Source: Thermoleptolyngbya sichuanensis A183 (GTDB lineage Bacteria > Cyanobacteriota > Cyanobacteriia > Elainellales > Elainellaceae). Taken from it: a stretch of 64,000 nucleotides of DNA. Below, in pieces: positions 1 to 64,000 of this stretch. The stretch is from positions 1,860,001 through 1,924,000 of the forward strand of contig NZ_CP053661.1 in the NCBI RefSeq assembly GCF_013177315.1, read 5' to 3'. A program made the translations under genes and the position numbers. The notes below the pieces were generated by a model. It was not told where the DNA came from. It was given only the letters and a program-made list of their open reading frames with translations, and searched no databases. Within the stretch, counting starts at the first letter, position 1; every line of letters starts with the position of its first letter.

Positions 1-46
1 GGGCCGATTCAATTCCTTCGTTTTCTCCAAGTACAACTTGGGCCAT
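1..46 (-). CDS. rpsU: 30S ribosomal protein bS21, 5' end only (partial)
   Basis: Only the first 15 codons lie in the window; the gene runs off the left edge. Read on the minus strand from the ATG at 46, the peptide is MAQVVLGENEGIESA, which matches the conserved N terminus of cyanobacterial bS21, a small-subunit protein near the mRNA 3'-end binding site. A strong AGGAG ribosome binding site lies just upstream. It follows the RRM gene rbp on the same strand. An rbp-rpsU cluster is known from Anabaena as a cold-regulated unit, so co-transcription is plausible but not shown here. Confidence 0.88.
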   Translation of the reverse strand, partial: MAQVVLGENEGIESA

Positions 47-489
47 TCCATCTCCTCTTAAATGTTCAGACTGAAGATTTAGAAAAAATCTCAATCAGCC
101 TGTTTGCAAAATCCTTCTCTCCCGGTTTTGATCCTGATCTTGACTCTGGTTACTTAAGGTAGACACAACGTTCAAGAGCAATGGGGCGATCGCCCCACAT
201 AGGTTGCTCTGAGATTGCTCTGATCAAGAATTGATTCTGAATCAAGCGCCACTCATTGCAGCAGCAAACTCGTAACCCACAAAGGCAAAAAACCACAAAG
301 GCAAAAAACCACAAAGACAAAAACTTGCTTGGAACCGCACATTTGCTTCAACATGCAGCCCCAAGCAAACAGGCAAATACTAGCAATTAGGAAATCTGCG
401 CTGCGCTCTATCGCAAAAACTGGCTTAGAAAAATCTGCTTTACCAAGCTAAAACCTGGCAAGATGCAAGACTACAAACCAGACCTTTGC
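47..489. other. Intergenic spacer between rbp and rpsU, no gene seen
   Basis: About 440 bases separate rbp from rpsU with no convincing ORF. The spacer holds one HIP1 site near 190 and an A-rich tandem repeat at 277-324. If rbp and rpsU are co-transcribed, this would be a long intercistronic leader for rpsU. Confidence 0.6.
277..324. repeat. 16-bp tandem repeat, 3 copies
   Basis: Three consecutive units of CCACAAAGGCAAAAAA; the third has two changes. It lies in the rbp-rpsU spacer. On the transcribed minus strand it reads as U-rich tracts alternating with CCUUUGUGG. Confidence 0.9.
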
Positions 490-517
490 AAGCTCTAGTA
501 GGAAAGCTCTAGTAGCG
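490..517. repeat. 14-bp tandem duplication across the rbp stop codon
   Basis: Two copies of AAGCTCTAGTAGGA, the second ending CG. The gene-proximal copy (504-517) contains the rbp stop codon (509-511 on the minus strand); the other copy lies downstream. One of nine stop-codon duplications in this window. Confidence 0.85.
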
Positions 518-823
518 ACGAGAGAAGTTGCCACCGCCGCCGCCCCGATTGCCACCCCAGCTACCGCCAGAGGAACGATCTTCGCGAGGCTTGGCCTTAT
601 TCACCTTCAGATCGCGACCCATCCACTCTGCGCCATCCAGCGCTTCAATTGCCGCTTCTTCTTCCGCATCCGTACTCATTTCCACGAAGCCGAAGCCACG
701 AGGGCGACCGGTTTCCCGATCGGTGGGAAGCTGAACGCGCTTTACCGTACCGTATTCAGCAAAAACTTGGGTAATTTCTTCCTGCGTTGCCTCGTAGGAC
801 AGATTACCGATGTAAATGGACAT
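509..823 (-). CDS. rbp: Glycine-rich RRM RNA-binding protein (cyanobacterial Rbp family)
   Basis: A 104-residue single-RRM protein. The RNP2-like motif is IYIGNL near the N terminus and the RNP1-like motif is RGFGFVEM at about residues 42-49. A short basic glycine-rich tail ends in GGGGGNFSRRY. This is the layout of RbpA-type cyanobacterial RNA-binding proteins, many of them cold-induced and acting on mRNA. The ATG at 823 is preferred over an upstream in-frame start (913) because GGAAGGAGT lies 5 bases before it and the protein then begins MSIYIGNLSYEA, the family N terminus. It is divergent from selO and points toward rpsU. Confidence 0.9.
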   Translation of the reverse strand: MSIYIGNLSYEATQEEITQVFAEYGTVKRVQLPTDRETGRPRGFGFVEMSTDAEEEAAIEALDGAEWMGRDLKVNKAKPREDRSSGGSWGGNRGGGGGNFSRRY

Positions 824-1103
824 TTGGACTCCTTCCAGAATCAAAAAAAGTTGCAGAGAGTTAGATTCGGAGAGCCATTCGTCACGCGAGTACACAGCCG
901 AAAATAATCCCACCTAACCCTAACACACTCCCACAAAAGCGGTGGCCAATCGTTCATCGAGTGGCGGCACAGAAACAAGCCAAAAAATCAGCCAAAAACT
1001 TTATCAGACCATTGTTTGCCGGACTTTGCACTGGGGATAATGAGGTAAAGAACCTTCAAATTTCGTCGTCTTTCTATTAACTTTTGCAAACAAAGTCTGC
1101 TTT

Positions 1104-2603
1104 GTGATGACTAATCCTGTAGGCAGTGCCGAAAACACGTCCGACAATCCGCCAGAAAACCCGCTGTTAACCCTCGACTTTGAGCCTGCATTTGAATCCC
1201 TCGGCGAAGACTATGCCGATCCCGTGGATGCGGCCCAATTTCCCCAGCATCTTCTACGGTTTCGCAATGATGACTTGCTTGACACTCTAGAGCTTCATCC
1301 GAATCAGGTCGCAGATGAGCATTTTATTCAAGCGTTCGGCAAATTTGCGGGACGCTTTCCGCTGCTGGCGATGCGCTATCACGGCTACCAGTTCGGCTAT
1401 TACAATCCTGATCTGGGTGACGGGCGCGGCTTTTTATACGGACAGGTGCGCGGCATAGACGGCAACCTATACGACTTGGGAACCAAGGGATCAGGAACTA
1501 CGCCCTATTCTCGCGGCGGTGATGGGCGGCTAACGCTGAAGGGCGGCGTGCGCGAGGTGCTAGCGGCGGAGATGCTGCACGTCATGGGCGTGCGAACGTC
1601 GCGCTGCCTCAGCTTGATTGAGACCGGGGAGGCTCTGTGGCGGGGCGATGAGCCATCCCCCACCCGCTCATCGGTGATGGTGCGAATGCAGCGATCGCAC
1701 ATTCGGTTTGGCACCTTCGAGCGGCTGCATTACCTCGAACGCCCCGATCTGATTCGCAAACTGCTGGATCACGTCATCGAGACCTACTACGCACACCTGA
1801 ACCAGGAGCCAGACCGGGATGCCCGCTTCTATGCGGAATTGGTGCAGCGCGTAGCGGAACTGGCGGCCCAGTGGATGGCAGCGGGCTTTTGTCATGCGGT
1901 GCTGAATACCGACAACATGGCCATCACGGGCGAAAGCTTTGACTATGGCCCCTACGCCTTCATTGAGCGGTTCGATCCCCGCTTTACCGCCGCCTATTTT
2001 GACCAGATGGGGCGCTACGCCTATGCCAACCAGCCAGGGATCTGCAAGCTGAATCTGGAACTGTTGCAGGAACCGCTGAAACAGGTGATGGATGCAGCGG
2101 ACTTGGAAGCGGGCTTGGCGACATTTGAAGCACACTATATCGCTGCCTATAGCCAGTTGATGCTGCACAGGCTGGGGTTCGGCGAGTTGCCCACCGAGGT
2201 TGGCCATGAGCTAATCGGGCGGACGATCCAGTTTTTGCAGTCGACCAAGATTGGCTATCACGACTTCTTTCGGGCGCTGCGGGAGCAGTTTTCACCCAGT
2301 TGGCGAGCAGATGCAGCGCTGATTTTTACTGACTCGGTGTCCAGCAATGCCGACGCGCTGGAAAGCACCTTCAAGGCGTGGCGACTGGCCTATCACCGGG
2401 CGCTGAACCAAATTCCTGAAGCTGCTTTGGATGACGTAAAGGCGCGACTGGCGCGGCACAACCCGACCGTGGTGATTATCCGTTCAGAAATTGAAGCCGT
2501 GTGGGGTGCGATCGCCGAATTGGACGATTGGGAGCCGTTCAACAGGCTGCTTCAGCGTATTCGCTCCTCTGTTGAGCCGCCTGCTGAGCCGCCTCTGCCC
2601 TAA
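1104..2603 (+). CDS. selO: SelO/YdiU family pseudokinase, protein adenylyltransferase
   Basis: A 499-residue SelO (formerly UPF0061/YdiU) protein. Family members have a kinase fold that binds ATP in flipped orientation and transfers AMP to Ser/Thr/Tyr of target proteins. Visible landmarks are the loop [10 protein letters not shown], the helix that follows it ([13 protein letters not shown]), and NTDNM with the metal-binding Asp270-Asn271, followed by [13 protein letters not shown]. The cyanobacterial protein ends without the C-terminal selenocysteine of animal SelO. Start is GTG at 1104 or the adjacent ATG at 1107; no strong ribosome site separates them. The last codons hold a small 12-bp repeat encoding AEPP. 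It is divergent from rbp. Confidence 0.88.
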
Positions 2604-3030
2604 CTCCAATCCCCAGCGGTGGAAAGGTTTCCAATCGTTACATTTCCAATCGTTACAATAGTCACCGATCCTTGACAGGCCGTAGCCAAATTCAATGGAA
2701 TTTGACACGCTCAAAAATAATCAAAAATAAACGGTGAATGGCAGCCTAAGCGGTTTCAAAACAATCCTTCCAGCAGTTCTCTTGAAACCGTTAATCATCC
2801 TGAAAAAGCGCGGTTTCAGCGAATACAGAACAGATAGATGAAGGAAGGGCGATCGCCCTGCAAAGGGCTTTTGGCAGCGTTTTTACAACATTCTTTTACA
2901 ACGCTCTTTGGAATATGCTCACTTCTCTAGAACGCAGTCTATATTGATCCCCAGAGAATCCTCAAAAATCACCTGTCCAGGTCACTCGACAGGATTGCAA
3001 CATCAGAACTAGACTGGGATATCCGGTCTT
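2604..3030. other. Spacer between selO and ilvB, probable ilvB leader
   Basis: About 427 bases without a supported gene. It contains a duplicated TTTCCAATCGTTACA at about 2627-2658 and a HIP1 site near 2850. A 30-codon reading frame from about 2838 was seen but has no family resemblance. The promoter and leader of the acetolactate synthase gene should lie here; no riboswitch or leader-peptide attenuator was recognised. Confidence 0.5.
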
Positions 3031-4950
3031 ATGCATCAATCGATACAGATAGAAAGCCTAGCTATGCGAGAACTCCTGCCCGATTCGTCCAAGGTCGCTT
3101 CCGCCGCTCGTGTTTCTGCACCCCCGCTTGCTGCGCCCATTCGGGCCACTGGTGCCTACGCTCTGATGGACAGCCTAGTACGGCACGGGGTTCAGCATAT
3201 TTTTGGCTATCCCGGCGGCGCGATTCTGCCGATTTATGATGAACTGTACCGCTTTGAGCAGACAGGCGCACTCCGCCATATTCTGGTACGCCATGAGCAG
3301 GGCGCATCCCATGCCGCCGATGCCTACGCCCGCGCAACCGGAAAGGTGGGCGTGTGCTTTGGCACCTCCGGCCCTGGCGCGACCAACTTGGTGACGGGCA
3401 TCGCCACCGCCCAGATGGACTCGATTCCGCTGGTGGTGGTGACAGGGCAAGTCTCTCGCAGCGCGATCGGCACTGATGCGTTCCAGGAAACAGACATCTT
3501 TGGCATCACGCTGCCGATCGTGAAACATTCCTACGTCGTTCGCGATCCCAAAGACATGGCGCGGATCGTGGCAGAAGCTTTCTACATTGCCCGCTCTGGT
3601 CGTCCCGGCCCCGTGCTGATTGACGTGCCCAAGGATGTGGGGCTAGAAGCATTTGACTATGTGCCCGTTGAGCCAGGAAGTGTGAAACTGCCGGGCTATC
3701 GCCCCACCGTGCGCGGCAATCCCAACCAAGTCCTCAAGGCGCTGAAGCTAATTCGCGAGGCGAAGCAACCCCTGCTCTATGTCGGCGGCGGCGCGATTAC
3801 GGCAGATGCCCATGCGGAGGTTCATGCGCTGGCAGAGCGGTTCCGGTTGCCCGTGACGACGACGCTGATGGGCAAGGGCGCGTTTGACGAGCATCATCCG
3901 CTGTCGGTGGGGATGCTGGGGATGCACGGCACGGCCTATGCGAACTACGCCGTCAGCGAGTGCGACCTGCTGATTGCGGTGGGGGCGCGATTTGACGACC
4001 GGGTGACGGGCAAGCTGGATGAGTTTGCCTCTCGCGCCAAGGTCATCCACATTGACGTAGACCCCGCAGAGGTGGGCAAAAACCGCGCGCCAGAAGTGCC
4101 CATCGTCGGAGACGTTCGCCATGTGCTAACTGACCTATTGCGGCGCGATTTGGAAAGCGGCGCAGCCCCAGATCCGAGCCAAACGCAGGAGTGGCTAGCC
4201 CGCATTGACCGCTGGAAGCACGACTATCCGCTGACCGTGCCTCAGTATGCCGACATGCTGTCGCCTCAGGAGGTAATTGTGGAAGTGGGTCGGCAAGCGC
4301 CTGATGCCTACTACACGACTGATGTCGGCCAACACCAAATGTGGGCGGCGCAGTTCCTCAAGACGGGGCCGCGCAAGTGGATCTCTAGCGCGGGGCTGGG
4401 CACGATGGGCTTTGGGATGCCTGCGGCAATGGGCGTGAAAATGGCCCTGCCGGAGGAGCAGGTGATTTGCATCAGCGGTGATGCCAGCATCCAGATGAAT
4501 ATCCAGGAGTTGGGTACGCTGGCGCAGTATGGCATTGCTGCCAAGACGGTGATCATCAACAACGGCTGGCAGGGCATGGTGCGCCAGTGGCAGGAAACCT
4601 TCTATGAGGAGCGCTACTCTTCTTCGGAAATGGAGCCGAGTATGCCGGACTTTGTGAAGCTGGCCGAGGCTTACGGCGTGAAAGGAATGGTGGTTCACAA
4701 CCGCGAGGATTTGGCAGGGGCGATCGCCGAAATGCTGGCCCATCCCGGCCCGGTGCTGATGGACGTGCATGTGAATCGCAACGAAAACTGCTACCCGATG
4801 GTGGCCCCCGGCAAGAGCAACTCGCAGATGATTGGGCTGCCGGAGCGCCCTAAGGCAGAACCAGAGCAGGCGCTAGTGGTCTGCAATCGCTGCGGCACAG
4901 AGAACCCGCCGGACAATAACTTCTGTCCAAATTGCGGCACGAAGCTTTAA
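3031..4950 (+). CDS. ilvB: Acetolactate synthase large subunit with C-terminal zinc ribbon
   Basis: A 639-residue thiamine-diphosphate enzyme for the first common step of branched-chain amino acid synthesis (two pyruvates to acetolactate; pyruvate plus 2-oxobutyrate to acetohydroxybutyrate). The N-terminal domain has [14 protein letters not shown] and the catalytic Glu89 in [13 protein letters not shown] central domain follows. The C-terminal ThDP/Mg motif is [12 protein letters not shown] ... [13 protein letters not shown]. After the usual family end near MIGLPERP comes a linker and four cysteines at 618, 621, 632 and 635 (CxxC-x10-CxxC), a zinc-ribbon tail not part of the core enzyme. The regulatory small subunit IlvH is not in the window. 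An in-frame ATG at 3064 is an alternative start. Confidence 0.93.
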
Positions 4951-4989
4951 GAGGATGTTTGAAAAGTCCTACTGTTTGTAGCAAAGCGT

Positions 4990-5064
4990 GCAAGATCCCC
5001 CTAAATCCTCCTTAAAAAGGGGGACTTTAAGGCGGTTTCCCCCCTTTCTAAGGGGGGTAGGGGA
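4990..5064. repeat. Dispersed palindromic repeat of the CCCCCTAAATCC type
   Basis: Downstream of ilvB, a stretch starts CCCCCTAAATCC, contains AAAAAGGGGGACTTTAAGGC and ends with GGGGGGTAGGGGAGAT, so its two ends are roughly inverted copies. The same end sequences flank the 74-bp tandem array near 58.3 kb. This is a family of short palindromic elements common in cyanobacterial intergenic DNA. Confidence 0.6.
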
Positions 5065-5153
5065 GATTTCTGAGTGCTTAACACTACAGGCGATGCCTTT
5101 TCAAACACCCTCTAAGAAAGCAGTTCTAAAGAGAGCATCTCTAAGAAAACAAG

Positions 5154-5176
5154 AAAGCGGGCAGTGCCCGCTTTTT
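5154..5176 (+). terminator. Rho-independent terminator between convergent genes
   Basis: AAAGCGGGCA and TGCCCGCTTT form a perfect stem with a minimal loop followed by a T-run. It ends ilvB transcription. The minus strand also gives a U-rich tail (TTTCTTGTTTTC), so it may serve the convergent pyruvyl transferase gene as well. Confidence 0.75.
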
Positions 5177-5198
5177 TCGCATTTTTATAGTGTTTTTA

Positions 5199-5226
5199 AT
5201 TCGCGTTTTTTTATTCGCGTTTTTAC
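5199..5226. repeat. 14-bp duplication across the pyruvyl transferase stop
   Basis: ATTCGCGTTTTTTT is followed directly by a second copy differing only in its last two bases. The gene-proximal copy (5213-5226) contains the minus-strand stop codon at 5223-5225. Confidence 0.8.
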
Positions 5227-6632
5227 AATCGGATGCGCTCTAGCAAAGCGCGATCGCCAAACGTTTCGACCTCCATTGGATTAACCGCCAGGGGCAGGGG
5301 AAAGGTCTCCAGCAAGCGCTGGGGCGACCACTCGATGGGCTGCCAGATGCGGTCAATGGCGGCGATCGCCCGCTCCCAGTTGGTCGGGCGCTTCCGTTCG
5401 CGACAAAAGATGTGCAGCGTCTTTAGCCCCATGCCTGCATAATAGTCGCGCACGCGATGGTCGAGAAACACCTGCTCGTCCATCAAATCCACCTGGAGCG
5501 GGCCCCGCCCAAACGGGCGAAAGTAGGCGCAGGGAATGCCGTAGGTTTCAGCAATCACCAATCCATGCAGGCTGGTGCTGAGGATTCGCTTGCAGGCGGT
5601 CATCTCGCGCACTCGGTCTTCCAGCGCAGTCAGGTTGGCATCGGTGAGCGTGGTGATGATTTTCACCGAATCGCGCAGATCTTCGGGGATGTAGTAGCGC
5701 CCCAGTTCGTTTCGCACGGCGGCCCCATCTTTCAGCTCGCGCAATTCGGAAATATGCACCACGATGCCCAGTTCGTGGGTCTTTTCTGTGGCAGGAGACA
5801 TGATCTTGGGCAGCAGCATCACCGGGTCGCCATAGGCATCGGTCACAGGAATGCCCTGCTTTTCAAACACTCTGGCGCTAAAGGGGCCGCGCAGCGCGTG
5901 AATTGTGAATTCTGTATTCTCCGGCCGCTCATAATACGTCAAGTGGCGGTGGTAGGGATGCCGCTTGCCGTCGATGCCCGTGCCCCAGAGGTGAACTGAG
6001 CCGTTCTTTAGCCCGTGCCCAATCGTGCCCACGCTGGCCAGGCGCTCGGAAGCCGAGTCGAACCGCTGATGCACAATCGGCAAGCCCGATAGCGCACTGA
6101 CAATCACCGGGCTGAGCGCATCACCCAGATTCGCGTAGGGCTGCCGCAGCGTCGTCGCGGCCCAGCACAGGGGCACAGGAGCATTGGCCTGCAAGCGGGG
6201 CGACCGCCCAAAGGTCTGCACCACTTTAGCGCGGAACCCGCTGGAAGCTTTGGGCTGATCCGAATTGGCCGCCTGGGCCATCTGGTGGGATACCGGATCA
6301 GCCCCCGTTGGCCAATCCGCCTGCAAATCAGCAGGGGCAGGCGAAGATACCGCGTTTACCTTTTCAACCCGGTCGGCAATCGAAAGCTGGGGATACCAAT
6401 GGCGATCGAAATAGCGCAGTACGGCGTTTACCAAGCTACCCGTCTGGAGCGATCGCCAAAAATCCTGAATAGGCTGCAATCTGTGCCTGATCTCTGAACC
6501 CTGCCCAATGACCTGTGGTGCTTGATCCAACCCGTCAGCAGACTGTTCTGGGATTAGCTCTGGCTTGGCGAACGTAAATTCTGAAACAGAAGGGGTGCGA
6601 TTGGACTCGTGAGAAACGTCTCTTTGCTGCAT
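5223..6632 (-). CDS. Polysaccharide pyruvyl transferase family protein
   Basis: A 469-residue protein of the CsaB/WcaK/ExoV group, which transfers pyruvate from phosphoenolpyruvate to sugars of cell-surface polysaccharides. The family-like part starts near residue 155 with the GDALSPVI segment (reading NLGDALSPVIVSALSG). Further along are HLWGTGIDG, ALRGPFSARVFEKQGIP, YGDPVMLLP and a late STSLHGLVIAETYGIPC block. The first ~150 residues are low in recognisable domain content and may be a linker or a separate module. It stands alone, convergent with ilvB and divergent from the sucrose phosphatase gene; the nearest polysaccharide cluster begins about 4 kb away. Acceptor sugar unknown. Confidence 0.8.
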   Translation of the reverse strand: MQQRDVSHESNRTPSVSEFTFAKPELIPEQSADGLDQAPQVIGQGSEIRHRLQPIQDFWRSLQTGSLVNAVLRYFDRHWYPQLSIADRVEKVNAVSSPAPADLQADWPTGADPVSHQMAQAANSDQPKASSGFRAKVVQTFGRSPRLQANAPVPLCWAATTLRQPYANLGDALSPVIVSALSGLPIVHQRFDSASERLASVGTIGHGLKNGSVHLWGTGIDGKRHPYHRHLTYYERPENTEFTIHALRGPFSARVFEKQGIPVTDAYGDPVMLLPKIMSPATEKTHELGIVVHISELRELKDGAAVRNELGRYYIPEDLRDSVKIITTLTDANLTALEDRVREMTACKRILSTSLHGLVIAETYGIPCAYFRPFGRGPLQVDLMDEQVFLDHRVRDYYAGMGLKTLHIFCRERKRPTNWERAIAAIDRIWQPIEWSPQRLLETFPLPLAVNPMEVETFGDRALLERIRL

Positions 6633-6859
6633 TAGGGTCTCGCTGCGGACTGATCAAGCAAACTGGTTTTTGCTAGCCCAGCATTTACTAGCCCAGCATC
6701 TAGGAGTGGCTAGGGCAGAGCTTCTGGGATTTGACTTGGCCTTTACACGGTTTTTTCTGCTGAAAGGATGAGGAGGAGAGCGATGTGCGCCGCTTATCTT
6801 AATAGTATTCCCGCTTCGAGCTATGGTAGGAGCGGTCAACCCCGGAGGATAGAGGAGCC

Positions 6860-7603
6860 GTGACGCAGTTTTTATTCATTACCGACCTGGATCATACGCT
6901 GGTAGGCGATGATGAAGCAATGGCGCAGCTCAACGAGGCGCTCGATTGGCATCGCCGCACCCACGACACCAAGATTGTCTACTCGACGGGGCGATCGCCC
7001 TCGCTGTATCAGCAACTCCTGTCGGAAAAGCCTCTGCTGCCCCCTGATGCCGTTGTCACAGGTGTCGGCACGGCTATCACCTATCCCGACGGCAGCCCCG
7101 ATTCCCTCTGGTGGGAAAAGCTGAGCGATGGCTGGTCGCGCGATCGCGTTCTGTCCACCGTTGCCCATTTTGCAGATTTGGAGCTTCAGCCCGCAGAGGA
7201 GCAAAACGAGTTTAAGGCAAGCTATTTTCTGGATGCGGCGATCGCCCCTGATTTGCTGCCTGAGCTAGAAGCCGCCCTCCAGTCCCAAGGCTTGCAGATC
7301 AACCTAGTCTACAGCGGCGGCCGCCACCTCGACATCTTGCCCCAAAGCGCCAACAAAGGGCTAGCGATGGTGTTTTTGCGGCAGCAGTGGGGCTTTGAGC
7401 CAGAGCGCACCGTGGCCTGTGGCGATTCGGGCAACGACCTGTCAATGTTCATGATGGGCGAAGAGCGCGGCATTATCGTCGGCAATGCCATGCCCGAACT
7501 GCGCCAGTGGCATCAGGAAAACCTCGCCCCGCACCGCTATCTGGCAGACGGTCACTGCGCTGCGGGCATTCTGGAAGGACTGGATTACTTCGACTTTTTG
7601 TAA
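6860..7603 (+). CDS. spp: Sucrose-phosphate phosphatase (HAD family)
   Basis: A 247-residue haloacid-dehalogenase phosphatase that hydrolyses sucrose 6-phosphate to sucrose, the second step of cyanobacterial sucrose synthesis. HAD motif I is DLDHT, with Asp9 as nucleophile and Asp11 as acid/base. Motif II is YSTGRS and motif IV is CGDSGNDLSMF. The substrate region YSGGRHLDILPQSANKG is typical of SPP. The length equals the stand-alone family. The start is a GTG at 6860 preceded by GGAGGATAGAGGAG. Sucrose-phosphate synthase is not adjacent. Confidence 0.88.
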   Translation: MTQFLFITDLDHTLVGDDEAMAQLNEALDWHRRTHDTKIVYSTGRSPSLYQQLLSEKPLLPPDAVVTGVGTAITYPDGSPDSLWWEKLSDGWSRDRVLSTVAHFADLELQPAEEQNEFKASYFLDAAIAPDLLPELEAALQSQGLQINLVYSGGRHLDILPQSANKGLAMVFLRQQWGFEPERTVACGDSGNDLSMFMMGEERGIIVGNAMPELRQWHQENLAPHRYLADGHCAAGILEGLDYFDFL

Positions 7604-7637
7604 CGCTGGGCTAAAGGTTGTAACGCTGGGCTAAAGG
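7598..7637. repeat. 20-bp perfect duplication across the spp stop codon
   Basis: TTGTAACGCTGGGCTAAAGG occurs twice in direct succession. The first copy contains the spp stop codon TAA at 7601-7603. Confidence 0.92.
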
Positions 7638-7656
7638 CCAGTAGAGGACAGCAGAG

Positions 7657-8244
7657 CTACTGTCCCGCGCTGAGGACCTGGGCAGCGGTCAGGTTCAGCG
7701 CTGGGAAGGTAGGCGACTGGAGGGGGCACTCGCCCGTGTAGCGTCCCGCTTCGATATATTCCCCCTGCTCTAGCCGCAGCACCAGCACCGCCTGCTCTTC
7801 TGGGTCAACAATCACGTATTCGGGAATGCCCACCGCTGCGTATTGTGCCCGCTTGCGAATGTAATCGCGATCACGGTTCGTTTTGCCTGGGCTGACCACC
7901 TCCATCACCCACAGCGGCGGCGGCATCTCCAGCGTAATGGTCATGCGGCGATCGCACAAGGCTCGGTGTTCCTCTCGAATCAGCACTAGATCGGGATACC
8001 GATTGGCCGCATCTCTGGGTTCCAACACGGGCGTTTGCACCTCGCAGGAATAGAGCTTCAGCAGATAATGCGGAATGGCGATCGCCAGTAGCGATGAGAA
8101 CACAAAGGTTGCAATTTCGGTGTTGATTCTGGATTCCGGTGGCAAGGCGATCAGTTCTCCCTCGATCAGTTCGGCGCGTCCTTCAATGCCTGTGTCCTCC
8201 AGCGCCAGATAGTCGGCAAAGGTCAGCTTTTGGGTAAACGTCAT
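7657..8244 (-). CDS. Uma2 family PD-(D/E)XK endonuclease-like protein, copy A
   Basis: A 195-residue Uma2 (DUF820) protein, a family greatly expanded in cyanobacteria with a predicted restriction-endonuclease fold and mostly unknown function. Core motifs are RYPDLVLI, then VMEVVSPGKTNRDRDYIRKRAQYAAVGIPEYVIVDP, carrying the conserved Asp, Glu and Lys. A good AGGAGG site precedes the ATG at 8244. Copy B lies immediately upstream on the same strand. Residues 1-17 match copy B exactly and residues 101-195 match with one difference, whereas residues 18-100 are clearly diverged. Confidence 0.88.
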   Translation of the reverse strand: MTFTQKLTFADYLALEDTGIEGRAELIEGELIALPPESRINTEIATFVFSSLLAIAIPHYLLKLYSCEVQTPVLEPRDAANRYPDLVLIREEHRALCDRRMTITLEMPPPLWVMEVVSPGKTNRDRDYIRKRAQYAAVGIPEYVIVDPEEQAVLVLRLEQGEYIEAGRYTGECPLQSPTFPALNLTAAQVLSAGQ

Positions 8245-8289
8245 GGCGATTGCCCTCCTGGTTATTTGCTTTACCTGCTTTACACGCAG

Positions 8290-8883
8290 TCAGCCGTCTT
8301 GCCCCGCGCTGAGGACCTGGGCGGCGGTCAGGTTCAGCGCAGGGAACGTGGGCGACTGGAGGGGGCGCTCGCCTGTGTAGCGTCCCGCTTCGATATACTC
8401 CCCCTGCTCTAGCCGCAGCACCAGAACCGCCTGCTCTTCTGGGTCAACAATCACGTATTCGGGAATGCCCACCGCTGCGTATTGTGCCCGCTTGCGAATG
8501 TAATCGCGATCGCGGTTCGTTTTGCCTGGGCTGACCACCTCCATCACCCACAGCGGCGGCGGCATCTCCAGCGTGATTGTCATGCGCTGACTAGGATGGG
8601 CGCGATGCACTGGCTCCACCACCACCAAATCGGGATAGCGATTTGCCGCGTCGCCCACCTCTAAAACAGGCGTTTGCAGTTCGCAGCTATTCACCTTCAC
8701 ACGCTGAAATGGAACCCCAATTGCCACCAGTTGCAAAAACACAAACATGGCAATGTCGTTGTTTAACCAGGCTTCTGGTGGCAAGGCGATTAGTTCTCCG
8801 TTAATCAACTCCAGCTTTTCTTCCTGCCTAGAGTCCTCCAGCGCCAGATAGTCGGCAAAGGTCAGCTTTTGGGTAAATGTCAT
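8290..8883 (-). CDS. Uma2 family PD-(D/E)XK endonuclease-like protein, copy B
   Basis: A 197-residue paralogue of the downstream copy A, collinear without gaps and two residues longer at the C terminus. It holds the same predicted nuclease core: RYPDLVVV, then EVVSPGKTNRDRD and EYVIVDPEE. Only 45 bp separate the two reading frames, so they are probably co-transcribed. Identity is concentrated at both ends and low in the middle, the pattern left by gene conversion at the ends or by selection for diversity in the middle. Biological role is unknown for the family. Confidence 0.88.
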   Translation of the reverse strand: MTFTQKLTFADYLALEDSRQEEKLELINGELIALPPEAWLNNDIAMFVFLQLVAIGVPFQRVKVNSCELQTPVLEVGDAANRYPDLVVVEPVHRAHPSQRMTITLEMPPPLWVMEVVSPGKTNRDRDYIRKRAQYAAVGIPEYVIVDPEEQAVLVLRLEQGEYIEAGRYTGERPLQSPTFPALNLTAAQVLSAGQDG

Positions 8884-8940
8884 GGCGATCGCCTCTACAG
8901 GTTGCAGGGCCCGAATTGTCTTCGATCATAAGTCACTTAA

Positions 8941-9111
8941 GATGGAGTCAGTGTCTACTACACAGCCGCCGACGGTGTGTATGTAGCGGGCGATCGCAGC
9001 CTCACGTTTCCAATGCTCTCGGTCGAGCAACTCAGTGACTGGGTGGAGCGTGGCAAACAGTCGAAAAATCACAACGCGCTAATCCAAGAACTCCGGGCAT
9101 CACTCCGGTGA
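8941..9111 (+). pseudogene. Possible Uma2 C-terminal remnant
   Basis: An open frame from 8941 to the TGA at 9109-9111 reads, in part, LTFPMLSVEQLSDWVERGKQ and ends NALIQELRASLR. The pattern of FP...L...W...G followed by a terminal LRxxL resembles the C-terminal tail of many Uma2 proteins. There is no ATG at its beginning (only GTG at 8977) and an in-frame stop immediately precedes it, so the N-terminal nuclease core is missing. It lies on the opposite strand to the two intact Uma2 genes. The family call is inference from motif spacing. Confidence 0.4.
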
Positions 9112-9148
9112 TAATCCGCAGACAGACCCTGCTAGCTTCTCAAGGCTT

Positions 9149-10483
9149 TTGAGTCGTGCCCACATCTTCGCGCCGCAGCGATACACTAAACTTCGTTCCA
9201 TCTTTTGCACGTTCATTATCTCTGCTTCTCCTGCGATTCTGATTATTGGCGGCGGCGCGGCGGGCTTCTTTGGGGCGATCGCCGCTGCGGAGTCTTGTCC
9301 GTCGGCCCATGTGACGCTGCTGGAAGCGGCGCGGGAACCCCTGGGCAAAGTCCGCATTTCTGGCGGCGGCCGATGCAACGTCACCCACGCCTGCTTTGAC
9401 CCGGCGGCGCTGGTGCAGCACTATCCGCGAGGGGGCAAGGCGCTGCGGGGAGCCTTTACCCGGTTTCAGCCGCGAGACACGGTGGCGTGGTTTCAGCAGC
9501 GCGGCGTGATGCTGAAAACGGAAGCCGACGGGCGCATGTTTCCCACCACCGACGACTCGGCGACGATTGTGAACTGTCTGGTGCAGGCGGCCGAGGCGGC
9601 GGGCGTGCAGGTAAAACCGGGCGCGGCGGTGACGGCGGTGGTGCGCGACGGGCAGGGCTTTGCAGCACAGTTGCGGGCGGGCGGAACGCTGCGGGGCGAT
9701 CGCCTCCTCTTGGCTACAGGCAGCAGCCCCCAGGGATATCGCATCGCCCAATCTTTGGGGCATACCCTAGAACCGCCCGTCCCCTCGCTGTTTACCTTTA
9801 ACGTGCCGGAGCCAGCGCTGCACGAACTGGCGGGTGTGTCGGTCGAGTCGGCGCAGGTGACAGTGAAATGCCCCGACCAGAAGCCTCTGACCCAAACCGG
9901 GCCGCTGCTGATCACCCACTGGGGACTGAGCGGGCCTGCGGTGCTAAAGCTATCCGCCTGGGGAGCCAGGGCGCTGCACAACTGCGGCTATCGGGCGATC
10001 GCCCAGATCCACTGGCTGCCTAATCAGTCCCCAGAGCAAATCCGGCAGAGCTTGCAGCAGACCAAGACCGACTGGGGCAAGCGGGCCGTCCGCTCCACGG
10101 TGCCACCCGATTTTCCCCTGCCGCGCCGCCTGTGGAACTATTTGGGCGATCGCGCTCAGGTTGCACCCGACCAGCGCTGGGCCGATTTGTCTAAACCGCA
10201 GCTTCATCACCTCCGGCAGGAACTCACCCAGGGGCAGTATGCCATTGCAGGCAAGGGCGTATTCAAAGAGGAATTTGTCACCTGCGGCGGCGTGTCGCTC
10301 AAGGAAGTCGATTTCAAAACGATGGCAAGCCGCGTTTGTCCGGGCCTCTACTTTGCGGGCGAAATCCTGGATATCGACGGTGTAACGGGCGGCTTTAATT
10401 TCCAGAGCGCCTGGACAACGGGCTGGCTGGCTGGAAAGGCGATTTCCGCAGGGATTGCTTCGCAAATCGCCCCGTTCGACTGA
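9149..10483 (+). CDS. BaiN/HI0933 family FAD-dependent oxidoreductase
   Basis: A 444-residue flavoprotein of the HI0933-like group. The dinucleotide-binding motif is ILIIGGGAAGFFGAIAAAE (about residues 30-48). It is followed by the family signature GKVRISGGGRCNVTHA, then GRMFPTTD, a THWGLSGPAVLKLS segment and the C-terminal FAD motif GLYFAGEILDIDGVTGGFNFQ. The substrate is unknown for most members. The only standard initiation codon in frame ahead of the FAD motif is the TTG at 9149, which leaves an unusual ~28-residue lead, so the true start is uncertain. It is convergent with the ABC permease. Confidence 0.85.
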   Translation: MSRAHIFAPQRYTKLRSIFCTFIISASPAILIIGGGAAGFFGAIAAAESCPSAHVTLLEAAREPLGKVRISGGGRCNVTHACFDPAALVQHYPRGGKALRGAFTRFQPRDTVAWFQQRGVMLKTEADGRMFPTTDDSATIVNCLVQAAEAAGVQVKPGAAVTAVVRDGQGFAAQLRAGGTLRGDRLLLATGSSPQGYRIAQSLGHTLEPPVPSLFTFNVPEPALHELAGVSVESAQVTVKCPDQKPLTQTGPLLITHWGLSGPAVLKLSAWGARALHNCGYRAIAQIHWLPNQSPEQIRQSLQQTKTDWGKRAVRSTVPPDFPLPRRLWNYLGDRAQVAPDQRWADLSKPQLHHLRQELTQGQYAIAGKGVFKEEFVTCGGVSLKEVDFKTMASRVCPGLYFAGEILDIDGVTGGFNFQSAWTTGWLAGKAISAGIASQIAPFD

Positions 10484-10585
10484 GCTAACCAAGCGCCAAA
10501 CTAAGCGACAATTAAACCCCACTATCTCCCCACTATCTAGGGTTTTGATTAGGGTTTGAATTTCAGATTGGCGATTTTGGATTGC

Positions 10586-11437
10586 CTACAGCACTTCTGC
10601 AAACTTCCACGACAGCTTGCGATAGACCAGCGTGCCGATGATAAAGAACAACATCGCATAGCCCGCGCTGATCAGCAGGTAGTGTCCGTCGATATAGCCG
10701 TAAAGAAACAGGTTTCGCCAGTTAATCATCAGCGGCGCGGCCGGATTCAGCGGAATCAGCGGGCGGAATCGCTCAGGAATCATATCCGCCGTGAAAATAA
10801 TCGGCGTAAAATAAAATACGAACGTCATCACAATCTGCGTGAGCCGCTCAATATCCCGCAAAAACAGGTTCAGCGTCGCCAGCACCAGCGCCAGCCCATA
10901 GACGGTAAAAAGCTGAACCACCATCATGACGGGCAGCCCGTAGAGCCACGCCAGCGTCGGCGATTTGCCGTAAATCACCATGAAAATGAGAATCACAGGC
11001 AGCGACAGCAAGAAATGCACCATGTGATTCAGAATGGTGGACAGCGAGAGGATATTGCGCGGAAAGTTGAGCTTTTTGATCAGGCTGGCATTGCCAACAA
11101 ACAGATTGGGTGCGGAGCCGACGGAGTTCTGGAACCACTGCCAGGGAAACAGCCCTGACACCAGAATCAGCGGATAGCCCTCCACAGCCACCCGCATAAT
11201 GCCGCTGAAGGCAATGTAGTAAACCATTGCAAAGGCCAGCGGACTGGCGATCGACCAGAGATAGCCCAGAAACTTGCCCTTGTAGCGGACTTTAAATTCC
11301 TTTTGAAACAGAACGAGTAGCAGATCGCGGTAGTTTTCGAGCTGGTGCTGGTTGAAGGCGAACTTCACACCCCGTTTTTGAATCGGTTTCAGTGCTGTCA
11401 TAGGCTTGTGCCAAAACGCTCCTCGTTCAAACGCCAC
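10586..11437 (-). CDS. ABC-2 type polysaccharide export permease
   Basis: A 283-residue integral membrane protein with about six hydrophobic segments. The N-terminal amphipathic region NYRDLLLVLFQKEFKVRYKGKFLGYLWSIASPL is the hallmark of Wzm/KpsM/TagG/RfbA permeases, which pass lipid-linked or O-antigen-type polysaccharide through the inner membrane. No ATP-binding partner is adjacent, which is unusual because wzm and wzt normally sit together. An in-frame ATG at 11401 is an alternative start to the GTG at 11437. It is divergent from the glycosyltransferase gene and probably part of the same polysaccharide region. Confidence 0.85.
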   Translation of the reverse strand: MAFERGAFWHKPMTALKPIQKRGVKFAFNQHQLENYRDLLLVLFQKEFKVRYKGKFLGYLWSIASPLAFAMVYYIAFSGIMRVAVEGYPLILVSGLFPWQWFQNSVGSAPNLFVGNASLIKKLNFPRNILSLSTILNHMVHFLLSLPVILIFMVIYGKSPTLAWLYGLPVMMVVQLFTVYGLALVLATLNLFLRDIERLTQIVMTFVFYFTPIIFTADMIPERFRPLIPLNPAAPLMINWRNLFLYGYIDGHYLLISAGYAMLFFIIGTLVYRKLSWKFAEVL

Positions 11438-11752
11438 ACTCTCTGTTTACAGTCTGTCTACAATCTGTCTACAGTAATCTGCCAATAACCTGTCTACAAT
11501 CTTCCTAGCCGCTGGCTTGTCGTCCGGTTGCTGTCGGTGCAGCCTGCTGGGTTGCCAGGAGCGTAGTTTGCAATTATTCACACTCGATGCCTGATAATAC
11601 TCTACTCTAAGGCGCTACGTCTCTAGGTGTAATGGGTTGGTGGAGCGGGGGAAACCTCGCGTCGTGAAACCTGTCGCGCCAGCCCCTTGCCTACCGATTC
11701 AAGCTGCGCCACACCCAGATCCCATGAGCTATTCCGTGCGAAAGACTGTGCC
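11438..11752. other. Divergent spacer between ABC permease and glycosyltransferase
   Basis: About 315 bases with short repeats of CTGTCTACAATCT/GT at about 11450-11505 and no supported gene. Promoters for the minus-strand permease and the plus-strand glycosyltransferase set should both be here. No operator was recognised. Confidence 0.5.
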
Positions 11753-12862
11753 ATGAAGATTGCTGTTGTCCATGAGTGGCTGGTCACCTATGCCGGGTCG
11801 GAGCGGGTGTGCGAGCAGATGTTGCAGCTTTATCCCGAAGCCGATTTGTTCAGCCTGGTGGATTTTTTGCCGGAGGATCTGCGCTTTTTTATTCAGCATC
11901 GCCCGGTGACGACTTCGTTTTTGCAGCATTTGCCGTTTGCTAATCCGCGCTTTCGGGCCTATCTGCCGCTGATGCCGCTGGCGATCGAGCAGTTTGACCT
12001 GTCGCCCTACGATGTGATTTTGTCGAGCCATCATGCAGTAGCCAAGGGCGTGATGACCCGCGCCGACCAGCTTCATATTAGCTACGTGCATACGCCCATC
12101 CGCTATGCCTGGGAAATGCAGCAGCAGTATTTTCAGGAAGCTCGGCTGCGGGGCCCCAAGGCCGCGATCGCCCAGGGAATTCTCCACTACCTGCGCCTGT
12201 GGGACGTTGCCTGCGCGAATCGAGTGGATCATTTCATTGCAAATTCCCGGTTTGTGGCTCGTCGAATTTGGAAAACGTATCGGCGGACTGCGGAGGTGAT
12301 TTATCCGCCTGTGGCGGTGGATCGGTTCTCGCCAGCGGAAACCCGCGAGGACTTTTACTTTACGCTGTCGCGGTTTGTGCCCTACAAGCGAGTCGATCTG
12401 GTGGTAGAAGCGTTTACACAACTGGGCTTGCCGCTGGTGGTGATTGGCGACGGGTCAGAATTTCGGCGGGTGGCGGCCCTGGCGGGGCCAACTGTGCGTC
12501 TATTGGGCCGACAGCCTGATGCGGTCGTGCGCGATCACATGCAGCGCTGCAAGGCGTTTGTTTATCCGGCCGAGGAAGACTTTGGCATCGCGATGGTGGA
12601 AGCGCAGGCGGCGGGTGCGCCCGTGATCGGCTATGGGCGGGGCGGGGCTGCGGAGACGGTGATTCCTGGCAAGACGGGGATTTTGATGCCCGAACAGACG
12701 GTGGCGGCGGTGGTGGAAGCGGTGCGATCGCTCGAAGCGGGCGATTTCCGGTTTCACCCCGACGACTCTCGCCAAAACGCCGAACGGTTTAGCCCAGAAC
12801 GCTTTCGCGCCGAGCTAGCGCAATTTGTAGATCAGCAGTGGGCAAAATTTCAGCAGGGATGA
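11753..12862 (+). CDS. GT4 family glycosyltransferase
   Basis: A 369-residue retaining glycosyltransferase of GT-B fold. The N-terminal acceptor domain begins MKIAVVHEWLVTYAGSERV. The C-terminal donor domain has FTLSRFVPYKRVDLVVEAF, VVIGDGSEFRRVAALAGP, and the nucleotide-sugar motif EDFGIAMVEAQAAGAPVIGYGRGG with the family EX7E. The ATG at 11753 is preferred over an upstream frame because the protein then starts on the first beta strand of the fold. WbaP starts 45 bp downstream on the same strand, so it probably adds a sugar to the same surface polysaccharide repeat unit. Confidence 0.9.
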   Translation: MKIAVVHEWLVTYAGSERVCEQMLQLYPEADLFSLVDFLPEDLRFFIQHRPVTTSFLQHLPFANPRFRAYLPLMPLAIEQFDLSPYDVILSSHHAVAKGVMTRADQLHISYVHTPIRYAWEMQQQYFQEARLRGPKAAIAQGILHYLRLWDVACANRVDHFIANSRFVARRIWKTYRRTAEVIYPPVAVDRFSPAETREDFYFTLSRFVPYKRVDLVVEAFTQLGLPLVVIGDGSEFRRVAALAGPTVRLLGRQPDAVVRDHMQRCKAFVYPAEEDFGIAMVEAQAAGAPVIGYGRGGAAETVIPGKTGILMPEQTVAAVVEAVRSLEAGDFRFHPDDSRQNAERFSPERFRAELAQFVDQQWAKFQQG

Positions 12863-12907
12863 GGTAAAGATCCCCTAAAGTAATAGCGTGAGGAGTAACG
12901 GAACGCA

Positions 12908-14350
12908 ATGCAACTTAACCGAACCCTACGTCCGGCGCTATCTGCTTTGAGCATCTCCACCCGCACCGTTCCAACGCTGGTGGGGATGATTAGCTCCGAT
13001 CTGCTGATGCTGAGTCTGGCAGGAACGATCAGCGTCTATCTGCGCTGGTTTCTGGATGGCAAGTTTCAGCCGCTCCTCTACTGGCAACTGCTGCCGCTCA
13101 TGGGGCTATTTGTGTTGGTGTATGCCGCGATTGGGCTATACCCCGGCGTGGCCCAGAGTCCGGTCGATGAGTTTCGCTGCGTCACCATTGGCACGAGTCT
13201 AGTGTATTTTCTGCTGGGTGTGACGATTTTTTTGCGGCAGAGCGGTGAGGTCTACTCACGCGGTATTTTTGTGATGGCGTGGCTATTGTCTATCGTGCTG
13301 GTGCTGATTGGGCGATCGCTCACACGACACTGGTTTGCCCGCAAGCGCTGGTGGGGCTATCCCGTCGTGGTGCTGGGGGCAGGCAAGACGGGCGAAATGG
13401 TGGTTCGCACGCTGCAAAAGCGCCCCCGCATTGGGCTGCGTCCGGTGGTGGTGCTGGATGACGACCCCGCCAAGCACGGCTCGCTGCACGGGGTTCCGGT
13501 GATGGGCGGCATTGATCTAGCTCCCATGATTGCGCGATCGCGCCGCATTCCCTACGCCATCGTGGCCATGCCCGGTGTGCCCCGCGTCCGCCTGCTGGAC
13601 GTGATCGAACAGCACACCCAGACCTTCGCTCACCTGCTGGTCATCCCCGATTTATTCGACTTTTCTAGCCTCTGGGTCGAGGCGCGAGACATGGGCGGCA
13701 TCCTGGGACTAGAGGTGCGGCAGCAGTTGCTCTTGCCGGGGCCGCGCCTGGTCAAGTTTGCGCTAGATCGCATCATTACCCTGTTCGGCGGGCTGCTGGT
13801 GCTGCCGTTTATCATCCTGATTGCGGTGCTAATTCGGCTCGATTCGCCGGGCCCCATTTTCTACGGGCAGACCCGCATCGGGCAAAATGGCGAATCGTTT
13901 AAAGCCTGGAAATTCCGCTCGATGGTGCAAAACGCCGACCAAGTCTTACACGATTATCTAGAAGCGCACCCCAAGCTGCGCCGTTCCTGGGAGCGCGACC
14001 ACAAGCTCCGCCGCGATCCACGAGTTACCCGTGTCGGTCGGTTTCTGCGACAGACCAGCCTGGATGAATTGCCCCAGCTTTGGAACATCCTGCGCGGCGA
14101 GATGAGCCTGGTAGGACCGCGCCCGATTGTGGATGAAGAGATTCCGCGCTACGGCGACAAGTTTGCTCTGTATACAAAGGTCACGCCGGGGCTGACGGGG
14201 CTGTGGCAAGTGTCGGGGCGCAATAATTTGTCCTATAAAGAGCGGGTGAATCTGGATGCCTACTACGTCCGAAACTGGTCGGTGTGGCTGGATTTGTATA
14301 TCCTGATGCGGACGGTGTGGGTGGTGCTGTCGGGCGAAGGAGCCTACTAA
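12908..14350 (+). CDS. wbaP: Undecaprenyl-phosphate sugar phosphotransferase (WbaP type)
   Basis: A 480-residue polyprenyl glycosylphosphotransferase that moves a sugar 1-phosphate from a UDP-sugar to undecaprenyl phosphate, starting polysaccharide repeat-unit assembly at the inner membrane. The N-terminal part has several membrane segments (about residues 20-140). A Rossmann-like middle begins [17 protein letters not shown]. The C-terminal catalytic domain starts after a further membrane segment and holds FKAWKFRSM, the DE motif [12 protein letters not shown] and SLVGPRPIV. The family-typical [17 protein letters not shown] follows. A GGAGTAACGG site precedes the ATG. The stop lies 1 bp before the next gene's GTG, suggesting translational coupling. 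WbaP rather than WcaJ is inferred. Confidence 0.9.
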
Positions 14351-14351
14351 C

Positions 14352-15746
14352 GTGGCGGGGCAAAAAGCCAGACGCGAACCTGTGCGGTTTTGGGGGCAAG
14401 CGCTCTCGCTGCGGACGGCGTGGGGTTCCGTGTGGAATTTGTTTTGGGTCAGCCTGATGGTCATGCCCTACGTTTCCTATCTGGGGCTACTGGGCATGGT
14501 GGCAGTGACGGCGCGGCTGTGGGGGCGGTTTCGGCGGGCAGGGCTGGACAGGGTCACGGGTGGTGGGCTGCTGCTGCTGAGCGGGCTGCTGCTGCTGAGC
14601 GGGCTGTTTGCCTACGATCGAGGCGAAGCGCTGCTGCAACTGGCGAATTTTTTGCCCTATTTCCTATTTTTCGCCATTCTGCCCTACTTGTTAAACTGCG
14701 TTGAACGGCTTGCCCAGATTGCCCTGGGGTTGGTTCTGGTTGCCATTCCCATCAACCTGATCAGCCTGGTGGAATACATTATCAAAATTCCCCGAATGCC
14801 CGTTTGGTGGCGGCATTTTCCGCTGTTTCGCTGGATTCGGGCCGCCCCCCACAAAGGCCGGGCAATGGTAATGTTTGACCACCCCAACGCAATGGGCAGC
14901 TTTTTGGTGCTGGTGATGGCGCTGGGGTTGGGGCTGATCCTCTATCGGCTGGCGCTGGATCGGGCCGTTGTGCCACACAGTCTGCCAGACTCCGCAGAGT
15001 CCGTTTGGTCAGACCGCCAACCCGACGCACAAAACGCTGGGGCAGAGGCCCTCCAGTCCGTTTCCCTGCGTTTGATTTCCGGTGCGACCTTGCTCAACCT
15101 GCTGGGCATTTTCTGCACCGGGTCGCGCAATGCCCTGCTGCTGGCGGTGCTGCAACTGCTGTGTTTTGCGCTGGTGGTGGCGCGGTCTAGCTGGAAGACC
15201 GTGGCGGCGGCGCTGGGCGGGCTGGTGGTGATGGTCGGCGGCGCAGCTGTGATTGGCATTGGCGGGCGATCGCTCGACTTGGCGACCTGGGCAGATGACC
15301 CCCGAACGAAACTGTGGGGCGCAGCGGTGCAGATGGTAGGTGACCACCCTTGGCTCGGCTGGGGCCTGGGCAACTACAAGCTGGTATATCCGCAGTACCT
15401 CACGCCCGACCTGATGGCCCTGACGGATTTTCAGGACATCTCCCATGCCCACAATCTGTGGCTGACCCTGGCCGTGGAGGCAGGCATTCCGGCAATGCTG
15501 CTGCTGACGCTGCTGGTGGGGCGGATCTGTGCGCGGGGTGTGCGGCAACTGCTGGCAAAAAGCCTGAAGGCTCCAGAGCGTGGCATTCTGTTTGGCTATC
15601 TCTTGGGCTTCTTCAGCAGCGTCGGCTTCGCGCTGTTCGACGTGCCGCTATACGATTCGCGGGTCAACGTGCTGAACTGGGTGCTGCTGGCAGGAATTTT
15701 TAGTTTTGCTGCCAAGAAACCAGTCAATTCCTCGCCTCTACCCTAG
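14352..15746 (+). CDS. O-antigen ligase/polymerase (Wzy_C family) membrane protein
   Basis: A 464-residue protein with about ten to twelve hydrophobic segments. The large periplasmic loop carries the Wzy_C signature: GSRNALLLAVL, then the LWGAAVQMVGDHPWLGWGLGNYKLVYP block and a conserved HAHN (SHAHNLWLTLAVEAG). Such proteins either ligate polysaccharide to a lipid or polymerise repeat units. The GTG start at 14352 follows the wbaP stop by 1 bp. Residues near 72-83 contain a duplicated LLLLSG from an 18-bp tandem repeat, adding length to a membrane helix. Last gene of the GT4-wbaP-ligase set. Confidence 0.86.
   Translation: MAGQKARREPVRFWGQALSLRTAWGSVWNLFWVSLMVMPYVSYLGLLGMVAVTARLWGRFRRAGLDRVTGGGLLLLSGLLLLSGLFAYDRGEALLQLANFLPYFLFFAILPYLLNCVERLAQIALGLVLVAIPINLISLVEYIIKIPRMPVWWRHFPLFRWIRAAPHKGRAMVMFDHPNAMGSFLVLVMALGLGLILYRLALDRAVVPHSLPDSAESVWSDRQPDAQNAGAEALQSVSLRLISGATLLNLLGIFCTGSRNALLLAVLQLLCFALVVARSSWKTVAAALGGLVVMVGGAAVIGIGGRSLDLATWADDPRTKLWGAAVQMVGDHPWLGWGLGNYKLVYPQYLTPDLMALTDFQDISHAHNLWLTLAVEAGIPAMLLLTLLVGRICARGVRQLLAKSLKAPERGILFGYLLGFFSSVGFALFDVPLYDSRVNVLNWVLLAGIFSFAAKKPVNSSPLP
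14565..14600. repeat. 18-bp in-frame tandem repeat in the ligase gene
   Basis: GGGCTGCTGCTGCTGAGC occurs twice in succession, followed by a third partial GGGCTG. It encodes LLLLSG repeats in a transmembrane segment. Confidence 0.88.
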
Positions 15747-15764
15747 AGTTCTCTCGCTGGCTGC

Positions 15765-16001
15765 CTATCGCAAAACCGTGCTGACCATAATCGTCAGCGT
15801 TGCCGTTGCAATCAGCCCAAACGCCAGATTCACCACCTGATTCGATGCCTTTTGGTAGGCATCCACGCGCACGTTCGTCTGGCTCAGTTCTTGCTTGAGT
15901 CCGTCTACATCTATCTTCAGGCTGTCTAGCTCGACCTTGAGGGTGTCCAGACGCTCTAGGACTGCTTTTTGAAAACTGTCGGATGTGTCGGCGGCTTGCA
16001 T
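15765..16001 (-). CDS. Small coiled-coil membrane protein
   Basis: A 78-residue protein of unknown function. Residues 10-50 form a leucine-heptad coiled coil (LERLDTLKVELDSLKIDVDGLKQEL) and residues 55-77 one hydrophobic segment (VVNLAFGLIATATLTIMVS). It would be a tail-anchored protein with a cytoplasmic coiled coil, likely oligomeric. It is convergent with the ligase gene 18 bp away and shares a strand with acnB upstream. Similar small coiled-coil/TM proteins are frequent in cyanobacteria. Confidence 0.65.
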   Translation of the reverse strand: MQAADTSDSFQKAVLERLDTLKVELDSLKIDVDGLKQELSQTNVRVDAYQKASNQVVNLAFGLIATATLTIMVSTVLR

Positions 16002-16122
16002 GGGGCGTTGGGGTCGGTCGCAGCCTGCATCATCACCAAAAAGCCAAAAGTTAGGGCAGCCTTGCCTGCCCCAACTCTAGCTTAGAGAAAGTTGCTCAAG
16101 CGAAACGCAGTCGCAATCAGCG

Positions 16123-18711
16123 TCAGATCGACGCAACAAGCTTTGCTTCTTCCTCTTTGGGAATCACCCGTCCCTCGTCCTCAAATCCCACAATCTGGTC
16201 GAAGTTGAGATAGCGATAGAGGTCGCTGGCAAACGGGTCGATCTTTTTCGTCACGATCTCCATGTATTCTTCTACGGTCGGAATACGACCCAGCAGGGCG
16301 CAGACCGCCGCCAATTCTGCCGAACCCAGGTAGACCTGTGCGCCTTTGCCCATGCGGTTGTTGAAGTTGCGGGTGGAAGTGGAGAACACCGTCACGCCGT
16401 CATCGACGCGGGCCTGGTTGCCCATGCAGAGCGAGCAGCCGGGCATCTCCGTGCGGGCCCCCGCTGCGGCAAAGATGCCGTAATAGCCCTCTTCGCGAAG
16501 CTGCTGTTCGTCCATGCGGGTGGGCGGGGCAATCCACAGGCGCACCTTCACCGGGCCCGCGCCCTCCAGCACCTTTGCCGCGGCGCGATAGTGGCCGATA
16601 TTGGTCATGCAGGAGCCAATGAAGACCTCGTGAATCGGGTCGCCCGCGCATTCCGACATTAGCTTGATATTGTCGGGGTCGTTGGGCGCGGCTACGATTG
16701 GCTCCTTGATTTGATCCAGATCTACCTCGATAATGTCGGCGTATTCTGCATCGGGGTCAGCACTCATCAGCGAGGGATTGGCCAGCCATGCCTCCATCTT
16801 GCGGACGCGGCGGAGGATCGTGCGGGCATCGCCATAGCCCCGTGCCACCATGTTCTTCAGCAGCGCCACATTGGACCGCAGATATTCTGCCACCGTGGCC
16901 TCGCTCAGCTTGATGGTGCAGCCTGCGGCGGAGCGTTCGGCGGTTGCGTCCGTCAGTTCAAAGGCTTGCTCCAGTTGCAGATCCGGCAGACCCTCCATTT
17001 CGATGATGCGACCGGAATAGACATTCTTCTTGTTTTCTTTTGCAACCGTCAGCTTGCCCTGCTGAATGGCAACGTAGGGAATCGCGTTTACCACGTCGCG
17101 CAGCGTTACGCCCGGTTGCAGCGTGCCCTTAAACCGCACCAGCACCGACTCTGGCATGTCCAGCGGCATTACGCCTAGCGCAGCCGCGAAGGCCACCAGC
17201 CCAGAGCCAGCCGGGAAGGAAATGCCCAATGGGAAGCGGGTGTGGGAGTCGCCGCCCGTACCCACGGTATCTGGCAGCAGCATTCGGTTTAGCCAGGAGT
17301 GGATGATGCCGTCGCCAGGACGCAGGGACACGCCGCCGCGAGAGGTGATGAAGTCGGGCAGGCTGTGGTGGGTTTTGATATCGACGGGTTTGGGATAGGC
17401 GGCGGTGTGGCAGAAGCTCTGCATCACCAGGTCGGCGCTGAAGCCCAGGCAGGCGAGTTCCTTTAGTTCGTCGCGGGTCATGGGGCCGGTGGTGTCCTGA
17501 GAGCCAACGGTGGTCATGATTGGTTCGCAAGACGTACCGGGGCGCACGCCCAGAAGACCGCAGGCCTTGCCCACCATCTTTTGCGCCAGGGTAAAGCCTT
17601 TGCCTGTGTCGGCGGGCATTTTCGGACGGATGAACAAATCGCTGGGGGGCAACCCCAGGGCCATGCGGGTTTTGTCGGTGAGCGATCGCCCAATGAGCAG
17701 GGGAATCCGTCCGCCTGCCCGCACCTCGTCCAGAATGGTATCGGGCTTGAGCGTAAAGGTGGAGATCACCTCGCCCGCCTCATTGGTGATTTCGCCCTTA
17801 TAGGGATAGATGGTGATCACGTCGCCCGTTTCCATCTTCGTCACGTCGCACTCGATGGGCAACGCGCCAGAGTCTTCCATCGTGTTGAAGAAAATAGGCG
17901 CGATCTTACCCCCCAGGCAATAGCCGCCCGTGCGCTTATTGGGCACAAAGGGGATGTCTTCGCCCATGTGCCAGAGGACGGAGTTGGTGGCGGATTTGCG
18001 AGAAGACCCCGTGCCCACCACGTCCCCGACGTAGGCCACGGGATGTCCTTTTTTCTTTAGTTCCGCAATGGTTTCTAGGGAACCGGGCTGGCGGCTTTCT
18101 AGCATTACCGTCGCGTGGAGCGGAATGTCGGGGCGGGTGGTGGCGTGGGGCGCGGGCGAGAGGTCGTCGGTGTTGGTTTCACCAGGCACTTTGAACACCG
18201 TCACCGTGATAGCTTCGGGCAGCGGCGGGCGGCTGGTGAACCAGTCTGCATTGGCCCAGGCGGTCATGATTTGCTGGGCTGATTCGTTTCCGCTTTCCGC
18301 TAGTTCCTGAATGTCATGAAACGCATCGTAGATCAGCAGCGTCTTGCTGAGGGCGGCAGTGGCGGTGGCAACAACCTCTGCATTGGGCGAGTGCAGCAGG
18401 TCGATGAGCGATCGCACGTTGTAGCCCCCCATCATCGTGCCCAGCAGTTCCGTGGCGTATTGGGGCGAGATCAGCGGGCTGGAGGCTTCTCCCTTGGCGA
18501 TCGCCGTTAGAAATCCTGCCTTTACGTAGGCCGCCTGATCGACCCCCGGCGGAATGCGATCGCGCAGCAAACTCACCAAAAATTCTTCTTCACCCGCTGG
18601 TGGATGCTTCAGCAGTTCGCACAATTCGGACGTTTGCTCAGCAGACAGTGGCAGCGGCGGAATCCCCAGCGCTGCTCGCTCTGCGACATGGTTACGATAG
18701 GCTTCCAGCAT
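16123..18711 (-). CDS. acnB: Aconitate hydratase B / 2-methylisocitrate dehydratase
   Basis: An 862-residue AcnB, matching the family length. It isomerises citrate to isocitrate through cis-aconitate in the TCA cycle. The order is N-terminal HEAT-like domain (residues 1-155), swivel domain with [19 protein letters not shown], then the catalytic domains. The [4Fe-4S] ligands are Cys701 in [11 protein letters not shown] and Cys759/Cys762 in [14 protein letters not shown]. AcnB is the main aconitase of cyanobacteria. Its leader carries an unusual five-copy 15-bp repeat (18756-18830). Citrate synthase is encoded about 18 kb away. Confidence 0.96.
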
Positions 18712-18755
18712 GATTAATTCTTGCTCCCAAACACCAGCGAAAGGGCGTGAATGAT

Positions 18756-18830
18756 GTTAAACCGATGTTGAACCGATTTCAAGCGAACCGATTTCAAGCG
18801 CACTAATTTCAGGCGCACTAATTTCAAGAG
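18756..18830. repeat. 15-bp tandem repeat, 5 copies, in the acnB leader
   Basis: Five consecutive 15-bp units end at 18830. Two are identical AACCGATTTCAAGCG, two are of the type CACTAATTTCAGGCG and the first is more diverged. They lie 45-119 bp upstream of the acnB start codon, where promoter or leader elements are expected. Confidence 0.85.
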
Positions 18831-18922
18831 CAACATCTTATCTCTACGCTAACGTGGCGAGAGTTATTAGTGAGCAGTTTGAGGATAGGGTCTGAAGGAA
18901 CAGGTCAGGCCCTCATTCTCTC

Positions 18923-19129
18923 TCACTGCAAATTCACCACAAACTCTTCGCCTGCTATCGAAACGCGATCGCCCTCTACCAGTTTCCGTCCGCGCCGGGT
19001 TTCCACTGCCCCGTTCACGCTAACTTCGCCAATCTGAATCAGCACCTTGGCTTCGCCGCCCGTGGGCACTGCCTGTACCCATTTCAGAAACTGATCGAGC
19101 CGGATGGTTTCGGGAGGAGGATTGTCCAT
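18923..19129 (-). CDS. S4-domain RNA-binding protein (YbcJ-like)
   Basis: A 68-residue protein that is one S4 RNA-binding domain: IRLDQFLKWVQAVPTGGEAKVLIQIGEVSVNGAVETRRGRKLVEGDRVSI in order. The length and the GEVxVNGxVExRRGRKL core match the YbcJ/YaaA-type stand-alone S4 proteins. The target RNA is unknown. It sits upstream of acnB on the same strand with a 211-bp gap and is divergent from the DUF2721 gene. Confidence 0.85.
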   Translation of the reverse strand: MDNPPPETIRLDQFLKWVQAVPTGGEAKVLIQIGEVSVNGAVETRRGRKLVEGDRVSIAGEEFVVNLQ

Positions 19130-19260
19130 AAGAAGAGAAAGTTAAAAAAAGTCAGGGGGATATCCCTTTTGGATTTTAGATTGCCGATTTTGGTAAGAGA
19201 CTCTGTTGTGCGGCATAGCAACCAGAACGAATAGCAACCGGAATACCGTGAAAAGCCCGC

Positions 19261-19302
19261 TACACCTGAGACACTACACCTGAGACTCTACACCTGAGAC
19301 TC
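19261..19302. repeat. 14-bp tandem repeat, 3 copies
   Basis: TACACCTGAGACAC followed by two copies of TACACCTGAGACTC. It lies between the divergent S4-domain and DUF2721 genes. A separate 16-bp duplication (ATAGCAACCAGAACGA type) lies just before it near 19215-19245. Confidence 0.9.
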
Positions 19303-19375
19303 TACGAGAGTCCCTCCCGTCATCATCGCTGATCCACTCGTTTTACCGCACTCTCGGTTTCCTCGTTTTGCGCCG

Positions 19376-19798
19376 ATGAATATCGACATCACCACTCCTG
19401 CAATCCTGTTTCCCACGATTTCGCTGCTGCTGCTGGCCTACACAAACCGCTTTGTGGCGCTGGCCAGCATCATCCGCAACCTGCACGCCAGCCACCAGAG
19501 CAAGCCTGACCCTATGCTGCGGCAGGAAATCGCCAGTCTGCGCTACCGCATCAAGCTGATTCGCAATATGCAGGCGTGGGGGGCAGCGAGTTTGCTGTTC
19601 AGCGTGATTTGCATTCTGCTGCTGTTTCTGGGGTTTGAAACGGCGGGCCGGTGGATGTTTGCCGTCAGCCTGGTGATGATGCTGATCTCACTGGCGCTGT
19701 CGCTGCGGGAAATCCAGCTTTCGGTCGTCGCCCTCGATCTGCACCTGCGGGATGTAGAACAGGAACGAGAACGAGGGCGATCGCCCGACTATTTTTAG
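19376..19798 (+). CDS. DUF2721 family membrane protein
   Basis: A 140-residue protein with three hydrophobic segments: residues 9-28, about 65-85, and 90-110. The conserved loop NRFVALASIIRNLHASH and the second cytoplasmic stretch RLIRNMQ-like (RIKLIRNMQAWGAAS) fit DUF2721, a family common in cyanobacteria and proteobacteria with no assigned function. The last codon and stop are within a 15-bp tandem duplication. Convergent with glsF. Confidence 0.8.
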   Translation: MNIDITTPAILFPTISLLLLAYTNRFVALASIIRNLHASHQSKPDPMLRQEIASLRYRIKLIRNMQAWGAASLLFSVICILLLFLGFETAGRWMFAVSLVMMLISLALSLREIQLSVVALDLHLRDVEQERERGRSPDYF

Positions 19799-19822
19799 GT
19801 GTGGATCTTTTAGGTGTGGATC
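19793..19822. repeat. 15-bp perfect duplication across the DUF2721 stop codon
   Basis: TTTTAGGTGTGGATC occurs twice. The first copy contains the stop TAG at 19796-19798. Confidence 0.92.
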
Positions 19823-19870
19823 AAACGTGACGGGTTCTGCAAAGTGATGGGGTGATGGAGTATTGAAAAA

Positions 19871-19924
19871 GTGATGGGGTGATGGAGTATTGGAGTAATG
19901 CACGCCACTCCGTCACCCCGTCAC
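19871..19924. terminator. Long intergenic hairpin between convergent genes
   Basis: GTGATGGGGTGATGGAGT (19871-19888) pairs with ACTCCGTCACCCCGTCAC (19907-19924), giving an 18-bp stem with two G-U pairs and an 18-base loop. An extra direct copy of the left arm lies at 19843-19860. There is no clear U-run, so a role in bidirectional termination between the DUF2721 gene and glsF is only possible; it could equally be a dispersed repeat. Confidence 0.45.
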
Positions 19925-19971
19925 TCCATCACTCGCTCCGATAGACGGGCCGCTTGAACCGCAGCCCCGCG

Positions 19972-22900
19972 CTACGGCGTGGTCGTCAGCACCTTATCTT
20001 CCGCCGAAACCGCTTCCGGGCTATTGGCTTCCGACGGGGGAACCGCCTGCCAAAACTGGGGCAGATAGGTCGCCCAGTTGGCCAGGATGTGCTTGGCCTT
20101 GGCGCTGCCCGTGCGATCGGCGTGGGCTGCAATCAGGTCTTTCAACTGCTGTTCGCCGACGGGGCTGGTGACGCGCTGGATTTTAATAATCTCCGGGTTC
20201 ACCTTGCTGGGGAAGCTGCCGTCTTCGTCCAGGAAGTAGGCCAGTCCGCCCGTCATGCCTGCGCCGACGTTGCGCCCGACCCTGCCCAGCACGACGATCA
20301 CACCGCCCGTCATGTATTCGCAGCAGTGGTCGCCTGCGCCTTCGATGACGGCACGACCGAGGGAATTCCGCACAGCGAAGCGTTCGCCCGCTTGCCCGCT
20401 GGCAAAGAGGGTGCCGCCCGTTGCCCCGTAGAGGCAGGTATTGCCGACGATTACATTGCTGGCTGGGTCAAAACTGGCCGCCGCCGCAGGCTGGATGATA
20501 ATCTCGCCGCCGTGCATCCCCTTGCCCACGTAGTCGTTGGCTTCGCCTTCCAGCTTCAGCGTCATGCCGGGGAGGTTGAACGCGCCGAAGCTCTGGCCCA
20601 CGCTGCCCTGAAACTCCAGCGTCAGGTGTCCGGCAAAGCCCGTGTCACCATACTGCCGGGCGATCGCCCCCGCCACTCGCGCCCCCACGCTGCGATCCGT
20701 GTTGACCACGCCGACAGACTTAGTAAGAGTGGTTTGATTTTGAATCGCCGCCTGGACTGCGGGATCGGACAGAATTTCGTCGTCCAGCACGGGGCCGTTG
20801 CTGTGAACCGTCTCGTGAACCAGCCAACTGCGGTCTTCGCGAGTATCGGGCAGGTTGATCAGGCAGGACAGATCTAGCGTCTTGGTCTTGGTCAGCGTCA
20901 CACCGTCGCGCACCTTCAGCAAATCAGCGCGGCCGATGATCTCGTTGAGGGAGCGGTAGCCCAGTCGGGCCAAGAGCGATCGCGCTTCTTCGGCGATGAA
21001 ATAGAAGAAGTTGACAACGTGTTCTGGCGTGCCGGGGAAGCGCTTCCGCAGTTCCTCTTTCTGGCTAGCCACGCCAACGGGACAGTTGTTGGTATGACAA
21101 ATCCGCGCCATGATGCAGCCTTCGGCAATCATGGCAATGGAGCCAAAGCCAAACTCTTCGCCGCCCATCAGCGCCGCCATTACCACGTCCCAGCCCGTCT
21201 TGATGCCGCCATCGACACGCAGCAGCACGCGATCGCGCAGTTTGTTTTCCATCAGCACACGATGTACCTCAGTCAGCCCCAATTCCCACGGGCTACCCGC
21301 GTGTTTGATGGAACTCAGCGGCGATGCGCCCGTGCCGCCGTCGTGGCCGGAGATTTGGATGATGTCGGCGTTCGCCTTGGCCACGCCCGCCGCCACTGTG
21401 CCAATGCCCACTTCCGACACCAGCTTCACCGACACCTGCGCCTGGGGATTGATCTGGTGCAGGTCGAAAATCAGTTGCTCTAGGTCTTCGATGGAATAGA
21501 TGTCGTGGTGGGGCGGCGGCGAAATCAGCGTCACGCCGGGCTTCGAGCGGCGCAGCATGGCAATGTAGGGGCTGACCTTGGGGCCCGGAAGTTGGCCACC
21601 TTCACCGGGCTTGGCCCCTTGCGCCATCTTGATTTCAAGCTGACGGGCGCTCATCAGATACTCCGGCGTAACCCCAAATCGGCCAGAGGCGATTTGCTTG
21701 ATCGCAGAGGCAGCGCGATCGCCATTCTTCAGTCCCCGCAGGTGGGGCAGCGTGGGCGATAGCCCGTCGCCGTCTACATCGTCCAGCACCTTGTAGCGCA
21801 CGGGATCTTCGCCGCCCTCGCCAGAATTGGACTTGCCGCCGATGCGGTTCATAGCGATCGCCAGCGTTTCGTGCGCCTCCCGCGACAGCGCCCCCAGGGA
21901 CATACCGCCCGTGCAGAAGCGCTTGACAATTTCAGAAACGGGTTCCACTTCGTCGAGCGGAATCGAGGGGCGATCGCTCTTAAAGTCCAGCAGATCGCGC
22001 AGCGCCGTCAGCGGCCGCTCTTCTAGATACTTCTGGTACAGTTCGTAGTGGTCGTAGCTCTTCGCGTCCACCGCCTTGTGCAGGTGCTTCGCCATTTCGG
22101 GGCTATTCATGTGATATTCACCACCGGGACGATATTGCACAAAGCCCATGTTTTCCAGCTTCTTGACCGATAGCTCTGGAAAGGCGCGACTGTGGAAGGA
22201 CAGCACCTCGTTCGCCAAATCCGCCACGCTCAGCCCGCCCAGCCGCGAGGCCGTGCCATAGAAGCCCAGGTGCAGCAGGTCGCCGCCGATGCCGATCGCC
22301 TCAAAAATCTGTGCCCCGTGGTAGCTGGAGAGCAGGGAAATCCCCATCTTGGAGAGGATCTTCAGCAGGCCCGACTCGACCGATTTGCGATAGTTTTGCT
22401 GCGCTTTTTCCACCGAAATCGCATCAATCTTGCCGCGCTCCATTAGGCTTTGGGTCTTGGGATCGGCGTGCCAGTGGCGCACCGTTTCAAATGCCAGGTA
22501 GGGACATACGGCGCTGGCTCCATAGCCAATCAAACAGGCAAAGTGGTGGGTACTCCAGCACTGGGCCGTGTCCACAATCAGCGAGGCTCTCATCCGCAAG
22601 CCCTGGCGGATCAGATGATGATGCACTGCGCCCACGGCCAGCAGCGGCGGGATATAGCTGGTGTTGGCGCTGAGAGTGGTGAGGGAACCGTTAGACGAGA
22701 GGCGATCGCTCAAAATCAGCACCGCCTTGCCCGACCGCACGGCTGCCGTTGCCTGCTGGCAGAGGTCATTCACCGCCTGTTGCAGCCCGTCGGGCCCAGC
22801 AGAAATGCTGAACAGGGTAGACAGACTGGCGGTTTCAAACTCCGAGTTGCGGATAAAGTCTAGCTCCGCGTTGTTCAGCACAGGCGACTTGAGGCTGAGC

Positions 22901-24636
22901 AGATGGGCGTATTCTGGCTTTTCATCCAGCAAGTTGCCGCGTGCGCCCAGTTCCATCGCCAGGGACATCACCAGCTTTTCGCGCAGCGGGTCGATGGGCG
23001 GGTTTGTCACCTGGGCAAAGCGCTGTTTGAAATAGTCATAGAGCAGGTGCGGCTTTTCAGACAGCACTGCCAGGGGAATGTCGTCGCCCATGCAGAAGGT
23101 CGGCTCGCTGCCCTTTTGCGCCATGTCCTGAATCACCATTTCCACATCTTCGGAGGTGTAGCCGAAAGCAGTCTGGTGGCGCAGCAGGGCAACGCTGTCC
23201 AGGTAGGATTCGGTGGTGAAAGGCTGCGGCTCCAGTTCGCGGCGGTTTTGCTTGAGCCACTCGCCGTAGGGCTGAGCCTGGGCAACGCGCTGCTTAATGT
23301 CCCAGTTTTTCAGAATTTCGTGGGATTGCAGGTCAACGGCGATCGCCTGTCCGGGGCCCAGCCGTCCTTTTTCTACAATTTCCGCCTCTGGCAATTCCAC
23401 TACCCCCGCTTCTGATGCCACGACGATATAGCCATCGCGGGTAATCGCATAGCGGGCGGGTCGCAAGCCGTTTCGATCCAGCGACGCGCCGACTTTCTTG
23501 CCATCGCCAAACACCAGCAGGGCGGGGCCGTCCCACGGCTCCTGAATGCCGCTGTAGTATTCGTAAAAGTCCACAATTTCCGGGTGATCGGCCAGATCCG
23601 GCTGGTTGTTGTAGGCCTCTGGAACCATCATCATCAGCGCCGCCAACGGATCGCGCCCAGAGCGCACCAGCAACTCCATCACGTTATCTAAGTTGGCGGA
23701 GTCGCTGTTTTCTGGGCGGACGGTGGGCTTCAGGTCTTCGAGGCGATCGCCCCAAATCGGATGACTGAGATCCGCCTCCCGCGCCATCATCCAGTTGATA
23801 TTGCCCAGCAGCGTATTGATTTCGCCGTTGTGGGCCAGCAGGCGCATCGGCTGAGCCAGCGGCCATTTCGGCATGGTATTGGTGCTAAAGCGGCGATGGT
23901 AGGTAGCAAACGCGCTGATGTAGAGCGGGTTTTGTAGATCCAGATAAAACTCACCTAGCACGGCCGATCGCACCATGCCTTTGTAAACAACCGTGCGATT
24001 CGAGAAAGAGCAGACGTAGAAGTCCTTAAGCGCTTCGGCATACTCGCCCTGATAATCCGCCAGCACGGACAGAATCCGCTTGCGGGCCCAGTAGAGGTCG
24101 CGCTCCAAGTCGTCGCCAGAGTCGGCCGATTGCACCAGCACTTGCTCGATTTGTGGCTGATTTTCTCTCGCCTGGACACCCAGCACGCTTGGCTGGACGG
24201 GTACTTTGCGCCAGCCGAGGATCTTCAATCCGCACTCCGTCCAAACTTTGGTGGCCAGGTCGCGGGCGATCGCCGCTGCGGCCTCAGACTGCGGCAAAAA
24301 CACCATGCCCAGCCCAAAATTCTCCGCAGCAGGCAGAGCAACCCCTTCTGACTGACACCACTCGCCAATCAGCGCCCAGGGAATTGCCGTCATCAGCCCT
24401 GCACCGTCGCCAGAATCGCGGTCTGCGCTACAGCCCCCCCGATGCTCCATGCAAGACAGCGCCACCAGCGCCTTCTGCACTAGGTCATGGCTTGCTCTAC
24501 CTTGAGAATCGGCGATAAACCCGACCCCACAAGCGTCGCGCTCTTCCACCAGCCACCGCTGTCCCGCATAGCCCGTGGTTCCCTGCCCCATCCATTCGTT
24601 CTGGTTCACGCCCATTCCACCCATAGCAACTTTCAA
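19972..24636 (-). CDS. glsF: Ferredoxin-dependent glutamate synthase
   Basis: A 1554-residue GOGAT large protein that converts 2-oxoglutarate and glutamine to two glutamates. The Ntn-type glutaminase domain starts at Cys36 (ERDACGVGF), so the first 35 residues are a propeptide to be removed. [19 protein letters not shown] resembles plant and cyanobacterial ferredoxin-type enzymes rather than the NADPH-type GltB. The central and FMN domains follow, with [17 protein letters not shown]. The 3Fe-4S ligands are Cys1174, Cys1180 and Cys1185. The C-terminal GXGXG beta-helix holds [17 protein letters not shown]. No small subunit is adjacent, as expected for a ferredoxin enzyme. No NtcA box was found upstream by eye. 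Confidence 0.93.
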
Positions 24637-25230
24637 CGAAAAGACCTGTTTTGTAATAACCCTGAAGTAACCCTAAACCGACCCAAGCCCCAAACTGCTT
24701 TAGGCTCTGGGGTGGTGAACTGGTGAGCGATTCAATCCGCCCGCCCAAGCAACGCGAATCTGCCCTTGGCTCCAGCAATCCCAGCCAGCGTCCATTCCTT
24801 CTATCTCACCTCAGACGGTCTGCGCTGCACTAACCCGTACAGGGGCAACTGCTGAAACCCTCCGCCCAAACGATCGCAACCGCCTCCAGCTATCCCACTC
24901 TAGGGTCGGATTTCTTTCTGGAGAGACGCATACGTAACACTATGCCCAGGTTTTGATCCAACTTTTGAGAGAGGGCACGCTGAGAAACTGGCGCAGCGTC
25001 AAATAGAGGGCGATCGCCAGCGACCCCCTTGCCGTTTTAGTTTGGAATATCTACCTACCAGGATAGAGTATGAATTCTAGGTGAAGCGATGCGGATTTTG
25101 CAACTGAAATCCCGCGTGCCCTTCAGAACGGCACATTAGACCGAGAGATCGAAACGCCTACATACGGCACGGCACTCGGCACGACTCTTTTCACGGGCGC
25201 ATAGATTTCAGAACTTCGGTCGCGAGCTGC
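24637..25230. other. Spacer upstream of glsF
   Basis: About 590 bases between glsF and the end of the outer-membrane barrel gene, with one HIP1-like site near 25010 and no supported gene. It should hold the glsF promoter. No GTA-N8-TAC NtcA site or glutamine riboswitch was recognised. Confidence 0.5.
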
Positions 25231-25275
25231 CCAAAGTCCAGAAGCATGAATCCTAGAAGCCCAAGGTCTAGAAGC
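25231..25275. repeat. 15-bp tandem repeat, 3 copies, across a stop codon
   Basis: CCAAAGTCCAGAAGC, ATGAATCCTAGAAGC and CCAAGGTCTAGAAGC follow one another. The gene-proximal unit (25261-25275) contains the minus-strand stop codon at 25268-25270 of the outer-membrane barrel gene. Confidence 0.8.
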
Positions 25276-25879
25276 GCAAACCAACCCCGCCCTGCACTGA
25301 AATCGCGGCGTTGTTGCCTTCGTCGTAGCCATCAAAGGCGAAAATTGCGTTGCCAAAGAGAACCAAATTGCTGTTGGGCAATGCGTGGTCAATACCTGGT
25401 TGCAGAACAAAGCTACTTTGATTGCCGATGGGCGAAGTATTGTCACCACCGCCCAACATAATAGACGCGCCCGCGCCCAAGTACAAATCTGTCTGCCAAT
25501 TCAGCGGAATATCGTAGGAAACCGTTGGCACAAAGGCGCTGCGATCGCTCAATAGCAACTGCGCCCGAATGGAGAGAGGCACTCGTAGCAGCTTGTAGCG
25601 GGCCGCAATCACCGCTCCCGAAGCCGAATCTTCGCCAAACGCATCGTCGCCTTCGGTTAATCCAAAGGAGCCGCCAATCCCCACGTAGCTGCCGTAAGCC
25701 GCCTGTGCCTGCGCTGGGGCGATTCGCGAAGCGATCCCTACGGAAATTGCCATCAGCGACAGCCCACCCGACAGGGCCACCCCCCCCAGCACGGCTCCGA
25801 ACCGGGCAATTGATAGTGTATCGAGCGCTGCATAAAGCTGACGAAAACTGCGGGATAAGAAGGCGTCGCAACGGTTCAT
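25268..25879 (-). CDS. Predicted outer-membrane beta-barrel protein
   Basis: A 203-residue exported protein of no recognised family. A hydrophobic signal-like segment (about residues 27-58) ends near APAQAQA, a plausible signal-peptidase site. The mature part alternates polar and hydrophobic residues in strands such as SYVGIGGSFGL, DLYLGAGASIMLGG and NLVLFGNAIFAF. It ends in GGVGLRF, and a terminal Phe with alternating hydrophobics is the usual BAM recognition signal. About eight strands would fit the length. Function unknown. Confidence 0.65.
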   Translation of the reverse strand: MNRCDAFLSRSFRQLYAALDTLSIARFGAVLGGVALSGGLSLMAISVGIASRIAPAQAQAAYGSYVGIGGSFGLTEGDDAFGEDSASGAVIAARYKLLRVPLSIRAQLLLSDRSAFVPTVSYDIPLNWQTDLYLGAGASIMLGGGDNTSPIGNQSSFVLQPGIDHALPNSNLVLFGNAIFAFDGYDEGNNAAISVQGGVGLRF

Positions 25880-26531
25880 ACCAATTTCCTCACACTACAA
25901 AGCGCTGGGCAATAGTTGGGCAGTAATTTTCAAACCAGGTCGGGGGTTCGGAATTTGCAAACTTGGAATTTACAGCTTCAGGATTACAGTCTCAAGAATC
26001 CCTCAAGAACTATGGGCAGCCCCGCAAGCTAGTAGGGATGCAAAAATCCATACATGGTCAAACAGCAACCCAAAATCATTCCTGCTTCTTGAGACTTAGC
26101 GCTTTGGATACCTTTTAGAAATGACTACTAGCCGCAAGTACAACACCCAAGCAAGTCGCCAGTGAAAAAGCTTTTTGCGCCTTGAGGCTGCAACTCAAAA
26201 AAACTGGGGATAATTGAGCAAAAACTTGATCCGTCAGGGCTGAAACAGTTTTAAAAAATGGCAACGAATTTCTGGGGCAAGATTCATCTAATAAGATTTA
26301 ACTACCAAACATTAGCTCATCTTTGAGCAAGAGATCCAGTTTTTTTGAAAAAATCTGCAACTTCTGCGCTAAAAGTTGGGTATTATTCCAGCTTTCAGTC
26401 TGTGCAAATTTTCCACAGCCCTCAATTCTCCACCTGATCCGCTCTAGCAGCCTGCATCTTAATCTAGTGCAACTCTTCTAAATCAAAATGGGAACCCTAG
26501 CACCAACACCCTTGCAACTTGCCCAAAGCCC
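25880..26531. other. 652-bp AT-richer spacer between divergent genes
   Basis: No supported ORF. It is noticeably more AT-rich than its surroundings, with several A- and T-tracts at 26160-26360. Promoters for both flanking exported-protein genes are expected; no operator or structured RNA was recognised. Confidence 0.5.
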
Positions 26532-27164
26532 ATGAAGCCATTCACCTTACCCACCCCCTTCCCGACTCCGATCCCTGTCTCTGCCCAATGGCTCTTGGCG
26601 ATCGCCGCTGCGGCCTCTGTTCTAGGAGTGGCTATGCCCGCTGGACTGGCTCAGGAGCGCCAGGGTTGTTTCATGATCACCCAAACGGGTCGGCTCATCG
26701 ACCTATCCGATATTTGCCCCTCTGCTCAGCCTTTTACGCCCCCAGCCCAAGCCAGTTCTACACCAACCCTCGGCACCGGCGATATTCAGGTCACGCTGCG
26801 GTGGACGACGACTGACGATCTGGATTTGGCAGTCCGCGACCCATCGGGCAACATAGTTGCGTACTACAACCGCAGTGTGCCTTCTGGCGGCCAGCTCGAC
26901 GTAGACGCAAACGCAGGCTGTGGAGAGCAAAACACCAGCCCCATTGAAAATATTTTCTGGCCGTCGGGCAGAGCACCCCAGGGGCAGTTTTCTATTGAAG
27001 TGAATCTGTTCACTCGCTGCCCTGGTGGGGGCGGTGGCAGCATCCCCTTTAACCTAACGCTGCTCGTCCAAGGCACAACCCGCACGATCGAAGGCTCCGT
27101 CAGCGATCAGCAGCCCGTTGCGACCTTCCCCTTCTCGCTGCCCACGCAAGCCGCACAGCGCTAG
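26532..27164 (+). CDS. Exported YfaP/DUF2135-like protein
   Basis: A 210-residue protein with a signal peptide (hydrophobic residues 19-37, likely cut after AGLAQ). The core VTLRWTTTDDLDLAVRDPSGNIVAYYN, then GGQLDVDANAGCGEQNTSPIENIFWP and GQFSIEVNLFTRCPGG ... IPFNLTLLVQG, matches the YfaP/DUF2135 beta-sandwich domain found in predicted secreted proteins. Cysteines in GCG and TRC may form a disulfide. Cellular role unknown. It stands alone upstream of the PilP-like gene. Confidence 0.72.
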   Translation: MKPFTLPTPFPTPIPVSAQWLLAIAAAASVLGVAMPAGLAQERQGCFMITQTGRLIDLSDICPSAQPFTPPAQASSTPTLGTGDIQVTLRWTTTDDLDLAVRDPSGNIVAYYNRSVPSGGQLDVDANAGCGEQNTSPIENIFWPSGRAPQGQFSIEVNLFTRCPGGGGGSIPFNLTLLVQGTTRTIEGSVSDQQPVATFPFSLPTQAAQR

Positions 27165-27238
27165 TCCTTGAAAGTAGAACCCTGCGGGTCGCTAAACCGA
27201 TGAAGTTCAGCCAAATCCGAAGTTTCTGCAGTATCTTT

Positions 27239-27270
27239 AATAGATATCAGCGGAAATAGATATCAGCGGA
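27239..27270. repeat. 16-bp perfect tandem duplication
   Basis: AATAGATATCAGCGGA occurs twice in succession in the spacer between the YfaP-like and PilP-like genes. Confidence 0.92.
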
Positions 27271-27393
27271 TGAGTTGTGTTAAGGCGGATTAATCAAGCC
27301 TGTCAAGTCAGGTTTGTGGGTTGGTGAATTAGCATCTTGAAATTGGCATTGTGGACGGGTCGTAGAGGATTGTAGGTTTTTTTGGGGGCTGAT

Positions 27394-28293
27394 ATGCGCC
27401 GAACTGCTCTGGTTATGGTTTTAGGAACGCTTGCACTGTGGCTGGGAAGCTGTAGGAGTGCGCCGGAAGAGCCTGCGGCGACAGCGCCCACAGACCCCAA
27501 CGCGCCTGCGGAACCCGGAGCCGTCGGGGATCCAAATGCACCCGCAGACCCTAATGCAGCAGCCGATCCAAACGCGATGCCTGCTGATCCGGCTGCGGTT
27601 CCGGCGGCTCCTGCCACCGCCCCAACCACGGCAACTGCTCCCTCTCCTGGGCTGCCTGCGGGCACGCTGCCCCCCGAACTCATCGCTTCTACCAATCCCC
27701 AGGCGCGTGTTCAAGAAGTGCAGCGCAATCGCCCCGATCCCTTTGCCCAGGTTACGGTTACACCAGTGGTGGTTGAGTCCCCAAATCGAAATGGGGCAAC
27801 GACTCGCCCCTTTGTTACACCTGCGGGACAGGGCGTTCGAGTGCCGCCGCTGGCAACGGGGCGTGTTCCGTCTCTGCCTGGCGGTCAAGCGGGTACGGGG
27901 GGGGCGGCTACAGGAATCGGGGCAGCGGGGACAGGTACGCCTTCGGGAACCGGACAACTGGCCCCAATTCCCAACCTGACGGGGCAAACGCTAAACGGCC
28001 CGGCTCAGCGCCCGGCCCCGCCGCCGCCGCCCCAGCCAACTATGGCCCGCGCGGTTAAGGTGATGGGGGTCATTCAGATAGGCAACACAGCCCACGCAAT
28101 TGTGCAGGCTCCAAACGAACCGACTAGCCGCTATGTCCGAGTGGGGCAGCGGTTGTCGAATGGTGAGGTGTTGGTGAAGCGAATCGAGATGAATCGTGGC
28201 TCTGAGGAACCTGTGGTGGTGTTAGAGCAGTATGGCATAGAGGTGCCGATTGCTGTGGGGCAGGGTGGGCCGCCGCCTGTGCCGGGTGCGTAG
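27394..28293 (+). CDS. Predicted lipoprotein with PilP/GspC-like C-terminal domain
   Basis: A 299-residue protein. The signal peptide ends in the lipobox LGSC, so Cys becomes the lipidated N terminus. A Pro/Ala-rich linker with DPNAP-type repeats follows. Next comes NRPDPFAQ, similar to the RxDPF motif before the folded domain of PilP. After a Gly-rich spacer, the C-terminal segment VKVMGVIQIGNTAHAIVQAPNEPTSRYVRVGQRLSNGEVLVKRIE has the short-strand pattern of the PilP/GspC homology region. This would place it in the periplasm linked to a type IV pilus alignment complex, but no pil gene is nearby. The ATG at 27394 has GGGGG upstream and is preferred over TTG at 27382. Confidence 0.6.
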   Translation: MRRTALVMVLGTLALWLGSCRSAPEEPAATAPTDPNAPAEPGAVGDPNAPADPNAAADPNAMPADPAAVPAAPATAPTTATAPSPGLPAGTLPPELIASTNPQARVQEVQRNRPDPFAQVTVTPVVVESPNRNGATTRPFVTPAGQGVRVPPLATGRVPSLPGGQAGTGGAATGIGAAGTGTPSGTGQLAPIPNLTGQTLNGPAQRPAPPPPPQPTMARAVKVMGVIQIGNTAHAIVQAPNEPTSRYVRVGQRLSNGEVLVKRIEMNRGSEEPVVVLEQYGIEVPIAVGQGGPPPVPGA

Positions 28294-28470
28294 CCCAGGC
28301 CTGAGTTGCTTTCAGGGCACTGCGGATTTCAGGGTTCTGTGTGCAGCGTTTGACTTGCTAGCTTTAGTTACTTATTTTTTGCGTAGCTTTTGCATCGTTA
28401 CTTGCAATTTGGCGTGTGCAGAGAGTTCAGTTCAATGCACACGCCTGCTTTTTCTCTAAAGGAGATTGTC

Positions 28471-29082
28471 ATGACTGCAACTGCATCCACCGCAAATCAT
28501 GCGCCCTTCGGCTTTGCGCCTGTGCCGACGCAGGATGCTGATTTTTTACGGCAGCTTTCGTTTGTGCCGGGGTTAAAGGAACTCCTGACGGTGCGCCAGG
28601 TTCATGCACTGGAACATGCAACGGTGTGGGTGCTGAGTGAAATGGCGGGTGGGTTGGTAGACGGCGGCATGGGCGATCGCCTCGGTGGCATGTCTACTGA
28701 AACGGGCTTCTACATTTACGGCGCGGTGGACACTGAGCAACTGCGGCGAGCAGCCCAGACGGCGCTACATCGAATGTTGGGGGGCGAGTGGAATTTGGCA
28801 GTGCATCCCCGCTGCGGCACGAATCTATCGGTCGGCATCTTGCTGACGGCGGGGCTGCTGATGGGCGCTCAACTGGTGCTACCCAAAGATCCGCTGGGGC
28901 AGATTTTGGGACTGGGGCTGGCAGCAACGGCAGCGGCGAGTATTGCGCCGGATGCAGGGCAAATTGCCCAGCGCTACCTGACGACAGCAATTCCGTTTAA
29001 CCTGGCGATTCTATCGGTGGAAAACCAGGGCGATCGCTGGGGACAGCCAACCCATTTTGTGCGCGTGGTCTGGGTGGATTAG
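28471..29082 (+). CDS. DUF6391 family membrane protein
   Basis: A 203-residue protein conserved in cyanobacteria. The N-terminal region has LSFVPGLKELLTVRQVHALEHATVWVLSE, with a conserved histidine pair. The middle GGMSTETGFYIYG precedes a cysteine-containing HPRCGTNLSVG. Two hydrophobic segments (about residues 115-135 and 140-160) suggest membrane attachment. The ATG at 28471 follows AAAGGAG by 6 bases and is preferred over the longer frame. No function is known; the HxxEHA pattern could bind metal, but that is inference. Confidence 0.72.
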   Translation: MTATASTANHAPFGFAPVPTQDADFLRQLSFVPGLKELLTVRQVHALEHATVWVLSEMAGGLVDGGMGDRLGGMSTETGFYIYGAVDTEQLRRAAQTALHRMLGGEWNLAVHPRCGTNLSVGILLTAGLLMGAQLVLPKDPLGQILGLGLAATAAASIAPDAGQIAQRYLTTAIPFNLAILSVENQGDRWGQPTHFVRVVWVD

Positions 29083-29097
29083 GACAGTAGAGCAAAC

Positions 29098-29201
29098 AGG
29101 TTGTACTGGCAGGTTGTACTGGCAGGTTGTACTGGCAGCTTGCACTGGCAGCTTGCATTGGCAGCTTGCATTGGGAAGCGGTATTGGGAGGCTGCATTGG
29201 G
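29098..29201. repeat. 13-bp tandem array, 8 copies
   Basis: Eight consecutive 13-bp units run from AGGTTGTACTGGC (three identical) through AGCTTGCACTGGC and AGCTTGCATTGGC to AGGCTGCATTGGG. The array starts 16 bp after the stop of the DUF6391 gene. The graded divergence fits stepwise slippage. Confidence 0.93.
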
Positions 29202-29264
29202 AATGAAGGGGCGATCGCCGGGTATTCTGGACTAGGTTCTTACGGTCTTGTTCTGAACCTAACC

Positions 29265-29353
29265 AGACTTACGCCCTTGCGATAAGCTTTCTGGACTTTG
29301 GACAATTTCTCGCAGGCTGCGCCCGCGAGAAATTGTCCAACTGCGTAAGTCCT
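29265..29353. repeat. MITE-like palindromic element, copy 1
   Basis: An 89-bp element with ends AGACTTACGC and GCGTAAGTCCT (inverted). Inside is a perfect 15-bp inverted repeat, TGGACAATTTCTCGC (29299-29313) and its complement (29325-29339), around an 11-base loop. A related 91-bp copy lies at 58556-58646. It encodes no protein, so it is probably a non-autonomous mobile or structural repeat. It sits just upstream of the cysteine desulfurase-like gene. Confidence 0.65.
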
Positions 29354-29387
29354 ACCCAACTATCGCCCAACTATCCCAGGATTCGCC

Positions 29388-30641
29388 ATGCTCACGACTG
29401 CTCGTCCGCTCCAGCTTGATTACGTCCGCGCCCAGTTTCCAGCTTTGGCAGGAGAGTGGGTGTTTTTTGACAATGCGGGCGGTTCCCAAACCCTGAAGCG
29501 GGTTGCGGATCGCATCAGCGATTACCTTTTGACGACCAATGTGCAGCTTGGCGCATCCTACAACGTGTCGCAGCAATCGACTGCACGGGTTGCCGAAGCA
29601 GCCCAAGCCGCCGCGATGCTAATCAACGCCGCCGAGCCGGGCGAAGTGGTGATGGGCGGTTCCACCACCCTGCTGCTGCGGATCTTGTCGTTGTGCCTGG
29701 GGCAGACCTTTCGCCCCGGTGATGAGATCATCGTCACAAATTGCGACCATGAATCTAACATTGGCTGCTGGCTGGACTTGCGGAAGCAGGGCATCATCGT
29801 CAAGTTTTGGAACCTGAATCCAGAAACGCTCCAGCTTGATCTGGACACACTGGCACAGCTAATGACCCCACGCACTCGGCTGGTGGCGCTGACTCATGTT
29901 TCCAATATCCTGGGCACTATTAACCCGATTCGCCAAATCGCTGACTTGGTGCATGAGCGCGGCGCAATGATCTGCGTGGATGGCGTGGCCTATGCGCCCC
30001 ATCGCCGGGTGGATGTGCAGGCGCTGGACGTGGATTTTTACGTGTTCAGCTTCTACAAAGTCTATGGGCCGCACTACGCGCTGCTGTATGGCAAGCGGGA
30101 ACACCTGCTGACCATGCCGGGAATCAATCACTACTTCATCGGCCAGGAAACGATTCCCTACAAGTTTCAGCCTGGAAATGTGAATTTTGAACTGAGCTAT
30201 GGCGCGGCGGGTGTTGTGGATTATCTGAGCGATCTGGCTGTGCAGCATGGCAGCGATCGCCCCTCATCTGACCTGTCTGCTCGCCTCAGCGATGCCTTCG
30301 ACCGCATTGCCGAGCATGAAGAACTGTTGAGCGATCGCCTCCTCAGCTATCTCCACCGCCAGCCCCGCGTGAAACTCTGGGGCGACCCTACCGCAGACCG
30401 CGATCGCCGCGTGCCCACCATCGCCTTCACGGTCGGTCAACTCAACAGCGCCACGATTCCGCCGCAGATCGATCGGCATCATATCGGCATCCGCTATGGA
30501 GATTTCTATGCTCGACGGCTGATCGAAGACCTAGGACTGGCGCAGCAAAACGGCGTAGTGCGCGTCAGCATGGTGCATTACAACACCCTGGAAGAGTGCG
30601 ATCGCCTGATTGCCGCTCTCGATCCGATCATTGGCAGCTAG
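29388..30641 (+). CDS. Cysteine desulfurase-like class V aminotransferase
   Basis: A 417-residue pyridoxal-phosphate enzyme of the IscS/SufS/CsdA-like superfamily. It opens with FFDNAGGSQ, typical of a desulfurase-like subgroup. TNCDHESNIGCW contains the PLP-stacking His. CVDGVAYAPHRRVDVQALDVDFYVFSFYKVYGPH carries the PLP-binding Asp and Lys224. A late loop cysteine in the SufS position is not obvious, so desulfurase activity is not certain; lyase or isomerase members share this fold. It stands alone, with no suf genes in the window. Confidence 0.82.
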   Translation: MLTTARPLQLDYVRAQFPALAGEWVFFDNAGGSQTLKRVADRISDYLLTTNVQLGASYNVSQQSTARVAEAAQAAAMLINAAEPGEVVMGGSTTLLLRILSLCLGQTFRPGDEIIVTNCDHESNIGCWLDLRKQGIIVKFWNLNPETLQLDLDTLAQLMTPRTRLVALTHVSNILGTINPIRQIADLVHERGAMICVDGVAYAPHRRVDVQALDVDFYVFSFYKVYGPHYALLYGKREHLLTMPGINHYFIGQETIPYKFQPGNVNFELSYGAAGVVDYLSDLAVQHGSDRPSSDLSARLSDAFDRIAEHEELLSDRLLSYLHRQPRVKLWGDPTADRDRRVPTIAFTVGQLNSATIPPQIDRHHIGIRYGDFYARRLIEDLGLAQQNGVVRVSMVHYNTLEECDRLIAALDPIIGS

Positions 30642-30709
30642 AGAAGCGCAATAGGGTAGCAGAGTGATACAGTATTGAACCAAAAGCAACCCTGAGCCTT
30701 CACCCCAGC

Positions 30710-31003
30710 ATGTCTCCCGGAACCCGCCTAGAACGATACACCCTCAAGCACCCCAGCGAAGTTCTGCTGGTTACTGCCCGCACAGCCGACGGAGACGATC
30801 AGGTCGCCATTTTTCGCGGCTTCTCCAGTTCACTAACGCGCCCCACAGCCTACGATCCTGACGTTCCCGTGCTGCCGCCAGATGCAGAGATTCTCAGCAT
30901 CGATCGCCTCCAGGGTCCCTATGACCCGGCAAATCCGGTCTATCTTCAGCAAGGGCTAAGCTGGGGCGAAATGCAGGAATTGCTGATCAATCTGGGGCTA
31001 TAG
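30710..31003 (+). CDS. Conserved cyanobacterial/plastid-type protein (possibly DUF7734)
   Basis: A 97-residue cytoplasmic protein without membrane segments. Recognisable conserved blocks are LERYTLKHPSEVLLVTAR, DDQVAIFRGFSSSLTRPTAYDPDVPVLP and IDRLQGPYDPANPVYLQQGLSW. Related proteins occur across cyanobacteria and in plants; the family number is from memory. Function unknown. The 3' end including the stop is in a 25-bp tandem duplication. It lies 68 bp downstream of the cysteine desulfurase-like gene. Confidence 0.68.
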   Translation: MSPGTRLERYTLKHPSEVLLVTARTADGDDQVAIFRGFSSSLTRPTAYDPDVPVLPPDAEILSIDRLQGPYDPANPVYLQQGLSWGEMQELLINLGL

Positions 31004-31043
31004 TCTGGGATTAAAACCGGGGCTATAGTCTGGGGTTAAAACA
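30994..31043. repeat. 25-bp tandem duplication across a stop codon
   Basis: GGGGCTATAGTCTGGGATTA plus AAACC is repeated at 31019-31043 with two changes. The first copy contains the stop TAG (31001-31003). Shorter 12-bp degenerate copies (GGGGCTAGAACG) continue to about 31070. Confidence 0.88.
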
Positions 31044-31455
31044 GGGGCTAGAACGGGGGCTAGAACGGGAGCAAAAACTTTCTCTCCCTGTGGCGAAACT
31101 TCTACAGCAGGAGCCGCGTCACTAGATTCACAAGCTTTCACCCAGGGATTGCAAACCGCCTGAACCGGGCGCAGTGTGGTCAACTCAGTGGCGATCGCCC
31201 TTTCTTTGCAAGGCAAGCTGCGGAGATTGACCCCTGGCTTTTGCGTGCGATCGCGCTAGCACACAGACCAAACAATCTCGCTGCTCGTTAAAAATTCGAG
31301 CAAATTTCTGCGGATCTGCGGAAGTCCCCAGTGGAAAAGTTTGATAACTTTGTCGAATTTTCGGCCCATCTACCGAACTCAGGATTACGCTTTTAGGCAC
31401 ACTCTTATGAATCAGGGAAAACGCCACACCTTGAACATCCACATCGAGAGAGAGT
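31044..31455. other. Spacer upstream of the DUF3747 gene
   Basis: About 410 bases without a supported gene. The first 30 bases are 12-bp degenerate copies of GGGGCTAGAACG, and a HIP1 site lies near 31192. Promoter elements for the DUF3747 gene are presumably toward its right end. Confidence 0.5.
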
Positions 31456-32607
31456 ATGGAACGTCCACACTGGTTGTCCCTCACCGCCCTGACTGCCCTG
31501 AGCTTGGGCATGGGTGGGTTAAACGAACAGGCGATCGCCACCACCTTCAACAACACCCAGGTTGACCAAAGCCGCTTTGTGGTGCTGGGCAGCGCAGGTG
31601 GCAGTCGCATCACCATTTTGGAACAGGTCAGCAATGCCCGCGCCTGCTGGCAAGAATCGAGCAATGGCACCGTTGATGCCCTGATGACCCGGTTTGACTT
31701 TACGGGCATTTGCGCCCGCGCCACCGACCGCAACGGCTACTCGGTGCGCGTTGGCGGACAGGATCTGGGTCTGCAATACACCCTCCGCACTGTTACTCAG
31801 GGCAACCAAATCATCCTCTATGCCCAGCCCAGCAGCGGCAGCGGCACGTTGGAAATTGGTCGATCTCGCAGCGCTGCCAGCGGCTTCAACCGAATTCAGC
31901 TCAACCCCGGCTGGTATCTTAGCCGCCGCACGTTCAATGGGCAGCCTTTAGGGCACCTGTATCTGACCAATGACCTGTCGCTAGCAGCGCTAACCAGTGC
32001 CTCGCGCCCGATCGCCACGAACCCTGCACCCGTTGCGCCGCGTCCCACAACGCCCGCACCCTCCCCTACGCCAATCGTAGTTACGCCCGCACCTCAGCCG
32101 TCTCGACCCGTCGGCTCTGCCCCAGTTGAGATTCCTGTGCCGCCGCCGGCCGCCGGCGTTGTGGTGACTCGACCCACACCCGCACCTGTGCCCAGCACCG
32201 GGTCGCCGACCATTGTGAACGGCATTCCTCTGCCACCGCCGCCGCCATCGGTCAGCGCACCCGAATCGGTGGCAGTGCTACCTGTGCCGTCGCTGCCGCC
32301 TATGCCACTGGGACAAACCCCGCCCGGTCAGGTCGGTTCTGCCCGTCCTCCCGTGTTTACCGGAGCACCCCAACCCGCGTCGCCGTTGGCCTCTTCGCTG
32401 GGCTTTAGCTTCCGGGTGGTAGTGAATGGCAGTTCTCCCGACGTGCAAACTCGTGTGCGCTCTATTGTGCCCGATGCATTCCGCACAGTGATTAATGGGC
32501 AGGTTGTGATGCAGGCGGGTCTATTCCGCGATCGCGCCACGGCTGATCAAATGCTGCAACGACTCAGCAGCGCAAACTTGCAGGCGGCCGTAGTGCCAGT
32601 CAATTAG
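31456..32607 (+). CDS. Exported DUF3747 protein with SPOR-like C terminus
   Basis: A 383-residue protein. A signal-like N terminus (WLSLTALTALSLGMGG) precedes a DUF3747 domain at about residues 28-175 (FNNTQVDQSRFVVLGS, CWQESSNGTVDALM, GYSVRVGGQDLGLQY, LNPGWYLSRRTFNGQPLGHLYLTN). A ~130-residue Pro-rich linker follows, compatible with crossing the peptidoglycan layer. The last ~65 residues (FRVVVNG ... VMQAGLFRDRATADQMLQRLSSANLQAAVV) have the repeat-like pattern of SPOR domains, which bind denuded glycan. A periplasmic cell-wall role is inferred. Confidence 0.78.
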   Translation: MERPHWLSLTALTALSLGMGGLNEQAIATTFNNTQVDQSRFVVLGSAGGSRITILEQVSNARACWQESSNGTVDALMTRFDFTGICARATDRNGYSVRVGGQDLGLQYTLRTVTQGNQIILYAQPSSGSGTLEIGRSRSAASGFNRIQLNPGWYLSRRTFNGQPLGHLYLTNDLSLAALTSASRPIATNPAPVAPRPTTPAPSPTPIVVTPAPQPSRPVGSAPVEIPVPPPAAGVVVTRPTPAPVPSTGSPTIVNGIPLPPPPPSVSAPESVAVLPVPSLPPMPLGQTPPGQVGSARPPVFTGAPQPASPLASSLGFSFRVVVNGSSPDVQTRVRSIVPDAFRTVINGQVVMQAGLFRDRATADQMLQRLSSANLQAAVVPVN

Positions 32608-32762
32608 CAACAACGCTAACGGTGTTTGGAGTGGTGGAGTGATAGGGTGGGAGAAAAAAAGAAAAGAGAAAACAGAAAAAGGAAGAGGTTTTATTTTTCA
32701 TTCTTCGTTCTTCGTTCTTCCTTTTCCGTCTCTCTCCAACACCCCAACACTCCTAACCCCTT

Positions 32763-32948
32763 ATGTCTCACCTTACGCCCGAAGAACTCGCCGAATGGCA
32801 GCGCGTGCTGGATGCGGCGAACTACAACAATATTTTTTGCCACTGCCGCCAGTGCGATCGCGAATGGGTTGCTTCCACAGAAGCCCCTTGCACCTGCGGC
32901 AGTATTCGCGTGGAATATATTGCCTGCTGGCAATTTCCAGATGACTAG
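32763..32948 (+). CDS. Small cysteine-rich, zinc-ribbon-like protein
   Basis: A 61-residue protein. Its cysteines fall in two pairs, FCHCRQCDREW and CTCGS, which suits a small treble-clef or zinc-ribbon fold, followed by a conserved-looking IACWQFPDD tail. Similar short proteins occur in cyanobacteria but have no known function. The start has a poor ribosome site. Its last nine codons and stop are the first unit of a 28-bp tandem repeat, so three further copies or partial copies of its 3' end lie downstream. Confidence 0.65.
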   Translation: MSHLTPEELAEWQRVLDAANYNNIFCHCRQCDREWVASTEAPCTCGSIRVEYIACWQFPDD

Positions 32949-33014
32949 CGCCTGCTGACAATTTCCAGATGATTAGCGCCTGCTGGCAATTTCCAGATGA
33001 CTAGCGCCTGCTGG
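32922..33014. repeat. 28-bp tandem repeat, 3.3 copies, across a stop codon
   Basis: Units start GCCTGCTGGCAATTTCCAGA at 32922, 32950 and 32978, with a 9-base partial unit at 33006. The first unit is the 3' end of the small zinc-ribbon gene with its TAG at 32946-32948; the others differ by one base or none. Confidence 0.93.
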
Positions 33015-33072
33015 AATCTAAAATCGCCAATCATAAAACCCAAAATCGCCAGAACTGCAATCGCTCTGTCGC

Positions 33073-33135
33073 CTTAACTCGACGATCGCCATTTCTTAAC
33101 GTAGACCCCACTATAGGATTATCAATTCTTAACGC
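33073..33135 (+). promoter_or_regulatory. Candidate Pho box array upstream of pstS
   Basis: CTTAAC occurs at 33073 (CTTAACTC), 33095 (CTTAACGT) and 33128 (CTTAACGC). The spacings are 22 and 33 bp, exact multiples of the 11-bp period of cyanobacterial Pho boxes, whose consensus is close to CTTAACCT with 3-bp gaps. It lies 64-126 bp before the pstS start. SphR/PhoB binding is inferred; the intermediate positions are degenerate. Confidence 0.5.
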
Positions 33136-33198
33136 TCGGCCGCTACGCTACCTGTGTTGAAGAAGACATTTCTTACATCCTTTGGGAGAGCAAGCATT

Positions 33199-34215
33199 AT
33201 GGTGGCAAGCGGAGTTCGGTTAAACCGCTTTGTGAAGGTTTTGGGAGCGATCGCTGCAACAGTGGCAGCGGTGAGCGTACCCGTTGCTGTGTTTTCACAA
33301 ACAAATCGCCTGATCAAAATTGACGGTTCTAGCACGGTGTTCCCGATCACCGAAGCCATGGCCGAAGAGTTTATGAAAATCAATCGGGATGTCAACGTTA
33401 CCGTTGGGATCTCTGGCACAGGCGGCGGCTTTAGCAAGTTCTGCGCGGGTGAAACGGACATTTCCAACGCTTCTCGCCCGATCCGTCAATCTGAGATTGA
33501 GAAGTGCCGTGCGGCAGGCATCAACTACATCGAACTGCCGGTTGCTTATGACGCGCTGACGGTTGTGGTCAACCCCCGCAACACCTGGACGACCAGCCTA
33601 ACCACTGCCGAACTAAAGAAAATCTGGGAACCGGGCAGCACCATCAACAACTGGAGCCAGGTTCGCAGCGGCTTCCCCAATGTCCGCATGAACCTGTATG
33701 GCCCTGGAACTGACTCTGGAACCTTCGACTACTTCACCGAGGCTATCAACGGCAAGGCAGGAGACAGCCGCAGCGACTACACCGCCAGCGAAGATGACAA
33801 CGTGCTAGTGCAGGGTGTGGTTCAAGACCAGGGTGCATTGGGCTATTTCGGTTTTGCCTACTATGAGGAAAACCGGAACCGCCTCAAGTCGGTGGCTATC
33901 GACAACGGCAATGGCCGTCCTGTCGCGCCGAGCCGCGAGGCTGTAGAAAATAATACCTACACACCGCTGTCTCGCCCTGTCTTCATCTACGTGAGCGATC
34001 GCGCCGCACAGCGCCCTGAAGTTCGCCAGTTTGTGTCCTTCTACCTGAGCAGCCCTCAGCTTGTGGATGAGGTTGGCTACGTTCGTCTGCCCAGCGAAGG
34101 CTACACGCTGGCTCGCCAACTGCTGGAGCGCAACGAATTCGGCACCCGCTTTGCTAATCGGGAAACTGTTGGGATTAGCATCCAGGAACTTCTGCGCCTC
34201 GAAGCTCAGCGATAG
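33199..34215 (+). CDS. Phosphate-binding protein (PstS/SphX family)
   Basis: A 338-residue periplasmic substrate-binding protein. The signal peptide covers about residues 10-33 ([23 protein letters not shown]). The mature part begins [20 protein letters not shown], then [27 protein letters not shown] and [18 protein letters not shown], the three phosphate-contact loops of PstS-like proteins. It resembles the SphX/PstS-1 branch common in cyanobacteria. No pstC, pstA or pstB follows, so it is an orphan binding protein here. The ATG at 33199 follows GGGAGAG and gives a normal signal peptide; the longer GTG frame from 33154 is less likely. Confidence 0.9.
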
Positions 34216-34470
34216 AAGCGCCTGACGGTTTGCTTTCAACGCTTTGCTGATTGGTTAGTCTCTGGTCTCCTTGGAGCAGTTTCTTTGAGTCTGTTCCAGG
34301 GAGACTCTCTATCGGTGGTAGACAAACGGTGATAGACAGATGGACAACCGTCGCAATTAAGCGGGCGATCGCCCCCTCAAATTTCTCTCTTCGCGCCCTT
34401 TTCTACACAAGCTTTTTCACAAGCCCTTCAACATTCATCCCAGTCTCTTCAAGCCAATCATTCTTTCATC

Positions 34471-35343
34471 ATGGGACGGTCAACTCCGCGTCTGCCAGCC
34501 GCCACACTCCAAGTTCACAAGTCTTCCTCGCCGTGGCAGATGTTCTGGCGGCCGATGTTGTTGGCCTCTGTCGCGCTCCATGCACTCGTGCTGGGGCTAC
34601 CGCTCGCCTCTGAGCCAGAGCCAGAACCCGAAGAGACTGCCGAAGAAGTTCAAGAAGAAAGTATTCAACTGTCTACTCTGGCAGCACCGCCTCGCCCGAC
34701 TCCATCGCCTTCGCCCAGGCCTGCACCATCACCGACTCCTCAGGCCCGTCCCACCCCTGTTGCGTCTCGTCCCAATCCGGTTCCGGCGGTTCGTCCCGAA
34801 CCTCAGCCTAGCCCAGTGACGACCCCTTCGCCGACCCCAACTCCTGAAGCGTCACCCACGCCCGAAGCGTCACCCACGCCTGAGGCTAGCCCAGCACTCA
34901 ACGAACCAGTAGCGGCCGTCACCCCCGATCCAGACCCAGCCGCCGCTGCCGCCAGTTTCGATCCCTCTGCGCTCCAGGCGGAGCTACAGGCAAGTCTTCA
35001 GGGCATTCAGGGAAGTGTTGGACTCCAGCCCTTTCCAGGAGTCTTCCGAAACCCAGCCAGTTTCTATGTTTCCGAAGACCCAGAAGAGTTGATGCCTGGT
35101 ATCAAAACGATGCAGTGGTTTAATGATCTGCGGTCAGAGGAAGTATTTAGCCGATTGCAAGACACTTACGGAGCGCGTGGGTTTACGTTTGAAGAGATCG
35201 GGGAATATGGCGGCGGGCGAGTCTATGAGCTAAGAACGTCTGAGGGAGAGGTTGTAGACATCGTAAACGTCGTCCCAGGGAAGGGCAACATCTCAACAGT
35301 TGTCATCATATGGGAATTTGATCCCAACGCACCCCCGACATAA
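34471..35343 (+). CDS. TonB-like protein with proline-rich linker
   Basis: A 290-residue protein with TonB architecture. One membrane anchor lies near residues 28-46 (MLLASVALHALVLGLPLA, with the SxxxH pattern of TonB anchors). A ~110-residue Pro/Glu-rich periplasmic linker follows, including three 18-bp repeats encoding SPTPEA. The C-terminal domain (about residues 170-290) does not show a typical TonB box-binding motif: it reads FPGVFRNPASFYVSEDPEE ... GFTFEEIGEYGGGRVYELRTSEG. No exbB/exbD is adjacent. It may be a TonB variant or another envelope-spanning protein. Confidence 0.6.
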   Translation: MGRSTPRLPAATLQVHKSSSPWQMFWRPMLLASVALHALVLGLPLASEPEPEPEETAEEVQEESIQLSTLAAPPRPTPSPSPRPAPSPTPQARPTPVASRPNPVPAVRPEPQPSPVTTPSPTPTPEASPTPEASPTPEASPALNEPVAAVTPDPDPAAAAASFDPSALQAELQASLQGIQGSVGLQPFPGVFRNPASFYVSEDPEELMPGIKTMQWFNDLRSEEVFSRLQDTYGARGFTFEEIGEYGGGRVYELRTSEGEVVDIVNVVPGKGNISTVVIIWEFDPNAPPT

Positions 35344-35570
35344 TCTACGCTCCAGGGATAAAGCAACAGGAATTTCGGGCGATCGCCCCCTGAGGACGAA
35401 TCGAGCTAGCTTTATCGAAGTTTTAGAGCTAATTTATGAAGCAAATCTTAAGAAACCTGAAACTCTTGGCATGTGTGGCTTTGAGGTCATGTTTGCCCAG
35501 GAAAAGCGGTTTCTCGGAAATCCTTGATTAACAAGGCTTTCAGGCTCCTTTACAAATTAGCTCTTAGCCA

Positions 35571-35610
35571 CGCATACCCTACATAACCTACGCATACCCT
35601 ACATCACCTA
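35571..35610. repeat. 20-bp tandem duplication
   Basis: CGCATACCCTACATAACCTA is followed by a copy with one base change. It lies in the spacer beyond the TonB-like gene. Confidence 0.88.
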
Positions 35611-35817
35611 AGGCAGAAGTGTTGAACGCAATGTTAGCAGGGCAAGTTCATAGCTGAATCCAGTACAAAAGATCTATAATTCTGCCTGTAATGACCTACT
35701 TATTGCTTCCATTCTCAATAATCCGCCTCTTGAGAGTGCTTTTTGTAAAGTTTTACCATCAAGATTCAACACTTCTGCACCTAAGGTAGAGGACGGGCGC
35801 ATCCCTGTTATGCAAGT

Positions 35818-35917
35818 TTGCCCTCATCCCCCAACCCCTTCTCCCAAAAACGGAGAAGGGGAGCCAGATTGGAAGCCCCTCTCCCGCTTTGGGAGAGGGA
35901 TTTAGGGTGAGGGTTAC
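35818..35917. repeat. Dispersed CCCTCATCCCCCAACCCC repeat, copy 1
   Basis: TGCCCTCATCCCCCAACCCC is followed by two nested palindromes, CTTCTCCC...GGAGAAGG and CCCTCTCCCGC...GGGAGAGGG. It ends GTGAGGGTT, an inverted counterpart of its start. A second member is at 51121-51250. This is a common family of structured intergenic repeats in cyanobacteria. Confidence 0.7.
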
Positions 35918-36215
35918 AAAAGTGGGATATACCCGTAGAGGACTCATTCACGGAATTCTTTCACCGAATCAATTCTGGCGTATTCCAAAGGCTGGTAGGC
36001 GAAATATCTGCCAGCCAAGTGCGCTTAGCTCCAAATATCCTCAACTTTAAGCTCTTAGTGTAGAGATTGTGAAGCTATCAGAAAGCTATCAGAAATAGAT
36101 AGGGTGGTGCTGTAGTCTGTAGTAGGATATCGAAATAAAGTATCTATCGAAATAGGATATCGTGAGGTGTCGCGTCATTCCCACTACGCCACATCAGAAA
36201 ATCGGAAATTAGCAA

Positions 36216-36248
36216 TAAAAAACCCCTAGACGTAAAGCCCAGAGGTTT
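36216..36248 (-). terminator. Probable terminator of gltA
   Basis: On the minus strand AAACCTCT and AGGGGTTT form an 8-bp stem (one G-U pair) around a ~12-base loop, followed by a T-run. It lies about 130 bases after the gltA stop. Confidence 0.45.
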
Positions 36249-36376
36249 GGAGTTCCTGAAAATCGTCACTTGATTAAATAATCTCAAGCCTCCATAAATT
36301 CCGCAAGGGGGTTTAACCCTCTCTTGTTCTCAAGTTCATCAAAAACTCAAGGAACTTCGTAAACGTTCCCCGGAAT

Positions 36377-37558
36377 TTACTTAGCCACTAGCTCTGGAAG
36401 CAGGGAGTCGCTGACGAAACCATTGCGTTCGTCGATGGGGATGTAGGGCTTGTTGTGGTCGCCTGTATAGATCTGGGTAGGACGGAAGATGCGGTTGGCT
36501 TCGAGTTGCTCCTTCCAGTGGGCTAGCCAGCCCGCCACACGGGCGATTGCAAACACGGGCGTAAACAAGTCTGTCGGAATCCCCAGCTTGCGGTATACCA
36601 GCCCAGAGTAGAAGTCCACGTTTGGATAAATTCCCTTGTGACCCAGCTTTTCTTCGACCGCCTTTTCCATGGCGATCGCAATATCGTAATAGTGATCGCG
36701 CCCAAACTTCTCAAACAGTTGCTCTGCCAAGTTTTGCAGAATGATGGCGCGGGGGTCTTTCACCTTATATACCCGATGCCCAAAGCCCATAATCTTGGAC
36801 TTGCGCTCTAGGCAGGTCTCTAGGTACGGCTGCACGTTTTCCACGGAGCCGATTTCCTCCAGCATTAAAATTACTTCTTCGTTCGCGCCACCGTGTAGCG
36901 GCCCGGCAAGCGTCCCCACGGCCGACGCAACCACCGCATAGGGATCGGTCAGCGTTGAAGCCGTCACCATTGCCGAAAAGGTCGATGCGTTGATGGTGTG
37001 TTCTGCATGGAGGGTTAGGCAGACATCAAAAATCTGCGCCGCCAGCGGGTCAGGTTCCTGCTCCGTCAGCATGTAGAGAAAGTTAGCAGCATAGTCCAGA
37101 TCGTCGCGGGGCTGAATAGGGTCGTTTCCCTTTCGCATCAGTTGAAACGCCGCAACCATTGTGGGAATTTTGGCCAGCAGCCGCACCACCGCCGCCCGGA
37201 TGTAGGCTGGGTCTTCGAGCGCCCGCCTAGAATAGAACAGCCCCAGCGCTGCGGCACAGGCTTGGAGCGCATCCATCGGATGACCGCTCTCTGGGAAGCA
37301 CTTCATCATGTCGCGGATGCGGTACTTCAGCCGTCGATGCGTTTGCACCTCGTGCTTAAAGTCTGCCAATTCTTCACGGGTGGGCAACACGCCCCAAATC
37401 AGCAGATAGGAGGTTTCTAGAAACGTGCTGTGTTTCGCCAGTTCCTCAATGTGAATGCCCCGATACTCCAGAATGCCATTCTGACCATCGACAAAGCTAA
37501 TGCTGGATTGGGTGGCGGGCACCCCGTCCAAACCAGGTCTGTATTCGCAAGCCGTCAT
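36377..37558 (-). CDS. gltA: Citrate synthase
   Basis: A 393-residue citrate synthase that condenses acetyl-CoA and oxaloacetate at TCA-cycle entry. Catalytic residues lie in LTLHAEHTINASTF (first His), GFGHRVYKVKDPRA (second His) and DLFTPVFAIARVAGWLAHWKEQ (Asp in the usual position just before the PVFAI segment). The N-terminal GILEYRGIHIEEL and the length match the compact bacterial dimeric type used by cyanobacteria. The start context is clean, with no longer in-frame alternative. It has its own terminator candidate downstream. Confidence 0.95.
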   Translation of the reverse strand: MTACEYRPGLDGVPATQSSISFVDGQNGILEYRGIHIEELAKHSTFLETSYLLIWGVLPTREELADFKHEVQTHRRLKYRIRDMMKCFPESGHPMDALQACAAALGLFYSRRALEDPAYIRAAVVRLLAKIPTMVAAFQLMRKGNDPIQPRDDLDYAANFLYMLTEQEPDPLAAQIFDVCLTLHAEHTINASTFSAMVTASTLTDPYAVVASAVGTLAGPLHGGANEEVILMLEEIGSVENVQPYLETCLERKSKIMGFGHRVYKVKDPRAIILQNLAEQLFEKFGRDHYYDIAIAMEKAVEEKLGHKGIYPNVDFYSGLVYRKLGIPTDLFTPVFAIARVAGWLAHWKEQLEANRIFRPTQIYTGDHNKPYIPIDERNGFVSDSLLPELVAK

Positions 37559-37728
37559 AATTTCACCGTGCGCCCGACTATGAATGTGTTGCTTGCTATT
37601 CTACGACCCAGTTTGGGGCAGTTTTGTTTGTTCTAAGCTATGTCTTAAGTCTTTAGGCCTTTCAAAGGCGGCGACTCGATTTGAATCGTCCGTCGCTATC
37701 TCCGGAGTCGAACCTTAGGCTGTGCCTG

Positions 37729-38526
37729 CTATTGGGGCGATCGCTGCGATAGGTTTGGCGGAGCGATGGGCAGTTCAGCCGCAATGTTGCTCAACCCAAC
37801 GGAGTTCAGCAAATTTTGCCATTGGGTCACGATCGCCCCATCGGTGGGCTGGCGATAGGGGTCTGTGAGGCTGGCGATCGCCTCGTACCAGATGCCAGAG
37901 CGGGCATAGAGCGCGGGCAAATCGGCAGGGCTGGTCGTGGCGATCGCTGCGGCCAATTCCGCTGAAGGCTGCACACGCTGAATCCAGCTATCCACCACCA
38001 GGTTGCCCGACGGGTCGTTGGGGTCGCAAACCAGGGCAAAGCTCCAGTGATAATCGCGCCCGATTTCCAGGGGAGCCATGTTCGCTTCGGCAGGCAAGCT
38101 GATGCGGAGAATGCCAGACTGATTGCCCGTGCTGAAGCTGGTGCGATAGATTTCGGTGTCTTGGTCGTCGGTCAGGATTAGCTCGGCTGCGGCGGCTTTT
38201 TCAGCATAGGCAGCCGGAACGTAGACGAAAAAGGTGGGATATTCGCTGAGGGTATAGCCCAGGTTTTGTGCCGGAACGATAGCTGTGAGGCGGTTCTGTT
38301 CACCGGGAACTGCGCTTGTCCAACAGCCGCGAGTGCCGCCGCCTTCGCGCCGTCCGGGCAGGCCGCGGTTGGGGGGAACGTAGTCCTGCGCCAGCGCTGT
38401 GATGGGGACACTGCCGAGGGTGATGCCAAGGGCGATCGCCGCTAGAAAGGCTTTGGCGAGGGGTTTGCAAGCCGACTGTACCACAGCAGAGAAGAGAGAC
38501 AAGCGTTTGGAGGGAAGGTGAATCAT
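37729..38526 (-). CDS. Exported DUF928 protein
   Basis: A 265-residue protein with a signal peptide (residues 25-46, likely cut after ITALAQ). The DUF928 core follows: GLPGRREGGGTRGCW, LTAIVPAQNLGYTLSEYPTFFVYVP, AELILTDDQDTEIYRTSF, GRDYHWSFALVCDPNDPSGN and VDSWIQRVQ. DUF928 is a cyanobacterial family of secreted beta-rich proteins, often near CHAT or adenylate/guanylate-cyclase proteins; no such gene is adjacent here. Function unknown. Confidence 0.85.
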   Translation of the reverse strand: MIHLPSKRLSLFSAVVQSACKPLAKAFLAAIALGITLGSVPITALAQDYVPPNRGLPGRREGGGTRGCWTSAVPGEQNRLTAIVPAQNLGYTLSEYPTFFVYVPAAYAEKAAAAELILTDDQDTEIYRTSFSTGNQSGILRISLPAEANMAPLEIGRDYHWSFALVCDPNDPSGNLVVDSWIQRVQPSAELAAAIATTSPADLPALYARSGIWYEAIASLTDPYRQPTDGAIVTQWQNLLNSVGLSNIAAELPIAPPNLSQRSPQ

Positions 38527-39020
38527 AGCAAGGATAGAGTGACGACAGAAGTCCGAGGCGAGAGAGGGAGGGCTAGAGGTGGCTGTACTGGTGGCTGTAC
38601 TGGTGCTGTATTAGTGGCTGTACTGAGGAACGGGGCAAGCGATGCTGTCAGCACTTATTACTCCCAAATCCATTGATACACACTCAACCGCTAACCTCCA
38701 ACGCCCCTCCAAATAGATTCACGATGGATGGGGGCCAGTCCGCAGTGAGCAGCACCTCATATCCGCTGCTTACGATTCTTATGCCAAATCTCGATAAATC
38801 TCGATGATTGATGCAGGGATTGATGCAGGCGCTTGACAGCGGAGAGATCAGGATGTGGGGTATGATGCGGCAGTTATCGCGGCCGTCAACGCGGTTATCG
38901 ATGCGCTTATCAATTGCGGCTGTCAATGCGCTGGTCAATTACAACTGAGCCGGGACAATCAGCGGTATATTATTCGGTCAGAGTCAATATACCAAAGGGC
39001 ACGTTACACCAGGAGCGGAT
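38527..39020. other. Divergent spacer between DUF928 and GATase-like genes
   Basis: About 490 bases. At 38575-38628 there are four copies of a ~12-bp unit (GTGGCTGTACTG, one of 11 bp). At 38877-38940 there is a degenerate repeat of GCGGCCGTCAACGCGGTTAT type. No supported gene. Promoters for both flanking genes are expected. Confidence 0.55.
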
Positions 39021-40421
39021 ATGAGCTTAGCCAATACACCCCAGGCGCTACATCCAGCAGCCCAAACGAGCCAGTGGCGGCTGCGTCCGGGCTATCTGAG
39101 CGAAGGAGATTCGGATTTTGAATCAGTGCATGTGCTGATTGGGCAGTTTTTGGCCGATCGCCATTCGCCTGACCCCCTACCCGATGACTCCCTCTTGACC
39201 GAAAACACCGAATTTCGATGGGGAGCGCAGAAACCCCTGGAAAAGGTGATTGCTTCCCAGGCAGAGCTAGATTTTTTGCTGCAACATCCGGCGCTGTTTC
39301 GCAGTGCGATCGCCATTATTGAACCCTGGGAACACGTCGGGCGAAACCCCCTCGGAGAAGGGGTGCGAGCTTCTCTCAACGTGGCCTACATCGCCCAGAA
39401 GATTGCCGATTGCGATTCCATCTTGTTCCCCATGTGGTCGTCGGGGCTGCTCGACCTGGATGTGGTGGTGCCGCTGATCACCGCTGGGCTGGCCGTCGTG
39501 GTAGAAGGCGGCGATCCGTCGGTTCGGGATGCCTCTACGTTTGATGGGGCCCAGTGTTCCCTGGAAGACCTGCATCGGCTGGTTGAGCGGCTGCTGATCT
39601 CGCGATCGCCCACCAGTGCGCTGGCGCTGTTCATCTGTCTGGGGCATCAATTGGCGGCGCAGGCGCATATTAACCTGATTAAACAAGCCGTCCGGGAGGT
39701 GCTAAGTCTGGACTCGCTGCCCCGCGATCCGGATGGAAAAATGCTAAAGGCTTTGCGGCGGGTGTGCCAGCGCATCGAAGCGATCGGCAGTTCGCTTAAG
39801 ATTACCAAGCGCAATGGCCATGTGATTGCCGAGGGCTGGGATCATCCAGAGTTTGCGGTGGGGCCGAACGAACACAAGGAAGTGGGCGATCGCCAGCTTC
39901 ATCACTACCAATCCCCCGATGGCGACGCGCAGGGCATTCCCGAAGAGCTAATCACTGCCCATGAAATCACCGCTGACCAGTACGAAGGCGTGATTGATAC
40001 CGCCATTGAGTATGAGCGCGAAATCAACATCGCCATGTTTCACTCGGACGAGGTGAACGAAGAAGCCATCCTGTTTGCGAACTGGGCCTACCGACTGCTG
40101 CACGATGCCATGATTCCCTACCGCTCGGTGATTGCGGGGAGCCGTCTGGCGTGGCTGCTGAAGCTGCCGGATGCGGTGGAGATCCTGTGTTCCACGACGA
40201 TCGGCGAGGAAGTTGTTACCGAGTGTTCTGCAACGTGCATCATCTATCGAGATTTTGAAAGCAAGCAGGTGCGCCGCTCGTTCACCTGCCAGTTTCACCC
40301 AGAGCTTCTATCAGATTTGCGGGCCGTGGGGCATTCTGCGCCGCCCAGCTATGCACAGCTGAAGGCCGACGATGGCGCACGGCTGTTTGCCCGCCTGCTG
40401 TACGAAGGGATGCAGGAATAG
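39021..40421 (+). CDS. Glutamine amidotransferase-like protein with large insertion
   Basis: A 466-residue protein I cannot assign to a named family. It contains class I glutamine amidotransferase motifs: a nucleophile-elbow sequence LALFICLGHQLAAQ with Cys206, and FTCQFHPELL with His426 and Glu428, the usual Cys-His-Glu triad. In ordinary GATase domains Cys and His lie about 90 residues apart. Here ~220 residues intervene, implying an insertion of roughly 125 residues that includes VIAEGWDHPEFAVGPNEH and EYEREINIAMFHSDEVNEEA. The N-terminal 195 residues look Rossmann-like, with alternating hydrophobic strands. No synthase partner is adjacent. Activity and substrate unknown. Confidence 0.7.
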   Translation: MSLANTPQALHPAAQTSQWRLRPGYLSEGDSDFESVHVLIGQFLADRHSPDPLPDDSLLTENTEFRWGAQKPLEKVIASQAELDFLLQHPALFRSAIAIIEPWEHVGRNPLGEGVRASLNVAYIAQKIADCDSILFPMWSSGLLDLDVVVPLITAGLAVVVEGGDPSVRDASTFDGAQCSLEDLHRLVERLLISRSPTSALALFICLGHQLAAQAHINLIKQAVREVLSLDSLPRDPDGKMLKALRRVCQRIEAIGSSLKITKRNGHVIAEGWDHPEFAVGPNEHKEVGDRQLHHYQSPDGDAQGIPEELITAHEITADQYEGVIDTAIEYEREINIAMFHSDEVNEEAILFANWAYRLLHDAMIPYRSVIAGSRLAWLLKLPDAVEILCSTTIGEEVVTECSATCIIYRDFESKQVRRSFTCQFHPELLSDLRAVGHSAPPSYAQLKADDGARLFARLLYEGMQE

Positions 40422-40438
40422 ACCGCAGCAAGACTGCT

Positions 40439-40480
40439 CAGGCCTGATTGCCTAAGCCTGAATGCGTAAGCCTAAATGCG
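40439..40480. repeat. 14-bp tandem repeat, about 3 copies
   Basis: A diverged unit at 40439-40452 is followed by TAAGCCTGAATGCG and TAAGCCTAAATGCG. It lies between the convergent GATase-like and membrane-protein genes. Confidence 0.75.
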
Positions 40481-40514
40481 CGCGAATGGCGGCCAGTGCG
40501 GAGGGTGCTGGACG

Positions 40515-41126
40515 CTAGCCCTGTTCTGGAAGGACTGGAAGGCTGGGAACCGTCGGGAAGCGCTTGGGCAGCAGCGCATATCCCCAACCCACCAGGCGAC
40601 GCAGAAATTTAGAGAGACTCTGGGGACGGGCGATCGCCCACACATTTAGCCCCAGGCAGAGGCCGCCCAGCCCCGTCAGCACAAAGGTCGGCAGCATCAC
40701 CACGCCCACCACAAACCAGGTAAGGATGTGCAGAAGCATGAGGACGGCGTAAAGGCTGGCAGCGCTAGTAATCCAGCGGATGGTTGAACGGGGGCGATTG
40801 CAGCCGACAAAGATTAAGGTTTGCAGCGTTGCCAGCAGGTTTGCCGGAACCAGCATCGCGCAGATCGCGAGACAGTATGTACGCGAAAAGTCGCCCATTG
40901 CCCCAAAGGTGGCGAGGTCAGACGGGGCGATCGCCGAGTGCATTGCAGCGGAATGAACCATGCCCAAAGGCAGTGCGCCCAGGTCAGATGCGGGGGCAAG
41001 CAGCGAAGCACCCGATAGCACGGCTGAGAATAGGTCGATGGCAGACATTTCTAAAAACCAGGAAATCCCAAATACAAGAGGGGCGTTTGCAACGGGTTTC
41101 CGCAGAAGAATCGCCGCTAGCAGCAC
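40515..41126 (-). CDS. Integral membrane protein of unknown family
   Basis: A 203-residue hydrophobic protein with about four membrane segments: residues ~30-55 (less certain), 85-107 (TYCLAICAMLVPANLLATLQTLIFVG), 118-150 and 150-167. The C-terminal ~30 residues are basic and cytoplasmic-looking. An in-frame ATG at 41045 would remove the first 27 residues and is an equally plausible start. No family was recognised. It sits between convergent GATase-like and upstream ispH genes on the ispH strand. Confidence 0.6.
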   Translation of the reverse strand: MLLAAILLRKPVANAPLVFGISWFLEMSAIDLFSAVLSGASLLAPASDLGALPLGMVHSAAMHSAIAPSDLATFGAMGDFSRTYCLAICAMLVPANLLATLQTLIFVGCNRPRSTIRWITSAASLYAVLMLLHILTWFVVGVVMLPTFVLTGLGGLCLGLNVWAIARPQSLSKFLRRLVGWGYALLPKRFPTVPSLPVLPEQG

Positions 41127-41228
41127 CTACCCTTTGAGGCCAGGTTACCCGATCTAACAAGGCGATGAGCCAATACTCACAAATTTGTAAACAACTGAGA
41201 CATTTGAGTGACATTTAAGCTAAGTCAC

Positions 41229-41252
41229 CAAGCCAGCCATCAAGCCAGCGCC
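41229..41252. repeat. 12-bp tandem duplication at the ispH stop codon
   Basis: CAAGCCAGCCAT followed by CAAGCCAGCGCC. The minus-strand stop TGA (41240-41242) spans the junction of the two copies. Confidence 0.72.
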
Positions 41253-42448
41253 AGGGCCCCTTTTAGCTCAAAAATTTTCTCGATCACTTCCGCCACGATG
41301 CGATCGGGGGTGGAGGCTCCGGAGGTGATGCCGACGGTGATGGGCCCGTCGGGCAGCCAGTTTTCGGTGACGGTCAGGTCATGGTGCAGCGGCTTGTGTT
41401 CGACGCGGTTGCCGGGCCCGATGCGATCGCCACTGTCGATGTGGTAGGACGGAATGCTGCGATCGATGGCGATTTCTTGCAGGTGCGTCGTGTTGGAGGA
41501 ATTGTAGCCGCCGACGACCACCATCAGGTCTAGGGGCGCGTCTACTAGGTCATACATGGCATCCTGCCGTTCCTGCGTCGCGTCGCAGATGGTATTGAAG
41601 GCGAGGAAGTGCTGATTCAGTTGGTCGGGGCCGTATTTCTGCATCATGGTGCGTTCAAACAGCTTGCCGATTTGCTCCGTTTCGCCCTTGAGCATGGTGG
41701 TCTGGTTGGCGATGCCGACGCACTCTAGGTCGCGGTCAGGGTCAAAGCCGTCGGAATAGGCGTTTTTGAACTTGGCGAGAAATTCCTGGCGATCGCCCCC
41801 TCGCAAAATATAATCCGCTACGTACTGCGCCTGCTCCAGATTCAGCACAATCAGGTACGTCCCAGCAAAGGAACTGGTGGCGATCGTCTCTTCGTGGTTG
41901 TATTTGCCGTGGATGATGGAGGTGTAGTCATTTTTCTTGTGCTTTTCCACCGAGTTCCACACCTTCGACACCCAGGGACAGGTCGTATCTACGATCGTGC
42001 AGCCTTTGTCGTTGAGCAACTGCATTTCCTGGACGCTTGCGCCAAAGGCGGGCAAAATTACCACGTCGCCCGACTCAATGCCGGAAAAGTCTTTCTGTCC
42101 ATCAGCCACCGGGATAAACTGCACCTGCATGTCTCGCAAACGCTGGTTTACAGACGGGTTGTGGATGATTTCGTTGGTAATCCAGATGCGTTCTGTGGGG
42201 AAGTGCTGCCGCGTTTCGTAGGCCATGGCCACCGCCCGCTCTACGCCCCAGCAAAAACCGAAGGCCTGGGCCAGCCGAATCGTCACGTCGCCCCGCGTGA
42301 GGGTATAGCCGTTGTCGCGGATCTGCTGGATCAGGTCACTCTGATATTCCGACTGCATCTGCCCGGAGACTTCTGCGTCGTGGCCGAAGCCCTTGCGGTG
42401 ATAGTTTTCGGAGTTGTTGAGCGATCGCTTAAATGCTTTGGTATCCAT
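41240..42448 (-). CDS. ispH: 4-hydroxy-3-methylbut-2-enyl diphosphate reductase
   Basis: A 402-residue [4Fe-4S] enzyme that makes IPP and DMAPP in the last step of the MEP pathway, which feeds carotenoids, chlorophyll phytyl chains and quinones. The cluster cysteines are Cys66 ([10 protein letters not shown]), Cys157 (TCPWVSKVW) and Cys288 ([10 protein letters not shown]). The long cyanobacterial/plant-type form is recognised by the N-terminal [13 protein letters not shown] segment. The ATG at 42448 is chosen because the protein then starts [16 protein letters not shown] as in relatives; the extra 39 residues of the longer frame are Ala/Phe-rich and unrelated. Confidence 0.94.
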
Positions 42449-42577
42449 ACCCGCTGGCGCGCTGCTTGCTGGTGTACTTGCTGCTGGGAAAGCTGCTGTG
42501 AAAAATGTGAAAAATTGAACGTGCGCCGAGGCGCGTATTTTTACCCTAACAGACAAGCGGCGCATTCCAGCAACGTT

Positions 42578-42613
42578 CTCGCCGATTCCCTTGCTGATTC
42601 CCTCGCCTATTCC
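42578..42613. repeat. 12-bp tandem repeat, 3 copies, across a stop codon
   Basis: CTCGCCGATTCC, CTTGCTGATTCC and CTCGCCTATTCC are consecutive. The gene-proximal unit holds the minus-strand stop at 42607-42609. Confidence 0.8.
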
Positions 42614-43098
42614 ACCTGGCGCTCCACCGTTGCCTCCATCAGGCTAGAGAGGTAGTGGCCAGACATAATGCTGCTGGAAAGGCAGTAAGTGTTTTCGCCC
42701 AGGCGACGCAGCGTTTCAAAGCCCGTGCGACGCTGGCGATCGCCCAACACCCAGTAGCGCTGCACAATGGACTCCGGCGCGATCCAGCCCTCGCCCTCGA
42801 CGCGGCCCAGCTCGCTGTGTTGCAGAACAAAGGTGTACTGGCGATCGCTGTCGTTAAACCGCCCGCGATACTTGAAGGTAATCTTGTCGCGTTCGACGGT
42901 GGGAAACTCCAACTGCGTCACCATGTCGTACCAGTTGTCGCGTCCCCATACGACAAGGATCTTGCCCTTGACTGGCAGCAGCATGGCATCCCGATCGAGC
43001 CAGCTTCCCTGCAACAGCCAGCGACCTGCTTCCATCAAAAACGTGTGGGACACGGCACCCATTCCTCTGTCGCGCGATCGCGCCTTGCAGTGTTGCAC
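42607..43098 (-). CDS. Conserved cyanobacterial protein of unknown function
   Basis: A 163-residue soluble protein with no signal or membrane segment. It is rich in beta-strand-like alternation: [77 protein letters not shown], then [52 protein letters not shown]. This order suggests a lipocalin-like small barrel, but I cannot name a family. The true start is probably an internal codon near 43062 ([15 protein letters not shown]). It is between ispH and anmK on the same strand, with gaps of about 160 and 66 bp. Confidence 0.62.
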
Positions 43099-43164
43099 AT
43101 GCTTCTCTGGCAGCCGTATGAACTCGCACAGAGCATCTGCATGGCGATCGATCGTAACACGCGA

Positions 43165-44463
43165 TTATCGGCGTGCCAGGTGAATTTCGCCGAGAAGGGC
43201 GGGAGCGGCAGCACCTGTCACGTCCGGGAAATTACCTGGAAAATTTTGCCAGCGCCAATGGGCTAAAACGGCAAAGGCGATCGCCTCCTTAAAGTCAGCA
43301 TGGAGTCCCACTTCATCAGTGGTCAAGACGGGGATGGGATCGAGCAGAGCAGCAAGGCGCGATCGCAGGTAGCCATTGCGACTGCCGCCGCCGCAAAGCA
43401 GCACCTGGTCGGGCATGTGTGGCAAAAAGGCGCGGTAGCTGTGAACGATAGAGGCAGCCGTCAGTTCCGTTAGCGTTGCCAGCGTGTCTGCATCGCTCAG
43501 CCCACGCTCAGCCGCATCCGCCAAACAGCGCCGCCCATACTCCGCTCCAAACAGTTCCCGCCCGGTTGATTTGGGCGGCGGCAGGTGAAAGTAGGGGTCT
43601 TGCAGCCATTGATGGACGAGTTCTAGACAGGGCTGCCCCGATGCGGCCCAGGCTCCGTTCTGGTCGTAGGGCTGTGTGCCGCCCGAAAGCTGATGCACTG
43701 CCCAGTCCAGCAGCGCATTCCCCGGCCCCGTGTCCCAGCCCAGCAGCGCATTCCCCGGCCCCGTGTCCCAGCCCAGCAGCGCCGAAACTGTCTCCGCAGG
43801 CTGGACGGGCTTGGACGCTGAACCGCATATCTCTGGCAGCACAGGCGCATGGCGCAACACCTGATGGCGCAGGGGCAAAAACGCCACATTGCCGATGCCG
43901 CCGATATTCTGCACACAGCGGGTCAACGTTGGATGAGACAGCAGCGCTGCATCGACGGGGGGAACCAGCGGCGCACCCTGACCGCCCAGGGCGATATCTG
44001 CTGCCCGGAAGTTGCTGATTGTGTGGATGCCTGTGATGTGGGCAATGAGGGAGCCGCGCCCCAACTGGAGGCTATAGCCAAGGCCGGAGGCAGCGGGTAT
44101 TAGCGAAGGCTGGGAAGACTGGGACGACTCGATTGCATCGGCGAGCCTGGCCCCCGGCGGACGGTGAAATACGGTCTGTCCGTGGGAGCCGATCAGGTCG
44201 GCAGGGGGATGGCCGGCTTGCACCTGGCGGGCGGCCTGGGCAAAGCAGTGGGCGATCGCATCATCCAGACTTGCCAACTCAGCCATCGACAGCGGCGCTC
44301 CGGCGCAGACTTCTAAGATGTGCGATCGCAGGTCTGGCGGGTAGGGAAGCGTGATGCCATTCAGCAGCGTGATGCGAAGGTTCCAACCCGCGCCCTCCGT
44401 TTCCACCAGCGCGGCATCGATGCCATCGACGGAGGTTCCGCTGATCAGGCCAATGATTCGCAT
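43165..44463 (-). CDS. anmK: Anhydro-N-acetylmuramic acid kinase
   Basis: A 432-residue ASKHA-fold kinase that opens and phosphorylates 1,6-anhydro-MurNAc to MurNAc 6-phosphate in peptidoglycan recycling. The N-terminal phosphate loop is [16 protein letters not shown]. Further motifs are [29 protein letters not shown] and, near the C terminus, [12 protein letters not shown]. The sugar/phosphate loop [11 protein letters not shown] is present twice in tandem because of a perfect 33-bp in-frame duplication (43708-43773), which adds 11 residues at a conserved site. Whether the protein still folds and works is open; the frame is intact. MurQ is not in the window. Confidence 0.9.
43708..43773. repeat. 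33-bp perfect in-frame duplication inside anmK
   Basis: Two identical 33-bp units (43708-43740 and 43741-43773) encode [11 protein letters not shown] twice. Exact identity implies a recent event or recent homogenisation. Confidence 0.97.
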
Positions 44464-44517
44464 TTGCGGCTTCCCTTAGGATGAAGTGGATAAAGAGGGT
44501 GAAGTTTCCAGTCGCAA

Positions 44518-45213
44518 TTACACGGGCAGATGCTCAATGCCCCGGTTTGCGCCGATCACGACCATGAGTTCACCCTTGCGGAGGCGCATTGAGGGAATGG
44601 GGTTCACCTCAAATTTGCCATTTTGCGACAGCGCCAGCACGCTGACACCGTAGCGCGATCGCAGATCGAGTTCCACAATGCTCTTGCCGTCAAACTCTTC
44701 GGGCACGACCAGTTCCACGATGCTGTTGTCGGGGTCGATCTCAAACCGATCTAGCACGCCGGGCCGAGTGAGCGATCGCGCTAGGGTGCAGCCCATTTCA
44801 TGCTCTGGAAACACCACATGGTCGGCTCCGACTCGGCGCAGCAGCTTCCCATGCACCTCCGTCGAGGCCTTGGCAACGACATAGCGCACGCCGCCCTCTT
44901 TGATGTTGAGCGTGGTAATGATGCTTTCCTGGATGTAGTTGCCGATGGCAATGATCACCGTGTCAAAGTCGTAAACCCCTGCTTCTTTGAGGGCTGAGGG
45001 ATCGGTCGAGTCGAGGGTTAGTGCATGAGCGACGATTTCATCCGATAGGGCCTGCTCGACCAGGCGTTCTTCGGAGTCGATGCCCAGCACCTCATAGCCC
45101 AGATTGTGGAGGGTCATGCACACCGCCCGCCCAAACCGCCCCAGCCCGATAACGGCATACTGGCGAGTGCCGCCGCGCAAATTGCGAAAAAAACTGAGCG
45201 ACGAAAGATTCAC
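44518..45213 (-). CDS. ktrA: KtrA/TrkA-type K+ channel regulatory protein (RCK)
   Basis: A 231-residue cytoplasmic gating subunit. The N-terminal RCK_N Rossmann domain has AVIGLGRFGRAVCMTLHNLGYEVLGID with the GxGxxG nucleotide motif, followed by YVVAKASTEVHGKLLRRVGADHVVFPE. The RCK_C domain follows from about residue 150 (SIVELVVPEEFDGKSIVELDLRSRYGVSVLAL). It binds ATP/ADP or NAD(H) and c-di-AMP in relatives, and pairs with the membrane subunit encoded just upstream on the same strand, 81 bp away. Together they form a Ktr Na+-dependent K+ uptake system. Confidence 0.92.
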   Translation of the reverse strand: MNLSSLSFFRNLRGGTRQYAVIGLGRFGRAVCMTLHNLGYEVLGIDSEERLVEQALSDEIVAHALTLDSTDPSALKEAGVYDFDTVIIAIGNYIQESIITTLNIKEGGVRYVVAKASTEVHGKLLRRVGADHVVFPEHEMGCTLARSLTRPGVLDRFEIDPDNSIVELVVPEEFDGKSIVELDLRSRYGVSVLALSQNGKFEVNPIPSMRLRKGELMVVIGANRGIEHLPV

Positions 45214-45294
45214 AATGCCTCCAAATTAGATTTCTAAAAAATACGGGTTTTCAAACGCAAGCGGCATTGCTGGGCGCAGGGCAAACCGGGACGA

Positions 45295-46632
45295 CTAACC
45301 AACTAGCAGGTTTTCTTGGGGATAGTTGATCGAGCTGGGTTTGGGATCGCCCAGCAATGCCAGCATCAGCATCAGCACGCCCACCCGCCCGACATACATG
45401 GTGATAATCAGCACGACTTTGGACAGGGCAGACACGCTAGCAGTGATGCCTGTAGACAGACCCACCGTGGCAAACGCAGACACCGCCTCAAACAAGACGA
45501 GCGTAAATTCAATACTGGGATCGGCCAGGGTGATCAGCACGGTAGCGAGGATTACCGTCATCACGGAGCCAAACACGACGCCGATCGCTTTGATCAGCAG
45601 AGTGTTTGGAATCTGGCGGCGATAGCAAAGGACTTCTTCTTTGCCGCGCAGCACGGCCCGCGTGCATTCAAACAAGATCCGCATAGTCGTGGTCTTGATG
45701 CCGCCGCCCGTGCTGCCGGGGCTTGCGCCGACAAACATGAGCGCGATCGTGATGAATAGCCCGGTAGTGGTCATGCGTCCATAGTCGATGGTGTTGAATC
45801 CGGCGGTGCGCGGTGTGACGGACATAAACCAGGACACTAGAAACTTAGCAGGAGCATCTAGCTGGCCAAGCGTGTTGGGATTGCGAAACTCTGCTCCTAG
45901 AAACCCAACAAATCCCAGTAGCAGCAATGCCAAGGTGGTGCTAGTGGCGACTTTGAAGTTGAGCGAAAAGCAGGTGCGATTGGGCTTGCCTTTGAGGCGA
46001 TCGCGCCCCCAAAAAAACACCTCCATCATCACCTGATAGCCAATGCCGCCCAAAATAATCAGCGCTGTAATGATCAGGTTAATTGGGACTGACGTGGCGT
46101 AGCTGATCAAACTGTCTGGAAATAGGCCAAACCCGGCATTGTTGAAGGCGCTGACGCTGTGAAACAGAGCCAGCCACAGACTGCGCCCCGTGCTGTAGGT
46201 TTGAGAAAAAACGCTGAACATGGCGATCGCCCCCATCAGCTCGATCAGCAGCGTCAGCGCCACAATCGACTTGACCAACTGCACCGCGCCAGACAGTTCT
46301 TCAATATCGAGCGTCTGCTGAAGCGCCACCTTGTCGCGCAGCCCAAACCTGCGACCCAGCAACAGCAGCAAAATGGTGGTGGCCGTCATATAGCCCAGCC
46401 CGCCGAGCTGGATAAGCAGCAACACACAAAACTGCCCAAATCCAGAAAAATACGTGCCTGTATCTACCACAACCAACCCCGTCACGCAGACTGCGGAGGT
46501 GGAAGTGAACAGCGCCGTCAGCACGTCGCCCCATTGTCCGCTCTGCAAAGAAATGGGTAGCGTCAACAGTCCAGTGCCAACCAGAATTAGCGCCAAAAAC
46601 CCCAGACAAATCGTGCGTGGAACAGTCATCAT
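45295..46632 (-). CDS. ktrB: KtrB/TrkH-family K+ transporter membrane subunit
   Basis: A 445-residue polytopic membrane protein with four M1-P-M2 repeats. Selectivity-filter loops are visible as SAVCVTGLVVVDTGTYF, FNNAGFGLFPDSL, TPRTAGFNTIDY and FATVGLSTGITA, each with the conserved filter Gly. Between repeats three and four lies the G-S-T-G-G-G-I-K-T loop (GASPGSTGGGIKTTTMR) that gates the pore. It is translated upstream of ktrA, probably as one operon. It is divergent from the methyltransferase gene across about 119 bp. The third cyanobacterial subunit KtrE is not seen in the window. Confidence 0.92.
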   Translation of the reverse strand: MMTVPRTICLGFLALILVGTGLLTLPISLQSGQWGDVLTALFTSTSAVCVTGLVVVDTGTYFSGFGQFCVLLLIQLGGLGYMTATTILLLLLGRRFGLRDKVALQQTLDIEELSGAVQLVKSIVALTLLIELMGAIAMFSVFSQTYSTGRSLWLALFHSVSAFNNAGFGLFPDSLISYATSVPINLIITALIILGGIGYQVMMEVFFWGRDRLKGKPNRTCFSLNFKVATSTTLALLLLGFVGFLGAEFRNPNTLGQLDAPAKFLVSWFMSVTPRTAGFNTIDYGRMTTTGLFITIALMFVGASPGSTGGGIKTTTMRILFECTRAVLRGKEEVLCYRRQIPNTLLIKAIGVVFGSVMTVILATVLITLADPSIEFTLVLFEAVSAFATVGLSTGITASVSALSKVVLIITMYVGRVGVLMLMLALLGDPKPSSINYPQENLLVG

Positions 46633-46751
46633 ACGTGGTGCAGCGGTTGGGGATACGGTCTGGGGTGAAGTAATGAGCGGATGGACTGGCTATCCATTGG
46701 CAGAATTGCAATCCTTTTATACAGTAATACCGCTCGTGATCTCGTGAAGCC

Positions 46752-47597
46752 ATGCCAAAAACTCTACAGCAGCAAATTCAGACTTTTTATGATGCCTCGT
46801 CGGGGCTATGGGAACAGGTGTGGGGCGAGCATATGCACCACGGGTATTATGGGCCCGCAGGCACCGAGCGCAAAGAGCGGCGGCAGGCCCAAATCGACCT
46901 GATCGAAGAACTGTTGCACTGGGGCGGCGTGTCTAAGGCAACGGCGATTCTCGATGTGGGCTGCGGCATTGGGGGCAGTTCGCTGTATCTGGCAGAAAAA
47001 TTTGGGGCAGCGGCAACGGGCATTACCCTCAGTCCTGTGCAGGCGCGACGGGCGACTGAACGGGCAGCGGCGGCCGGCCTGGGCGATCGCACTCAGTTTC
47101 AGGTGGCCGATGCGCTGAAGATGCCCTTTGCCGACGGCAGGTTTGACCTGGTGTGGTCGATGGAAAGCGGTGAACATATGCCCGACAAGCTCCAGTTTTT
47201 GAAAGAGTGCCATCGCGTGCTGAAACCCGGCGGCACGTTTCTAATGGCGACCTGGTGCCACCGGCCGATTAACGAATCGCCGCTGACCCAGGAAGAGCAG
47301 GCCCACCTAGAGAAGATTTATCGCGTCTATCGGCTGCCCTATGTCATTTCGCTGGCGGAATATGAGGCGATCGCCCACAATCTAGGCTACCAAAACCTCC
47401 GCACCGCCGACTGGTCGCCCGCCGTCGCGCCTTTCTGGGACGAGGTGGTGCGCTCTGCTATCTCCCCCGCTGCTGTCGTGGGGCTATTGCGGGCCGGCTG
47501 GGGCACGATGCAGGCGGCGCTGTCGATGGGGCTGATGCAGTCGGGCTATCGGCGCGGGCTGGTGCGATTTGGCGTGCTGGCAGGCGTGAAGGAATAG
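46752..47597 (+). CDS. Gamma-tocopherol-type SAM methyltransferase
   Basis: A 281-residue class I methyltransferase. Motif I is AILDVGCGIGGSSLYLAEKFG, the post-I region has GITLSPVQARRATERAAAAGL, and motif II is FDLVWSMESGEHMPDK. The opening QQIQTFYDASSGLWEQVWGEHMHHGYYG is characteristic of tocopherol/MPBQ methyltransferases and related cyclopropane-synthase-like enzymes. It most resembles gamma-tocopherol methyltransferase (vitamin E pathway) but lacks a long N-terminal signal segment. MPBQ methyltransferase or another quinone or terpene methyltransferase remains possible. Confidence 0.75.
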   Translation: MPKTLQQQIQTFYDASSGLWEQVWGEHMHHGYYGPAGTERKERRQAQIDLIEELLHWGGVSKATAILDVGCGIGGSSLYLAEKFGAAATGITLSPVQARRATERAAAAGLGDRTQFQVADALKMPFADGRFDLVWSMESGEHMPDKLQFLKECHRVLKPGGTFLMATWCHRPINESPLTQEEQAHLEKIYRVYRLPYVISLAEYEAIAHNLGYQNLRTADWSPAVAPFWDEVVRSAISPAAVVGLLRAGWGTMQAALSMGLMQSGYRRGLVRFGVLAGVKE

Positions 47598-47682
47598 CCA
47601 AAAGTTGCACATCCCGTCTATCCCCAATCCACAATCCAAAATCCCAAACGGATCGGAACACTGTGATTGCGCTAACGCTCCC

Positions 47683-49755
47683 CTACGCCAGCCCCCATTG
47701 CCAGAGCAAAAAGGCATACTCAAACGCAGCTTCTTTGATGCGCTCGTAGCGGCCGGATGCGCCGCTGTGGCCTGCGCCCATGTTGGTTTTTAACAGCAGC
47801 ACGTTTGAGTCGGTCTTGAGGGCGCGGAGCTTGGCTGTCCATTTGGCAGGTTCCCAGTAGGAGACACGGGGGTCGTTGAGGCCGGCGGTGACCAGCATAG
47901 CGGGATAGTCCTGGGCGGTCACGTTGTCGTAGGGCGAGTAGGACTTCATGTAGTGATAAAAGGCGGGGTCGTTGGGGTTGCCCCATTCTTCCCATTCCAT
48001 CACCGACAGGGGCAGCGACGGGTCGAGGATCGTCGTCACCACGTCCACAAAGGGCACATCGGCGATCGCCACTCGAAACAGATCCGGCCGCAGGTTTACC
48101 ACCGCGCCCACCAGCAGCCCCCCCGCGCTGCCGCCCGTAATCGCTAGGTGCTGCGGCGAAGTCCAGCCCCGGTCGATCAAATGCTCGGCGCAGGCAATGA
48201 AGTCGGTAAAGGTGTTTTTCTTATTCAAGAACTTGCCGTCTTCGTACCACTTGCGCCCCAGTTCGGCCCCGCCCCGGATGTGGGCGATCGCCATCACTAC
48301 GCCCCGGTCGAGCAGGGAAAGCCGGGTAGAAGAAAACGAGTCGGGGTAGCTATAGCCGTAGGAACCGTAGCCCGTCAGCAGCAGCGGGTGTGGCTCCGTC
48401 GGCTGGAGGTCTTTGCGATAGACCAGCGACAGCGGAATCGGCGTGCCGTCGGGGGCGATCGCCTCTAGCCGCTGGCTGACGTACTGGGTCTTGTCATAGC
48501 CACCCAGCACGGGAGTTTCTTTTTTCAACTCGCGATCGCGCGTCTCCAGGTCATAGTCAAACACCGACCAGGGCGTGACCAGCGAGGTGTAGTTAAACCG
48601 CAGCGTATTGGTATCGTACTCCGGATTTGCGCCCTCGCCAATTTCGTAGGTCGGCTCTGGAAAGGTGATGTAATGCTCGTCGCCGCTGGGCATGTGGCGC
48701 ACGCGCACCGTCTCTAGCCCGCCCTGCCGCTCGTAAATCACCAGATGTCGCGCAAAGGCGCTGACCCCGGTGATCATGACCGTTTCGCGGTGGGGAATCA
48801 CGGTTTCCCAGTTCTCTCGACTGGGACGGCTGACGGGGGCCCGCAGGAGTTGGAAGTTGATCGCGTCCTGATTGGTGGTGATGTAGAAGTATTCGCCGTG
48901 GTGTTCCACGTAGTATTCCACACCGGGCGATCGCGCTTGAATTAGCTTGAACTCGCCCGTTGGATTATTGGCATCCAAGAAGTGAACTTCAGAAGTCACT
49001 TTGCTATTCAAACTGAGCAGCAAATAGGCTTCACTCGCCGTCTTGCCAATGCCCAAATGGTAGGCATCATCGGGTTCATGAAACACCAGCACATCCTGGT
49101 CTATGGGTGTGCCCAGAGTATGGCGAAATAGCTTGTGCGGGCGATGTGCTGCGTCTACCTGAGTGTAGAACACGGTGCGGCTGTCGTTGCCCCAGACAAA
49201 CGAATAGTAGGTATCGGGAATCGACTCGGCATATAGTTCGCGGGTTGCCAAATCCAGAAAATATAGCGTGAACAATTCCGCGCCGTTCGTGTCGATGGAA
49301 TAGGCCAGCAGCCGATGGTCGGGGCTAACCTGCAACACGCCCAAGTCGAAATATTCGTGCCCCTCTGCCAGCAAATTCTCATCCAGCAGCACCTCTTCCG
49401 GCGCGTCCAGGCTGCCCTTTTTGCGACAAAAAATAGAGTAGGCTTTCCCTTCCTCGGTGCGGCTGTAGTAGTAATAATCGCCCTTGCGATAGGGCACTGA
49501 TAAGTCCGTTTCCTGAATTCGCCCCAGAATCTCGTCATACAGCTTGGTCTGCAAGTCGGTGGTGGGCTGCATGACGGCTTCGGTGTAGGCGTTCTCCGCC
49601 TCCAGGTATGCCATCACGGCCGGATCATCCCGATCGCGCATCCAGTAATAGTCATCGACCCGCTCATCGCCGTGTGCTGTCAGCACTTGGGGGCGTTTTT
49701 CAGCAATTGGGGGCTGGAGGGTCGTAAGGGCTTCACGGGAAGAAAATCGGCTCAT
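47683..49755 (-). CDS. ptrB: Oligopeptidase B (S9A prolyl oligopeptidase family)
   Basis: A 690-residue serine peptidase that cuts short peptides after basic residues. The beta-propeller (about residues 70-400) follows DDYYWMRDRDDPAVMAYLEAEN. The catalytic domain has the nucleophile motif GGSAGGLLVGAVVNLRPDLF, then DPRVSYWEPAKW with the Asp and GAGHSGASGRYERIKE with the His. ERGWTSPQ-like (DRGWTSPQHLAI) and EWGNPND are also family features. No signal peptide, so cytoplasmic or leaderless. It is convergent with the methyltransferase gene. Confidence 0.92.
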   Translation of the reverse strand: MSRFSSREALTTLQPPIAEKRPQVLTAHGDERVDDYYWMRDRDDPAVMAYLEAENAYTEAVMQPTTDLQTKLYDEILGRIQETDLSVPYRKGDYYYYSRTEEGKAYSIFCRKKGSLDAPEEVLLDENLLAEGHEYFDLGVLQVSPDHRLLAYSIDTNGAELFTLYFLDLATRELYAESIPDTYYSFVWGNDSRTVFYTQVDAAHRPHKLFRHTLGTPIDQDVLVFHEPDDAYHLGIGKTASEAYLLLSLNSKVTSEVHFLDANNPTGEFKLIQARSPGVEYYVEHHGEYFYITTNQDAINFQLLRAPVSRPSRENWETVIPHRETVMITGVSAFARHLVIYERQGGLETVRVRHMPSGDEHYITFPEPTYEIGEGANPEYDTNTLRFNYTSLVTPWSVFDYDLETRDRELKKETPVLGGYDKTQYVSQRLEAIAPDGTPIPLSLVYRKDLQPTEPHPLLLTGYGSYGYSYPDSFSSTRLSLLDRGVVMAIAHIRGGAELGRKWYEDGKFLNKKNTFTDFIACAEHLIDRGWTSPQHLAITGGSAGGLLVGAVVNLRPDLFRVAIADVPFVDVVTTILDPSLPLSVMEWEEWGNPNDPAFYHYMKSYSPYDNVTAQDYPAMLVTAGLNDPRVSYWEPAKWTAKLRALKTDSNVLLLKTNMGAGHSGASGRYERIKEAAFEYAFLLWQWGLA

Positions 49756-50046
49756 AGGGGTATAACGGTCGTCCCTGATTCAAGGATGGGGCAGTGAAAT
49801 CCTTTGGAATTCTCTTTGCTCAGTTTAGACTTTTCTAAGGGTTTGCCCAAGATTTTTGGGACAAAGCAGGGCGATTTCTTGAAGGATTTAGCATTTAAGC
49901 CTACCTGCTTTATCAAGGCTTCTAAAATATCAGGAATAGGATTCAGAAAGCTCAGGGATCTATGGCTTAACTCTTGATTTTTGTGCATGATTTTTGTGCA
50001 ATCAGTGATTTTAAGTCCAGAGCGTGTGAGTGGTTACAGAGTTTGA

Positions 50047-51042
50047 ATGATTGTGCTGTTTGAGGGTCCAGGGCTTGGGGTGCCTGCGGAGTTGCGGCGA
50101 TCGCTCGAAGCGTCGGGGGCGATCGCCGAGATTTTGGGCTTTCCGGTGTGGGCGATCGCAACGGACGGATCTGGTGCAGCCGAAGCGCTGGCCGCCATTC
50201 CAGCCCAGCCCCAGCCGACCGCCGCCTTCTGGCTTGCGCCGCCGACCACTGCCTTCCGCTATGGTGAACTGTTCGCCGCTGCCCACGCCAAGAACCTGCA
50301 CCTGCCCAACACCCCCGCCCAGCACCAGCTTGCTCAAGAATTTCACCGCGCCTATCCGCTCCTAAAGGATCTGACCCCGGCCAGCATCGTGCTAGAGCAG
50401 CCAGACGCAGTTGAGGGGGCGATCGCCCAACTCGGCTTACCACTGGTCTTTCAGCGCAGCGGATCGGTGGCGGTGTTGCAAGACTGGCAGCGGGCGTTGG
50501 CGTTAGCCTTGCGGAGCAGCATCGCCAAAACGCCAGCGCAAGCACGACGCATCGCAGCAGACTTATTCAACCAGGAATTAAACCAGGAACCTAGCCAGGA
50601 ACTCAGCCAGGAGCCGTGCCAGCCAGTCCTGGCCCGCCAGTGGGTTAACCTGCGCCATCACCACACCACGCCCGCCGGATTTCCCCTGGGGCGCGAGTTT
50701 CGCGTGGTGTTGTACGATCGAGCGATCCTCACCTATGGCTATGCCTGGCCAGGTGACGACCCCGGCCGCTGGCTCTCGGTCGAAGAAGAAAAAGCGATGT
50801 TTGCCGTGGCTTTTGCCGTTGCCGAACGGCTAGACGTGCCGCTGCTGGGGGTCGATATCGCCCAGACCCAGAGCGGCGAGTGGATCGCGCTAAAAACCGT
50901 CGATCCGCAGTTTGTTGGGTCGCCCCAACTTCCGCTCGTCCACTTCTGGCAGCAGTTGGGGATTACGAATGAAATGATTGAGAAACGGTCGCGCCAAGTG
51001 GTGAACTCCGCAGACGCATCGGCGGATTTGAATCTCCCCTAA
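50047..51042 (+). CDS. ATP-grasp-like protein (R2K-type)
   Basis: A 331-residue protein. Its C-terminal half fits a reduced ATP-grasp domain: ARQWVNLRHHHTTPAGFPLGREFRVVLYDRAILTYGYAWPGDD, then LDVPLLGVDIAQTQSGEWIALKTVDPQFVG, which provides the paired Arg, Lys and Asp/Glu of the R2K clade found in modification and immunity contexts. The N-terminal half is a less conserved alpha/beta region. The middle linker carries four 12-bp repeats encoding NQEL-NQEP-SQEL-SQEP. No obvious substrate or partner; a peptide or protein ligase is only a guess. It stands alone upstream of the CHAT gene. Confidence 0.55.
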   Translation: MIVLFEGPGLGVPAELRRSLEASGAIAEILGFPVWAIATDGSGAAEALAAIPAQPQPTAAFWLAPPTTAFRYGELFAAAHAKNLHLPNTPAQHQLAQEFHRAYPLLKDLTPASIVLEQPDAVEGAIAQLGLPLVFQRSGSVAVLQDWQRALALALRSSIAKTPAQARRIAADLFNQELNQEPSQELSQEPCQPVLARQWVNLRHHHTTPAGFPLGREFRVVLYDRAILTYGYAWPGDDPGRWLSVEEEKAMFAVAFAVAERLDVPLLGVDIAQTQSGEWIALKTVDPQFVGSPQLPLVHFWQQLGITNEMIEKRSRQVVNSADASADLNLP

Positions 51043-51120
51043 AAAGTCTGGTATGGTCTGGGAAAAAAGTCAGCATTTTGCTCCAGATGCCTGTTTAGAA
51101 AGCAATGTGCAGCTTTCAAT

Positions 51121-51250
51121 CTGCCCTCATCCCCCAGCCCCTTCTCCCAGGTCGGGAGAAGGGGAGCAAGAGAGGCTTGAAGTCTCTCTCCTGCTCTGGG
51201 CTTGAGCTTAAAGCCTTCGGCGTACCAGAAAAAGGGGAGGGGGATCAGCA
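51121..51250. repeat. Dispersed CCCTCATCCCCCAACCCC repeat, copy 2
   Basis: It starts TGCCCTCATCCCCCAGCCCC, carries CTTCTCCCAGG/GGGAGAAGG and ends near GGGGAGGGGGAT. Its outer flanks (TGCAGCTTTC left, AAGTTGCATATCCC right) look like inverted ends. Related to the copy at 35818-35917 but longer and more diverged. Confidence 0.6.
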
Positions 51251-51335
51251 AAGTTGCATATCCCGTATTTGGACATCAATAAGATTGCTTTAGATTGCTT
51301 TAGAAATTTTTCTGAAAACCGGCGAGGCGGTCAGC

Positions 51336-54131
51336 ATGAGCCAACGGAGAAGGGCGACGCGCGGGATGCAGAGGGGCAGGCTCCTGCCGGAGATGCAGCA
51401 ATGGCGGCGGGGCTGGCATCGGCTCCTGTGCCTGGGGCTGGGGCTGTTGACCGTGGGGCTATGCATGGTGCTGCCGCTGCGGCCGGGCTGGGGACAAGCC
51501 GTGAACCCAGCAGCCCAGGTGCAACAGGGCATTGACCGCTATCGCCAGGGGGATTATTTGGGGGCGATCGCCCTCTGGGAAGCCGTGCGCGACACCTACC
51601 GCCAGCAGCCCAACCCTGCCCACGAAGCCATCCTCACTGAAAACCTGGCCCGGGCCCGGCAGGCCATCGGGCAGCAGACCGACGCGCTGAGCCTGTGGCA
51701 AACGGCAGGGAACACCTATCGCCAGCTTGCGGCCCAGCAGCCCGATCGCGCGGTGGACTATACCGCCCGCTGGGGGCGATCGCTCACAGAGCAGGCGCAG
51801 ATTTACAACCGCATAGGGCAATATCGCAAAGCCGTAGCGCTGCTGTGTGGCGAGGAACCTCGGAGTGCCAAGGGCGGCTGCGGGGAGGAAAGCGCCGTGG
51901 CGATCGCCCAGCACACCGCAGACCACCGAGGCGAGTCTGCTGCCTGGGGCAGCCTGGGGCAGGCCCATCGGCTGATGGGCAATGATGACTCGTCCAAGGC
52001 GGCGCTAGACCGGGCCCTTAGCTTAGCCAGAACGCTGAACGACCGGACGCTGTTGGCGGCGACCTACAGCAACCTAGGAGCGCTGAAAACCCGACAGGCG
52101 GTGGTGCGCTATCGGCAGGCCAATTCGGCAGAGCCGCTGGGCGACGTGCAGCGAGCCAACCGCCTGCGAGACGAGGGGCGATCGCTCGACCAGTCCGCCC
52201 TCCAGGACTTTCAGCAAAGCCTCGACCTGGCAACCCAGCCCACCGAGCGGCTGCGGGCGCTGCTGGATGCGATTCCCGCCTACGACCGCACGGGCAATGT
52301 CGCAGCAGCCCAAAATGCGCGTCAGTCCGTCAAAGCCCTGCTGAATCAGCTTCCGACCAGTCAGGATACGCTGCTGGCCGCCCTCGACTGGGTGCGCCTG
52401 CTGATGCCCGCTTCGCCCCAGCAGCCGATTGCCCGCAGCCAGTGTTTGCCCCCCGCTGCAAATCCTGGGGTGGACTCTGGAGCGAATTTTGGGCTGAATT
52501 CTAGGGTGAATACTGGTGCGAATTCCAGAACGAATCCTGGGGCGAATGATGACGCGAAAGAGATGCTGAACTCAGTCGCGAGTGCAGCCGAGAGGCTGGG
52601 CGATCGCCGTTCGCTCTCCTTTGCGCTAGGAGAACTGGGACACTGGCACGAATGTCAAAAAGAATACCAAAAAGCACTGGATATCACGCAGGATGCCCGC
52701 CTTGCCGCAGAATATGAATACGACAGCCGCTACCTCTGGGAATGGCAAACGGGACGCATTTTGCAGGCGCAAGGGCAAACAACGGAATCCATCGCGGCCT
52801 ACGAGCGGGCGATCGCCACGCTAGAAATCATCCGCGACGATATCCTAGTCGCCAACCGCGATATCCAGTTCGATTTTCGAGACTCCATCGACCCGGTATA
52901 TCGCGAGCTAGTGGCGCTGCGACTGAAGCAGGGCAAGCCGTCGGAGCTACTGCCGCCCGCCAGCACCGACCGTCCCGACACCCTCAGCCGCGCCCTGGGG
53001 ACGCTCGATTCCCTGAAACTAGCCGAATTGCAAAACTACTTCGGAGACGACTGCGTGTTGACCTCGCGCAATGTGGATCTGACGGTGGCGCAAAAGCTGC
53101 TGACGGAGGGCGATCGCACGGCAGTCATTAGCACTGTGGTTTTGGACGATCAGACTGCCGTTTTGCTGACGCTGCCCAATGGCGATCGCCAGTACGAGTG
53201 GATCAACACCGACCGCCAAACCCTGCGCGATGAAATCAACGCCTACCGTCGCGGGCTGGAAGTGGACTTTCGCGCCTACGATCCGCAGCCTGCCCAACGG
53301 CTATATGACCAGATCATCCGCCCGTTTGAAGCGCTGTTCCAGCAGCAGCAGGTAGAAACGCTGTCCTTTGTGCAGGACGACATTTTGCGGAGTGTGCCCA
53401 TGTCAGCGCTGCACGATGGTACGCAGTTTTTGATCCAGAAGTATGCGATCGCCTATACGCCCAGCCTGCAACTCACCAGCCCCGTCCCCCTCGACCGGGG
53501 AAATCTCCGCGCCCTCGCCGCCGGCCTCACCGATGCCAGCCCGCCCGACAGCGAGGCGGGTGGTTTTTCCCCACTGTTTTATGTCAGCGAAGAACTGGAC
53601 GCAATTCTGGCCGAACTGCCCCGCAGCCGGACGCTAACGGGCAGCGCATTCCGGCTCGATAACCTGGCACAAACGCTGTTCTCGAACAATTTTCCGATTT
53701 TGCACATCGCCACCCACGGCATCTTTGGCACTGAGGCAGAAGACACGTTCCTGGTCACGGCTGACCCGCCCGAAAACAAGCTGACCCTCAACCAGCTTGA
53801 TCGGCTCTTGCGGGGGGTCGATCCAAACCGCCCAGTGCAGTTGCTCTCGCTCACAGCCTGCACCACCGCCGTCGGCGACGACCGCGCAGCCTTGGGGCTG
53901 GCCGGTGTCGCGGCCCAGGCGGGCGTTCGCAGCGTGCTGGCCTCGCTCTGGTTTGTCAACGATGCCGCCACCTCTGACTTGATTAAAGGCTTCTATGCAG
54001 ATTTGAAAAACCCAAGCTTGAGCAAAGCCAAAGCTCTACAGCAGGCGCAAATCCAGCTAATCGAGTCCGGCGGCAAGTTTGCCCGGCCGGCCTACTGGGC
54101 CCCGTTTATCTTGGTGGGGAACTGGCTGTAA
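51336..54131 (+). CDS. TPR-CHAT protein (caspase-like peptidase domain)
   Basis: A 931-residue protein. A hydrophobic segment at residues 30-52 (LLCLGLGLLTVGLCMVLPLRPGWGQA) is a likely signal peptide or anchor. TPR-like helices fill about residues 58-560 (AQVQQGIDRYRQGDYLGAIALWEAV and similar). A C-terminal CHAT domain follows, with the His794-Gly pair in ILHIATHGIFG and Cys842 in SLTACTTAVGDD, the predicted caspase-like dyad. It ends FARPAYWAPFILVGNWL, the usual CHAT C terminus. Cyanobacteria have many such proteins; some in other bacteria are activated proteases in immunity. A linker near 52465-52560 carries degenerate Asn/Gly repeats. An IS element is inserted exactly at its stop codon. 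Confidence 0.86.
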   Translation: MSQRRRATRGMQRGRLLPEMQQWRRGWHRLLCLGLGLLTVGLCMVLPLRPGWGQAVNPAAQVQQGIDRYRQGDYLGAIALWEAVRDTYRQQPNPAHEAILTENLARARQAIGQQTDALSLWQTAGNTYRQLAAQQPDRAVDYTARWGRSLTEQAQIYNRIGQYRKAVALLCGEEPRSAKGGCGEESAVAIAQHTADHRGESAAWGSLGQAHRLMGNDDSSKAALDRALSLARTLNDRTLLAATYSNLGALKTRQAVVRYRQANSAEPLGDVQRANRLRDEGRSLDQSALQDFQQSLDLATQPTERLRALLDAIPAYDRTGNVAAAQNARQSVKALLNQLPTSQDTLLAALDWVRLLMPASPQQPIARSQCLPPAANPGVDSGANFGLNSRVNTGANSRTNPGANDDAKEMLNSVASAAERLGDRRSLSFALGELGHWHECQKEYQKALDITQDARLAAEYEYDSRYLWEWQTGRILQAQGQTTESIAAYERAIATLEIIRDDILVANRDIQFDFRDSIDPVYRELVALRLKQGKPSELLPPASTDRPDTLSRALGTLDSLKLAELQNYFGDDCVLTSRNVDLTVAQKLLTEGDRTAVISTVVLDDQTAVLLTLPNGDRQYEWINTDRQTLRDEINAYRRGLEVDFRAYDPQPAQRLYDQIIRPFEALFQQQQVETLSFVQDDILRSVPMSALHDGTQFLIQKYAIAYTPSLQLTSPVPLDRGNLRALAAGLTDASPPDSEAGGFSPLFYVSEELDAILAELPRSRTLTGSAFRLDNLAQTLFSNNFPILHIATHGIFGTEAEDTFLVTADPPENKLTLNQLDRLLRGVDPNRPVQLLSLTACTTAVGDDRAALGLAGVAAQAGVRSVLASLWFVNDAATSDLIKGFYADLKNPSLSKAKALQQAQIQLIESGGKFARPAYWAPFILVGNWL
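54126..54131. repeat. Left target-site duplication of the IS element
   Basis: CTGTAA here (54126-54131) matches CTGTAA at 55649-55654 right of the element. The TAA in the left copy is the CHAT stop codon. The duplication may be read as 8 bp (GCTGTAAC) if the element ends are shifted by one base each. Confidence 0.85.
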
Positions 54132-55648
54132 CTTTAGTTTGGACTAACTGGCATCACAATAATGCTCAACAGGATGCCATAAAGAATCTGCTCAACCGTT
54201 CATAACAGTTGAACTTAAGGAATTGGATACAATCCTGCTCGCAGTTAAGCTGCTGTTGCAACCGGACTGTTCAGGGATTGTTCGGATGTCTTGCGTTTCG
54301 AGGCTCGTTTTTTGACCATCGGATAGCAGGGACGAGGAGTTGGCTTGTGCCCCTTGCCTCGTCCTGGCGATTTACCACGAGGTTTAGGCGCAGGAGCAGG
54401 GGTGCCAATCACTGCCAAAATGCCTGCAAACGCTTGTGCGACCCGACCCGGAGTCAACGTTTCTTGCGGTGCCTGCCAGGGCAAGGGGTGGTCAGTACAG
54501 TCCTTTCGCGCTAACCACAACTGCCAACTGAGCAACGGCATCAGGCTGCTCCACTGTTCGGTTGCCGATACAGAACTGAACTGGGGATGTGTCCAATATA
54601 GCCTCTGCTTGGCAAAGCGATACCAGTGTTCAATGGCAAAGCGACGGAGGTAGTGCAACCACAGGGTTTCTAACGGAGGCATCTGCTCACCCAGCCAAAC
54701 TAACCACAAAGGAGCCAAGCGTCGCGTGCTGCTCTGTGTCTCCAGCACCTCCACGCGCAACACTTCCATTGCCCGTTTGGGGGATTTGCGGAAATGGTAT
54801 GCACTCCAACGACTGACCCGCACTCGTCCCCAGTTGGGATCATCGACTTCAACGGTTTCGACCGGGACACTCCAAGTGTCAGGGTCATTGAGTTTCATCT
54901 TATGTCCATGCTTGGCAGGTGCGCCTCGCCCTCGATACGCTGGGGGCGCGCCATAGACACATCGATTGGATGTAACCCGCAGCAGCAAGTCTGCCTCAAT
55001 CCCTGCCGTTTGGTTGACAAAACTGGCATTGCCGTACCCTCGGTCGTAGATCGCCAACGGACGCACCGCTAACTGCCGAGTCACTTGTTTGAGTTGGAAT
55101 GCCGCTTTACTGGCGGGTGTTTCAAAGCTGGTGATGCGCTCATGCCGCAATGGTAATGCCCAACTGCCCCTGTCTTCAGCAATCCAGGCTAAGGTACTGT
55201 AGTTTTGTCCGGCTATCGGGGCATGTCCTGTTCTGCCTGATAAGGTGCGGTCTTTCAAACGCCTGGCAGCAGGACGGTTCCACCGACTCGCATCACCTGC
55301 CAACAACGGTTGCTGCTGAGTCGGTATCTGCTGCACCAACAGCTTCAGCACCTTTGATCGGGGTAGGCGGCTATCGCGCAACGCTTCATAGGTGCTCGAC
55401 CACTGGCGACGAAAGACAGGACTCTGCGATAGCCTCACAAACGACACGATGCACGCACTCACTAACACGGCATCCATCAGATCAAACAGGGCATCTCTGG
55501 CGTTTCCCAAGCTGGCATACAACGTTTGGCGAAATTGCTGAAGTTCGTTGAAAATCATGGGGTCAATGTTGGTTGTACTTCATTGACCTTACGGCAGTCG
55601 GTGCTTCTCATTGACTGCCTTCCTCTTCACCATTAGTCCAAACTAAAG
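54132..55648. mobile_element. Intact insertion sequence with IS4/IS701-like transposase
   Basis: A 1517-bp element bounded by perfect 16-bp inverted repeats CTTTAGTTTGGACTAA (54132-54147) and its complement (55633-55648). It is flanked by a 6-bp (possibly 8-bp) target duplication CTGTAA. One transposase gene is on the minus strand, with an uninterrupted frame. Intact ends, target duplication and frame suggest recent insertion. The family is inferred from the transposase catalytic pattern. Confidence 0.92.
54245..55558 (-). CDS. DDE transposase (IS4/IS701-like)
   Basis: A 437-residue transposase. DDE-type acidic residues appear as LLAGDASRWNRP (first Asp), AIYDRGYGNASF (second Asp) and RRFAIEHWYRFAKQRL (Glu in a Y-R-K-like signature). 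The C-terminal ~45 residues are strongly basic and Pro-rich (PKPRGKSPGRGKGHKPTPRP), probably for DNA contact. The frame is complete and ends 113 bp inside the left terminal repeat. It is likely functional. The family could be the cyanobacterial DDE group often labelled putative transposase; ISfinder assignment would decide. Confidence 0.88.
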   Translation of the reverse strand: MIFNELQQFRQTLYASLGNARDALFDLMDAVLVSACIVSFVRLSQSPVFRRQWSSTYEALRDSRLPRSKVLKLLVQQIPTQQQPLLAGDASRWNRPAARRLKDRTLSGRTGHAPIAGQNYSTLAWIAEDRGSWALPLRHERITSFETPASKAAFQLKQVTRQLAVRPLAIYDRGYGNASFVNQTAGIEADLLLRVTSNRCVYGAPPAYRGRGAPAKHGHKMKLNDPDTWSVPVETVEVDDPNWGRVRVSRWSAYHFRKSPKRAMEVLRVEVLETQSSTRRLAPLWLVWLGEQMPPLETLWLHYLRRFAIEHWYRFAKQRLYWTHPQFSSVSATEQWSSLMPLLSWQLWLARKDCTDHPLPWQAPQETLTPGRVAQAFAGILAVIGTPAPAPKPRGKSPGRGKGHKPTPRPCYPMVKKRASKRKTSEQSLNSPVATAA

Positions 55649-55654
55649 CTGTAA

Positions 55655-56007
55655 CGAGGGAAGGGGTTTGCCGAATGCAAAAAAATGCCCAGACGAGCGA
55701 TCGCCTGAGCATTGCCTGTTATCTATGAGCTGATTGCCTGTAAACCCAAATGGCCGACTTAAAATAAAACCGCCGACCCAAATTGAAATCACATATAAGC
55801 AGGCCGGCCTAGATAAAGAGAAACTGAATTTTGTAAACTCCGTTTCGGGCGGCCGGCGATATTGAAAACGATCTGTTATGCCAAATACGATACCAAACCT
55901 GATTTGAGTTGGGATTCAAAAGTCCTCCAATCTTTACCAATCGTTTCTTAGGTTTACTTTTCTACGTATTTTCACGGCTTCATTCTCTTCACACCCCGCT
56001 GCTTCCC
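55655..56007. other. Spacer between IS element and nagB
   Basis: About 350 bases. The first part continues the original downstream DNA of the CHAT gene (CGAGGGAAGGGG follows the target duplication). It then has a HIP1-containing hairpin and GC-rich CCGGCC segments near 55801-55858. The nagB promoter is expected near 55860-55990. No gene is supported. Confidence 0.5.
55679..55712 (-). terminator. HIP1-containing stem-loop with T-run on the minus strand
   Basis: An imperfect 13-bp stem (two mismatches) with loop GCGA; AATGC pairs with GCATT. The minus strand gives a run of seven T after the stem. No minus-strand gene lies directly upstream, so it may be the former bidirectional terminator of the CHAT gene, displaced by the IS element. 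Confidence 0.35.
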
Positions 56008-56784
56008 ATGCGTCTAATCCTGTGCCCGACTGCCGTTGAGGTGGCTGAGTGGGCTGCCCAATACGTTCTGCGGCGCATCACCGATTTTGCCCCAACGAGC
56101 GATCGCCCGTTTGTCCTTGGATTGCCCGCAGGCAGCACCCCGCTCAAGCTATACGCCCGTCTGATCGAGTTATATCAGCAGGGAAAAATCAGCTTCCAAC
56201 ATGTCGTCACCTTCAATATGGACGAGTATGTTGGGCTGCCCCAAAATCACCCGCAAAGCTATCACACCTACATGCATCAAAACTTCCTGAAGCACATCGA
56301 CATTCCTGCCCAAAATGTCCATATTCCCAATGGCAATGCGCCCGATTTGGCCGCAGAATGTGCCGCCTACGAAGATAAAATGAAGTCCTTCGGCGGCGTG
56401 AATCTATTTATCGGGGGGGTCGGCGAAGACGGCCACATCGCGTTCAACGAACCGGGCACGTCCCTCGTCTCTCGCACGCACCTGCAAGCCTTGGGCGATC
56501 GCACGCGCCAGGTCAACGCCCGCTTTTTTGACGACCCCAGCCAAGTGCCCACCCACGCCCTCACCGTTGGCGTTGGTACAATTCTCGCTGCCCAGGAAGT
56601 CATGATCCTGGCCCAAGGCGCTGCCAAAGCCCAGGCCGTCCACCACGCTGTCGAAGGCTGTATCAATCACCTGTGGACGATTTCCGCCCTGCAACTGCAC
56701 CCCAATGCCCTGCTCGTGTGCGACGAAGACGCGACGCTGGAACTGAAGGTTAAAACGGTGAGGGGGTTAGGGGAGCGAGGTTAG
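56008..56784 (+). CDS. nagB: Glucosamine-6-phosphate deaminase
   Basis: A 258-residue NagB that converts glucosamine 6-phosphate to fructose 6-phosphate and ammonia. Motifs are [18 protein letters not shown] (phosphate loop), [20 protein letters not shown] (catalytic Asp) and [23 protein letters not shown]-like ([22 protein letters not shown]). The length matches the family. The ATG at 56008 gives the standard N terminus [17 protein letters not shown]; the longer frame from 55909 adds unrelated residues. NagA is not in the window. Together with anmK it points to amino-sugar recycling. Confidence 0.92.
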
Positions 56785-56974
56785 GGAGATGCTGGGATCA
56801 GCAGATCATCATCGGATCATCGATAGTGTTCTTGGAAGCCTCACAGGGGCTAAGGCTGGCAATCCAACTAATCGCCAATCTAAAATATCGCCAATCTAAA
56901 TCCAGAATCGATATCACTCTGTCCCCTTAGCCCACGATCCTCTCACCTCATCATTCCCTCACCCCACCGCCCCA

Positions 56975-57313
56975 ATGCCCCCTTCCGAACCCGACTTTGA
57001 ACAAGCGCTAGACGAACTGGGGCGATCGCTCCAAACCCTGCAAACACGCTATGCCCAGGTCAAGACCGACCAGCAGCGTCAGGAAGCCCTGCAACAGCGC
57101 GTCGAGCAGGTGCAGCGGGACTATGCCCACACCCAAGATCCCTCCCTAAAGCTGGAGCTAAGGCGCTTGAAGGATCAGCTTGCAGAACTGGAAGTCGCCC
57201 TGGAGAGCCAGCTTTTTTCCTGGAACAGCCTCAAGGAACCCTTCTGGATGGCGGTGCGCTTTGGCGGGGTAGGAATCGTGCTGGGGTGGCTGCTAAAAAG
57301 CCTCGCCGGATAG
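56975..57313 (+). CDS. Small coiled-coil protein with C-terminal membrane segment
   Basis: A 112-residue protein of unknown function. Residues 5-85 form a long coiled coil rich in Gln/Glu/Leu (QTLQTRYAQVKTDQQRQEALQQRVEQVQRDY). A C-terminal segment, about residues 90-109 (WMAVRFGGVGIVLGWLLKSLAG), is hydrophobic and could be a tail anchor. The pattern is widespread in cyanobacteria without assigned role. It is convergent with tab2, 19 bp apart. Confidence 0.65.
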   Translation: MPPSEPDFEQALDELGRSLQTLQTRYAQVKTDQQRQEALQQRVEQVQRDYAHTQDPSLKLELRRLKDQLAELEVALESQLFSWNSLKEPFWMAVRFGGVGIVLGWLLKSLAG

Positions 57314-57332
57314 GTCTGCCAGGGCTGCCCCC

Positions 57333-58205
57333 TTAGCCCAGCAGCCAAAAACCGCTGTAGGTGATGCCCGTGTCGTCTGGCTGCACCAGCAAAAAGTGCA
57401 GTCCGTGGGCCTCGCGCTGCCGCTGCTGAAAGAGACGGGCCGCCGCGGCCACGTCGGCATCGTGAAAGGTCGAGAGAATCCAGCGATCGCTCAATCCTGC
57501 TTCCAGAATCAGCCCGTCTGGGGCACCCGGCACATAGTTCAACAGCGCAGGACGCACCTCTTGGAGCCACCGCGCCAATCGCATGGATTGCCGTCCGCCG
57601 TCGATGATGACCCCCGGAACGGGCTGGGTGGAGGCGAGTCCCAGATTGATCGGCAAGAGGCGATCGGGCGTAGAGCAGATGGGAATAGGGCGATCGCCAT
57701 AGAGCAGCTCCAGATCACCCGCAGCCAGGGCTGCAAATCGCCAGCGATCGCCCCAAATTGCTTCCGGCACAGGCACAGGGGGCGGCGCATCGATCGCCAG
57801 CGGGTCGTAGGCTTCGCCCGTATAACCCGGCAAGTTAGGGTAGTAGGCAGCGCGGCGCAGCAGAAAATGCTTCAGCATGGGCGCGTGGCGTGTTGGCTCC
57901 ACGGTGAAACCAGCCTCCCTAGCAGCCGCTTCGATCAGTCCCAAACTCTGCGGCCGAAACACCTGAATCCGCTCTGGCGCTCCTTCTGCCTGTAGCCGCC
58001 TGAACTGAGCCGCCAGCCAATCGACCGTTGCCTGCGACTGCAGACAATCGACACAGGCGCTAAAGGCCCCCGTCGGGTCACACACTACCAGTTCCCACAG
58101 GGCTTCACCCGCTTCAGTTTGCAGGGGGCGACGATAGAAATCAGCTTGCCAAAGCACTAGAAAATATAGGGGATTGAGGGGACAGAAGCAGAAACGGGCG
58201 AGCAA
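57333..58205 (-). CDS. Tab2/Atab2 family RNA-binding protein
   Basis: A 290-residue protein of the Tab2/Atab2 (DUF1092) family. In plants and algae these bind psaA/psaB mRNA and promote photosystem I translation; cyanobacterial members are related but less studied. Signature segments are LWQADFYRRPLQTEAGEALWELVVCDPTG, FRPQSLGLIEAAAREAGFTVEPTRHAPMLKHFL, and the C-terminal LSDRWILSTFHDADVAAAARLFQQRQREAHGLHFLLVQPDDTGITYSGFWLL. The N-terminal ~16 residues are unusual and a GTG near 58157 may be the real start. Confidence 0.86.
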   Translation of the reverse strand: MLARFCFCPLNPLYFLVLWQADFYRRPLQTEAGEALWELVVCDPTGAFSACVDCLQSQATVDWLAAQFRRLQAEGAPERIQVFRPQSLGLIEAAAREAGFTVEPTRHAPMLKHFLLRRAAYYPNLPGYTGEAYDPLAIDAPPPVPVPEAIWGDRWRFAALAAGDLELLYGDRPIPICSTPDRLLPINLGLASTQPVPGVIIDGGRQSMRLARWLQEVRPALLNYVPGAPDGLILEAGLSDRWILSTFHDADVAAAARLFQQRQREAHGLHFLLVQPDDTGITYSGFWLLG

Positions 58206-58303
58206 CGTGCATCCTGCTTTAGGCAGTGTTAAAACTTTTAGGTCGTTGATTGCCCTGAGTCGAGCCCCCTAAATCCCCGCGCTTACGCGCCGCTTCGCTA
58301 GAA

Positions 58304-58502
58304 AGAAGGGGGACTTCCGGAGCAGTTTTGCCCGTTTCCCCCATCGTTGAGGCTCTCTCTACGATCCTGACGGCTTAAGAAGGGGGACTTCCGGAGCAGT
58401 TTTGCCCGTTTCCCCCATCGTTGAGGCTCTCTCTACGATCCTGACGGCTTAAGAAGGGGGACTTCCGGAGCGGTTTTGCCCGTTTCCCCGCTTCTTAAGG
58501 GG
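58304..58502. repeat. 74-bp tandem array, about 2.7 copies
   Basis: Units begin AGAAGGGGGACTTCCGGAGC at 58304, 58378 and 58452, the third incomplete. The array lies inside a dispersed repeat whose ends resemble the element at 4990-5064, so a small element has been expanded by tandem duplication. Confidence 0.92.
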
Positions 58503-58555
58503 ATAGGGGGGATCAAAGAGTTTAAGACACGCCTTAACTTGATCTTCCCACGTTC

Positions 58556-58646
58556 AGGACTGACGCACTTGCAATCAATTTTCTGGATTTTGGACGATTT
58601 CTCGCGGATGCAGCCTCCGAAGCAGTTGTCCAACTGCATAAGTCCT
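58556..58646. repeat. MITE-like palindromic element, copy 2
   Basis: A 91-bp element with ends AGGACTGACGCA and TGCATAAGTCCT (imperfect inverted). The interior TGGACGATTTCTCGCGGATG parallels copy 1 at 29265-29353 but with a degraded inner hairpin. It lies between tab2 and the DUF3598 gene. Confidence 0.6.
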
Positions 58647-58715
58647 GCCGTTAACGCTGCAAAGCTGCACGGTTTAATGCGGCTCAATGCGGTTTAATGC
58701 GGTGTGCTGCTTCCA

Positions 58716-59570
58716 TCACGCCTTTTCTTCCTCCACTAGCGTCAGGCTTTCCCAGCCGCCTTGCGCGTCATAGCGACGAATCATGCGCTGGCGCTGGGTG
58801 GGGGAGATCAGCCAGCCCGCTTCCAGAAAGAAGGGCTTGCCCTTGGGGACGAGGAGGGGCGTATTGGCCGAGGCTCCATCGGGCAGCAGGAGGAGTTGGA
58901 GCGGGGTGCTGCCCTGGGTAAAGTGAATGGCGGTGGGGGTGACGCTGCCCGTAGTGCTGAGGGAAAGGCCAGGAGCGGTGAGGTGCTGCTGGAGTTGGGT
59001 TCCGTCCAGGCTGACTGAGAGCGTGGTGGAATAGGTTTCGGGCGATCGCCAGTCGGGATACAGCGTCACGGCGCGGCCCTGCCAAGTGCCCACCAGTTGC
59101 TCGGCGGTGAGGGGCGGGCGTTCGGCAGCAGCACTGCCCCGCAGCGTTTCGCGGATCAGCGTCAGGCTGCTGAGGCGACTTTCGCCGTTTTCGCCATGAA
59201 ATAGCTCCACCAGACGCATCCGGCGATTGCCCGCGATTAGCCCAAACTCTGCGCCAAAGTCCCCAAAGGGGCTAAATTGCAGCGACCCTTGGGAAAATGC
59301 GCCTGTTTCAAAAAACAGCGTGCTGCGGTTCAGGCTGCTATATTCCAGCACCTTCGTCGTCGGCGGGTCGCCCGTGGTGGATTGGCCAAACTCTAGCGTC
59401 TGGCGGATGGTCTCGTTTTGGTTTAGCCCCTCCAGCGTCACCACGGTTGGCACGCTGCTGACTTCAGCGCCCGCAGGCGAGAGCCGTGTAAACGAGCCTT
59501 CCCAAGCGCCGAGGTTTTTCAGCAAGCACTGCCACTGGGACAGTTCGGGAGAGGGGGAGGGATGAGTCAT
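58716..59570 (-). CDS. DUF3598 family protein
   Basis: A 284-residue soluble protein of the cyanobacterial DUF3598 family, predicted to form two calycin-like barrels. The first barrel begins WQCLLKNLGAWEGSFTRLSPAG and includes SLQFSPFGDFGAEFGLIAGNRRMRLVELF. The second begins LVGTWQGRAVTLYPDWRSPETYSTTLSV and ends FFLEAGWLISPTQRQRMIRRYDAQGGWESLTLVEE. A ligand-binding role is likely from the fold, but the ligand is unknown. The ATG at 59570 precedes a normal N terminus. Confidence 0.84.
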   Translation of the reverse strand: MTHPSPSPELSQWQCLLKNLGAWEGSFTRLSPAGAEVSSVPTVVTLEGLNQNETIRQTLEFGQSTTGDPPTTKVLEYSSLNRSTLFFETGAFSQGSLQFSPFGDFGAEFGLIAGNRRMRLVELFHGENGESRLSSLTLIRETLRGSAAAERPPLTAEQLVGTWQGRAVTLYPDWRSPETYSTTLSVSLDGTQLQQHLTAPGLSLSTTGSVTPTAIHFTQGSTPLQLLLLPDGASANTPLLVPKGKPFFLEAGWLISPTQRQRMIRRYDAQGGWESLTLVEEEKA

Positions 59571-59961
59571 AGGTAACCCGCTTTCTGGATTTGTTTAGTA
59601 ATATGAACAAAATTTGTGTATAACTGATAACTTTTTGAAAATTCTCTAGGAAAATCCCTTATTCTAGGGAACCTTACAGAAAAGCTTATCCCGTATCGAT
59701 TGCGGGCGATCGCTCGTTCGATCGGGTGAGGCTTTGGGGAGGAGGCTGATTTCCTCTCAGCGGTGGATGGTTTGCCCCAATCTGCCGCTCTAGAATGACG
59801 GGGTTAGGCAGGGCGCGGGTGCTGCTCTAGGCCTAACGGTTTTGAAATTGGGCGTTGAACACGCGGTCAGCAAGCAGCGGCCAGGGGCAACTCCTGTGGG
59901 TTGCGGTGCTGCTGGCGACGGCTCAACCCCAGTTTTGTTGTGTGTTCATTACTGGTTAACT
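59571..59961. other. Divergent spacer between DUF3598 and rlpA
   Basis: About 390 bases. The first ~110 are AT-rich (TTGTGTATAACTGATAACTT near 59610) and are a likely promoter zone. A HIP1-like site and GATCGGGTGAGG follow near 59705-59730. No supported gene; the rlpA frame could extend into it from a TTG at 59842, which is not favoured. Confidence 0.5.
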
Positions 59962-61347
59962 ATGAGCGTTTTAGGACTTGCCGGGGTGGCAACATCCACG
60001 GTCGGTTTTTTTTCGCCTTTTTGGGGAATACTGATACAGCCTTTGGTGGCTGAGCTTGGCGCTGTATCTACCGTTTCGGCATCTGCTGAGGTTTCGACCC
60101 AATCGGGCAATTCTCGATCCAATCTATCTAATCAAACCTTATCTAATCAGAAATCATCTAATCAGAAATCAAGTCAGGGTGCATCAAGTCAGGGCGCATC
60201 AAACCAAAAGCCCTCAAGCGGGACAACACCTAAAGCAGCATCCGGCTGTCCGATGGGTCTTTTGGCAACCGATCGTTGCCGGAGGCAGCAATGGGAGCGA
60301 TCGCGCCCCGAATCTCTCCTCTCTTGGCGCAATGTGCAGTTGATGTCTCCGGCTGAAACGAAGCGATCGCCCGCTCCACCCCTTCGCCGCTCTCGCAATC
60401 TGACCCCAGCGGCAGACTCGACTCAGCCTAAGACCGAGACTACACTCGCAGCGGCGATCGCTCGCCGTCCGCCTGCAATGCCCAGAGTCACCGTGCGCCC
60501 AGCAGCGGCCCCGGCCACCGGAGCGCAGCAGGTCTTTAAGCAATGTCTGGACAGTCCGCCTGCCAGTTCCGAAGGCGTAAAGCGCGGGGCAACTCAGCAA
60601 ACTCCACCCGCACCCGCCCGCCCCGACGCTGCAACGGTTTACCAAATCTGGGTGAACGGCAAAGTGGTGATGGAGCTACCCAGCAGCGAAGAGGCTGCCC
60701 CCATTGCCCAACGGCTGACCGCTGTTTTGGGCAGTCCTGGGTTTTCTGTAGACCAGTTGCGCCTGGTGCTGGTAGAGGGGGAACCGGGTGTGGCGCTGGG
60801 TGATGTAAAATCCAATGCAAAATCCGGGGATAGATCAAACGAGCCAAACGAGAGATTAGCCGCTAGCGGGGGCGATCGCCTGCTGTTCCGCGTTGATCGA
60901 GCGCTGGCCAATCGCCTAAACCGCACGGCCGATCTGGTCGCCATCGACTGGCTGAATAACCTGCGGGTGGCCCTGGGCGAAGCGCCTCTGTCGCTGATGG
61001 AGGCACAGGCAGACCTCTACAGCCTGACTCAAACAAGCCGCAACTTGGGCGGCATCACCTCCTGGTATGGGCCCGGATTTCACAACCGCCTGACGGCCAA
61101 TGGCGAGCGGTTTAACCAATATGCACTGACAGCGGCCCACCCCAAATTGCCATTCAACACCTACCTACGCGTTACCAACGTCCGCAGCGGAGAATCAGTC
61201 ATCGTCCGTATCAACGATCGGGGGCCCTATGTCGGTCAGCGATCGCTCGATTTGTCGCGTCAGGCTGCCCGCTGTATCGGCAGCGAAAAACCCGGCGTGG
61301 TACGCTACGAAGCGGTAATTTTGGAGCCGCAGACGACGGTGCAATAG
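59962..61347 (+). CDS. rlpA: RlpA-family septal ring lytic transglycosylase-like protein
   Basis: A 461-residue exported protein. From ATG 59962 a hydrophobic signal-like segment runs to about residue 35. A Ser/Gln/Asn-rich linker with short repeats (SNQKSS, SQGAS) and a Pro-rich region follow. The C-terminal double-psi beta-barrel domain has GGITSWYGPGFHNRLTANGERFNQYALTAAHPKLPFNTYLRV and VIVRINDRGPYVGQRSLDLSRQAA, with the conserved Asp in INDRGPY. RlpA proteins act on peptidoglycan at the septum. A middle segment (YQIWVNGKVVMELPSSEEAAPIAQRL) is a shared cyanobacterial module. No SPOR domain is seen. Confidence 0.85.
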   Translation: MSVLGLAGVATSTVGFFSPFWGILIQPLVAELGAVSTVSASAEVSTQSGNSRSNLSNQTLSNQKSSNQKSSQGASSQGASNQKPSSGTTPKAASGCPMGLLATDRCRRQQWERSRPESLLSWRNVQLMSPAETKRSPAPPLRRSRNLTPAADSTQPKTETTLAAAIARRPPAMPRVTVRPAAAPATGAQQVFKQCLDSPPASSEGVKRGATQQTPPAPARPDAATVYQIWVNGKVVMELPSSEEAAPIAQRLTAVLGSPGFSVDQLRLVLVEGEPGVALGDVKSNAKSGDRSNEPNERLAASGGDRLLFRVDRALANRLNRTADLVAIDWLNNLRVALGEAPLSLMEAQADLYSLTQTSRNLGGITSWYGPGFHNRLTANGERFNQYALTAAHPKLPFNTYLRVTNVRSGESVIVRINDRGPYVGQRSLDLSRQAARCIGSEKPGVVRYEAVILEPQTTVQ

Positions 61348-61350
61348 CGC

Positions 61351-62877
61351 ATGGATCGGAGCTTGGAGCAAGGCTTGGATCGGGATATCGGGCAGGCTAT
61401 GCATCAGCAGCATTTGCCGCTCTTGGAAGCCCTGCGAGACTGTGCCCAACGGGCCCACGCGCCGTTTTATACGCCAGGGCACAAGCGCGGCCAGGGCATT
61501 CCAGCGCCAATGCGGGAACTGCTGGGCGATCGCCCCTTCCTAGCGGATCTACCTGAACTGCCGGAGTTGGACAACCTGTTTGCTCCAGAGGGCGCGATTT
61601 TGCAGGCGCAGGAGTTGGCCGCCGACCTGTTTGGCGCAGCCCAGACCTGGTTTTTGGCGAACGGCTCGACCTGCGGCATCGAGGCGGCGGTGCTGGCCAC
61701 CTGCGGCCCCGGCGACACTCTGATTTTGCCAAGGAACTGCCACCAAGCGGCGATCGCGGCCCTGGTTCTCTCTGGCGCGATGCCTGTCTTTGTGCAACCG
61801 GACTATGACCCCGACTGGGGCATTGCCCACGGCGTTTCTCCCGGCGCGATCGCCACTGCCCTGGCGCAACATCCCGACGCAACGGCGGTGATGCTGATCT
61901 ACCCGACCTACTACGGAGCCTGTGGAGATATCGGGGCGATCGCCCAACTCGCCCATCAGCGCGGCATTCCGCTGATCGTAGACGAAGCCCACGGTGCACA
62001 TTTTGCCTTTCATCCCGACTTCCCCACGCCGTCGCTGGCAGCAGGGGCGGATATTGTCGTGCAATCCACCCACAAAGTGCTGGGCGCAATGACCCAGGCC
62101 TCGATGCTCCACTGCCGGGGCGATCGCGTCGATCCTAGCCGCCTCAGCCGCGCCCTGCGATTGGTGCAGTCCACCAGCCCCAGCTATTTGCTGCTGGCCT
62201 CGCTGGATGCCGCCCGCTGGCAACTGGCCCAGCAGGGCCCAGACCTGATGCAGCACACCCTCGACCTGGCGGCGATCGCCCGCACCCAGCTTGCCCAACT
62301 TCCCGGTCTGCGCCTGCTCACGGCTGCCCATGCCTGCACGCCCGGATTCATCGCCCTCGACCCCACTCGGTTAACCGTAGACGTAAGCGGGCTAGGGCTG
62401 TCGGGCTTTGCCGCAGACGAAATCCTGCATACACAATTGGGCGTAACCGCAGAACTGCCGGGTCTGACGCATCTCAGCTTCATCCTCAGCCTGGGCAACA
62501 CGCTAGCGGATATCGAGCAACTGGTTGCAGGCTTTCGAGCCTTGGCCCAGACGGTTCAGCCTGCCGACGGGCTGGCTGCCGGAGAGTTCAAACGGGTCGG
62601 AGCGGGCTTTCCCTGGAACGCAATCGAGGTTGAACAATCGCAGTCGCCTCGTGCTGCGTTTCTGGCCAACAGCGAGGTCGTGGCGCTAGAGCAAGCGGGC
62701 GATCGCCTCTCTGCGGAAACCGTGTGTCCCTATCCGCCGGGCATTCCGCTGCTAATTCCAGGCGAACGCATTTCTAGAGGGGCGCTGCAATTGCTCAAGG
62801 CAGTGCTAGAGCAGGGCGGAACGGTCACGGGGTTAGTCGGCGAACAGGGTTTGCGAGTCGTGCAGCGCAACGGGTAG
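61351..62877 (+). CDS. Orn/Lys/Arg decarboxylase-fold PLP enzyme
   Basis: A 508-residue fold-type I PLP enzyme of the ornithine/lysine/arginine decarboxylase group. The opening APFYTPGHKRGQG, the stretch TWFLANGSTCGIEAAVLATCGPGD, LIVDEAHGAHFAF and QSTHKVLGAMTQASMLH with Lys242 are the active-site features. The C-terminal domain ends near PYPPGIPLLIPGERI. Which amino acid it acts on cannot be read from these motifs. It starts 3 bp after rlpA on the same strand; an in-frame ATG at 61399 is an alternative. Its last 45 bp overlap the convergent sensor kinase gene. Confidence 0.84.
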   Translation: MDRSLEQGLDRDIGQAMHQQHLPLLEALRDCAQRAHAPFYTPGHKRGQGIPAPMRELLGDRPFLADLPELPELDNLFAPEGAILQAQELAADLFGAAQTWFLANGSTCGIEAAVLATCGPGDTLILPRNCHQAAIAALVLSGAMPVFVQPDYDPDWGIAHGVSPGAIATALAQHPDATAVMLIYPTYYGACGDIGAIAQLAHQRGIPLIVDEAHGAHFAFHPDFPTPSLAAGADIVVQSTHKVLGAMTQASMLHCRGDRVDPSRLSRALRLVQSTSPSYLLLASLDAARWQLAQQGPDLMQHTLDLAAIARTQLAQLPGLRLLTAAHACTPGFIALDPTRLTVDVSGLGLSGFAADEILHTQLGVTAELPGLTHLSFILSLGNTLADIEQLVAGFRALAQTVQPADGLAAGEFKRVGAGFPWNAIEVEQSQSPRAAFLANSEVVALEQAGDRLSAETVCPYPPGIPLLIPGERISRGALQLLKAVLEQGGTVTGLVGEQGLRVVQRNG

Positions 62878-64000
62878 CGTCAGCGTAAAGCGCACAAAGT
62901 TATCGTGGCTTTCCAGGGCGATCGCCCCACCCAACCGCTCGACCAGCTTCTTGACCAGAGCCAATCCCAATCCTGTTCCTTCGTGCTTCCAGGGATCGTT
63001 GCTGGGAACGCGATAAAAACGTTCAAATACGCGATCCTGCTCTGAGGTGGGAATCTCTACACCCGTATTCGTGATGACAATCCTCAAGTATTCAGCGGTA
63101 TATTCGCCAATCATGACCTGAATCGTTCCTTGATCGGGGGTGTACTTGCAGGCATTATTCAGCAGCTCACCCAGAATTCGACTGAGATAGGAGGCATCTG
63201 TCCGCATCGGCGGAAGGTTTGCTGAGACATTCAAACTCAAATGCTGGTTTCGAGTGCGAGTCCGTTCCAGAAACGGTTCCGCAATATGTGCCACCCAGTC
63301 ACATAAATGAATGCTTGTGAGCAATAGTGGCTCCATGCCAGCATCGAGTCGAGATAAATCCAGGAGGTCGTTAATTAGCTTTAGCTCTCGCTGACATTCA
63401 TCTTTCAAAATTTGGAAATAGCGGTGAATGTGGTGGAGATCCGGGTTGTCGAAAAGACCAAGCTGACGCAGGCTCAGTTCTAGCATCTGAGACGACATCT
63501 TCACGTTCGCCATCGGGGTTCGTAGCTCATGCGAAACGCTGCTCAGGAAGTTATCCTTCAGTTCATTCAACTGTTCCAACTTCTCAACCTGATTTCGGGC
63601 CGCTTGATAGAGTCTGGCTTGTCGAATGGCGATCGCACATTGATTTGCAACCTGTTCCACCAGGCGAATTTCTCTGTCCTCAAACGGCTCATTCCCTGCC
63701 CGATAAAGCCATAAATCTCCCAATAAATTCTGATTGTCTCGAAGCAGACATGCCAACACTGTAAAAGGCTGGTCTATGTCTCGCAGAATCAGCTTTGCGT
63801 TTTGGTTTTCTGGAAAATCGCCTGCGGATGCGTGGGGCAGGATATGCCAGCAAAAGTGAACGATCTGCCTCTGAAAGAGTTGCTCATACAGGTCTGCATA
63901 ATCTCTGATTGACACGATGCTGGCATGTCTAGACGGGATATTCGGTGCAACATACTCGTGCTGAATGATGGAGACATTTTGCTCTAGGTCGTAAAGTCCC
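62833..64000 (-). CDS. GAF-domain sensor histidine kinase (5' end beyond window)
   Basis: The frame is open from the stop at 62833 to the window edge, so at least 389 residues of a longer protein are present. A GAF-like domain includes FTVLACLLRDNQNLLGDLWLYR and RLVEQVANQCAIAIRQARLY. The HisKA H-box is SVSHELRTPMANVKM with the phospho-accepting His. The HATPase_c domain has LNNACKYTPDQG (N box), ITNTGVEIP and GTGLGLALVKKLVERLGG (G boxes). GAF-containing kinases of this type often sense light or small ligands in cyanobacteria, but no bilin-binding Cys is recognised in the visible part. No response regulator is adjacent in the window. Confidence 0.9.
   Translation of the reverse strand, partial: GLYDLEQNVSIIQHEYVAPNIPSRHASIVSIRDYADLYEQLFQRQIVHFCWHILPHASAGDFPENQNAKLILRDIDQPFTVLACLLRDNQNLLGDLWLYRAGNEPFEDREIRLVEQVANQCAIAIRQARLYQAARNQVEKLEQLNELKDNFLSSVSHELRTPMANVKMSSQMLELSLRQLGLFDNPDLHHIHRYFQILKDECQRELKLINDLLDLSRLDAGMEPLLLTSIHLCDWVAHIAEPFLERTRTRNQHLSLNVSANLPPMRTDASYLSRILGELLNNACKYTPDQGTIQVMIGEYTAEYLRIVITNTGVEIPTSEQDRVFERFYRVPSNDPWKHEGTGLGLALVKKLVERLGGAIALESHDNFVRFTLTLPVALHDSQTLFAD

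Follow-up and report, generated by a model that had tools for sequence, protein, structure and literature searches.

The window analyzed here, a stretch of 64,000 nucleotides of DNA, carries at positions 39021 to 40421 (forward strand) an intact open reading frame (ORF) that starts with ATG and encodes P0001, a 466-amino-acid protein resembling class I glutamine amidotransferases (GATases). Its features are listed below; the boundaries of the core and of the additions are our own reading of secondary structure and motifs.

39021 to 40421, + strand: gene for the class I GATase-like protein P0001; intact ORF, 79 related loci, dN of 0.10 to 0.12, dS of 1.6 to saturated
39021 to 39299, + strand: N-terminal extension, residues 1 to c. 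93, ahead of the predicted GATase core; invariant W19, R20, R47, W67, P72, E74, and P90
39507 to 39512, + strand: Gly163-Gly164, predicted oxyanion-hole turn; 83 of 83 rows
39633 to 39650, + strand: nucleophile elbow ICLGHQ (Cys206, His209, and Gln210); 83 of 83 rows; predicted strand 201 to 206, then helix 207 to 229
39669 to 39854, + strand: addition 1, residues 217 to 278, predicted helical hairpin (two helices) plus beta-hairpin; least conserved stretch (mean of 0.574)
39867 to 39881, + strand: N283-E284-x-x-E287; NE kept throughout, E287 altered in the short paralog
39915 to 40019, + strand: addition 2, residues 299 to 333, helical in the secondary structure of the model
40035 to 40055, + strand: motif III, MFHSDEV (residues 339 to 345); M339, F340, H341, E344, and V345 invariant in alignment A1
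40059 to 40136, + strand: addition 3, predicted long helix from residue 347 to c. 372 (EEAILFANWAYRLLHDA...); among the best conserved stretches
40296 to 40304, + strand: His426-Pro427-Glu428, predicted catalytic His and Glu; 81 of the 81 rows with a residue there

Both motifs named in the original prediction can be read directly in the ORF, with Cys206 lying within FICLGHQ and His426 and Glu428 within QFHPE, so that P0001 has the C-x-G-x-Q elbow and the HPE of the class I GATase triad; the separation of about 220 residues between Cys and His that it described is indeed 220. In an alignment of 83 rows, which includes the query itself and a few duplicated contigs (L080, L081, L082, and L085), Cys206, His209, Gln210, Gly163, Gly164, and His341 occur in all 83 rows, and His426 and Glu428 occur in all 81 rows with a residue there (the ORFs of L011 and L021 end early). 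The same residues are invariant in alignment A1, which comprises 45 rows that are 46 to 85% identical to P0001. A shorter paralog found in five genomes (395 amino acids, 36% identical over 392 positions) also keeps the GG pair, the Cys, His209, Gln210, Asn283-Glu284, His341, His426, and Glu428, and it differs from P0001 at E287, M339, and D343. As the Cys/His/Glu motif is near universal across the 83 aligned rows, its match is not a chance one, and the conservation in homologs that the original prediction proposed to check was borne out. The oxyanion role of Gly163-Gly164 is one that we assign by analogy with GMP synthase (GMPS). MFHSDEV presumably corresponds to the glutamine-contacting SHGD-V motif of GMPS, a match of our own making; the GuaA of this genome has MSHGDSV at the equivalent place, and two picocyanobacterial copies of the family have FHSDVV.

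Upstream of the gene lies a minus-strand gene for a DUF928 protein (PF06051; window positions 37729 to 38526). The minus-strand ORF at 40515 to 41126, which adjoins ispH, encodes a 203-amino-acid protein that by eye appears to span the membrane several times; it has no Pfam match and was matched in 12 of the 12 relatives searched, mostly over part of its length. The two genes on each side of the window copy include none for an MscS channel, a bestrophin, or an EF-hand protein; TrkA-like and TrkH-like genes, recognized by eye, lie 4 to 6 kb away. A promoter and terminator scan of positions 38500 to 40560 returned one of each, both on the minus strand and no more than in shuffled sequences. A search against Rfam of 15 loci with flanks of about 1.5 kb gave only tRNA-type matches, in L082, and no riboswitch or other RNA. 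NtcA sites upstream numbered 4 of 56 versus 5.2 in shuffles, and as they were not enriched, there is no sign of nitrogen control.

Predicted fold and placement of the extra length

The AlphaFold2 model of P0001 built with alignment A1 (pLDDT of 89.3 and pTM of 0.92) retrieved GMPS subunit A (2a9v) as its top Foldseek match in the PDB (E of 1.8e-5, probability of 1.00), with six chains at E of 0.001 or less. VIA-align, run on the chains ranked highest by Foldseek, gave Z values of 14.3 to 16.8 among its best 50 rows, which are mostly class I GATases plus fold relatives such as homoserine trans-succinylase and gamma-glutamyl peptidase; rows less than 1 Z apart are ties, and the nearest GATase subfamily was therefore left unranked. 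Small chains are covered whole by the model, including TrpG (1qdl_B, 193 of 195 residues at 2.6 Å) and 2d7j (186 of 188 residues at 2.6 Å), and a viral fold library yielded one match at E of 0.001 or less, a GATase of Yasminevirus (E of 1e-4, 10% identity). The superposition on GATase structures suggested in the original prediction, in which whole TrpG and GMPS subunit A chains align, thus points to a class I GATase fold, and Cys206 and His426 would lie close in space, as judged from these whole-chain superpositions.

As we read the model, the core comprises beta1 (residues 96 to 100), the GG turn (163 and 164), the strand leading to Cys206 (201 to 206), a strand from about residue 280, motif III (339 to 345), and HPE. 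The single long insertion between Cys and His that had been proposed is not what the model suggests; the pieces fall at 217 to 278, 299 to 333, and 347 to c. 372, and the extra length of P0001 would consist of an N-terminal extension and about three additions rather than one inserted domain. Similarly, what had been described as a Rossmann-like N-terminal half appears to be mostly the GATase core itself, with strands from residue 96 onward, leaving residues 1 to c. 93 as the true extension, of which residues 1 to about 33 are absent from the short paralog. Segment 205 to 338, modeled alone as a nonautonomous piece (pLDDT of 79.8 and pTM of 0.58), had no PDB match at E of 0.001 or less. The N-terminal extension and the helix at 347 to 376 hold invariant residues (7 of 75 and 6 of 30 positions, respectively) at rates like those of core stretches (10 of 64 and 6 of 59).

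The original prediction proposed a profile search with the insertion removed. Without residues 1 to 90 and 217 to 278, P0001 scored 23.5 bits against PF00117, compared with 17.6 bits for the full protein and a cutoff of 22.8. Two more extensive deletions brought the score to 21.4 and 22.2 bits, and control deletions of equal length at five different positions gave 21.5, 18.2, 17.9, 19.4, and 21.0 bits; as the controls also lift the score, the result is weakly diagnostic and favors our placement of the additions weakly.

Relationship to known families and systems

In its native form P0001 reaches the cutoff of no Pfam or NCBIfam model, including the PF00117 gathering score, in agreement with its original description as unassigned. 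PF00117 does match all 45 members at E of 1 or less (best, 5.2e-6; the bit scores given above are for P0001 alone), and its best stretch in P0001 is residues 205 to 226. The weak NCBIfam matches are spread over several GATase models, with at most 25 of the 45 members per model and a best E of 4.7e-4. No family listed for the 45 members other than PF00117 has a best E better than 0.03. Peptidase_C26 matched one member (E of 0.051), the NCBIfam gamma-glutamyl-CDP-amidate hydrolase model (GCDPHdlase) matched two (best E of 5e-4), and HTS, the MetA profile, is absent from the 10 families listed. For P0001 itself, a search of PDB sequences gave insignificant matches only (BAG3, E of 0.039; GMPS subunit A by profile, E of 1.6), PHROGs gave no match, and PADLOC returned no family among known antiphage defense proteins. 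Two candidate relationships tried with hhalign were rejected: GuaA/TrpG gave a short insignificant match (probability of 5.4, E of 0.007), as did the Peptidase_C26-like protein of the same genome.

The A1 profile matches this gene alone in its own genome, where PF00117 matches eight other places, seven of them over the cutoff. By eye these are TrpG/PabA, CarA, GuaA, PyrG, HisH, Peptidase_C26-like, PfpI-like, and PurQ, and thus the standard GATase roles appear to be served by genes of their own. The original prediction had also noted the lack of a synthase partner, and this holds: there is none among the four nearest genes in the window, no flanking family is conserved across relatives, and neither a fused nor an adjacent synthase of the GuaA, TrpG, CarA, PyrG, HisH, or PurQ systems nor any other domain was recognized. 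In this respect P0001 resembles stand-alone enzymes of the fold, such as Peptidase_C26 and GGP.

The likeness to the GATase of GMP synthase (the N-terminal part of GuaA; 2a9v and 4win) extends to the predicted fold, the Cys-His-Glu triad, the GG turn, and an SHGD-like motif III. However, that domain has about 190 amino acids compared with the 466 of P0001 with its N-terminal extension and three additions, its Cys-to-His spacing is 87 in the GuaA of this genome (Cys78 to His165 of the GuaA segment) compared with 220, and it works with a synthase, whereas no synthase domain or partner was seen for P0001. Gamma-glutamyl hydrolases and peptidases (Arabidopsis GGP1, 9k7l; PuuD, 6vtv; SpuA, 7d53) are stand-alone enzymes and have the fold predicted for P0001, which differs from them in carrying far more additions and in having no strong sequence match to them. 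The same fold is found in MetA, the homoserine trans-succinylase/acetyltransferase (2vdj, 2ghr, and 2h2w), which carries a triad. DnfC, the GATase of direct ammonia oxidation (8khs), is also alike in fold (Z of 16.1); the excerpts describing it place it in a dnfABC cluster, and no such cluster was noticed beside the P0001 gene in a general list of its neighbors. No description of the P0001 family was found among the literature matches listed, as far as the excerpts given there extend. Within the class I GATase superfamily, P0001 is a conserved and unnamed member whose additions are unusual.

Distribution and recurring neighbors

A scan of one genome per species yielded 94 confirmed stretches, of which the best 80 were kept, representing 79 loci. 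Counting genome matches at E of 0.001 or less, fragments included, the family occurs in 7 of 60 near relatives (the window's own genome counted, and one match a fragment), 18 of 386 cyanobacteria (own genome included), 14 of 140 genomes of the Halioglobus family (one a fragment), and 1 of 274 genomes in a sample of the gammaproteobacterial class, the one being the center genome. In two cyanobacterial families, it was found in 40 of 217 and 23 of 61 genomes, the latter count including short paralogs. The occurrence of the family is thus patchy. A quick tree of 86 proteins contains a gammaproteobacterial clade, a main cyanobacterial clade (support of 89), and a picocyanobacterial clade together with one record titled Rhodobacteraceae, the last being uncertain because of its long branches. 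The copy in L049, a bin titled Methylococcaceae, nests within the cyanobacteria, through either bin contamination or transfer. The dN and dS values listed above, obtained for P0001 against four orthologs, point to strong purifying selection on the family.

Broken copies are frequent in the near-relative, cyanobacterial, and two family samples. Two gene copies (L078, 6820 to 8360; L079, 4640 to 5930) are split by about 1.2 to 1.5 kb with transposase-like ORFs, TnpB-like by eye in L079. The short-paralog loci (L241, L242, L243, L244, and L245, at about 6835 to 9008) come from genomes of two genera, and transposase-like genes, again by eye, lie beside some of these copies. In the sole same-genus relative among the 60 near relatives (genome 85% complete), the genes downstream of the window copy are matched at 84% DNA identity and the gene itself is absent; the 1.5 kb on the gene side of the match is unlike the upstream flank in the window, and no DUF928 gene turned up in the 3.5 kb surrounding the ispH end. 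The GC and GC3 contents of the window gene are similar to those of its neighbors. Searches of plasmids and phages gave no match to the family, and one or the other of two short patterns was matched by 17 stretches of viral contigs, none of which was confirmed as a relative.

A single conserved operon partner was sought and rejected: the gene itself clustered in 81 loci, and the largest cluster of flanking genes spans at most 13 of them. We counted 102 of the 114 flanking proteins collected from the discovery loci, 12 having been dropped beforehand. Among these immediate neighbors, EF-hand was the first Pfam family (five proteins), with MscS at three. An EF-hand pattern occurs in 6 of 897 flanking ORFs, and five of the six are next downstream on the same strand at 17 to 135 bp. 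A follow-up look for channel genes in the discovery loci recovered MscS, bestrophin, Castor/Pollux, and K+-channel neighbors. One bestrophin and one MscS gene, checked against PDB sequences, matched at E of 1e-36 and 2e-34, respectively. Gaps on the same strand are as short as 10 bp (G1011), 17 bp (Crocosphaera watsonii WH 8501), and 24 bp (G024). In the record titled Rhodobacteraceae (L073, AG-457-F15), the copy is divergent and is followed after 59 bp by a same-strand MscS gene that is YnaI-like (PDB sequence, E of 3.5e-6).

As the seed families came from the discovery neighbors themselves, we set up a held-out test, fixed beforehand as the presence of genes from these families at rank 1 or 2 among the neighbors in new loci, compared with the genome background. 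Of 47 stretches fetched, we set aside 25 whose contigs were already in the discovery set, one from a genome represented there (L249), and five carrying the short paralog, and the remaining 16 formed the test set; in one of these (G003, a negative), 1.5 kb of flank had been seen before the test. The 16 genomes total 129 Mb, with 132 MscS, 46 EF-hand, and 35 bestrophin-like matches. By rank, an adjacent channel or EF-hand gene was present at 5 of the 16 loci (EF-hand in L217 and L221; MscS in L226, L232, and L237) and one within two genes at 6 (an EF-hand gene in L246 being added), compared with expectations of about 0.05 and 0.1 of 16 at one gene per kb. We also used a distance of 3.5 kb, a measure that was chosen after a first look at the held-out loci and that is independent of our gene calls. 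By this measure, MscS was found at 5 of the 16 loci (0.12 expected), EF-hand at 3 (0.036), bestrophin at 3 (0.028), and any of them at 7 (0.18; P of about 2e-10), and cutoffs of 0.5 to 10 kb gave 2 to 7 of 16 (P of 3e-4 to 2e-10). Three of the seven positives are congeners of discovery loci; without these three genomes, 4 of 13 loci remained at 3.5 kb (0.15 expected; P of about 1e-5) and 2 of 13 at 1 kb (P of 8e-4). These P values are optimistic, since the genomes were taken as independent and 12 of the 16 come from one family (f29). Among 85 held-out flanking proteins within three genes per side, MscS was the commonest Pfam family (five), followed by EF-hand (three), LysR (three), and CrcB (two).

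Counted over nonredundant loci within 3.5 kb, with Castor/Pollux and K+ channels included and some contigs short, such a neighbor occurs at 14 of 63 discovery cyanobacterial loci, 7 of 16 test loci, 2 of 17 gammaproteobacterial loci (one by pattern match only), 1 of 6 picocyanobacterial/alphaproteobacterial loci, and 0 of 5 short-paralog loci. Any link is therefore not obligatory, such a neighbor being absent at this distance in 9 of 16 held-out, 49 of 63 discovery, 15 of 17 gammaproteobacterial, and 5 of 5 short-paralog loci. Over all sets, 29 of 31 channel or EF-hand neighbors share the strand of the gene (P of 5e-7), and 16 of the 31 lie at gaps of 10 to 163 bp; the side, order, and gap vary. 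The cyanobacterial relatives thus adjoin MscS, bestrophin, and EF-hand genes more often than expected by chance, and this channel and calcium neighborhood is the most informative new fact about the family, although it is only partly general.

Some loci have further neighbors of note. Two kinds were not prespecified and were left out of the counts: an aquaporin Z gene beside the gene in L228, checked against PDB sequences, and two CrcB-type genes (by Pfam) directly upstream on the same strand in L238 (5974 to 6833). In L217 (3693 to 6377), an 894-amino-acid neighbor that by eye starts like a metacaspase or caspase-fold protein lies beside the EF-hand and MscS genes. One stretch of about 5 kb (G091:C141, 54134 to 59033) contains an EF-hand gene, a P0001-family gene, a gene that by eye is EamA-like, a piece of an MscS gene, a second fragment of the P0001-family gene, and a bestrophin piece, as though clusters of this kind assembled and decayed as units.

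Proposed role and alternatives

The explanation that we prefer, and hold with moderate confidence, is that P0001 represents an unnamed family of stand-alone class I GATase-fold enzymes that act on glutamine or a gamma-glutamyl amide and are used in ionic, osmotic, or Ca2+-linked responses. Cys206 would attack the gamma-carboxamide of glutamine or of another gamma-glutamyl amide to form a glutamyl-thioester, which would be resolved by water or by an acceptor bound at the family-specific N-terminal extension and additions, the products being glutamate and ammonia or an amine. The additions may shape a second site, and the enzymes are probably cytosolic. We infer glutamine or a gamma-glutamyl amide as the target from the sequence motifs, which cannot separate an amidotransferase from a glutaminase or a gamma-glutamyl hydrolase. 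That the enzyme works with the recurring channel and calcium-sensor neighbors in such responses, whether ionic, osmotic, or Ca2+-linked, is suggested less firmly than the chemistry; a shared neighborhood by itself does not show shared biochemistry.

Two alternatives have some claim on the evidence, and we consider both unlikely. P0001 might be a glutamine amidotransferase whose synthase either is encoded at another place in the genome or arises from the protein's own additions, with ammonia passing to an acceptor at the N-terminal extension and the inserts. The predicted glutamine-site motifs are kept, and the invariant residues in the extension and in helix 347 to 376 are what a second substrate site would show; however, conservation is lowest in addition 1, the 45 members show no recognizable ATP-binding or synthase domain, and no partner gene is conserved in the neighborhood. 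The second alternative concerns the neighbors, which could be incidental if the gene is a mobile accessory one residing in stress and transport islands, with an unrelated function. The patchy occurrence, the frequent broken copies, the transposase-like ORFs within two copies, the synteny break beside the gene in the one same-genus relative, and the majority of loci without such a neighbor would all fit this. It accords poorly with the held-out enrichment, which persists without congeners, with the shared strand and the short gaps, with the recurrence of three unrelated gene families, with the lack of a plasmid or phage match or of a confirmed relative in viral contigs, and with a base composition in the window gene that matches its neighbors.

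Less probable again is an acyltransferase or peptidase that reuses the fold and does not act on glutamine, as homoserine trans-succinylase/MetA and gamma-glutamyl peptidase reuse it. VIA-align ranks the MetA/HTS structures (Z of 14.5 to 14.7) and GGP1 (Z of 15.9) at most 2.3 Z below the best, and the few Peptidase_C26 and gamma-glutamyl-CDP-amidate hydrolase matches point the same way, whereas the missing HTS match and the resemblance of Q210 and MFHSDEV to the glutamine-site motifs of GMPS argue against it. A catalytically dead scaffold or regulator keeping the GATase shape might explain the high conservation of noncore residues and is very improbable, given that neither the triad nor the oxyanion glycines vary in the full-length alignment and that both persist in the 36%-identical paralog.

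Building on the preferred explanation of a stand-alone glutamine or gamma-glutamyl enzyme, we tentatively suggest, as an idea that we think doubtful at present, that the family may form a mix-and-match module with MscS channels, bestrophins, and EF-hand sensors, coupling Ca2+ or membrane tension to gamma-glutamyl (glutamine/glutamate) chemistry. A complex of bestrophin with glutamine synthetase has reportedly been described. Such a module might make glutamate locally for release through glutamate-permeable channels upon osmotic downshift or, alternatively, might take part in a stress-triggered response in multicellular cyanobacteria. In the excerpts of two reports, MscS-type channels are glutamate exporters in Corynebacterium and Bacillus methanolicus (PMC6110860 and PMC12541555), and local glutamate production is therefore one concrete version of the role of P0001.

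With P0001, one of the best-studied enzyme folds gains an unnamed family, whose distinctive additions may provide a second site within the protein itself. A testable physiological lead beyond the bare label of glutamine amidotransferase comes from the recurring neighbors, which hint at a role for the family in salt, turgor, or calcium responses. If the link holds, glutamine or gamma-glutamyl chemistry would be tied to mechanosensitive and calcium-linked channels in bacteria.
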